Assembly (NCBI RefSeq): GCF_003687455.1
Contig: NZ_PHOA01000017.1
Location: 1 to 32,031 of the forward strand
Length of the DNA: 32,031 bases
DNA from: Kocuria tytonicola
GTDB taxonomy: Bacteria; Actinomycetota; Actinomycetes; Actinomycetales; Micrococcaceae
Reading direction: 5' to 3'
Shown here: positions 1-32,031 of the stretch, piece after piece
Layout of the letters: every line of letters begins with the position of its first letter
How positions within the stretch are numbered: position 1 is the first letter of the stretch
Notes under the pieces: generated by a model
Database searches by the model: none
What the model was told of the DNA's origin: nothing
Seen by the model: only the letters and a program-made list of their open reading frames with translations
Position numbers and translations under genes: made by a program

Positions 1-1287
1 GTGGTGCTGCACGTGGTGGAGGCCTTCGGAGGGGGTGTGGCGGCGGCCGTGCGGGACTACGCCCGCGCCACCCCGGAGTGCGAGCACCACCTGCTGTGCC
101 ACCTGCGCCCCGAGGCCGTGAATCTCGAGGCTAACTGGGACGCTGATTTTGCATCGGTCCGTTCGCTGCCCGGGGGACACCTGGCCAACGTCAAGGCCAC
201 CCGCTGGGCCATCCGCGCGGTGAAACCGGACGTCATCCACTCGCACTCGAGCTACGCCGGCGTGTACGCACGCACGGCCGTGGGACACCTGCCGCGCCGC
301 CGCAACGACACCCTCTCACCGCTGAACGCTCCCGCTGCGCCCACCACGCGCGCCGAGCGGCAGGGGGATCTCCTGGCGGGTGCCGAGCTGCCTGCCGCAC
401 CGGAGGAGCGGACCACCGTGCGGGGCGCCGGACGCCGCCCGGGCCGTTCCGTTCCGGCACCGCTGGGGAGGGCGGTGCGCGAGCTGACGAACAACAAGTA
501 CCTGGACCTCTCGCTGACCCGGATCAAGCAGGTGTACACGCCGCACGCGTGGTCCTTCTCGCGGCTGGACCGCTCCCGTCTGACCCGGCTGGGCTACTGG
601 CTGCTCGAGGGGGCACTGGCCGCCCGCACGGACGTGCTCGCCGGGTGCTCCAAGGCGGAGAACAACGTGGCGCACTGGGGGCCGATCGCACCCCGCACGG
701 TGTACGTGCCCAACATCGCCCGCCCGTGCGGTGAGCGCAAGCGCCGTCCCGCGCCGGGCGAACCGCTCGTGCTCGCCGGCGCGGGGCGTCTGGCGGCGCA
801 GAAGGACCCCGTGTTCTTCGCCCAGGCGGTGGACGCCATCCGCGCCGCCGGCCATGACGTGCGCCCGCTGTGGATCGGTGGCGGGGACGAGGGCGTGGAG
901 CGGCTGCTGCGCGAGCACGGTGTGGAGGTCACGGGCTGGGTGGGCCACGAGGAGGTGCGCCAGCACCTCGCACGGGCGGACGTCTACCTGCACACGGCGC
1001 GCTGGGAGGGCTTTCCCATCACGGTGCTGGAGGCGGCGCTCAACGACATCCCCGTGATCGTGCGGCGCATCAGGGTGTTCGACGACGCAGGGCTGCCGGT
1101 CGTCGTCGACTCGCCGCAGGAGGTGGCGCGGCACTGGGAGGAGATCACGGACGAGCGGGCGCGGGACGCCGTGTCCGCATGGGCCCGCCGGGCGCTGTGG
1201 GAGAACTGCCGTGAGGTGCAGCGCCAGCGGCTGGGAGAGATCTACGGCATCCGCGTGCCGCTCGCGGAGCGCACCCTCGCGCGGTGA
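1..1287 (+). CDS. GT4-family glycosyltransferase (5' end at window edge)
   Basis: This is a retaining GT-B glycosyltransferase, expected to move a sugar from a nucleotide donor onto a lipid-linked glycan on the cytoplasmic side of the membrane. The N-terminus VLHVVEAFGGGV is the usual first strand and glycine loop of GT4 enzymes. The motif HSHSSYAG near residue 80 follows. The C-terminal donor domain has GAGRLAAQKDP and the EX7E pair at E336 and E344 (EGFPITVLE). Residues about 98-160 form a Pro/Ala/Arg-rich insertion before YTPHAWSF, longer than usual. The first base of the window is a GTG in frame; family members often carry one or two more residues, so the true start may lie just upstream. 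The gene is followed after 34 bp by the hydrolase-fold gene and then the flippase, apparently one operon. The acceptor and donor sugars cannot be read from sequence. Confidence 0.85.
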   Translation: MVLHVVEAFGGGVAAAVRDYARATPECEHHLLCHLRPEAVNLEANWDADFASVRSLPGGHLANVKATRWAIRAVKPDVIHSHSSYAGVYARTAVGHLPRRRNDTLSPLNAPAAPTTRAERQGDLLAGAELPAAPEERTTVRGAGRRPGRSVPAPLGRAVRELTNNKYLDLSLTRIKQVYTPHAWSFSRLDRSRLTRLGYWLLEGALAARTDVLAGCSKAENNVAHWGPIAPRTVYVPNIARPCGERKRRPAPGEPLVLAGAGRLAAQKDPVFFAQAVDAIRAAGHDVRPLWIGGGDEGVERLLREHGVEVTGWVGHEEVRQHLARADVYLHTARWEGFPITVLEAALNDIPVIVRRIRVFDDAGLPVVVDSPQEVARHWEEITDERARDAVSAWARRALWENCREVQRQRLGEIYGIRVPLAERTLAR

Positions 1288-1321
1288 CCGAACTACTGGG
1301 GAGAGGACAGGGGAGAACACC

Positions 1322-3283
1322 ATGAACACCATCGGGACGCCCCCGGCGCGGACGGAGCGCGGGGCGAGCGCCGCACCGGCGGGCACCGCGGGCGCGGGCA
1401 TGTGGACGGGCACGGGGAGCAGCGCCACCTTCACGTGGCTGCACACGCCGGAGAACGGGCGGGCGCGGGGGCTCGTGGTGCTGGCACCGCCCGCGGGGCG
1501 CGAGCACGTCCAGGGCTACCGGGCCCTGCGGCAGCTGGCCATGCTCCTCACGGGCGCGGGCTACTGCGTGGCACGGGTCAGCTACCGGGGCGTGGGCGAC
1601 TCGCACGCGCTGCGCCCGGGGGACGACCTGCTCCAGGAGTGGCTGCGGAACGTGCTGGACGCCGCCCAGCAAGCACGGGAGGTCTGCGGCATCGAGGAGT
1701 TGCCCGTCTACGGCATCGGCTACCGGGTGGGCGCCGGTCTGCTGAGCATGCTCTCGGAGCACTTCGACCACGTGATCGCGTGGGAACCGGTGAGCGGAAA
1801 GGCCTTCGCCAACCAGTGGTCGCGCCTGCGCCGCGCGACCCTGCCGGAGATCCCCACCGGGGACGGGGTGGATCTCATGGGGCTGTGGCTCACCGACGCG
1901 CAGGCCGAGCAGCTCGCGCGCATCCCGGACCCGCGACGGCTGGCCCAGCTGCCCCCCGGGGTGGAGGTGTACCGGGAGGCGGACCAGCCGCGTGCCAAGG
2001 TCATGTACGGCGTGGAGTCCTTGGACGTCCGGGTGCACTACGACGTCCTGGAGGACCTGCTGCGGAGGCTGCCCCGTCCGGGACTGGTGCCCTTCACGGG
2101 TGCGGGCAGGGGCCCCGCGCGCAACGAGTTCCTCGCGGGGGACGGGGTGCTGTGCGCGGAGGAGGTCGTGGCCGTGGACCCCGCGGGCTACCCGGGCATC
2201 CTCACGGGCCCCGTGGCGGGACAGGTCCCCGACCGGACCGGTGGCCGGGGGCCCGCGGCGTCGCCGGGTGCCGCGGGTCGCAGGGGTGCCGAGTCGAGCC
2301 CCGAGGTCACGGCGGCGGCCACGGCGGACGCCACCGCACAGGCTGCTGGCGGGGCCATCGCCCCGTGGCCGGGCAAACCCGTCACGTTCTTCGCTCCCGG
2401 GGCGTCCGAGCCCCGGGACGGCTCCGGGCTGTGGCCCGAGACCGCACGCCGGCTCGCGGGCCGCGGCGTGGTCAGTCTCCGCGCGGACCGCGACGGCGCC
2501 GGGGACCGGGCCCTGCTGTGGTCCGACCGGGACCCGAACCCCTACCGCTACCTCAACGCCCAGGCGCTGCGCGAGCAGGCCCGCTGGCTCGGGGAGCGCT
2601 TCCGCACGGACGTGGTGGCCACGGTGCTGTGCTCCGGCGCGTGGGCCACGCTGCGGGCCACGCGCGAGCCCGCGGGGCTGCCCGCCCAGGCCCTGATCCT
2701 CATCAACCAGAACGAGTGGCGGATGCACCAGGGCTTCTTCGACGGGCTGCGCCCGAGCTACGACGGTGACGCCAAGCTGCGCGCGAAGAGCACCTCGGCC
2801 GCAGCCGACGCCGCACCGTCGGGTGGTCGGGCGGCGGCACCGGCGCACGGGGGCGCCGGGAGCGTGCACGGGGCCTGCCGCTCCCGGTGCGCGGACGCCG
2901 CCCGCGGTGTCCTGTCCGACGCCGGCACATGGGCCACGGCCCGACTGGCCGAGGGCAAGCAGGTCGCCTCGCACGCGCTGCGCCACCGCACCCCGGAGCC
3001 CGTGTGGAACCTCATGGCCCGCAACCCGTCCGCGTCCATCCCGGACCACGTGCTGGAGCGTGCCAGCCACGGCCGCCGCGTGGTGCTCCTGGTGGGCCCG
3101 CAGGACGAGGAGCGCTACCGGGAGACCACCGCAGACCGCGCCGTGTCCCGGTTGCAGCGCCGCGGACGGCAGATCGCGGAGCGCTACGTCCCCGCCGTGG
3201 ACCACTCCGTCCTCTCGCGCACCGCGCGCAACCAGATCGCCCGCCAGCTCGACGAGCTGTTCGACCAGTGGAAGGCTCAGTAG
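1322..3283 (+). CDS. tandem alpha/beta-hydrolase-fold protein of the polysaccharide operon
   Basis: The 653-residue protein appears to contain two alpha/beta-hydrolase-like domains. The first, about residues 25-300, has GLVVLAPPAGREHVQGYR, then RVSYRGVGDS, and at the nucleophile elbow GYRVG (residues 133-137), so Arg135 stands where Ser is expected. The second, about 355-650, has VTFFAPGASEP, RADRDGAGD, an elbow reading VLCSG with Cys437 in the nucleophile place, and a late VDHS with His628, matching the usual position of the catalytic His. Linkers near 305-355 and 487-530 are low-complexity. The ATG at 1322 follows a good GGGGAG ribosome site and gives the best start. It lies between a glycosyltransferase and a flippase, with 7 bp to the latter, so a role in glycan modification or assembly is inferred. 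Exosortase-associated hydrolases also have Arg at the elbow, as I recall. No substrate can be named. Confidence 0.75.
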   Translation: MNTIGTPPARTERGASAAPAGTAGAGMWTGTGSSATFTWLHTPENGRARGLVVLAPPAGREHVQGYRALRQLAMLLTGAGYCVARVSYRGVGDSHALRPGDDLLQEWLRNVLDAAQQAREVCGIEELPVYGIGYRVGAGLLSMLSEHFDHVIAWEPVSGKAFANQWSRLRRATLPEIPTGDGVDLMGLWLTDAQAEQLARIPDPRRLAQLPPGVEVYREADQPRAKVMYGVESLDVRVHYDVLEDLLRRLPRPGLVPFTGAGRGPARNEFLAGDGVLCAEEVVAVDPAGYPGILTGPVAGQVPDRTGGRGPAASPGAAGRRGAESSPEVTAAATADATAQAAGGAIAPWPGKPVTFFAPGASEPRDGSGLWPETARRLAGRGVVSLRADRDGAGDRALLWSDRDPNPYRYLNAQALREQARWLGERFRTDVVATVLCSGAWATLRATREPAGLPAQALILINQNEWRMHQGFFDGLRPSYDGDAKLRAKSTSAAADAAPSGGRAAAPAHGGAGSVHGACRSRCADAARGVLSDAGTWATARLAEGKQVASHALRHRTPEPVWNLMARNPSASIPDHVLERASHGRRVVLLVGPQDEERYRETTADRAVSRLQRRGRQIAERYVPAVDHSVLSRTARNQIARQLDELFDQWKAQ

Positions 3284-3290
3284 CCCCGTC

Positions 3291-4829
3291 ATGACAGACA
3301 CGCCCGCCGTGCGCACACCCCCGCCCGAGACCGAGGCCTCCCGTGTGGGGACCAACATCCTGTGGAACTACGTCTCCGGGTTCACGAGCGTCTTCGGACT
3401 GCTCCTGCTCTACCCCTTCGCCATCGCGATCGTGGGGGCGGAGTCCTACGGGCTGTGGGTGATTGCGTTCAGCGCCATCCAGCTGCTCACCATGTCCGAC
3501 TTCGGGCTCGGCACGGGCATCGTGCGCACCCTCACGGACATCCCGGACGACGCCGCCCACGCCCGGCGGCGCCAGAGTTTCGTGGCCGTGGCCATCGGCG
3601 TCTTCCTGGTGCTCGCGGTGGTGCTCACGGGCCTGTACTTCGTGTTCTTCCCGCTCTACCTCACCACGGTGGACGTGCCCGAGCGGGACCAGCACGCCGT
3701 GGTTCCCCTGCTGCTCGCCGCGGGGTTCACGCTGTTCTTCTCGGTGCTCGGGCGCGCGTGCAACTCCGTGCTGTGGGCCCTCAACCGCCCGGACGTGGAG
3801 CGCAAGGCGGCCGTGGTGGCCATCCTGGGACGTGCCGCCGGGTACGCCCTGCTCATCCCGTTCCAGGGCGGACTGATCGCCCTGGTGCTCGTGGAGTGCG
3901 TCTCCCTGCTGCTGCCGCCCGCGGTGTGCCTGTGGGCGGTGCACCGCCGCTTCGGGCTGGCGCGCCCGCTGCCCGGTGCCTGGCGTGAGCAGGGCAGGCC
4001 CCTGCTGCGGATGTCCTCCGTGCTGTCCATCGGCTCGCTGTCCCTCCTGGGGGTGTACCAGCTGCCGCTGTTCATCGTGGGGCCCACCCTGGGGCTGCAT
4101 GCCGCCACCGCCTTCGGGGCGCTGATCCGCGTGTTCCAGAGTGCCCGTCTGGTGATCAGCTGGATCGCCATGCCGTTCGCCTACCCCATCAAGAAGTCGC
4201 AGGGCGGCGAGGCGGCGGAGCACATCCGCGTGGCCATGACGGTGTCCCTGCTGGTGGGGCTCATGATCAGCATCCCGCTGCTCGCGATCCCCACGGAACT
4301 GCTGAGCGTGTGGCTCGGCCCCGCCATGGCCTTCGCGGCCCCCGCCCTGGCCATGGTGGTCCTCGGTGTGCTGGGGGAGTCCCTCGGGCAGGTGCCGAAC
4401 CTGGTGATGACGCTGCGCGGCAGTCCCCTCGTGGCCTCGCTGATCAGCCTGGGGATTCTCGTGGTCACCCTGCCCGCCGTGTGGTTCGCCGCGCAGACCG
4501 GGAACCTGGAGGTGGTGATGGCGGCGTCCACTGCGCCGCTGCTGCTGGCCGTCCCCGTTCAGCTCGTGTTCAGCGAGCGTGCGGAGTCCAGCCGTGCCGG
4601 AGCGGCGGATCTGCGGACCTGGGTCCTCATGCTGCTCGCCGCAGCCGCCGGTGCAGTGGTGTTCGTCCTGGCGGGCCGGGTCCTGCCCGACGTCCTGACC
4701 ATCGGGGTGTGCGGCGCGGCACTCGGGGCGGTGTTCCTGGCGGCGTTCCGCCGGATCCGGCGCCGCGACCGGGAGTTGAACAGCGCCCGGTCGGCGGACG
4801 CTCAGGACGCCGTGGTGAGCTCCTCGTAG
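3291..4829 (+). CDS. Wzx/PST-type polysaccharide flippase
   Basis: A 512-residue integral membrane protein of the oligosaccharide flippase (MOP superfamily) type, expected to translocate lipid-linked oligosaccharide units across the cytoplasmic membrane. The start of the membrane region, TNILWNYVSGFTSVFGLLLL, and the segment SYGLWVIAFSAIQLLTMSDF fit the first helices of Wzx-like proteins; the motif DFGLGTGIVR resembles the conserved DxGLG element. Twelve or more hydrophobic segments run to about residue 490, followed by a charged Arg-rich tail. The start ATG lies 7 bp after the stop of the hydrolase-fold gene; GGAAGG sits rather far upstream, so translational coupling is possible. Its last 28 bp overlap the 3' end of a convergent glycosyltransferase gene, leaving no room for a separate terminator. 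The transported glycan is unknown. Confidence 0.85.
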   Translation: MTDTPAVRTPPPETEASRVGTNILWNYVSGFTSVFGLLLLYPFAIAIVGAESYGLWVIAFSAIQLLTMSDFGLGTGIVRTLTDIPDDAAHARRRQSFVAVAIGVFLVLAVVLTGLYFVFFPLYLTTVDVPERDQHAVVPLLLAAGFTLFFSVLGRACNSVLWALNRPDVERKAAVVAILGRAAGYALLIPFQGGLIALVLVECVSLLLPPAVCLWAVHRRFGLARPLPGAWREQGRPLLRMSSVLSIGSLSLLGVYQLPLFIVGPTLGLHAATAFGALIRVFQSARLVISWIAMPFAYPIKKSQGGEAAEHIRVAMTVSLLVGLMISIPLLAIPTELLSVWLGPAMAFAAPALAMVVLGVLGESLGQVPNLVMTLRGSPLVASLISLGILVVTLPAVWFAAQTGNLEVVMAASTAPLLLAVPVQLVFSERAESSRAGAADLRTWVLMLLAAAAGAVVFVLAGRVLPDVLTIGVCGAALGAVFLAAFRRIRRRDRELNSARSADAQDAVVSSS

Positions 4830-5887
4830 AGCTCGCGGTAGCGGCGCGCGGTCACCCGGGCGTCGAAGTCCGCACGGGCGCGCTCCCAGCTGCGGTGCCG
4901 CAGGCCCTCTCGCAGCGTCGGGGTGAGGTCCAGGAACCGGGTCAGTGCGGCGCCCAGGGCCTCTGGGTCGCGGGGCGGGACCAGCGTGAAGGGCTCCACG
5001 GACAGCACCCGGGTGTCCCCGGTGTCCGTGGTGATCACGGGAACGCCCTCGCTCAGCGCCTCGATGCCGGCCATGGGCAGGGCCTCCTCGCTGCTGGAGA
5101 ACACCATGGCGTGGGATGCCCGGATGAGGGAGCGGACGTCCGAGACGGACCCCAGCAGCTCCACGGCGTCGGTCAGGCCAAGCCGTGCCAGCTCGTCCGT
5201 GAGCACGCGGTTGTGCGGATCCACCCCGTGGCCGGCGCACACCAGGCGCGCCAGGGGGTGCCGCTCCCGGGTCTGGGCGAACGCCCGGAACAGGGTGGGG
5301 TGGTCCTTGGCGGGCACGCGGCGCCCCAGATGCAGCAGGACGGGGTCCCCGGGGGGCTCGGGAGCGGGGGCCGCTGCAGTGGTGGTGCCGTTGGGAACCA
5401 CCAGGATCCGCTCCCCGGGGAAGCGGTATCCGAAGTCCACCGCGAAGTCCCGTGCGGTGGGGGAGCAGGCCACCACCGCGTCCAGGCGGGAGGAGAAGAC
5501 GGCGGCGAGCCGCCAGACCACGCCCGCCACGCGGCTCGACGCCAGGTTCAGGCTCGAGTGCAGGGTGGTGACCTTCGCGGCGCCGTGCGGGGTCAGTTCG
5601 TTGACGAGGTCCGACTGCTGGAGGTGGGAGTGCACCACGTCGATCCGGTGCTCCCGCACGAGCCGGCGCACGGCACGGGCGGCCCTCACCGGAAGCAGGT
5701 CCCTGCGGGTCATGTGCGCGTACGTTGTGCTCGTGGCCGCGGCCTCGAGCCGCGGGGAGAGGGCTCCCGGGCCGAGCAGCACGAGCAGGTGCGCCTCGTC
5801 TTCGGGCCGCCGGGTGAGCAGCAGCTGCTCGATGAGCGTCTGGGCGCCGCCGGTCTCGGCGTCGTTGACGATGTGGAGGACGCGCAC
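4802..5887 (-). CDS. GT4-family glycosyltransferase
   Basis: A 361-residue GT-B retaining glycosyltransferase. The N-terminus VRVLHIVNDAETGGAQTLIE is the standard GT4 opening with a glycine-rich loop; HSHLQQSD lies near residue 87. The C-terminal domain shows LHLGRRVPAKDHP near 185-197 and the EX7E pair E268/E276 (EALPMAGIE). The open frame extends further upstream, but the GTG at 5887 is chosen because the family N-terminus begins here and AGAAAGG precedes it at a suitable distance; the upstream extension is Arg/Pro-rich and unlike the family. It is the last gene of the minus-strand polysaccharide run, separated from the polymerase-like gene by 130 bp. It likely adds one sugar to the lipid-linked repeat unit; sugar specificity is not readable. 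Confidence 0.88.
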   Translation of the reverse strand: MRVLHIVNDAETGGAQTLIEQLLLTRRPEDEAHLLVLLGPGALSPRLEAAATSTTYAHMTRRDLLPVRAARAVRRLVREHRIDVVHSHLQQSDLVNELTPHGAAKVTTLHSSLNLASSRVAGVVWRLAAVFSSRLDAVVACSPTARDFAVDFGYRFPGERILVVPNGTTTAAAPAPEPPGDPVLLHLGRRVPAKDHPTLFRAFAQTRERHPLARLVCAGHGVDPHNRVLTDELARLGLTDAVELLGSVSDVRSLIRASHAMVFSSSEEALPMAGIEALSEGVPVITTDTGDTRVLSVEPFTLVPPRDPEALGAALTRFLDLTPTLREGLRHRSWERARADFDARVTARRYRELYEELTTAS

Positions 5888-6017
5888 GGTGCGGGCCTTT
5901 CTGCGGAGGTGGACGGTGCATGGTGTGGCGATGCCGGCGCCCGCGGGCACGACAGCCCTGTCCCTCGTGGGCGCAGCCCTCGTTGGCAGGAGCCGCGTGG
6001 CGTGGCGCCGGAGTGGA

Positions 6018-7376
6018 TCAGGTGCCCGGCCCGGCGGCGTCGTCCGCACCGGCGCCCGCGCTGCCGGCAGCCGCGGGGCGGGAGAGCTCCAGCCCCAGGC
6101 ACACCCCGGCGATGCCCCACACCCAGAACGCGGAGTCATAGCTCGTGGTGGCCCCGGCAACGACGAGCCACACCACCAGCGTGCACCCGCCGAGCCACAG
6201 GGGGTTGCGCCCGCCGGAGCGCACGCACAGCACCGCCATGACCAGGACCAGGGCGAGCCCGAAGACCATGCCGCTCTCCAGCAGGACGCGGCCGATCACG
6301 GAGTAGATGTCCGGCAGCGGGTTGTAGTGCTGCAGGTCCCCCAGGGGCATGCGCCCGCTGAGGAACAGCTCGTTGGACCGGCCCCGCCCCACGCCCCACA
6401 GGAACGTGGTGGGATCCGAGACCAGGTGGCGCACCGAGGCCGTGATCGAGGAGCCGCGGTCCGCCCAGGACCAGTTGAAGGACTCCTTGCGGTCCCGCAG
6501 GACGTCCAGCCCCACGTAGGCCGCTCCGGCGAGCCCCAGGGGCACCAGCAGCACCGCGGCCCAGGCCCGGCGCACGGCGTAGGGGGCGATCGCGGCGATC
6601 AGCACCACGCCGAGCACAACCACCGCGGCTCCCGAGCCGGAGACCGCCACGGCCCAGAGCACGAGGGCCATGGCCAGGACGTCCCGCGGGGTCATGCGGC
6701 GGCCGTGGTGGCGCAGCACGACCACCAGGGCCATGGCCATCAGGGACAGCGAGCCCACCATGAAGGAGGTCTCGGGGAAGAGCCCGAAGGGCCGCCGCAC
6801 GTAGGTCAGGAAGGTCTCGCTGAAGTCGGAGACGTTCGCGTAGCCGGGGATGGTGTAGAGGCCCTCGAAGGGGATCACGCCCACCACGTCGAAGAACACG
6901 TACTTCTGCACGAGGGTGTAGGCCGCGCTGAGCAGCATGGTCCAGCTCAGCCACGAGATGGCGCGCGGCCCGAGGAAGAGGATGGCGGCGGCCGCGCCGG
7001 CCAGGGGCAGCGTGAACACGAGCCACGTGATGGATCCCGCGACCTGCACGGGGACGGGGCTCAGGAACATCCGCACGGCCGAGGCCGCGAAGGGGACGAC
7101 TCCCACGAGCAGCGCGGTCCACATCACCGGCATGTGCCGGGCGCAGCGCAGGATCAGCAGGACGCAGACCACGCTGGACAGCGGCAGGTTGGTGTTGGAG
7201 CCCAGTGGCACGGCCGCGTAGGGCAGGGCCGAGAGCACGATCAGCGCACCGGACAGTGCGCGGTCCAGGGCCGTTCCCGGGGTGACGAGCGCCGCGCCGC
7301 GGGAACGGGTGGACGCGCGGCGGGGGCCGGTGCCGCTCCGGCCGGCCAGCAGGCCCGGCTGCGCCACGGTGCTCAC
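6018..7376 (-). CDS. O-antigen ligase/polymerase-like membrane protein
   Basis: A 452-residue polytopic membrane protein with roughly ten or eleven hydrophobic segments, of the O-antigen ligase/Wzy type that joins lipid-linked repeat units at the outer face of the membrane. The large hydrophilic stretch between helices, about residues 300-380, contains RGSSITASVRHL, the pattern GVGRGRSN and a conserved-looking LPDIYSVIGRVLLESG, which fits the periplasmic/extracellular loop of this superfamily. The GTG start overlaps the stop codon of the upstream glycosyltransferase by four bases (GTGA), so translation is probably coupled. The first 35 residues are hydrophilic. Context supports polymerase rather than ligase, because the next genes upstream encode a transferase and a chain-length protein. 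Sequence alone does not separate the two functions. Confidence 0.75.
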   Translation of the reverse strand: MSTVAQPGLLAGRSGTGPRRASTRSRGAALVTPGTALDRALSGALIVLSALPYAAVPLGSNTNLPLSSVVCVLLILRCARHMPVMWTALLVGVVPFAASAVRMFLSPVPVQVAGSITWLVFTLPLAGAAAAILFLGPRAISWLSWTMLLSAAYTLVQKYVFFDVVGVIPFEGLYTIPGYANVSDFSETFLTYVRRPFGLFPETSFMVGSLSLMAMALVVVLRHHGRRMTPRDVLAMALVLWAVAVSGSGAAVVVLGVVLIAAIAPYAVRRAWAAVLLVPLGLAGAAYVGLDVLRDRKESFNWSWADRGSSITASVRHLVSDPTTFLWGVGRGRSNELFLSGRMPLGDLQHYNPLPDIYSVIGRVLLESGMVFGLALVLVMAVLCVRSGGRNPLWLGGCTLVVWLVVAGATTSYDSAFWVWGIAGVCLGLELSRPAAAGSAGAGADDAAGPGT

Positions 7377-8560
7377 GCCCGCTCCGTCCCGAGCACGGCG
7401 GCCACGGAGGGCCCCCAGTCCGCGTGCACGTCGGCGCCCGGGGTGGCGCCCCCCGGCGCGGACGGGGGCGCGCCGCGGGTGCGGACGGCGTCGTCGAACG
7501 CGTCCCGCAGGGCGGCGCCGAACGCCGCGGCGTCGTGGACGTCCGCGGCGCGGAAGCCGGCGTAGTCCCCGGCCTGGGCGCGCAGGGAGGCGAGGTCCGA
7601 GGCCACCACGGGGGTGCCCGCCCCCACGGCCTTGGCCAGGACGCCGGAGTGGGCGTCGAAGTGGGTGTAGGGCAGCACGATCACCGCGGCGTCCTTCACG
7701 TAGCCCGCGAACTCGTCCCGGGAGAGGAAGCGGTCCACCACGTCCACGGACGGGTGGCGGCGGGCGAGCGCGGCGAGCTCCGCCGCCAGCTCGGGGCTCT
7801 CCGCCTTGCCGCGCACGAGCAGGGGCACACCGGCCTCGCCCGCGGCCACCACGGCAAGCTCGATGCCCTTGTTGGCGCGCACCTCGCCGATGCAGAGCGC
7901 ATAGGGCCCGGTCGCTGCGGCGGCCGGCGCGGCGGGGGCCCCCGGGTCCAGGCGGGAAGACACGGGCAGGTCCACCGCGGTGACGGGCCGGGTGGTGTAG
8001 CCGCGGATGATCTCCGCCTGCTCGCGGCCGTGGGTGACCACCCGGTCCGCGCGGCGGGCGCAGGCCCGGTCCAGCCAGAGCAGGACGCGCTCCCGGAGCC
8101 CCGCGGAGCCCAGGTCGAAGTGCGGCTGCGCGTTGTGCACGAACACCGCGGTGCGCTGCGCGCGGCGCGCCCGCAGCACGGCGGGGAGGGGGTACTTGGT
8201 GGAGTCCAGGGCGAGCACGGCGTCGTGGCTCGCGCGGGCGGCCACCGCGCGCACGGCCAGGTGCTCGCGCACGAGGTCCAGCACCTGCAGACCGGCCCGC
8301 AGCGCCCTGCCGGGGGCGGAGCGCGGCACCCGGGTGCGCCGGGGCGGCACGGTCTCCACCACGCGCACCGGGTGCTCCGCCGCCCAGCCGAGGTACTCGC
8401 GGGCCCCGGGGCGCGAGACGAGCGAGACCGCGGCGACGTCCGGGCTCGCGTCGAGGGCGAGCGCGAGGTCCGCGGCATGCTCCAGCTGCCCGCCGTACTC
8501 CGTGGGGCACACGACCACGATGTCCCGGGGGCACCCCGGCAGGCCGGACTCAGAGCTCAT
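7373..8560 (-). CDS. GT4-like glycosyltransferase
   Basis: A 395-residue protein with GT-B layout. The N-terminal part has IVVVCPTEYGGQLEHAADLA, a glycine loop typical of GT4 proteins, then DAVLALDSTKYPLP and VFVHNAQPHFD. The C-terminal half has CIGEVRANKGIELAV, the phosphate-binding loop region, and SGVLAKAVGAGTPVVASDLA. A clean EX7E pair is missing: the equivalent stretch reads FDAHSGVLAKAVG, so Asp and Ala replace the acidic residues. This may be a divergent donor site. The ATG at 8560 overlaps the end of the chain-length gene by 11 bp and the 3' end overlaps the polymerase-like gene by 4 bp, so the three genes form a tight operon. The acceptor is probably the growing lipid-linked repeat. 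Confidence 0.8.
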   Translation of the reverse strand: MSSESGLPGCPRDIVVVCPTEYGGQLEHAADLALALDASPDVAAVSLVSRPGAREYLGWAAEHPVRVVETVPPRRTRVPRSAPGRALRAGLQVLDLVREHLAVRAVAARASHDAVLALDSTKYPLPAVLRARRAQRTAVFVHNAQPHFDLGSAGLRERVLLWLDRACARRADRVVTHGREQAEIIRGYTTRPVTAVDLPVSSRLDPGAPAAPAAAATGPYALCIGEVRANKGIELAVVAAGEAGVPLLVRGKAESPELAAELAALARRHPSVDVVDRFLSRDEFAGYVKDAAVIVLPYTHFDAHSGVLAKAVGAGTPVVASDLASLRAQAGDYAGFRAADVHDAAAFGAALRDAFDDAVRTRGAPPSAPGGATPGADVHADWGPSVAAVLGTERA

Positions 8561-9239
8561 CGTCGGCGACGTGCTCGTGGGCCCGGGTGGTGGCCGCGTC
8601 CGCGCGGTGGGACGTCCGGCGCTCGGCGGCGGGGCGCCCGCGCCACAGCACCAGCAGCAGCCCCACGACCAGACCCACGAGCGCTCCGAGCGCGGTGTTG
8701 ACCGCCGCGGAGGGCCCGGCGGCCTTCTCCGGAACGGCGGCCCGCTGGACCACGTTGAGCTTGACGTTCGCCGGCTGCAGCCCGTCCTGGGACTGCGGGA
8801 CGGTCTCCAGTCCCCGGCTCACGCTCACGAGGCTCTCGGCGGTGGCCTGCGCCAGGTTCGCGGCCTGCTGCGCCGAGTCCCCCGTGGCGGTGATGGTGAT
8901 CATCGCGGTGTTCGGTTCGTTCGTGACCACCACGTTCTTGGCGGCGAGCTCCTCGGGCGTGTCCTCCAGGTGCAGGCGGTCCACCACGGGCTGCAGCACG
9001 GAGTTGGTGGTGGCCACCTTGGCGTAGGACCCGGCGCGGGCGACGGCGAACTGCTCGCCCATCTGCAGATCCGTCACCGAGCGCGGGTTGGCCACGTTCA
9101 CGAACACCTGCGACTGGGACTCGTAGGACTTCGGGACCACGAGGGTCGAGGCGATTCCGGCGAGCGCACCCACCACGGTGGCGAGCAGGACCAGCAGCCA
9201 CAGCTGCTTCAAGCATCGGACGTACTGACTCAAGTTCAT
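8550..9239 (-). CDS. Wzz/YveK-like chain-length determinant, without kinase domain
   Basis: A 229-residue membrane protein of the Wzz/YveK (polysaccharide co-polymerase) type. One membrane segment lies at about residues 13-35, directly after MNLSQYVRCLKQLW, and a second at about 178-199, with an extracytoplasmic domain between. The domain begins with the typical YESQSQVFVNV strand and contains PNTAMITITATGDSAQQAAN, close to the usual D-P-x-A-a-xxAN pattern; KAAGPSAAVN precedes the second helix. There is no Walker motif and no C-terminal Tyr cluster, so it is not a bacterial tyrosine kinase. The ATG at 9239 follows GGGGGAG, a strong ribosome site; the longer open frame upstream is rejected. 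It is the first gene of the minus-strand run and should control chain length of the glycan. Confidence 0.85.
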   Translation of the reverse strand: MNLSQYVRCLKQLWLLVLLATVVGALAGIASTLVVPKSYESQSQVFVNVANPRSVTDLQMGEQFAVARAGSYAKVATTNSVLQPVVDRLHLEDTPEELAAKNVVVTNEPNTAMITITATGDSAQQAANLAQATAESLVSVSRGLETVPQSQDGLQPANVKLNVVQRAAVPEKAAGPSAAVNTALGALVGLVVGLLLVLWRGRPAAERRTSHRADAATTRAHEHVADDEL

Positions 9240-9324
9240 GTTTCTCCCCCTCGGCCCCGGTGCACGGCGCGGCGCGCTCGGGTGCACACAGGGGTCCCCA
9301 GATCCCCATCGTGGTTGCACCAGA

Positions 9325-9330
9325 ACTCTA
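9325..9330 (-). promoter_or_regulatory. possible -10 box for the minus-strand polysaccharide run
   Basis: TAGAGT on the minus strand lies about 86 bp before the chain-length gene. No convincing -35 hexamer is seen at 16 to 18 bp. It is offered because TAGNNT boxes recur before other genes in this window. Confidence 0.3.
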
Positions 9331-9429
9331 GCCAGCTTCCCGGGCCGGGACCGCCGGAAATGGTGTGTTCGGGACAAACGTGCCCCCTTGTGTGGACGGA
9401 TTCGGGCGGGTGGGGCCGCCCGGTTTTCC

Positions 9430-9435
9430 TAGACT
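9430..9435 (+). promoter_or_regulatory. possible -10 box for the GT2 gene
   Basis: TAGACT lies 49 bp before the GT2 start codon within the divergent intergenic region 9240-9484. The -35 region is weak. A leader of about 40 bases with a GGGGGG ribosome site would result. Confidence 0.35.
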
Positions 9436-9484
9436 TGTGCGGGTCGCGGAGCACCGCGGCCAGGGGCCGAGCACGGGGGGCAGC

Positions 9485-10522
9485 ATGACACCGGACACCA
9501 CCACGGCAGGCACGGCGGACGCACCGCTCGTGAGCGTGGTCATCGCCGTCTACAACGGCCAGGAGCTCGTGGGGCAGGCGATCAGCAGCGTGCTGCGCCA
9601 GACCCACCCGCGGGTGGAGGTGTTGGTGGTGGACGACGGCTCCACCGACCACACGGCCGAGGTGCTCGCGGGCTACACCACCGTGGAGCGCCCGGGGCGC
9701 ACGGTGCAGGTCCTCACGCAGGAGAACGCGGGCTGCGGTGCCGCCCGCAACCGGGCCCTGGGGCTGGTCTCCGGGGACTTCATCACGTTCCTGGACGCGG
9801 ACGACGAGCTGCTGCCGCACCACCTGGAGACCCTGCTGGCCCGCTACGAGCAGCTGCAGGAGCACCCCGGGCGCGAGCGCACGGTGGTCTACGCCAACGG
9901 CTGGCTGTGCACCCCCTCCGGGATCAACCCCGAGCGAGTGCAGTACCGCGAGCGCATGCCGGGCCCGGAGGAGCAGCGCAGCGTGATCCTGGAGTACAAC
10001 ATCGGCAGCCTGTACGGGCTGTTCCCCCGCAGCTTCTTCGAGGAGGTGGGGGCCTTCGACCCCGAACAGGTGTTCGTGGAGGACTGGGAGCTGTGGCTGC
10101 GCGCCATCTACTCGGGCTGGCGCTTCGACCGCGTGGACCGGGTCACCTCCATCCTGGCGTGGTCCGGCGGGTCCATGCAGTCCCAGCGGGACCGGATGGC
10201 CGCGGGGGAGGAGATGGCGCTGCGCAAGACGCTGGTGCGCTTCGAGAAGGAGCTGAGCCCCGGGGAGCGGGACAAGCTGCTGCGGCGGCTGCGCGAGGGA
10301 TCCCCGCTCGCGGCGGCGTCGGACGCGGAGCAGGCCATGCGGGACGGACGCACCCAGGACGCCCGGCGCCTGCTCGAGACGGCCGCGGCCATGATGCCGA
10401 GCCAGCGGCGGGTCGCGCTCAAGGCGCGGATCGCCCGGCTGCCGGGCGGCATGCGGTGGCTCGTGTCCCGGCAGCGCGCGGTGGACGCCAGCGTGGGGTA
10501 CACGGACGCCATGCGTCGCTGA
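9485..10522 (+). CDS. GT2-family glycosyltransferase
   Basis: A 345-residue inverting GT-A glycosyltransferase. The N-terminal half has VSVVIAVYNGQE, VVDDGSTD with the nucleotide-binding DD at 50-51, NAGCGAARN, and the metal-binding FLDADDE (D104-x-D106). The probable catalytic-base region is VEDWELWLR at about 198-206, placed as in the ED motif of this family. After residue 250 comes a helical, charged tail. The ATG at 9485 follows GGGGGG and places the GT2 fold near the N-terminus; the longer frame is rejected. It diverges from the chain-length/polymerase run and probably works on the same glycan. It appears to be cytoplasmic, with no membrane helix. Confidence 0.9.
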   Translation: MTPDTTTAGTADAPLVSVVIAVYNGQELVGQAISSVLRQTHPRVEVLVVDDGSTDHTAEVLAGYTTVERPGRTVQVLTQENAGCGAARNRALGLVSGDFITFLDADDELLPHHLETLLARYEQLQEHPGRERTVVYANGWLCTPSGINPERVQYRERMPGPEEQRSVILEYNIGSLYGLFPRSFFEEVGAFDPEQVFVEDWELWLRAIYSGWRFDRVDRVTSILAWSGGSMQSQRDRMAAGEEMALRKTLVRFEKELSPGERDKLLRRLREGSPLAAASDAEQAMRDGRTQDARRLLETAAAMMPSQRRVALKARIARLPGGMRWLVSRQRAVDASVGYTDAMRR

Positions 10523-10670
10523 CGCCGCCCGGTACGGGCACGGGGCCGCGCGCGGCGACGACGCCGCCGGGCCACCACCTTGTCCCGGCACGTTCCCCGC
10601 GCACACCGGCACGCACGTCCACCGGCACGGACCTCCACCGGCGCGTCCGGCTCTTCCGCGCTCCCCCACG

Positions 10671-10749
10671 TGGCGTACCCGAGCGCGCGCGTCCCGTCCG
10701 CCACCCACTCCGCCACGTCCTGCGCACTGGCGTACCCGAGCGCGCGCGT
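10671..10749. repeat. 22-bp direct repeat, two copies 57 bp apart
   Basis: Bases 10671-10692 and 10728-10749 are identical and begin TGGCGTACCCGAG. They lie in the 253-bp gap between the GT2 gene and the chelatase gene. The 57-bp period equals 19 codons, and read on the minus strand both copies encode TRALGYA. No start codon or ribosome site makes this a gene, so it may be a tandem duplication or a coding remnant. Near the gap's left end is a 5-bp stem hairpin (10527-10539). Confidence 0.6.
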
Positions 10750-10775
10750 GCGTCCCCGCCGCCGGAGCCGCCACA

Positions 10776-11624
10776 ATGGGATGCGTGAACAGTCCCGCCA
10801 CGCCTCCGCCCGTCCTGCTCGCGTGCGCCCACGGCACGCGTGATCCGCGCGGCCAGCACGCCGTGGCCGCCCTCGTGGCCGCCGTGCGCGACCGGCTGCC
10901 CGGGACCCGGGTGGTGGACACGTGGGTGGACGTCCAGGAGCCGGACCTCGAGGCCCGCACCGCCGAGGTCGCGGAGCACGAGGCCGTGGTGGTGCCGCTG
11001 CTGCTGTCCGCGGGGTACCACGTGTTCGTGGACATGACGCGCGCGGTGGCAGGCTCCCCGCGGCACCGGGTGGCCGCGGCCCTCGGCCCGGACCCGCGCC
11101 TGGCCGCCGTGCTGGCCCGCCGGCTCGCCGAGGCCCTGGACGCCGCCGGTGCGCCACCGCTCACCGCGCGGGACCGCGTGGTCATGGTGGCCGCCGGGTC
11201 CTCCGATCCCCGGGCGGGGCAGGACTGCGAACGGATGGCGCAGCTGCTCTCCGCCGAGCTGGAGCGCCCTGTCAGCGCCGCGTACCTCTCCGCGGCCGCA
11301 CCGTCCCTGCCGGACGCGCTCGCCGCTGCCCGCGCCGAGATTGCGCGCCGTGGCGCCGCCTCCGCCCCGGCTTCCCGGACACGGACGGACACCCCCTCCG
11401 CACCTCTCGGCGCGGTCCCCGGCTCCGGGGATCGCCCGGACGACGCCGCCGGGCGCGTCCTGCTCGCCCCGTACCTGCTGGCGCCGGGCTACTTCCACGG
11501 CCGGGTGCTCGCCGCGGCCGCCGACGTCGCCGCGCAGCCGCTGCTCGTGGCTGACGGGGAGGTCCCGCCGGAGCTCGTGGACCTCGTGGTGGAGCACTAC
11601 CGGGAGGCCGCTGCCTCCGCGTGA
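10776..11624 (+). CDS. CbiX-type sirohydrochlorin chelatase-like protein
   Basis: A 282-residue protein of the CbiX/sirohydrochlorin ferrochelatase type, which inserts iron or cobalt into sirohydrochlorin in siroheme or cobalamin synthesis. The N-terminal half contains LLACAHGTRDPRG, with His19 as a likely metal-binding residue, and VVVPLLLSAGYHVFVDM. A second half repeats the pattern: VVMVAAGSSDPRAG and LLAPYLLAPGYFHGRV, the latter with another His. The halves are joined by a low-complexity stretch (about 200-230). The ATG at 10776 has GGAG eight bases upstream; a GTG nine bases later is an alternative. The gene converges on hemD and overlaps it by 28 bp. hemD makes the precursor uroporphyrinogen III, which supports a role in siroheme; a uroporphyrinogen methyltransferase is not seen here. 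Confidence 0.8.
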   Translation: MGCVNSPATPPPVLLACAHGTRDPRGQHAVAALVAAVRDRLPGTRVVDTWVDVQEPDLEARTAEVAEHEAVVVPLLLSAGYHVFVDMTRAVAGSPRHRVAAALGPDPRLAAVLARRLAEALDAAGAPPLTARDRVVMVAAGSSDPRAGQDCERMAQLLSAELERPVSAAYLSAAAPSLPDALAAARAEIARRGAASAPASRTRTDTPSAPLGAVPGSGDRPDDAAGRVLLAPYLLAPGYFHGRVLAAAADVAAQPLLVADGEVPPELVDLVVEHYREAAASA

Positions 11625-12538
11625 TCGCACACGGCGCGGACCATGGCCCCGAGCCGGAACCGTTGCGGGACCACGGCACCGTCGATCCCGGCCTCCTCCA
11701 GCGGCTGCACGCACACCGGGCCGATGGCCACCGGGGCGCACCGCCCCTCCCGCAGCGCGGCGACCAGCGGGTCGTGGGCACCCAGGGAGCGGGCGGCGTC
11801 GAACAGGGCGTCCACCGCGGGAGCGGCCGTGAACGTCACGTAGTCCACGCGGCCCGCCACGATGCCGTGCACGAGGTCCGCGAGCCGGGAACCCTCGTCC
11901 GCGGACTCCCACCGGTACGGCGCCACCACCCGAACGTCCAGGCCCGCGGCGCGCAGCCGTTCGAGCTGCTCCTCGTCCGTGGTGCCGTGCACCTGCACGG
12001 TCACCGGGCCCACCACCTCCGGGCCCACCACGTGAGGGGCCGCCGCTCCGGGACCCGCCCCCGAGATCGCAGTGGCGGACGTGGCGGTGGCTGCCGCAGT
12101 GCCGGTCTGGCCGGGGGAGAGCTCCGCAGCCAGCAGCCGGTCCACGAGCTCGGAGGTGCGGCCGGAGGCCCCGGTGTACGCGCACGGGATCTCCAGGGCC
12201 TGCAGCTGCCCCTTGGCCTTGGCGCCTCGGGCGAGCACGGTGCTCGCGCGCAGCGCGGCCAGCAGGTCCTCCCGCAGACCGTGCTCCTGGGCCACCGCGA
12301 GCCAGCGCTTCACGCCGTAGCCCGTGGTGACCAGCACGGTGCCCGGCGCGGACGCGATGGTGTCCCGGGCGGCGGCCAGGACGTCGTCGTCCTCGTCAGC
12401 CGGTGCCAGTTTCAGGGCGGGGGCGTACACCACCCGCGCCCCGTGGCGCTCGAACGCTCCACCCTGCTCCTGGGCGCGGCGGTGGGCGGTCACGGCCACG
12501 GTGGTGCCGGACAGGACGGGCTTCAAAGGTGCGCTCAT
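11597..12538 (-). CDS. hemD: uroporphyrinogen-III synthase
   Basis: A 313-residue protein matching HemD, the cytoplasmic enzyme that cyclises hydroxymethylbilane with inversion of ring D to give uroporphyrinogen III. Family features seen are GTTVAVTAHRRAQEQGGAFERHG at the N-terminus (first strand plus helix), VLVTTGYGVKRWL, VQVHGTTDEE, VRVVAPYRWE, and near the end VDYVTFTAAPAVDALFD followed by PVAIGPVCVQPLEEAG. A Thr/Ala/Gly-rich insertion of about 30 residues (SPGQTGTAAATATS onward) separates the two lobes. There is no fused DNA-binding or methyltransferase domain of the kind found in some actinobacterial homologues. The ATG at 12538 is preceded by CTGGAG. Low sequence conservation is normal in HemD; the start and end motifs make the call reasonable. 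Confidence 0.85.
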   Translation of the reverse strand: MSAPLKPVLSGTTVAVTAHRRAQEQGGAFERHGARVVYAPALKLAPADEDDDVLAAARDTIASAPGTVLVTTGYGVKRWLAVAQEHGLREDLLAALRASTVLARGAKAKGQLQALEIPCAYTGASGRTSELVDRLLAAELSPGQTGTAAATATSATAISGAGPGAAAPHVVGPEVVGPVTVQVHGTTDEEQLERLRAAGLDVRVVAPYRWESADEGSRLADLVHGIVAGRVDYVTFTAAPAVDALFDAARSLGAHDPLVAALREGRCAPVAIGPVCVQPLEEAGIDGAVVPQRFRLGAMVRAVCDHAEAAASR

Positions 12539-12556
12539 GGCTCCAGGGTAGGAGCC

Positions 12557-12617
12557 GCCACCAACCGGCGGCCCCGCGGCCCGCACGCAGCGCTGGGTGG
12601 GGCCGCCGGTTGATGGC
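12557..12617. repeat. long inverted repeat upstream of hemD
   Basis: Bases 12557-12575 and 12599-12617 pair over 18 of 19 positions, with 14 consecutive pairs (12562-12575 with 12599-12612), around a 23-base loop. It lies between the divergent hemD and mfd genes, where no terminator is needed for either. It would form a hairpin in a hemD leader or act at DNA level. Confidence 0.75.
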
Positions 12618-12749
12618 CGCCGGGCGGGCCTCGGCACGTCCCGGGGGCCGGGCGCGCGCGGGCTCGGAAAGCGGGGACCCGGAGCGCGGGGGCCCAGCAG
12701 GTGGATCCCCGGGGCGGGGCACCGCGCTGTGCGTGTCCGAGGGCGCGAG

Positions 12750-12755
12750 TAGGCT
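12750..12755 (+). promoter_or_regulatory. possible -10 box for mfd
   Basis: TAGGCTGGGC is the same 10-mer found before the lpdA-like gene at 18789. It would give a leader of about 230 bases containing two hairpins. The -35 region (CTGTGC) is weak. Confidence 0.35.
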
Positions 12756-12988
12756 GGGCGCGATCCGCCCGACCACTGCCCCGAACCGCGCGCCCACCGG
12801 ACCCCGGTGGGCAGGCTCCCGGGAGCCGGGCGGTGGCCCGTCCGCATGTCCGGCGCCCGTGGGTGTCGGCACCGCAGCACCCCCGGGACGGTTGGCCGCA
12901 CCCGGCCACCGCACCGTGGCGATCCCACGCACGTGCCGCCTCGCACCGGCGGCACCCGAACGTCCACGACACCAGGAGCCAGCCACCC

Positions 12989-15900
12989 ATGTCCCTGACC
13001 GGTCTGCTCACCGCGCTCACCGAGGACCGCAGCTTCGCGAACATCCGCACCCAGGCGGCCCGTCCGCTCGCGGAGCGTTCCGCGGAGACGATCATCAGCG
13101 CCACGGACGGGCTGCGCGCCCCCGTGCTCGCGCAGATCGCCGCCGGGATGGCGGACGGCGCCCCCGCGGCGTCGGTGCCGGGGACGGACATCCCCGCGCG
13201 GGGAGCCGGCACCACGGACGACGCCGCCGCCGGGCCCGTCCTGCTGGCCGTCACCGCCACGGGACGCGAGGCCGAGGAGCTGCAGGCCGGCCTGGGCGCC
13301 TATCTGCCGGCGGAGCAGATCGCGAACTTCCCGTCCTGGGAGACCCTGCCGCACGAGCGGCTCTCGCCGCGCTCGGACACCGTGGGCCAGCGGCTGAGCG
13401 TGCTGCGCAGGCTGGAGCGCCGCGACCCTTCCGAGCAGCCGCTGCGCGTGGTCGTGGCCCCGGTGCGCTCGGTGCTGCAGCCCGTGGTGGCGGGACTCGG
13501 CCAGATGGAGCCCGTGACCCTGCGCACCGGGCAGGACTACGACTTCCAGCAGCTCGTGGCGGACCTCGCCGGGGCCGCGTACTCCCGCGTGGACATGGTC
13601 ACCCGCCGCGGTGAGTTCGCGGTGCGCGGCGGCATCGTGGACGTCTTCCCGCCCACCCTGGACCACCCCGTGCGCGCGGAGTTCTTCGGGGACGAGCTGG
13701 ACGAGATGCGGTGGTTCGCCGTGGCGGACCAGCGCACTCTCACCACGGCCGAGCACCCCTCGGTGATCGTGGCCCCGCCGTGCCGCGAGCTGCTCATCAC
13801 CCCGTCCGTGCAGTCCCGCGCCGCCAAGCTCAAGGAGCAGCTGCCAGGCGGACGCGAGATGCTCGAGCGCATTGCCGGTGGCCAGTACGTGGAGGGCATG
13901 GAGTCCCTCGCGCCGCTGCTCGCGGACGAGATGGTCCAGGTCATGTCCCTGCTGCCGGAGGGGTCCATGACCGTGGTGCTGGAGCCCGAGAAGGTGCGGG
14001 CGCGCGCCCACGACCTCGTGGCCACCAACGAGGAGTTCCTGATGGCCGCGTGGGACTCCGCCTCGGGCGGCAGCGACGCACCCCTGGACCTCGACGCCGC
14101 GCTCGACACGGACGACGGCGCGTCCCGCACGCTCTCCTCCGGCTCCTTCCACACCATTGCGCAGGTGCGGGAGCTCGCCCTGGAGCGCTCCGTGGGCTGG
14201 TGGTCCGTGACCGGGCTGAACGTCAACGCGGTGACCACGTCCGAGATCGACGCGGACACCTCCGAGGAGGAGGTGCGCCTGGCGGACACGGACGCGGACA
14301 CGCTCACCGTCGCGGCGCGGGAACCCACCCGGTTCTCGGGTGACGTGGCCGCCGTGCTGGAGTTCCTCGCGCAGCGGATGCGCGAGGAGTGGCGGATCGT
14401 GCTCGTCACGGACGGGCCCGGACCGCTGCAGCGGCTCAGCGAGCTGCTGCACGGCGCGGACATCCCCGCCGCCCGCCACGACTCGATCACGCAGGCCCCG
14501 CAGCCGGGCGTCGTCGAACTCACCACCGCGCGCGCCGGCCGCGGCTTCGCGCTGGACGCCACCCGCACCGCACTGCTCACGGAGGCGGACGTGCTGGGGC
14601 GCTCCACCGCGTACGAGAACCGTGGCGAGCGCAAGCTCCCGCAGCGCCGCAAGCGCAACCAGGTGGACCCGCTCACCCTGCAGAAGGGTGACTACGTGGT
14701 GCACGAGCAGCACGGCATCGGGCAGTTCATCGAGCTCGTGCAGCGGCCCATTGCCGGCGCCATGACGGCCCCCGGCCAGCCCAAGCCGGTGCGCGAGTAC
14801 CTCGTGCTGGAGTATGCGGCCTCCAAGCGCAACGGGCCGAAGGACCGGCTGTTCGTGCCCACGGACCAGCTGGACCAGGTGAGCGCCTACGTGGGTGGGG
14901 AGGCGCCGTCGCTGTCCAAGATGGGCGGTGCGGACTGGAACAAGACCAAGCGCAGCGCCAAGAAGGCCGTCAAGGAGATCGCCAACGAGCTGATCCGGCT
15001 GTACTCCGCGCGCATGGCGTCCAAGGGCCACGCCTTCGGCCCGGACACCCCGTGGCAGCGCGAGCTGGAACAGGCGTTCCCGTACATCGAGACCCCGGAC
15101 CAGCTCACCACGATCGACGAGGTCAAGGCGGACATGGAGCGGCCCATCCCCATGGACCGGCTGATCTCCGGGGACGTGGGCTACGGCAAGACCGAGGTCG
15201 CCGTGCGGGCGGCGTTCAAGGCGGTGCAGGACGGCAAGCAGGTGGCCGTGCTGGTGCCCACCACGCTGCTCGCTCAGCAGCACACGGAGACGTTCGCGGA
15301 GCGCTTCTCCGGCTTCCCCGTGCGCCTGGCCACGCTCTCCCGGTTCCAGAGCGCCAAGGAGTCCAGGGCCACCATGGAGGGGCTGCGCAGCGGCGCGGTG
15401 GACGTGGTGATCGGCACCCACCGGCTGCTGAGCAAGGAGATGCAGTTCAAGAACCTGGGGCTGGTGATCATCGACGAGGAGCAGCGCTTCGGGGTGGAGC
15501 ACAAGGAGAAGCTCAAGGCCATGCGCACGGACGTGGACGTGCTGGCCATGTCCGCCACGCCCATTCCGCGCACCCTGGAGATGTCCATGACGGGCATCCG
15601 GGAGACCTCCACGCTGGCCACCCCGCCCGAGGAGCGCCACCCCGTGCTCACGTACGTGGGGCCCTACACCAACAAGCAGGTCTCCGCGGCCGTGCGGCGC
15701 GAGCTCATGCGCGAGGGCCAGGTGTTCTTCATCCACAACCGGGTCTCCACCATCGAGGCCCGCGCCAAGGAGATCGCGGAGCTGGTGCCGGAGGCGCGGA
15801 TCGCCGTGGCCCACGGGCAGATGGGGGAGTCCCGGCTGGAGCAGATCATCGTGGACTTCTGGGAGAAGAAGTTCGACGTCCTGCTGTGCACCACCATCGT

Positions 15901-16780
15901 GGAGACCGGTCTGGACATCGCCAACGCGAACACGCTGATCGTGGACCACGCGGACCGCTACGGGCTTTCGCAGCTGCACCAGCTGCGCGGTCGCGTCGGA
16001 CGCGGGCGGGAGCGCGCCTACGCCTACTTCCTCTACCCCGTGGAGAAGCCGCTCAGCGAGACCGCCCTGGAACGGCTGAAGGCCGTGGCCGCGCACAACG
16101 AGCTGGGCTCTGGCATGCAGCTGGCCATGAAGGACCTCGAGATCCGCGGCGCGGGCAACCTGCTGGGCGGTGAGCAGTCCGGTCACATCGCGGGCGTGGG
16201 CTTCGACATGTACCTGCGCCTGGTGGGCGAGGCCGTGGCCGAGTACCGCGGGGAGCAGGAGACCGGCCCCGCCGAGATGAAGATCGAGCTGCCCGTCAAC
16301 GCCCACCTCCCGCACGACTACGTGCCCGGCGAGCGGCTGCGCCTGGAGGCCTACCGCACGGTGGCGAACGCCACCACGGAGGAGGCCGTGGCCGAGGCGG
16401 GGGAGGAGCTCACGGACCGCTACGGGCCCATGCCCACCCCGGTGCAGAACCTGCTGGACGTCGCACGCCTGCGCATCAGGGCCCGCGCCGCCGGTCTCAC
16501 GGACGTGGCCACCCAGGGCACCATGATCCGCTTCTCCCCGGCGGAGCTCGCGGAGTCCCGCGAGATGCGGCTCACGCGGCTCTACCCGGGGTCGCAGGTG
16601 CGCCCGGTCCCGGGCACCGAGGAGCGCATGGTGCTGATCCCCAAGCCCAAGACCGCGCGGATCGGCGGCAAGGACCTCGTGGACGGGGACATCCTCGCGT
16701 GGGCCCGGGAGGTGCTGGACGCGGTATTCCCCGTGCTCGAACCTGCCGCCGGGGAGGACGCCGCCGCCGCGCGGGGATAG
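12989..16780 (+). CDS. mfd: transcription-repair coupling factor Mfd
   Basis: A 1263-residue Mfd, slightly longer than the roughly 1150-1200 typical of the family. It removes RNA polymerase stalled at DNA lesions and recruits UvrA. The N-terminal UvrB-like region covers about residues 1-370 (FPSWETLPHERLSPRSDTVG, then RRGEFAVRGGIVDVFP). The RNA polymerase-interacting domain begins near 565 with KGDYVVHEQHGIGQF. The translocase has its Walker A at 728-735 (GDVGYGKT), the DEEQ box at 829-832, SATPIPRTLEMS, HNRV and the QLRGRVGRG motif. The C-terminal domain follows from about 1100. A small Ala/Gly-rich insertion lies near residues 52-82. The ATG at 12989 follows AGGAG at 12973-12977 and gives the family N-terminus SLTGLLTALTED. 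It stands alone, and downstream is the rhamnose-gene relic. Confidence 0.97.
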   Translation: MSLTGLLTALTEDRSFANIRTQAARPLAERSAETIISATDGLRAPVLAQIAAGMADGAPAASVPGTDIPARGAGTTDDAAAGPVLLAVTATGREAEELQAGLGAYLPAEQIANFPSWETLPHERLSPRSDTVGQRLSVLRRLERRDPSEQPLRVVVAPVRSVLQPVVAGLGQMEPVTLRTGQDYDFQQLVADLAGAAYSRVDMVTRRGEFAVRGGIVDVFPPTLDHPVRAEFFGDELDEMRWFAVADQRTLTTAEHPSVIVAPPCRELLITPSVQSRAAKLKEQLPGGREMLERIAGGQYVEGMESLAPLLADEMVQVMSLLPEGSMTVVLEPEKVRARAHDLVATNEEFLMAAWDSASGGSDAPLDLDAALDTDDGASRTLSSGSFHTIAQVRELALERSVGWWSVTGLNVNAVTTSEIDADTSEEEVRLADTDADTLTVAAREPTRFSGDVAAVLEFLAQRMREEWRIVLVTDGPGPLQRLSELLHGADIPAARHDSITQAPQPGVVELTTARAGRGFALDATRTALLTEADVLGRSTAYENRGERKLPQRRKRNQVDPLTLQKGDYVVHEQHGIGQFIELVQRPIAGAMTAPGQPKPVREYLVLEYAASKRNGPKDRLFVPTDQLDQVSAYVGGEAPSLSKMGGADWNKTKRSAKKAVKEIANELIRLYSARMASKGHAFGPDTPWQRELEQAFPYIETPDQLTTIDEVKADMERPIPMDRLISGDVGYGKTEVAVRAAFKAVQDGKQVAVLVPTTLLAQQHTETFAERFSGFPVRLATLSRFQSAKESRATMEGLRSGAVDVVIGTHRLLSKEMQFKNLGLVIIDEEQRFGVEHKEKLKAMRTDVDVLAMSATPIPRTLEMSMTGIRETSTLATPPEERHPVLTYVGPYTNKQVSAAVRRELMREGQVFFIHNRVSTIEARAKEIAELVPEARIAVAHGQMGESRLEQIIVDFWEKKFDVLLCTTIVETGLDIANANTLIVDHADRYGLSQLHQLRGRVGRGRERAYAYFLYPVEKPLSETALERLKAVAAHNELGSGMQLAMKDLEIRGAGNLLGGEQSGHIAGVGFDMYLRLVGEAVAEYRGEQETGPAEMKIELPVNAHLPHDYVPGERLRLEAYRTVANATTEEAVAEAGEELTDRYGPMPTPVQNLLDVARLRIRARAAGLTDVATQGTMIRFSPAELAESREMRLTRLYPGSQVRPVPGTEERMVLIPKPKTARIGGKDLVDGDILAWAREVLDAVFPVLEPAAGEDAAAARG

Positions 16781-16962
16781 TCCCGGCGCGGGTGGTGGGT
16801 CGGGGCCCGCGCACCCCCGGGCACGGTCTGCTCGACCGCCGCCGCGGTGCGACCCCGGGGCCTGTCACGACGCCCATTCGTGGTGCGGCCGTGGTCGGTG
16901 AGCCGTGGGGACCGGGGTGCCGGACCGGGACGTGCTGGCGTCCCGTGCCCCCGGGTGCGGGT

Positions 16963-16983
16963 CCCAGGGTGAAGAACCCTGGG
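16963..16983 (+). terminator. hairpin downstream of mfd
   Basis: An 8-bp perfect stem (16963-16970 with 16976-16983) around the loop GAAGA. It is 183 bases after the mfd stop and has no T-run, so it could be an mfd terminator of the U-less actinobacterial kind or part of the relic that follows. Confidence 0.35.
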
Positions 16984-16984
16984 C

Positions 16985-17200
16985 CCTCTGCTCGTGACCG
17001 GCGGCGCCGGGTTCATCGGCGCCAACTTTCGTGCCCCACGTCCCGCAGTGCACGGACCACACGGTCACGGACGAGGTCTCGGGAGACCTCGCACGGGACG
17101 ATGGACAGCGCCTCACGGACGCCACCGCGGGCCTGCCGGACGCCCCCTTCGTGCAGCACAGCATCTCCTTCGACGGCTCCCGCGGCACCACGCGCGGTGG
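16985..17200 (+). pseudogene. mosaic relic of dTDP-rhamnose genes (rmlB, possibly rmlC)
   Basis: Bases 16988-17029 encode LLVTGGAGFIGANF, the NAD-binding start of dTDP-glucose 4,6-dehydratase (RmlB). One extra base (TTT C instead of TTC) shifts the frame; at +1 the reading continues from 17031 as VPHVPQCTDHTVT, which resembles the next helix and strand of actinobacterial RmlB. Without a break it then runs into TDEVSGDLARDDGQRLTD (17067-17120), which resembles the RmlB catalytic block TDEVYGDL with Tyr changed to Ser, normally some 100 residues later. Next, 17136-17198 reads PDAPFVQHSISFDGSRGTTR, similar to the start of RmlC-type epimerase domains. A stop lies just upstream of the first piece and no start codon is placed correctly. 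The pattern suggests internal deletions joined at short matches. RmlB identity is fairly sure, RmlC tentative; both rest on remembered family motifs. Confidence 0.6.
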
Positions 17201-17322
17201 CCCGTCAGGCAGCCGCGGCGTTCGGCGGGCGGCGCCCCACCAGCCACCCCGAGGGGTAGGCGCGCCGCAGCCCGCCACCGCAGCCCGCTCCGCGGCGTCG
17301 TCGTCCGGACCCGGGGATGCGC

Positions 17323-17360
17323 GAGAGCCCCGCTCGTCACGGGGACGGAGCGGGGCTCTC
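17323..17360 (-). terminator. terminator of the small membrane protein gene
   Basis: A 13-bp perfect stem (17323-17335 with 17348-17360, GAGAGCCCCGCTC) around a 12-base loop begins 15 bases after the stop of the minus-strand gene. It lacks a U-run, as is common in high-GC actinobacteria. Confidence 0.8.
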
Positions 17361-17375
17361 GGGGGAGGGTGCGGA

Positions 17376-17813
17376 TCAGACGGCGCGGTCCTGCTTCTGC
17401 TCCCCGTCACCCACGGCGCGCTGGGCCATCTGGGAGGCGTTGCGGGGAAGGTCCAGCGTGGTCTCGGTGCCGCCCGTGGAGTGGGAGGCGGTGCTGCCGT
17501 TGAGGAACAGGGTGGGGACCATCAGGGCCAGACCGTAGGCCAGGATGCCGACGAAGAACAGCCAGGGGCTGCTCGGGTAGGTGCTGAACAGGTACAGGCT
17601 CACCAGGATGGTGATGACGCCGCCGCCGAAGAGGATGGCGTTCTTCACGACATCGCCCTCGCCCGAGTACTGCGGCATCCGGCGGCCGTGCGGCTGGTGC
17701 GCGTTGCGCCCGGTGTGCTCCTGCCCACCCACCGCGTGGCTGCCGTCCTCCGCGGTGCGCCCGGCGGCGTGCTGACGGCTCGCGCTCGTCTCGGCTTCTG
17801 ATCTTCTGACCAT
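17376..17813 (-). CDS. small two-helix membrane protein, function unknown
   Basis: A 145-residue protein I do not recognise. The first 55 residues are hydrophilic and rich in Gly, His and Glu. Two membrane segments follow at about 57-78 (NAILFGGGVITILVSLYLF) and 84-104 (WLFFVGILAYGLALMVPTLF), joined by a short STYPSSP turn. The last 40 residues are polar with many Ser/Thr and Gln. Both termini are probably on the same side of the membrane. The ATG at 17813 has AAAGGG at a good distance; an ATG at residue 46 has no ribosome site. It lies 106 bp downstream of punA on the same strand, and ends in a strong hairpin. TAGACT at 17864-17869 on the minus strand may be its -10. Confidence 0.75.
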   Translation of the reverse strand: MVRRSEAETSASRQHAAGRTAEDGSHAVGGQEHTGRNAHQPHGRRMPQYSGEGDVVKNAILFGGGVITILVSLYLFSTYPSSPWLFFVGILAYGLALMVPTLFLNGSTASHSTGGTETTLDLPRNASQMAQRAVGDGEQKQDRAV

Positions 17814-17863
17814 GAGTTCACCCTTTCAGACCGCCGCAGCGGGCCCGCTAATGTTCTGCCGCC

Positions 17864-17869
17864 AGTCTA
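17864..17869 (-). promoter_or_regulatory. possible -10 box for the small membrane protein gene
   Basis: TAGACT on the minus strand, 50 bases before the start codon. No good -35 hexamer is seen. Confidence 0.3.
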
Positions 17870-17919
17870 GTGGGTAGCGCCCGCGTGCGCTGGCATTCGC
17901 CCGCGGAACCTCGCCGGAG

Positions 17920-18735
17920 TCAGAGCCGCGCGACGATGTCCGCGAGCAGGCGCGAGATGCGGGGCCCGGCGGCGCGGCCGGCCTCGAGCACCTCCTCGTG
18001 GGACAGGGCCTCGGCACCGATGCCCGCGGCGAGGTTGGTCACCAGGGACATCCCCAGGACCTCCAGCCCGGCGTGACGTGCCGCAATGGCCTCCAGTGCG
18101 GTGGACATGCCCACGAGGTCCGCACCGAGCACCTTGGCCATCTGCACCTCGGCCGGGGTCTCGTAGTGCGGGCCGGGGAACTGGGCGTAGACGCCCTCGT
18201 CCAGGGACGGGTCCACGGAGCGGGCGAGCTCCCGCAGCCGCTGGGAGTAGAGGTCCGTGAGGTCCACGAACGTGGCGCCCTCCAGCGGGGAGCGGGCCGT
18301 GAGGTTGAGGTGGTCACGGATCAGCACGGGGGTTCCGGGGGCCCACTCGGGGTGGAGTCCGCCGCAGCCGTTGGTGAGGATCATGGTCGTCGCCCCCGCG
18401 GCGGCCGCGGTGCGCACACCGTGGGACACCGCGCGGACACCCTTGCCCTCGTAGAAGTGGGTGCGGGCCCCGATCACCAGGGCGTGGGAGCCCCCGGCCA
18501 GCCGGATGGAGCGCAGCGTGCCGCCGTGGCCCTCCAGCGCGGGCCGGGAGAAGCCGGGGATCTCGTGGGCGGGGACCTCCGCCACGGTCTCGCCGATCAG
18601 CTCCGCGGCCCCGCCCCAGCCGGAGCCGAGCGTGAGGGCGACGTCGTGCGTGGCCACACCGGTGCGCTCGCGCAGCGCGTCCGCGGCCTGCCGGGCCAGG
18701 TCGAAGGGGTCCGTGGTCTCTGTGGTGGTGGTCAT
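17920..18735 (-). CDS. punA: purine-nucleoside phosphorylase
   Basis: A 271-residue trimeric-type purine-nucleoside phosphorylase, which splits purine nucleosides with phosphate into base and ribose-1-phosphate in purine salvage. It shows LTLGSGWGGAAELIG near residues 35-48 (phosphate site), GRTHFYEGK-like GARTHFYEGKGV, LTNGCGGLHPEW, the GPHYETPAEV block and GMSTALEAIAARH followed by SLVTNLAAG, with Asn as in base-recognition sites of this class. The length is normal. The ATG at 18735 has no clear ribosome site but stands exactly where transcription from the promoter at 18742-18770 should begin, so it is probably leaderless. It diverges from the lpdA-like gene with 66 bp between the starts. 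Confidence 0.93.
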   Translation of the reverse strand: MTTTTETTDPFDLARQAADALRERTGVATHDVALTLGSGWGGAAELIGETVAEVPAHEIPGFSRPALEGHGGTLRSIRLAGGSHALVIGARTHFYEGKGVRAVSHGVRTAAAAGATTMILTNGCGGLHPEWAPGTPVLIRDHLNLTARSPLEGATFVDLTDLYSQRLRELARSVDPSLDEGVYAQFPGPHYETPAEVQMAKVLGADLVGMSTALEAIAARHAGLEVLGMSLVTNLAAGIGAEALSHEEVLEAGRAAGPRISRLLADIVARL

Positions 18736-18741
18736 GGGCCC

Positions 18742-18770
18742 ACTGTAGGACAGCGTCCTCGCCGCGTCAG
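18742..18770 (-). promoter_or_regulatory. promoter of punA, leaderless
   Basis: Minus strand: -35 CTGACG (18765-18770), 17-base spacer, -10 TACAGT (18742-18747). Six bases separate the -10 from the ATG, so the first transcribed base should be at or next to the A of the start codon. Confidence 0.6.
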
Positions 18771-18788
18771 CGTGTGGGAGTGCCCCGG

Positions 18789-18794
18789 TAGGCT
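18789..18794 (+). promoter_or_regulatory. -10 box of the lpdA-like gene, leaderless
   Basis: TAGGCT ends seven bases before the ATG at 18802, leaving no room for a ribosome site in the transcript. No clear -35 hexamer is seen; the region upstream overlaps the divergent punA -35. Confidence 0.45.
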
Positions 18795-18801
18795 GGGCCC
18801 C

Positions 18802-20193
18802 ATGGCAGACATGACTGTGCAGAGGGAATTCGCGGACCAGAAGCTCGTGATCATCGGCGGCGGCCCCGGCGGGTACGAGGCCGCACTCGTGGCGGCGTCG
18901 CTGGGGGCGGACGTCACCGTGGTGGAGGAGCAGGGCATGGGCGGCTCCGCCGTGCTCACGGACGTGGTGCCGTCCAAGACGCTCATCGCGTCCGCGGACA
19001 CCATGAACCGCTTCGCGTCCGCGCGTGACCTGGGTGTGCACGTGGGGGACGACCTCGACGCCACCGAGGAGCTCAACAACCTCCGTGTGGACCTGGACAA
19101 GGTGAACGTGCGCCTGCTGCGCCTGGCCGCCACCCAGTCCCGGGACATCAAGCGCGGTCTGGAGCGCGTGGGTGTGCGCGTGGTGCCGGGCCGCGGCAAG
19201 ATCGTGGACCGCTACACCGTGGTGGTGGAGCCCGGCGACGACGAGCCCTACGAGCTGAAGGCGGACGTGGTCCTCGTGTCCGTGGGCGCGCACCCGCGCG
19301 AACTGGACACCGCCAAGCCGGACGGCGAGCGGATCTTCAACTGGAAGCAGATCTACCAGCTCACCGAGATCCCCGAGAAGCTCATCGTGGTGGGCTCCGG
19401 CGTGACCGGCGCGGAGTTCGCCTCCGCGTACAACGGCCTGGGCTCCGAGGTCACCCTGATCTCCTCGCGCGAGCAGGTGCTGCCGGGCTCGGACACGGAC
19501 GCCGCCCAGGTGCTCGAGAACGTCTTCGAGCGCCGCGGTCTGCGCGTGCTCTCCCGCTCCCGCGCGGACGCGGTGGAGAACACCGGCGACGGCGTCCGGG
19601 TCACCCTCTCGGACGGCCGCAAGATCCGCGGCTCGCACTGCCTGCTGGCCGTGGGCTCCATCCCCAACACCGCGGACATGGGCCTGGAGGAGGCCGGCGT
19701 GGCCATGACCGAGTCCGGCCACATCCGCGTGGACACCGTCTCCCGCACCACCGCCCCCGGGATCTACGCCGCGGGCGACTGCACTGGCGTGATGCCGCTC
19801 GCGTCCGTCGCGGCCATGCAGGGCCGCATTGCCGTGGCGCACATCCTGGGGGACACGGTCCACCCGCTGCGCACCGACGAGGTGGCCTCCAACATCTTCA
19901 CCTCGCCCGAGATCGCGTCCGTGGGCATCACCCAGCAGGACGTGGAGGCGGACCCCGCCATGTTCACCGGCATGACCATGAACCTGGCCACCAACCCGCG
20001 CGCCAAGATGATGGCCGTGGACGACGGCTTCGTGAAGATCTTCGCGCGCCGCGGCAGCGGCACCGTGATGGGCGGCGTGGTCGTACCCGCAGCGCGGGTG
20101 GGGGCGGGGGTCAGTCGACGACCACCCGCGAGCCCACGGTGTGCATGTCCACGTGGCGGGTCTCGGGGGAGAACCACAGGGCCACGAGCGTGA
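18802..20193 (+). CDS. lpdA: LpdA-like NAD(P)H:quinone flavoprotein with lost C-terminal domain
   Basis: A 463-residue FAD/NAD(P) pyridine nucleotide-disulfide oxidoreductase fold protein. FAD site: IIGGGPGGYEAA near residues 17-28 and GIYAAGDCTGV. NAD(P) site: LIVVGSGVTGAEFASAY. The redox-active CxxxxC is absent: the stretch reads GGSAVLTDVVPSKTL, with Ala50 and Val55 in the Cys positions. This matches LpdA-type quinone reductases rather than lipoamide dehydrogenase. Family similarity stops at GGVVVPA near residue 429; homologues continue with about 60 more residues of interface domain. Here a 34-residue Arg/Pro-rich tail follows, read antisense to the 3' end of the transporter gene (83-bp overlap). 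The enzyme is probably damaged, as dimerisation normally uses the lost part. Only about 20 bp separate the break from the transporter stop, so a frameshift cannot explain it; deletion is inferred. Confidence 0.8.
   Translation: MADMTVQREFADQKLVIIGGGPGGYEAALVAASLGADVTVVEEQGMGGSAVLTDVVPSKTLIASADTMNRFASARDLGVHVGDDLDATEELNNLRVDLDKVNVRLLRLAATQSRDIKRGLERVGVRVVPGRGKIVDRYTVVVEPGDDEPYELKADVVLVSVGAHPRELDTAKPDGERIFNWKQIYQLTEIPEKLIVVGSGVTGAEFASAYNGLGSEVTLISSREQVLPGSDTDAAQVLENVFERRGLRVLSRSRADAVENTGDGVRVTLSDGRKIRGSHCLLAVGSIPNTADMGLEEAGVAMTESGHIRVDTVSRTTAPGIYAAGDCTGVMPLASVAAMQGRIAVAHILGDTVHPLRTDEVASNIFTSPEIASVGITQQDVEADPAMFTGMTMNLATNPRAKMMAVDDGFVKIFARRGSGTVMGGVVVPAARVGAGVSRRPPASPRCACPRGGSRGRTTGPRA
20085..20099 (-). 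terminator. small hairpin at the lpdA/transporter junction
   Basis: A 6-bp stem ACCCGC/GCGGGT around AGC lies 12 bases after the transporter stop on the minus strand and at the point where lpdA similarity ends. It may be the transporter terminator; there is no U-run. Confidence 0.35.
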
Positions 20194-21520
20194 TGACGGC
20201 GGCGAAGGACAGGTACAGGCCCACCGAGCCCACGCCGAAGCTCGCATTGAGCTTCACGGCAATGAACGGGGTGATGGCCGCGCCCAGGATCGACGCGACG
20301 TTGTAGGCGATCCCGGAGCCGGTGTAGCGCACGTTGGTGGGGAACAGCTCGGGCAGGATCGCGGACATCGAGCCGAACGTCAGGCCCATGAGCGTCATGC
20401 CCACGGTGAGGAAGACCAGCACCCGGGCCAGGGAGGCGCTCTCACCCGTGCCCACGAGCGCGGGGTCCATGATCAGGCCGAACGCGAGACCGAAGACCAG
20501 GATCGCGGCGGTGATCACCAGCTGCGAGGAGCGGCGTCCGTAGCGGTCCGCGAGCCACCCGGACACCGGGACCATGGCGGCGAACAGCAGGACGGCGAGC
20601 AGCTGGAGCACCAGGAACGTGCGGTACTGGATGCCCAGTCCACCCGCGGCGGGCTTGCCGATGCCGTAGGAGAGCACCCACGCGGTCATCAGGTAGAAGA
20701 GCACGTAGGTGGCGAGCATGATGAACGTGCCCTGGACGATCTGCACCCACGAGGTCTTGAACACGACGAGCACCGGCGCCTGGACCTTCTCGCCGCGCTT
20801 CTCCGCCTGCTGGAAGACCGGGGTCTCCTCGAGCTTCACGCGCACCCACAGGCCCAGCAGCACGATCACCACGGAGGCCAGGAACGGGATGCGCCAGCCC
20901 CACGCCAGGAAAGGGTGGTCGGTGCCGAGGCCCTGGCCCGCGGTGCCGAACTGCATGACGACCGTGAGCAGCAGGAAGAACCCGTTGGCCAGGATGAAAC
21001 CGAACGGGGCACCCAGCTGCGGCCACATGGCCGCGCGGGCACGCTTGCCCTCCTCGGCGTACTCGGTGGCCAGCAGGGACGCGCCGGACCACTCGCCACC
21101 GAGGCCCACGCCCTGGCAGAAGCGCAGGATGGTGAGGATCAGCGGAGCCCAGATTCCGATCTGGTAGTACGTGGGCAGCACGCCGATCAGGAACGTGGCG
21201 ATGCCCATGGTGAGCAGCGCGCCGATGAGCGTGGCCTTGCGCCCGATCCGGTCACCGTAGTGGCCGAAGATCACGGCGCCGATGGGCCGGCCGAAGAACG
21301 CCGCGGCGAACGTGGCCATGGAGGCCAACAGCTTGGCGGTGTCGTCGTGACCCGTGAAGAACAGGGCGGGGAAGACCGCGACGGCGGCGGTCGCGTAGAC
21401 GTAGAAGTCGTAGAACTCGATGGTCGTGCCCACGAGGGACGCCAGGATCACGCGGCTCTTGGGCACGCGGACGGGGGCCGCGGGGGGACCGGATTCCACG
21501 GGGGACGCGGTTGAAGACAT
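20111..21520 (-). CDS. MFS transporter, metabolite:H+ symporter (MHS) family
   Basis: A 469-residue, 12-helix transporter of the MHS branch of the major facilitator superfamily (relatives: ShiA, KgtP, ProP), which import organic acids or betaines with protons. The first helix SLVGTTIEFYDFYVYATAA is diagnostic of the branch. Loop 2-3 is GHYGDRIGRKATL. RFCQGVGLGGEWSGASLL follows, and the family loop motif recurs in the second half as GWLADRYGRRSS. The end PETRHVDMHTV is the usual MHS C-terminus, so the gene looks whole. The ATG at 21520 follows GAGGTG. Its 3' end abuts the broken lpdA, so it may have arrived or shifted there with that deletion. The substrate is not readable. Confidence 0.9.
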   Translation of the reverse strand: MSSTASPVESGPPAAPVRVPKSRVILASLVGTTIEFYDFYVYATAAVAVFPALFFTGHDDTAKLLASMATFAAAFFGRPIGAVIFGHYGDRIGRKATLIGALLTMGIATFLIGVLPTYYQIGIWAPLILTILRFCQGVGLGGEWSGASLLATEYAEEGKRARAAMWPQLGAPFGFILANGFFLLLTVVMQFGTAGQGLGTDHPFLAWGWRIPFLASVVIVLLGLWVRVKLEETPVFQQAEKRGEKVQAPVLVVFKTSWVQIVQGTFIMLATYVLFYLMTAWVLSYGIGKPAAGGLGIQYRTFLVLQLLAVLLFAAMVPVSGWLADRYGRRSSQLVITAAILVFGLAFGLIMDPALVGTGESASLARVLVFLTVGMTLMGLTFGSMSAILPELFPTNVRYTGSGIAYNVASILGAAITPFIAVKLNASFGVGSVGLYLSFAAVITLVALWFSPETRHVDMHTVGSRVVVD

Positions 21521-21558
21521 GGTGCACCTCACACGAAGACGGATCGAAGAATGTCTAC

Positions 21559-21588
21559 AAGATAGAGGTGCGGTGACCGCATGGTGAA
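21559..21588 (-). promoter_or_regulatory. promoter of the MHS transporter with palindrome in the spacer
   Basis: Minus strand: -35 TTCACC (21583-21588), 18-base spacer, -10 TATCTT (21559-21564). The spacer holds the palindrome TGCGGT-G-ACCGCA (21569-21581), a plausible repressor site. Confidence 0.4.
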
Positions 21589-21653
21589 CTCGGGTGTCCG
21601 CATCGTGAGACAACCTCTTGACGGCCGATGTTGTGGCCGGACGCCGGCAGGCG

Positions 21654-21697
21654 CGAGGCCCCGGACCCCACCGGCGGGGCGGCGGTGCGGGGCCTCG
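21654..21697 (-). terminator. terminator after the carboxylase alpha subunit
   Basis: A 10-bp perfect stem (21654-21663 with 21688-21697, CGAGGCCCCG) with further inner pairing CACCG/CGGTG (21669-21673 with 21683-21687). It starts 13 bases after the stop of the minus-strand carboxylase gene. It has no U-run. Confidence 0.7.
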
Positions 21698-21710
21698 GAG
21701 GCGCGCGGGC

Positions 21711-23516
21711 TCAGGAGACGATGCTCGCAAGCACGGTGCCCGCGGAGACCGTGTCCCCCTCGGAGACGTCCAGGTCCTTGACGGTGCCGGACTTGTGGGC
21801 GGTCAGCGGCTGCTCCATCTTCATGGCCTCGAGCACCACGATCAGATCACCCTCGGCCACCTCGTCCCCGTTGGACGCGGCGATCTTCACGATCGTGCCC
21901 TGCATGGGGGATGTCAGGGAGTCGCCGGAGGTACCGCGGGCGGCAGCCCCGCCCCGGGCGGCACGCTGCTTGCGGGCCTTGGGCGGGGCGGCGGCGGGAC
22001 GCGCGGCTCCCGCGAGCTGGGGCATGGTGACCTCCAGGCGCTTGCCGCCCACCTCCACCACGATGCTCTGGCGCTCGGGCTCCTCCGCGGAGGGCTCGGG
22101 GGCGGCCGAGAAAGGCTCGATCTGGTTGTCGAACTCGGTCTCGATCCACCGGGTGTGCACGGTGAACGGGGTGTCGTCCGGCGTGGCGAACGCCGGGTCC
22201 GAGACCACGGCGCGGTGGAACGGCACCACGGTGGGCATGCCCTCGATGGTGAGCTCCTGCAGCGCCCGGCGGGAGCGCTCCAGTGCCTGGGTGCGCGTGG
22301 CACCGGTCACGATGAGCTTGGCCAGCATGGAGTCGAAGCTGCCGCCCACGGTCTCACCGGCCTCCACACCGGAGTCCACGCGCACGCCGGGTCCGGAGGG
22401 CACCGTGAACGTGGTGAGGGTGCCGGGGGAGGGCATGAAGTTGCGGCCCGCGTCCTCGCCGTTGATGCGGAACTCGAAGCTGTGCCCGCGGATCTCGGGG
22501 TCGTCGTAGCCCAACGCCTCGCCGCGGGCGATGCGGAACTGCTCACGCACGAGGTCCAGGCCGGAGACCTCCTCGGACACGGGGTGCTCCACCTGCAGGC
22601 GGGTGTTGACCTCCAGGAAGGAGATGGTGCCGTCCTGGCCCACCAGGAACTCGCACGTGCCGGCGCCCTGGTACGCGGCTTCGCGCAGGATGGCCTTGGA
22701 GGACTCGTAGAGCCGACGGTTCTGCTCCTCGCTCAGGAACGGGGCGGGGGCCTCCTCCACGAGCTTCTGGTTGCGGCGCTGCAGGGAGCAGTCGCGGGTG
22801 GAGACCACCACGACGTTGCCGTACTGGTCCGCGAGGCACTGGGTCTCCACGTGGCGGGGCGCGTCCAGGAAGCGTTCCACGAAGCACTCGCCACGACCGA
22901 AGGCCGCGGTGGCCTCGCGCACGGCGGACTCGTACAGCTCGGGGATGGCGTCCCGCTCACGGACCACCTTGATGCCGCGGCCGCCGCCGCCGAAGGCCGC
23001 CTTGATGGCAATGGGCAGGCCGTGCTCGTCCGCGAAGTCGAGCACTTCCTGTGCGGAGGACACCGGGTCCGGTGTGCCGGGCACCTGCGGGGCGTTGACC
23101 TTCTCGGCGATGTGGCGCGCGGCCACCTTGTCGCCGAGCTGGGCGATCGCCGCGGGCGGCGGGCCGATCCACGTGAGGCCCGCGCTGATGACGGCGGCGG
23201 CGAACTCGGCGTTCTCGGAGAGGAAGCCGTAGCCGGGATGGACGGCGTCGGCGCCCGAGCGCCGCGCGGCGTCGAGCACCTTGTCAATGCGCAGGTAGGA
23301 GTCCGCCGCGGTGGTTCCGCCCAGGGAGTAGGCCTCGTCCGCCATGCGCACGTGCAGCGCGTCCCGGTCCGGGTCCGCGTACACCGCCACGGAGGCGATG
23401 CCCTCGTCACGGGCGGCGCGGATCACGCGCACCGCGATCTCCCCGCGGTTGGCCACGAGGACCTTGGTGAGGGGACGGGTTGCGGCGGCGTCTGCCTGCC
23501 CTGGGGTGGTTGTCAC
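21711..23516 (-). CDS. acyl-CoA carboxylase alpha subunit (biotin carboxylase plus BCCP)
   Basis: A 601-residue fused biotin carboxylase/biotin carboxyl carrier protein, as in acetyl/propionyl-CoA carboxylases of actinobacteria. It carboxylates its own biotin with ATP and bicarbonate; a separate beta subunit passes the carboxyl to acyl-CoA for fatty-acid synthesis. Seen are [17 protein letters not shown] at the N-terminus, the ATP-grasp loop [12 protein letters not shown], the active-site block [16 protein letters not shown], a linker rich in Ala/Lys/Arg near 500-530, and EAMKMEQ with biotinyl Lys566. The length is normal. The GTG at 23516 follows AAGGAG with seven bases between, a very good site. 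The matching beta and epsilon genes, often next to maf in relatives, are not in the window. Confidence 0.95.
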
Positions 23517-23620
23517 GTCAGAACTCCTTGTCGACTCTCTGCCGAAAGATTAGTGCCCCGCGCGGGGGAACGCCTAAGTGTGGCGGGGCCGGGGCGCGGG
23601 ATGTGTGGGAGTCCTACAAC

Positions 23621-24259
23621 TCAGGACGGGCTGCGCTGTGCCGTGGCGTCCCACCACGAGGTCATCGACACACCCACCGCGCGCAGCAGCTCGCGGACCG
23701 CCGCGAGGCTCAGCCCGATCACGGCGTTCGGGTCCCCGTCCACCCGCTCGATGAACAGCGAGCCGCGCCCGTCCAGGGTGAAGGAGCCTGCGACCTCGAG
23801 GGGTTCGCCCGTGGCCACGTAGTCCCGGATCTCCTGGGCGCTCAGCGGTGCGAAGTGCACGTGCGCCGAGCGGATGGAGCCCTCGCCCAGCGCCGGGGCC
23901 CGGCGGGCGTCCACGAGCCAGTGGCCGGTGTGCAGGGTGCCCACCCGGCCGCTCATGGCGCCGATGCGCTCCACGGCCACCGCGGGATCGTGCGGCTTGC
24001 CGTAGCACCGCCCGTCCAGCTCGAACACCGAGTCGCAGCCCAGCACGAGACGCCCGAAGCCGCCGGGGAGGGCGGCCACGGCCTCGGCCTTGGCACGCGC
24101 CAGGCGCAGGGCGGTGTCCGGAGGGGAGAGCGGGCCCTCCGCCGCCACCACGGCGTCCTCGTCCACGTGGGAGACCACGGTGTCGAAGGGGATGCAGGCC
24201 TTCTGCAGGAGGCCCGCGCGGCCCGGGGACTGGGATGCGAGCACGAGTGAGGGTTCCAC
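23621..24259 (-). CDS. maf: Maf-family nucleotide pyrophosphatase
   Basis: A 212-residue Maf/Ham1-like protein that hydrolyses non-canonical or dTTP/UTP-type nucleoside triphosphates to monophosphates. Seen are LVLASQSPGRAGLLQKACIPF (substrate loop; the usual S-x-S-P-R-R has Gly before Arg), HVDEDAV, AKAEAV, the catalytic LGCDSVFELDG and GKPHDPAVAVERIGAMSGR, then the late AGSFTLDGRGSLFIERVDGDPNAVIGL. The GTG at 24259 fits the family N-terminus. There is no clear ribosome site, but TAGAGT sits six bases upstream, so the gene is probably leaderless. It lies 104 bp before the carboxylase gene on the same strand, a linkage common in actinobacteria. Confidence 0.92.
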   Translation of the reverse strand: MEPSLVLASQSPGRAGLLQKACIPFDTVVSHVDEDAVVAAEGPLSPPDTALRLARAKAEAVAALPGGFGRLVLGCDSVFELDGRCYGKPHDPAVAVERIGAMSGRVGTLHTGHWLVDARRAPALGEGSIRSAHVHFAPLSAQEIRDYVATGEPLEVAGSFTLDGRGSLFIERVDGDPNAVIGLSLAAVRELLRAVGVSMTSWWDATAQRSPS

Positions 24260-24635
24260 CCCGCCACTCTACGGCGCTCGGCCGAGGGCGGGCCCGGGGT
24301 GCAGAACGCCCGGGCGCACCAGGTGCGCCACGGCCTCCTTGGTGGGGTGGTCCGCGTGCGGGCTGTCCGCGAACCCGGTGCGACCGTCACGGGCAGCCGC
24401 CCCGGTCGCATGCGGTGGATCGCGCGGTCCTCGGCCGACGGCGCCCGCTCGGCTGCGCAGCGCGCGGGCGACCCCCGTCGCCTGGCGTCGCCGCGGGCTC
24501 AGGCACCGCCGCTTCCCCGGGCCCGGGGCCCCGAGCCCCGGGGGAAGAAGCACGTCAGACATGGGGACAGGTGCACGCACATGCATGGGCATGGTTAGAG
24601 TGGCGTGTGAATTCCGTGGGCTGGGAGGTGGCTGC
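24260..24635. other. 376-bp gap between maf and the truncated sugar transferase
   Basis: No clear gene. On the minus strand 24269 to about 24380 reads GFADSPHADHPTKEAVAHLV and on to a stop at 24269, with almost every third codon position G or C, as in a coding 3' end; the upstream part of that frame (from an ATG at 24562, no ribosome site) looks non-coding. A hairpin with arms CTTCCCC (24512-24518) and GGGGAAG (24541-24547) lies in the middle. TAGAGT at 24596-24601 on the plus strand may be the -10 of the next gene. Confidence 0.4.
24266..24271 (-). promoter_or_regulatory. -10 box of maf, leaderless
   Basis: TAGAGT on the minus strand ends six bases before the GTG start, the same spacing as in the punA promoter. 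No -35 hexamer is evident. Confidence 0.4.
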
Positions 24636-25769
24636 ATGAGCCTGGGTGAGGCAAGAAACCCCGTCGGTTCGCGGAGCAGCCTCCTGCGCGCCGTGATGGG
24701 CCGGGACGTATCTCCCCGCCCGCACCACCCGTGGTGGGTCCCGTACCGACGTCTTGCCCTGCTGTGCGATGTCCTCGCCGTGGGCACCGCCATGGTCGTG
24801 GCCACCACGCTCAGGCCCGACGGCGCCGCGTCCGTCGCGGAGACGGGGGTGGCCTGGCTCAGCCCCCCGTTCCTCGCGACGCTGATCGGCGCGAGCTGGA
24901 TCCTCGCCCTCGTGGTCTGCGGGGCGTACTCGCACGCCCTGCTGGGCATCGGGGGTGACGAGTACCGCCGTGTAGCCCACGCCGCGTTCATGCTGGGTGG
25001 TGTGCTGTCCGCGGTGGCTGTGCTCATGCGGATGGACGTCGCCCGTGGCTTCCTCTTCACTGCCCTGTCGCTGGGTGTGGTCCTGCTGCTCGTCGGTCGC
25101 CGGGGCATGCGTCAGGTGCTCGTGCGCATGCGCCGTGGCGGTGCCATGATCGAGGACTCACTGCTGATCGGTTCCCGAGCCGGCGTGACCTGGGCGGCCG
25201 AGCGCATCCGCGCAACCCCCGCAGCCGGCTACCGCGTGAGCGCCATCGCCTGCGCCGAACCGGACGCCCCGGGTGCGCTCGCGCTCGCGGACGGCACGGT
25301 GGTGTGCAACCTGCGCCACTGGGACCGCCTTCCCCAGCTCCTGGACGAGACCGGGCTGCGCACCGTGATCGTGGCGGACGACGTCCACACCGACCGTGCG
25401 TTGCTGCGCCACCTGTCGGAGCGGGTCGGGGACTTCGATGCCCAGCTCGTGCTCACGAATCAACTCGCCGACGTGCTGGGGCCGCGGGCCCACTTGCGCC
25501 CGGTGCAGGGGCTGCCCCTGATGGCGGGGGTCAGTCGGGTCAGCGCGCTCGAAGCGAGGCTTCCGGAGCGCTGGTCGAATCGCGCGGGGACCCCGCGTGA
25601 GCTCGGCGGGCCGGATGCTGCGGGCGTGGTCTGCGGGCGGGCGCTCGTTCCCCTCCGGGCAGGGCAGAGACCGGCTGGAACCGTGCCCCGTGAGAAGTGG
25701 TCCCGTCGGGTGGCGCCGTGGCTGTGCTCAGGAGTGCGGGCGTGGTCCTCGCCCGGAGGAGGCCCCTGA
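24636..25769 (+). CDS. truncated polyprenyl glycosylphosphotransferase, N-terminal part only
   Basis: A 377-residue protein resembling the first 300 residues of WbaP/WcaJ-type enzymes, which start polysaccharide synthesis by placing a phosphosugar on undecaprenyl phosphate. Four membrane helices are seen at about 31-50 (LALLCDVLAVGTAMVVATTL), 70-91, 108-125 and 131-150. Then comes the Rossmann-like domain with EDSLLIGSRAGVTWAAERI and ending LGPRAHLRPVQGLPLM near residue 296. In the family the catalytic bacterial sugar transferase domain follows; here it is replaced by about 80 Arg/Pro/Gly-rich residues without family features. The catalytic domain is not found in the next kilobase. The ATG at 24636 follows GGGAGGT. 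It is probably inactive in sugar transfer and best seen as a remnant of a once larger envelope locus. Confidence 0.7.
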   Translation: MSLGEARNPVGSRSSLLRAVMGRDVSPRPHHPWWVPYRRLALLCDVLAVGTAMVVATTLRPDGAASVAETGVAWLSPPFLATLIGASWILALVVCGAYSHALLGIGGDEYRRVAHAAFMLGGVLSAVAVLMRMDVARGFLFTALSLGVVLLLVGRRGMRQVLVRMRRGGAMIEDSLLIGSRAGVTWAAERIRATPAAGYRVSAIACAEPDAPGALALADGTVVCNLRHWDRLPQLLDETGLRTVIVADDVHTDRALLRHLSERVGDFDAQLVLTNQLADVLGPRAHLRPVQGLPLMAGVSRVSALEARLPERWSNRAGTPRELGGPDAAGVVCGRALVPLRAGQRPAGTVPREKWSRRVAPWLCSGVRAWSSPGGGP

Positions 25770-25999
25770 ACCGACGTGGGGTTGCCTGACAGCACCACCG
25801 TGTCTTCGCGGGAGCCGTTCTGCCCGGGCGCCCCGAAGGCTCGCGCGGATGATCCGGAGGTGGGGGTCCGCAGCGCGCCCCGTGACCAGCAGCGCATCCA
25901 CCCCGTGAGCGCGCCACCGCCTGGATCTCGGGATGGGCCAACTCCGCCCGCGCCGCCAGGGGATCTCGGATCTGCCCAGTGCCCCGCGTGAGCGCCGGT
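25770..25999. other. 230-bp gap with coding-like minus-strand pieces
   Basis: No intact gene. The minus strand reads DPLAARAELAHPEIQAVAR up to about 25910, then in a second frame HGVDALLVTGRAADPHLRII, then near 25807 in a third frame REDTVVLSGNPTSVQG. Together these look like a gene broken by frameshifts. I cannot name it; the middle piece recalls BtpA-like TIM-barrel proteins only weakly. High GC makes such readings unreliable. Confidence 0.25.
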
Positions 26000-26500
26000 T
26001 CAGGGCGCCACGGTGCACAGCTCGCTGCGGGTCAGGAAGCGGTGCCCCGTGGGGGTCTCCAGGGAGAACCCGGAGCCCCGCCCGGGGACGGCGTCGATCA
26101 CGAGCCGGGTCCGGCGCCACGCCTCGAACTGCTCCGCGGAGATCCAGAACTCCACGGGGCCGAGGTCGCCACCCGCTGCCGTGGTGAGGTGCGCGGTTCC
26201 CAGCAGCACGTCCGCGTCCCCCGTGCGGAACTCCCCGGCGGGGAAGCACATGGGCGCGGAGCCGTCGCAGCAACCCCCGGACTGGTGGAACATCAGGGGG
26301 CCGTGCTCCCGCCACAGCTCGCGCACCAGATCCACCGCGGCGGCCGTGAAGCCCACCCGGGACGCGGTCTCCCCGGGCACGGCCGGAGCGGCCTCCAGCG
26401 CCACGTCGATCCCTGCCGGGCCGACGCCGGTGCCCCCGTTCGTGCCCGGTTCCGTGCGTCCCGGGGCCCCGGTCGCTCCCCGCGCTGCCTGCTCTGCCAT
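26000..26500 (-). CDS. DUF779 protein, partner of aldehyde dehydrogenase
   Basis: A 166-residue DUF779 protein. The first 55 residues are a low-complexity Gly/Thr-rich extension; the domain then runs AAAVDLVRELWREHGPLMFH, QSGGCCDGSAPMCFP (paired Cys plus a third Cys), AGEFRTGDADVLLG, FWISAEQFEAWRRTRLVIDAV and PGRGSGFSLETPTGHRFLTR. The conserved Cys/His cluster suggests metal or cofactor binding, but the biochemical role is unknown. The family is known to be linked with acetaldehyde-type dehydrogenases, as here: the gene starts 20 bp after the dehydrogenase stop. The ATG at 26500 has CGGGAAG upstream. Cytoplasmic. Confidence 0.88.
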   Translation of the reverse strand: MAEQAARGATGAPGRTEPGTNGGTGVGPAGIDVALEAAPAVPGETASRVGFTAAAVDLVRELWREHGPLMFHQSGGCCDGSAPMCFPAGEFRTGDADVLLGTAHLTTAAGGDLGPVEFWISAEQFEAWRRTRLVIDAVPGRGSGFSLETPTGHRFLTRSELCTVAP

Positions 26501-26520
26501 GTGCTTCCCGCCGTTCCGGT

Positions 26521-28044
26521 CTAGAAGAAGCCCTGCGGCGTCTCGGTGTAGGAGACGAGCATGTTCTTGGTCTGCTGGTAGTGGTCCAGCATCATCAGGT
26601 GGTTCTCCCGCCCGATGCCCGAGGACTTGTACCCGCCGAACGCCGAGTGCGCGGGGTAGCTGTGGTACTGGTTCACCCACACGCGCCCGGACTGGATGGC
26701 CCGCCCGGCCCGGTAGGCGGTGTTGCCGTCACGGGACCACACACCCGCGCCCAACCCGTAGAGGGTGTCGTTGGCAATCCCGATGGCGTCCTCGTAGGAG
26801 GCGAACTTCGCGACCGAGAGCACCGGCCCGAAGATCTCCTCCTGGAAGATCCGCATGTCGTTGGTGCCCTCGAACACCGTGGGCTGCACGTAGTACCCGC
26901 CGGAGAGGTCGCCCTCGAGCTCCGCGCGCTGCCCGCCCACGAGGACCTTGGCGCCCTCCTTCCTGCCGATGTCCAGGTAGGAAAGGATCTTCTCCAGCTG
27001 GTCGGTGGAGGCCTGCGCGCCGATCATGGTGTCCGTGTCCAGCGGGTTGCCGGCCTTGATCTGCTTCACGCGCTCGATGCCGTCCGCCAGGAAGGAGTCG
27101 TAGATGGACTCCTGCACCAGGGCCCGCGAGGGGCACGTGCACACCTCGCCCGAGTTCAGGGCGAAGAACGCGAAGCCCTCCAGCGCCTTGTCGTAGAAGC
27201 CGTCGCGCTCGCGGGCCACGTCCTCGAAGAAGATGTTGGGGGACTTCCCGCCCAGCTCCAGGGTCACGGGGATGATGTTCTCCGAGGCGTACTGCATGAT
27301 CAGCCGCCCCGTGGTGGTCTCACCCGTGAACGCGATCTTGCGGATCCGCCTGTTGGACGCGAGCGGCTTGCCGCACTCCACGCCGAAGCCGTTGACGATG
27401 TTCACCACGCCGTCCGGGATCAGGTCCTGGATCAGCTCCATGAGCACCAGGATGGAGGCCGGGGTCTGCTCGGCGGGCTTGAGCACCACGCAGTTGCCCG
27501 CCGCCAGCGCCGGGGCGAGCTTCCACACGGCCATGAGGATGGGGAAGTTCCAGGGGATGATCTGGCCCACCACTCCCAGGGGCTCGTGGAAGTGGTACGC
27601 CACGGTGTCCTCGTCCAGCTGGGACAGGTGTCCCTCCTGCGCGCGGATGGCGCCGGCGAAGTACCGGAAGTGGTCGATGGCGAGGGGGATGTCCGCGTTG
27701 AGCGTCTCCCGCACCGGCTTGCCGTTGTCCCAGGTCTCGGCCACCGCGATCAGCTCGAGGTTCTCCTCCATGCGGTCCGCGATCCTGTTGAGCATGATCG
27801 CGCGCTGCGTGGGCGTGGACGCGTTCCACGACGGCGCCGCGGCCCAGGCGGCGTCCAGCGCCGCCTCGACGTCCTCGGCCGTTCCGCGCCCCACCTCCGT
27901 GAAGGGCTGCCCCGTGACGGGGGTGACGTCCTCGAAGTACCGACCCTTGACCGGGGGCCCCCACGCCCCGCCGATGAAGTGCTCGTACCGGGGCTTGAAG
28001 GAGACGACGGAGCCGTCCTTGCCGGGCTGTGCGTACACGCTCAT
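26521..28044 (-). CDS. NAD(P)-dependent aldehyde dehydrogenase (acetaldehyde type)
   Basis: A 507-residue aldehyde dehydrogenase that oxidises aldehydes to acids. Seen are [21 protein letters not shown] near the start, [20 protein letters not shown] and [15 protein letters not shown] (NAD binding), the general base Glu263 in LELGGKSPN, and the nucleophile Cys302 in [11 protein letters not shown]. The CTCPSR form and the DUF779 gene just downstream point to the ExaC/AcoD subgroup acting on acetaldehyde or similar small aldehydes. The ATG at 28044 follows AGGACGG. The leader starts about 30 bases upstream from a -10 box covered by a palindrome, which suggests control by a dedicated regulator. 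Length and motifs are normal. Confidence 0.95.
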
Positions 28045-28067
28045 GGTGACCGTCCTGTGGTTGTCGT

Positions 28068-28086
28068 ATGACGTGCATCACATCAT
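28068..28086. promoter_or_regulatory. 19-bp palindromic operator over the aldehyde dehydrogenase -10
   Basis: The sequence has the dyad ATGA-n-GTG-cat-CAC-n-TCAT centred at 28077, with only one mismatched pair of positions outside the 3-base centre. The minus-strand -10 TATGAT (28082-28087) overlaps its right arm. A TTGCGC at 28103-28108 is a poor -35 (15-base spacing). Confidence 0.55.
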
Positions 28087-28159
28087 AGGCCCGCTGTCGG
28101 ACGCGCAACCAGGGGTCCGTGCGGCACTCGCAGCACCTCGCGGCTCCCATCATGCGGCA

Positions 28160-28188
28160 GGGCGGCCCGGGAGCAACCCGGACCGCCC
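28160..28188 (-). terminator. terminator of the dicarboxylate symporter gene
   Basis: A 12-bp stem (28160-28171 with 28177-28188) with a 5-base loop; as minus-strand RNA all pairs form, one of them G-U. It starts 30 bases after the symporter stop. No U-run. Confidence 0.8.
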
Positions 28189-28218
28189 TGCGCCCGCAGA
28201 TCGTGGCGCTGCGGCGTG

Positions 28219-29688
28219 CTACTCGGTGCGCTGCCCGTCCGTCTCGGGGACGGGGGTGGCCGCGTGGGCTCCGGCTTCGGCACCAGCGGCGGCGCCTGCG
28301 CCCACCGGCTCCGGAACGGGGAGGGAGGCGTCCGGGGCCGTGGCGGCGTCGTCGTCCTTGAAGGGGCGCCCGGAGAGCGGCGCGTCGTAGCGCGGCCGGT
28401 CGAGGATGCCCTCCCGGTGGGAGACGATGGTGGCCACGAGCGCCTGGCCGGTGACGTTCAGTGCGGTGCGGCCCATGTCCAGGATGGGGTCCACGGCGAG
28501 CAGCAGCCCCACGCCGTCCAGCGGCAGGCCCAGGGTGGACAGGGTGAGCGTGAGCATCACGGTGGCACCCGTGGTCCCGGCCGTCGCGGCCGAGCCCAGG
28601 ACCGAGACGAGCGCGATCAGCACGAAGTGCATGGGCGTGAGGTCCACGCCGTAGAACTGGGCCACGAAGATGGCGGCCACGGCGGGGTACACGGCCGCGC
28701 AGCCGTCCATCTTGGTGGTGGCGCCCAGCGGGATCACGAACGAGGCGTAGTGGGAGGGCACACCCAGGTTGGACTCGCTCACGCGCTGGGTCACGGGCAT
28801 GGTGCCCAGGGAGGAGCGGGACACGAAGCCCAGCTGCATGGCGGGCCACACGCCGGCGAAGAACTGCTTCACGGACAGCCCGTTGAGCCTGAGCAGCACG
28901 GGGTAGACCACGAACGCCACGAGCAGCAGCCCGGCGTACACGGTGAGCACGAACTTCACGAGCGAGCCCATGGAGGTCCAGCCGTACTCGAACACGGCGG
29001 TGCCGATCAGCCCCAGGGTGCCCAGCGGCGCCAGGCGGATGATCCACCAGACCACCTTCTGCATGATGGCCAGCCCCGACTTCATGAGCCGCAGGAACGG
29101 CTCGGCCTCCTTGCCCACCTTCAGGGCGGCAATGCCCACCACCAGGGAGACCACCAGGATCTGCAGGACGTTGAAGTTGACCTTGGTGGTCACGGTCTCC
29201 GGGTCCAGGACCTTCGAGGTGGTCTCCAGACCCAGGAAGTTCACGGGGATCAGGCCCTTGAGGAACGCGAGCCACGAGCCCTCCGTGCCGGAGTACGCCT
29301 CGGGCTGCGCCTGCCCCGTGCCCACTCCGGGCTGCGCGACCACGGCGAGCACCATGCCGATCACCACGGCGATCAGCGAGGTGATGGCGAACCACATGAG
29401 GGTCTTCCACGCCAGCCGCGCCGCGTTGGAGACGTCACGCAGGTTCGCGATGGAGGTGATCACGGCGGTCACCACGAGGGGGACCACCGCGGCCTTGAGA
29501 ATGGTCACGTAGCTGGAGCCGATGGTGTCCAGCGTGGTCATGAGCCAGTTGGGGTCCTCCTCCGGGTCCCCGCCGATGGCGGCGGCCAGGGACCCGAGGA
29601 GGACACCCAGGACGAGCGCTGCGAGGATCTGCCACCCGAAGGACGTCGTCCACCGCGGGAGACGCCGGGTACTTTCTGCGGAATTCAT
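28219..29688 (-). CDS. dicarboxylate/glutamate:cation symporter (DAACS family)
   Basis: A 489-residue transporter of the DctA/GltP family, which imports C4-dicarboxylates or acidic amino acids with protons or sodium. Seen are the N-terminal helix WQILAALVLGVLLGSLAA, the segment VPLVVTAVITSIANL, the hairpin-1 motif SRSSLGTMPVT (usually SSxATLP), the NMDG-type PLGATTKMDGCA, with Lys for Asn, and the hairpin-2 region GTTGATVMLTLTLSTLGLP, followed by DPILDMGRTALNVTG. The C-terminal 50 residues are an Ala/Pro-rich tail. The ATG at 29688 lacks a ribosome site, but TACTGT ends seven bases upstream, so a leaderless mRNA is likely; a longer frame to 29733 is rejected. A perfect inverted repeat at 29702-29729 sits just behind that -10. 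Confidence 0.92.
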   Translation of the reverse strand: MNSAESTRRLPRWTTSFGWQILAALVLGVLLGSLAAAIGGDPEEDPNWLMTTLDTIGSSYVTILKAAVVPLVVTAVITSIANLRDVSNAARLAWKTLMWFAITSLIAVVIGMVLAVVAQPGVGTGQAQPEAYSGTEGSWLAFLKGLIPVNFLGLETTSKVLDPETVTTKVNFNVLQILVVSLVVGIAALKVGKEAEPFLRLMKSGLAIMQKVVWWIIRLAPLGTLGLIGTAVFEYGWTSMGSLVKFVLTVYAGLLLVAFVVYPVLLRLNGLSVKQFFAGVWPAMQLGFVSRSSLGTMPVTQRVSESNLGVPSHYASFVIPLGATTKMDGCAAVYPAVAAIFVAQFYGVDLTPMHFVLIALVSVLGSAATAGTTGATVMLTLTLSTLGLPLDGVGLLLAVDPILDMGRTALNVTGQALVATIVSHREGILDRPRYDAPLSGRPFKDDDAATAPDASLPVPEPVGAGAAAGAEAGAHAATPVPETDGQRTE

Positions 29689-29695
29689 GTTGGTC

Positions 29696-29701
29696 ACAGT
29701 A
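29696..29701 (-). promoter_or_regulatory. -10 box of the symporter gene, leaderless
   Basis: TACTGT on the minus strand ends seven bases before the ATG. No -35 is readable because the inverted repeat 29702-29729 fills the spacer region. Confidence 0.35.
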
Positions 29702-29729
29702 GGCCTGGGCGGTGTGGACCGCCCAGGCC
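29702..29729 (-). terminator. perfect 12-bp inverted repeat: terminator of the DUF885 gene or symporter operator
   Basis: Arms GGCCTGGGCGGT (29702-29713) and its complement (29718-29729) flank GTGG. It lies 63 bases after the DUF885 gene stop and directly behind the symporter -10, so it may end one transcript, control the next, or both. Confidence 0.6.
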
Positions 29730-29792
29730 GCATGACGAACTGTGACGCCCGTTCTGCGGGCGAGCAACGGGAGTTCCCCGGGGGATCGCGGC

Positions 29793-31529
29793 CTAGAGCG
29801 CCAGTGCGTACGTGAGTGTGTCCAAACCCACGGAGCCCAGGCGCAGCGCACGGCTGTGGAAGCGCTTGAGGTCGAAGTCCTCACCCTCCCGCGCCATGGC
29901 CTGCTCGCGGGCGTCGAGCCACATCTGCAGCCCCACGCGGTAGGAGGGCGCCTGCCCGGGCCAGCCCATGTAGCGCAGCCACTCGAAGCGCAGGGTGGAC
30001 TCGGCCATGGCCACGTTGTGGCGCAGGAACTTCCAGCCGTCCTCGGGGGTCCAGACCTCACCGGCGCGGGCGCCGCCGAGCATGTCGCCGAGGGCCTCCG
30101 GGATCTCGAAGCCGCAGTGGAAGCCCACGTCGAAGATCACGCGGATGGTGCGCAGCCGCTGCGAGTCGAGCATGCCCATCCGGTCCCCGGGGTCGTCCAG
30201 GAACCCGAGCTCGTCCATGAGGCGCTCGGCGTACAGGGCCCAGCCCTCGCCGTGGCCGGAGACCCAGATCCCCATGCGGCGCCACTCGTTGAGCTCCCCG
30301 GCGTTGGCCAGCGCCGTGGCGCACTGCAGGTGGTGGCCCGGGATGCCCTCGTGGTAGACGGTGGTGGTCTCCTCCCACGTGTTGTGCTGGCTCACGCCCT
30401 CCGGCACGGACCACCACATGCGCCCGGGACGGGAGAAGTCCGCGCTGGGCGGGGTGTAGTAGATGATCCCGTCCTGGGTGGGGGCGATGCGGCACTCCAG
30501 CGTGCGCATGGGCTCCGTGATCTCGAACTGGGTGTCCGCCAGCGCGTCCAGGGCGGTGTCCGAGAGCTGCTGCATCCACGCCCGCAGCTCCTCGGGGGAG
30601 TGCAGCTGGCGTGCCGGGTCCGCGTTCAGTGCGGCCATGGCCTCCTGGATGCTCGCGCCGGGCTGGATCCGGTCCGCGACGTCCCGCTGCTCGGAGTCCA
30701 GGGCGATGAGCCGCTCCACGGCCCAGTCGTAGATCTCCCGGGGCTCGCGGCGCGCGCCCAGGAACGAGGCGAGGTGCAACCGGTAGTCCTCGAGCCCGCA
30801 CGCGTCGGACGGACGGGCCACGGGGGCGAAGTCCTCGCGCAGGGTCCGGGCGATGTCACGGTAGGCCCGGCGGGCGGCGTCGGCGGCGCGGGCGAGCTCC
30901 TCGCGGAGGTCCTCGGGGGCGCTCGGGTCCGCGGCCAGCGTGGCGAAGAAGCCCTCGTCGGACGCGTACTGCTCGGCCTGCTGGGAGGCCTCCACGATCT
31001 GCGGGGCCGACGGCGGACGGTTCAGGGAGACGGCCTCGTCGAGTCCCTCGCGGTACTGGGTCAGGGCTGCGGGCACGTTGGCCATGCGCCCGGCGATGTG
31101 GCGCCAGTCCTGCTCGGTCTCGCGCGGCATGGCGTCCAGGACCTGGCGGATGCCCTGCACGGGGGACTCGATGTTGTTCACCACGGACACGTCCAGGTTG
31201 GCGTCGTGGAGGTCCCGCTGCAGCTCGAGGTCGTTGCGCAGGGCGTGCAGGGTCACACGGTCCACGTCGTCCCGCGGCTCCACACGGTCCAGGCGGGCGA
31301 GGGTCCGGCGCACCAGTTCCGCGGCGGCCTCGCGCCCGGCCGGGCCGAAGTCCGGGTACTCGGTCTCGTGCCCGGGGAAGCCGTGGAAGGTGGCCTCGCT
31401 CGGGTCCAGGGTCAGCCGCTCGTGGAAGTAGCTCTCCGCGAGCTCGTCCGCCGGGGTCTTCTCGCGGTGGATGGAGCCCATGGGTGCGAGGGGCTCCGGG
31501 GTCTGGGGTGTGGTCTCAGGTGTCGTCAC
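29793..31529 (-). CDS. DUF885 metallopeptidase-like protein
   Basis: A 578-residue DUF885 protein, a family with an M-peptidase-like alpha-helical fold. The zinc motif is HEGIPGHHLQ (His393, Glu394, His399, His400), placed as in known members; GHGEGWALYAERLMDELG follows and holds another probable ligand Glu. Upstream is the family segment YTPPSADFSRPGRMWWSVPEG. No signal peptide is seen, so it is probably cytoplasmic and may act as a peptidase; the substrate is unknown. The GTG at 31529 fits the family N-terminus (ELAESYFHERLTLDPSEATF begins near residue 29). No ribosome site is seen, but TAGGGT ends eight bases upstream, so it may be leaderless. It lies 49 bp after a thioredoxin-like gene. 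Confidence 0.9.
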   Translation of the reverse strand: MTTPETTPQTPEPLAPMGSIHREKTPADELAESYFHERLTLDPSEATFHGFPGHETEYPDFGPAGREAAAELVRRTLARLDRVEPRDDVDRVTLHALRNDLELQRDLHDANLDVSVVNNIESPVQGIRQVLDAMPRETEQDWRHIAGRMANVPAALTQYREGLDEAVSLNRPPSAPQIVEASQQAEQYASDEGFFATLAADPSAPEDLREELARAADAARRAYRDIARTLREDFAPVARPSDACGLEDYRLHLASFLGARREPREIYDWAVERLIALDSEQRDVADRIQPGASIQEAMAALNADPARQLHSPEELRAWMQQLSDTALDALADTQFEITEPMRTLECRIAPTQDGIIYYTPPSADFSRPGRMWWSVPEGVSQHNTWEETTTVYHEGIPGHHLQCATALANAGELNEWRRMGIWVSGHGEGWALYAERLMDELGFLDDPGDRMGMLDSQRLRTIRVIFDVGFHCGFEIPEALGDMLGGARAGEVWTPEDGWKFLRHNVAMAESTLRFEWLRYMGWPGQAPSYRVGLQMWLDAREQAMAREGEDFDLKRFHSRALRLGSVGLDTLTYALAL

Positions 31530-31537
31530 GGAATGTA

Positions 31538-31543
31538 ACCCTA
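31538..31543 (-). promoter_or_regulatory. possible -10 box of the DUF885 gene
   Basis: TAGGGT on the minus strand, eight bases before the GTG start; no convincing -35. Confidence 0.3.
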
Positions 31544-31578
31544 GTCACATCCGGGCGGACGCGGCGGATTGCCGTGCG

Positions 31579-32031
31579 TCACGCGCCGAAGCGCTCCGCG
31601 AGCTCGTCCAGCAGCTCGATCACGGGTCCGCTGCCGGACACGGGCCCGCCCGCGAGCAGCCCGTCCGCCCCGAGCACCACGGCCCAGGGGGTGCCCGGAC
31701 GCTCGAACACGGTCACGAGGTCCCGGTGCGCGTCCACGAGCGCCGCCTCTCGCAGGGCCCCGGGGATCCGCTCGAGCTCGTCGGGCTCCGGGACGACGGC
31801 GTGCAGTGCCACGGGCCCCGTGCTGCCGGAGAGTGCGACGATCCGTTCCACCACGGGCGCGCACCACCCGCACGTGGAGCTCACCCCCACCAGGGCCCGG
31901 GCATGCGTCGCGGCCAGCCCCCGCAGGGTCACGGTGGCACCGGAGGCGTCCCGCAGCACCGCCCAGGGGATGGGCAGGCGAGGGCGGTACGGCTCAGCTG
32001 CCGCGGGGGTCTCGGCCGGCGGGTACGGGAC
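31579..32031 (-). CDS. thioredoxin-like protein (5' end beyond window)
   Basis: The open frame runs without a stop to the window edge, so at least the C-terminal 150 residues are present. The visible part has PIPWAVLRDASGATVTLRGL, the usual pre-fold of TlpA/AhpC-type thioredoxins, then VGVSSTCGWCAPVVERI with the redox motif CGWC, and the cis-Pro-like PGTPWAVVLGADG, ending with VIELLDELAERFGA. In several actinobacteria such a domain is fused behind a MauE-like membrane domain; the missing part cannot show this. It is upstream of the DUF885 gene on the same strand. A disulfide reductase or transfer role is likely. Confidence 0.75.
   Translation of the reverse strand, partial: VPYPPAETPAAAEPYRPRLPIPWAVLRDASGATVTLRGLAATHARALVGVSSTCGWCAPVVERIVALSGSTGPVALHAVVPEPDELERIPGALREAALVDAHRDLVTVFERPGTPWAVVLGADGLLAGGPVSGSGPVIELLDELAERFGA

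What the first reader, a model, noticed from the sequence alone, without database searches (positions are those of the whole stretch)
1322..3283. Double alpha/beta-hydrolase-fold protein with Arg and Cys at the two nucleophile elbows
The first domain has GYRVG and the second VLCSG with a late VDHS. One half may be a dead or regulatory domain and the other a Cys-dependent hydrolase or transferase. Its place between a glycosyltransferase and the flippase suggests a glycan acylation, trimming or coupling step that standard Wzx/Wzy descriptions do not include.
Basis: partly seen in the sequence, partly recalled or inferred. Interest (0 to 1): 0.6.

Follow-up and report, generated by a model that had tools for sequence, protein, structure and literature searches.

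The report
Double hydrolase-fold protein for sugar polymers
A soluble two-domain protein from an exopolysaccharide gene cluster pairs a seemingly dead hydrolase-like half with a cysteine-bearing half, and many of its relatives sit beside machinery that loads amino acids onto carrier proteins, so it may attach such groups to sugar chains.

Summary
Window 1322-3283 encodes a 653-aa soluble protein with two alpha/beta-hydrolase-type domains, Arg135 and Cys437 at equivalent elbow positions, and a late His628. Profile alignment to solved hydrolases puts Cys437, Asp595 and His628 at catalytic positions. Both AlphaFold runs, limited to three sequences, were poor, so geometry is untested.

In 71 relatives (one eroded copy set aside) the C-domain Cys is 71/71; the N-domain elbow is Arg 54, Ser 9, Gly 7, Lys 1. 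Fused proteins and adjacent separate gene pairs both occur. They match, below cut-off, exosortase 'hydrolase 2/1' models, but no exosortase was detected in this genome.

The new point is context: many relatives accompany carrier-protein loading systems in polysaccharide loci (amino acid:carrier-protein ligase cassettes, AMP-ligase+ACP, or NRPS). In 5 of 6 sister Kocuria loci of the same clade the ligase cassette directly precedes the counterpart gene. In 99 genomes, all 19 with the ligase have the family, 3 have the family only. On plasmids the link is looser: 36 of 60 ligase records show a family match.

Best reading: Cys-dependent (amino)acyl transferase acting before the flippase (0.42); thioesterase or glycan esterase are rivals. 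Against: atypical elbow in its own clade, and a near-complete genome with the protein but no ligase. No activity is shown.

The parts
1322..3283 (+). 653-aa double alpha/beta-hydrolase-fold protein (P0001), no hydrophobic segment
1427..2107 (+). N-terminal pseudo-hydrolase domain (about residues 36-262)
   Evidence: partly folded in the AF2 model
1724..1726 (+). Arg135 codon, nucleophile-elbow position of the N-domain
2369..3280 (+). C-terminal Cys-type hydrolase-fold domain (about residues 350-653), with a low-complexity insert around residues 490-535
2630..2632 (+). Cys437 codon, candidate nucleophile
3104..3106 (+). Asp595 codon, candidate acid of the triad
3203..3205 (+). His628 codon, candidate catalytic His (in invariant Asp627-His628)
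1..1287 (+). GT4-type glycosyltransferase (starts at the contig edge; upstream unknown)
   Evidence: order conserved
3291..4829 (+). flippase-like membrane protein, about 13 hydrophobic segments; only a weak WZX_like match (E 0.001), no Pfam match
4802..6160 (-). GT4-type glycosyltransferase
6018..7565 (-). membrane protein with about 8 hydrophobic segments, no family match; candidate Wzy-type polymerase (inferred from place)
7373..8560 (-). GT-B glycosyltransferase
8550..9377 (-). Wzz-type chain-length protein
9365..10522 (+). GT2-type glycosyltransferase (start uncertain within the ORF)

Best explanation
P0001 is a soluble two-domain transfer enzyme of exopolysaccharide assembly. Shown by sequence: an N-terminal hydrolase-type domain without a catalytic nucleophile or conserved late His, joined to a C-terminal domain with conserved Cys, Asp and His, inside a GT/Wzx-like/Wzz locus; and a family link to systems that load an amino acid or acyl group onto a phosphopantetheine carrier protein. 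Inferred mechanism: Cys437, activated by His628 and Asp595, takes an aminoacyl or acyl group from a carrier-protein thioester by thioester exchange and passes it to a hydroxyl or amino group of the lipid-linked sugar unit on the cytosolic side, before the flippase moves it. The N-domain would be a docking half for the carrier protein or for a phosphate of the substrate, with Arg135 at the old nucleophile position as an anion-binding residue. In this genome the loading cassette (PPTase, ACP, acyl-CoA-dehydrogenase-like protein, amino acid:carrier-protein ligase, DUF1839, GH2) lies on another contig, between two paralogues of P0001.
For: Residues and fold. Own-genome cassette with two paralogues. 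Sister loci with the same gene order carry the cassette just before a tandem pair of hydrolases (L049, L051, L053, L054 with the cassette from ACP on; L052 visible from the ligase on because the stretch begins there), and the first hydrolase of the pair is in one 100/100 clade with P0001. Co-occurrence in 99 genomes, own included: family 22, ligase 19, both 19. In 396 actinobacterial genomes: 7 full-length fused, 6 strong ligase, 5 both. Plasmid records matched by P0001 at E<=1e-3: 19 of 20 carry the ligase, from 5 of 6 genera. The two fused-family genomes without the ligase have ACP, PPTase and adenylation ORFs nearby (L122, L123). Variovorax L136: an NRPS with no thioesterase domain ending in a carrier domain, then PPTase, Arg-type and Cys-type genes, then EPS genes. 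L110: the Arg-type domain is fused to an adenylation-end/carrier segment. Shinella L137: flippase, hydrolase, one unknown gene, ACP, AMP-ligase, PLP decarboxylase. Published: mutants of the B. pseudomallei bec EPS cluster, homologous to BCAM1334-BCAM1350, include an acyl-CoA dehydrogenase gene (becG) with a mild biofilm defect (0.84 in the table seen) (PMC5507470, passages); that becG is the cassette gene is my inference.
Against: No activity data. AF2 models poor. In P0001's clade 11 of 11 lack Gly at C437-2 and 6 of 11 also lack it at +2, unlike an ordinary active hydrolase. G024 (99% complete), G033 (99%) and G002 (79%) have the family but no ligase; G202 has a strong ligase but no family match. 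Of 60 listed plasmid records with the ligase, 24 show no family match with either query, and 25 of 60 records matched by the separate Cys-type query lack a listed ligase. No carrier partner was found in the fetched flanks of the window, L009, L010, L040, L042, L046, L048, L055, L063, L064, L072, L111, L114, L117 or L118. In Shinella, two Rhizobium proteins, L077 and L119 the N elbow is Gly, not Arg. DUF1839 was already predicted to be the amide-forming ligase of the cassette (PMC2922099, passage; that Atu2574 is the DUF1839 protein is my inference). The Bep polysaccharide, whose cluster includes the TIGR03100-like Bcam1334, was reported without an amino acid (PMC7084887, abstract and passages), though it was extracted in 0.3 M NaOH, which would remove esters. 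The co-occurrence tests ignore shared ancestry.
Confidence: 0.42

Rival explanations
1. Thioesterase or editing enzyme: the Cys domain hydrolyses mis-loaded or stalled carrier-protein thioesters so that the loading system keeps running (type II thioesterase-like).
For: Same carrier-protein linkage; hydrolase fold; an NRPS without a thioesterase domain is followed by the pair.
Against: No Pfam thioesterase model among the 10 families matched by 24 members; P0001's conserved neighbours are GT and flippase-like genes rather than loading genes; three copies in this genome seems many for editing.
Confidence: 0.25
2. Glycan esterase or trimming enzyme acting on the polymer or repeat unit, as was suggested for Bcam1334 by analogy with AlgL, PelA and PslG.
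For: PMC3584217, passages, proposes this for Bcam1334; hydrolase fold; polysaccharide locus.
Against: P0001 has no hydrophobic segment, so it is probably cytosolic, whereas the named trimming enzymes act outside the cytosol (recalled); it does not explain the carrier-protein partners.
Confidence: 0.15
3. A non-catalytic scaffold in which both halves are dead and the Cys is kept for another reason (for example a thioester-binding or structural role).
For: Atypical elbow in its own clade, 11 of 11 without Gly at -2; one eroded copy in G022 without Cys and His (L046).
Against: Cys, Asp-His and Trp441 at 43 of 43 and Cys at 71 of 71 is hard to explain without catalysis.
Confidence: 0.15

Closest known systems
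Exosortase A system-associated hydrolase 2 (TIGR03101) and hydrolase 1 (TIGR03100)
   Same: 24 of 24 family members match TIGR03101 and 22 of 24 TIGR03100 at E<=0.001; same order of an N-type and a C-type; in Shinella the gene stands near ACP, a TIGR03098-like ligase and a TIGR03099-like decarboxylase
   Different: P0001 scores 41.5 and 33.5 bits against cut-offs of 202.75 and 168.45; fused into one chain; no exosortase found in the genome; no member above the cut-offs was seen here, so their elbow motifs are unchecked
Amino acid:carrier-protein ligase cassette (SerRS-like ligase, ACP, acyl-CoA-dehydrogenase-like, DUF1839, GH2)
   Same: P0001's paralogues on C133 flank it, and clade counterparts lie directly next to it in 5 of 6 sister loci
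   Different: P0001 itself is on another contig; the passage of the 2010 note on this gene neighbourhood (PMC2922099) does not mention the hydrolase
Bcam1334 of the Burkholderia cenocepacia Bep exopolysaccharide cluster (PMC3584217, passages)
   Same: named as a TIGR03100-like hydrolase beside a glycosyltransferase and a flippase; a B. cenocepacia relative with Arg/Cys/His followed by a GT4 and a flippase was seen in L075
   Different: L075 was not shown to be the Bep locus, and Bcam1334's own sequence was not seen; L075 is 23% identical to P0001 in alignment A1
Cys-type alpha/beta hydrolases: dienelactone hydrolase, PHA synthase (recalled)
   Same: Cys as nucleophile in the same fold (recalled)
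   Different: only 3 of 24 members give a weak DLH match and no PHA synthase model was among the matches

Membership tests
alpha/beta hydrolase superfamily | nucleophile elbow after a strand, with acid and His late in the domain | tested here: met
   C-domain by profile to solved structures (the late stretch alone i-Evalue 0.013) and to the N-domain; N-domain related mainly over its first half and without catalytic residues
alpha/beta hydrolase superfamily | predicted closeness in space of Cys437, Asp595, His628 | tested here: inconclusive
   both AF2 models below pLDDT 40 on average
alpha/beta hydrolase superfamily | small residue (usually Gly) two before and two after the nucleophile | tested here: not met
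   Val435 at -2 (11 of 11 of its clade lack Gly there); Gly439 at +2 is present in P0001
TIGR03101/TIGR03100 exosortase-associated hydrolases | score above the curated cut-off | tested here: not met
   41.5 of 202.75 and 33.5 of 168.45 bits
TIGR03101/TIGR03100 exosortase-associated hydrolases | exosortase in the same genome | tested here: not met
   PF09721: 0 matches in the own genome; the control set rings in 1 of 14
amino acid:carrier-protein ligase cassette | gene adjacent to ACP and ligase | tested here: not met
   not met for P0001 itself; met for clade counterparts in 5 of 6 sister loci and for the paralogues on C133
NRPS/PKS thioesterase | match to the Pfam thioesterase model | tested here: not met
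   not among the 10 Pfam families matched by 24 members
carrier-protein-dependent acyltransferase (functional class) | acyl-Cys intermediate and transfer to a sugar acceptor | not testable with these tools
   needs biochemistry

The most novel reading that the evidence does not exclude
Pairs of a nucleophile-less (mostly Arg) and a Cys-type hydrolase-fold domain, fused or as neighbouring genes, are a general transfer module that moves aminoacyl, acyl or peptidyl groups from carrier proteins onto exopolysaccharide units, used with three different loading chemistries (SerRS-like aa:CP ligase, AMP-ligase plus ACP, NRPS). This would give the aminoacylated carrier proteins, whose role is described as unknown, a destination.
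Probability: 0.3. Interest if true: 0.8.

Novelty: new variant of a known kind. Interest (0 to 1): 0.6.

Why it matters
[quoted passage not shown] If this family is the enzyme that spends carrier-bound groups on polysaccharide, it gives that question a concrete, testable answer, adds a decorating step to Wzx/Wzy-type assembly, and explains a hydrolase pair so far named only by its neighbours.

Tried and rejected
Membership in the exosortase A system: rejected for this genome. Plain polysaccharide trimming: kept only as a rival. A fully canonical elbow: rejected for P0001's clade. Pfam matches for the flippase-like and the 6018-7565 ORFs and their relatives: none of use (one weak SUR7 match, E 0.015); their names rest on place, hydrophobic segments and one weak WZX_like match. 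Literature: in the held library I found no paper that ties the alpha/beta hydrolase to aa:CP ligases; Mocibob 2010 is not held and is known to me only from recall and citing passages. While checking I found that becN (glycoside hydrolase) has no homologue in the B. cenocepacia cluster according to the passage, so I dropped it as evidence for the cassette, and that 24 of 60 ligase plasmids show no family match; I lowered the best explanation from 0.45 to 0.42 and the novel case from 0.35 to 0.3 for that reason.

Rows dropped before the 43-sequence counts: L011 (K. atrinae copy broken in frame, as are its neighbouring GT genes), L050_11511 and L061 (partial), L046 (eroded copy lacking Cys and His); L065-L067 left out as duplicates of L009-L011. 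Of 31 genomes matched, 15 were opened and two (G000, G092) earlier; the other 14, with weak partial matches, were not examined. L124 was not in the partner search. Of 63 plasmid records with the ligase, the 60 listed were used, so ligase-positive counts are lower bounds.
Full report
WHAT IS THERE. Window 1322-3283 (+) encodes a 653-aa protein, P0001. The window is a whole contig (G000:C88) of a 2.6-Mb genome. The nearest named relatives are Kocuria: K. rhizophila TA68, K. carniphila and K. atrinae at 69, 57 and 61% identity of the best segment, so I take it to be a Kocuria (inference). The gene lies after a GT4 glycosyltransferase and before a flippase-like protein. Converging on these are a GT4, a membrane ORF of unknown family, a GT-B and a Wzz gene, followed by a GT2. 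P0001 has no hydrophobic segment (maximum 19-residue Kyte-Doolittle mean 1.11), while the flippase-like ORF has about 13.

TWO DOMAINS. P0001 alone matches no Pfam family at E<=0.01, but other family members match Hydrolase_4 (17 of 24), Abhydrolase_1 (9 of 24) and similar models. The N- and C-domain profiles align to each other with probability 97.1% (E 4.9e-11), pairing Arg135 with Cys437. The C-domain profile finds solved alpha/beta hydrolases (best E 3e-13); the printed alignment places Cys437 on the GxSxG serine, and a second, weaker stretch (i-Evalue 0.013) places Asp595 and His628 on an Asp and a His. Seven of the 27 matches are short-chain dehydrogenases at E about 0.004. The N-domain profile finds the same proteins, best over positions 1-121 of 229, a few others up to 182-191. 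That these positions form the triad in such hydrolases is established knowledge of the fold. Among 43 full-length relatives Cys437, Asp627, His628, Trp441 and Trp466 are 43/43 and Asp595 42/43; Arg135 is 33 Arg, 8 Ser, 2 Gly. In a 24-member alignment of fused proteins from Actinomycetota and Pseudomonadota the invariant columns are G80, R85, S94, P156, G159, C437, D627 and H628. No late His is invariant or nearly so in the N-domain. I read the N-domain of P0001 as a pseudo-hydrolase and the C-domain as the active half.

CAUTIONS ON THE ACTIVE HALF. Both AF2 jobs, held to three sequences, failed (mean pLDDT 39.5 and 37.3). In P0001's clade of 11 no member has Gly two residues before the Cys (Val 5, Leu 5, Phe 1), and six also have Ser instead of Gly two residues after it; the other 32 of the 43 have Gly at -2. 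The elbow is therefore unusual, even though Cys, Asp and His are kept. One eroded copy (L046, in G022) lacks the Cys and the His and was set aside before counting.

FAMILY SHAPE. The same pairing occurs as neighbouring separate genes: 9 actinobacterial loci (L110-L116, L118, L124) and one Variovorax plasmid (L136). With 43 Kocuria-family proteins, 18 further fused proteins and these 10 pairs, the Cys is 71/71 and the N elbow is Arg 54, Ser 9, Gly 7, Lys 1. All 24 fused members of A1 match NCBIfam TIGR03101 (exosortase-associated hydrolase 2) and 22 match TIGR03100 (hydrolase 1), P0001 far below the cut-offs. The own genome has no exosortase by PF09721. I saw no member above those cut-offs, so whether true exosortase members share the Arg/Cys elbows is untested.

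THE CARRIER-PROTEIN LINK. tblastn of P0001 in plasmids led to annotated loci where a double hydrolase follows acyl carrier protein, acyl-CoA dehydrogenase family protein, amino acid--[acyl-carrier-protein] ligase, DUF1839 and GH2/beta-mannosidase genes (Azospirillum L071, L078; Mycetohabitans L073, L076), or lies in a polysaccharide locus with ACP, ligase and PPTase (Tsukamurella L074). Of 20 records matched by P0001 at E<=1e-3, 19 carry a listed ligase (24 of 25 at 1e-2, 29 of 37 at 10); the 20 come from 6 genera, 5 of them positive. The link is not obligatory: a separate Cys-type query matched 60 records, 35 with a listed ligase, and of 60 listed ligase records 36 show a family match with either query and 24 none, among them Rhizobium, Caballeronia and Priestia records. 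In the own genome contig C133 holds PPTase, ACP, acyl-CoA-dehydrogenase-like, ligase, DUF1839 and GH2 genes between two P0001 paralogues. In 99 genomes, own included, the family is in 22, the ligase in 19, both in 19, neither in 77; within the genus (27 genomes) both 17, family only 2, neither 8. In 396 genomes of the phylum 7 have a full-length fused match (E<=2.7e-64), 6 a strong ligase (9 at E<=1e-20), 5 both; G202 has a strong ligase without the family. The Fisher values are small but ignore shared ancestry.

SAME LOCUS, WITH AND WITHOUT THE CASSETTE. The order GT4_1 - hydrolase - flippase-like / GT4_2 - membrane ORF - GT-B - Wzz / GT2 is kept in L009, L010, L011, L040, L042 and L048. In L049, L051, L053 and L054 the cassette stands between GT4_1 and a tandem pair of hydrolases, the rest being the same; L052 shows the same from the ligase on, its stretch beginning there. 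The first of the pair falls with P0001 in a clade of 11 with 100/100 support. So P0001 is the cassette-less version of a protein that sits next to the cassette in sister species. Exceptions: G024 (99% complete), G033 (99%) and G002 (79%) have the family but no ligase.

OTHER LOADING SYSTEMS. ACP, PPTase and adenylation ORFs lie near the fused proteins of L122 and L123, which lack the ligase. Of the 10 separate pairs, adenylation ORFs lie near five (L110, L112, L115, L116, L136), L113 has only a weak ACP match, L111, L114 and L118 show none, and L124 was not searched. None was found near the fused proteins of L117, L048, L055, L063, L064, L072, L046 or the P0001-type loci within the fetched stretch. 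In L110 the Arg-type domain is fused to the end of an adenylation domain and a carrier domain. In Variovorax L136 an NRPS with condensation, adenylation and two carrier domains and no thioesterase match ends in a carrier domain and is followed by PPTase, Arg-type gene, Cys-type gene and EPS genes. In Shinella L137 flippase, fused hydrolase (N elbow Gly), an unknown gene, ACP, a TIGR03098-like ligase (566.8 of 592.35 bits) and a TIGR03099-like decarboxylase (413.1 of 478.45) are neighbours, and the aa:CP cassette lies about 22 kb away.

PUBLISHED CONTEXT. A 2010 note in proof predicted that the SerRS-like system ligates an amino acid to an amino sugar of the cell surface, with the ORF like Atu2574 as ligase; the passage does not mention the hydrolase (PMC2922099, passages). 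[quoted passage not shown] DUF1839 is papain-like (PMC10318531, passages). The B. cenocepacia Bep cluster has Bcam1334, a TIGR03100-like hydrolase next to a GT and a flippase (PMC3584217, passages). In L075, from another B. cenocepacia strain, a relative is likewise followed by a GT4 and a flippase; I did not show that L075 is the Bep locus. In B. pseudomallei the bec cluster, homologous to BCAM1334-BCAM1350, includes an acyl-CoA dehydrogenase gene becG whose mutant was listed with reduced biofilm (0.84, the mildest of the seven chosen bec mutants), and becN, a glycoside hydrolase without a homologue in the B. cenocepacia cluster; becF was not picked up by that screen (PMC5507470, passages). 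The Bep repeat unit is reported without amino acids, after NaOH extraction (PMC7084887, abstract and passages).

MECHANISM, SHOWN AND INFERRED. Shown by sequence: anatomy, conservation, linkage. Inferred: Cys437 takes the group from the carrier thioester and gives it to the lipid-linked sugar unit before export (0.42); or water is the acceptor (thioesterase, 0.25); or the substrate is the glycan itself (0.15); or the protein is not catalytic (0.15). Arg135 as an anion-binding residue and the N-domain as docking half are inferences without a direct test.

VERDICT. The added value is the link to carrier-protein loading across three chemistries, which is strong within Kocuria and looser elsewhere. 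It is a new variant of a known kind: hydrolase-fold proteins known by name only, placed in a testable pathway. Interest 0.6.

Noticed in passing
L136 (Variovorax paradoxus VAI-C plasmid CP063167.1, 2394000-2420000): Two NRPS genes, the second ending in a carrier domain with no thioesterase match, sit at the head of an exopolysaccharide cluster; suggests a peptide-decorated polysaccharide.
   Followed up: partly
L110 5229-6581 (-) (G271:C20): Arg-type hydrolase domain fused behind an NRPS adenylation end and carrier domain, cut by the contig edge.
   Followed up: partly
L046 8970-10946 (G022): Eroded copy: the C-domain lost the Cys and the His, and no other gene of the window's exopolysaccharide set was found in this stretch.
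   Followed up: partly
L011 10001-11732 (Kocuria atrinae): Orthologue and neighbouring glycosyltransferases broken into several frames, possibly assembly error.
   Followed up: no
L007 10917-12242 (+) (own contig C133): A PF00756 esterase between the paralogue and the PPTase gene of the carrier-protein cassette.
   Followed up: no
second hydrolase copy of the C133-type cluster (for example L006 1096-3048, L041 3539-6037, L059 5036-6877): In this paralogue group the N-domain elbow is often Ser (8 of 43 rows in all) rather than Arg, so some N-domains may not be dead.
   Followed up: no
L079 (Priestia megaterium plasmid NZ_CP085444.1, 92000-120000): ACP, acyl-CoA dehydrogenase and aa:CP ligase genes near ComX, a sensor kinase, an ATP-grasp protein and a D-alanine--D-alanine ligase gene: a different use of the ligase, with only a single-domain alpha/beta hydrolase annotated.
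   Followed up: no
window 6018-7565 (-): Membrane ORF with about 8 hydrophobic segments, found again in L009, L010, L011, L040, L042, L048, L049 and L051-L054, no Pfam match; candidate polymerase of an undescribed family.
   Followed up: partly
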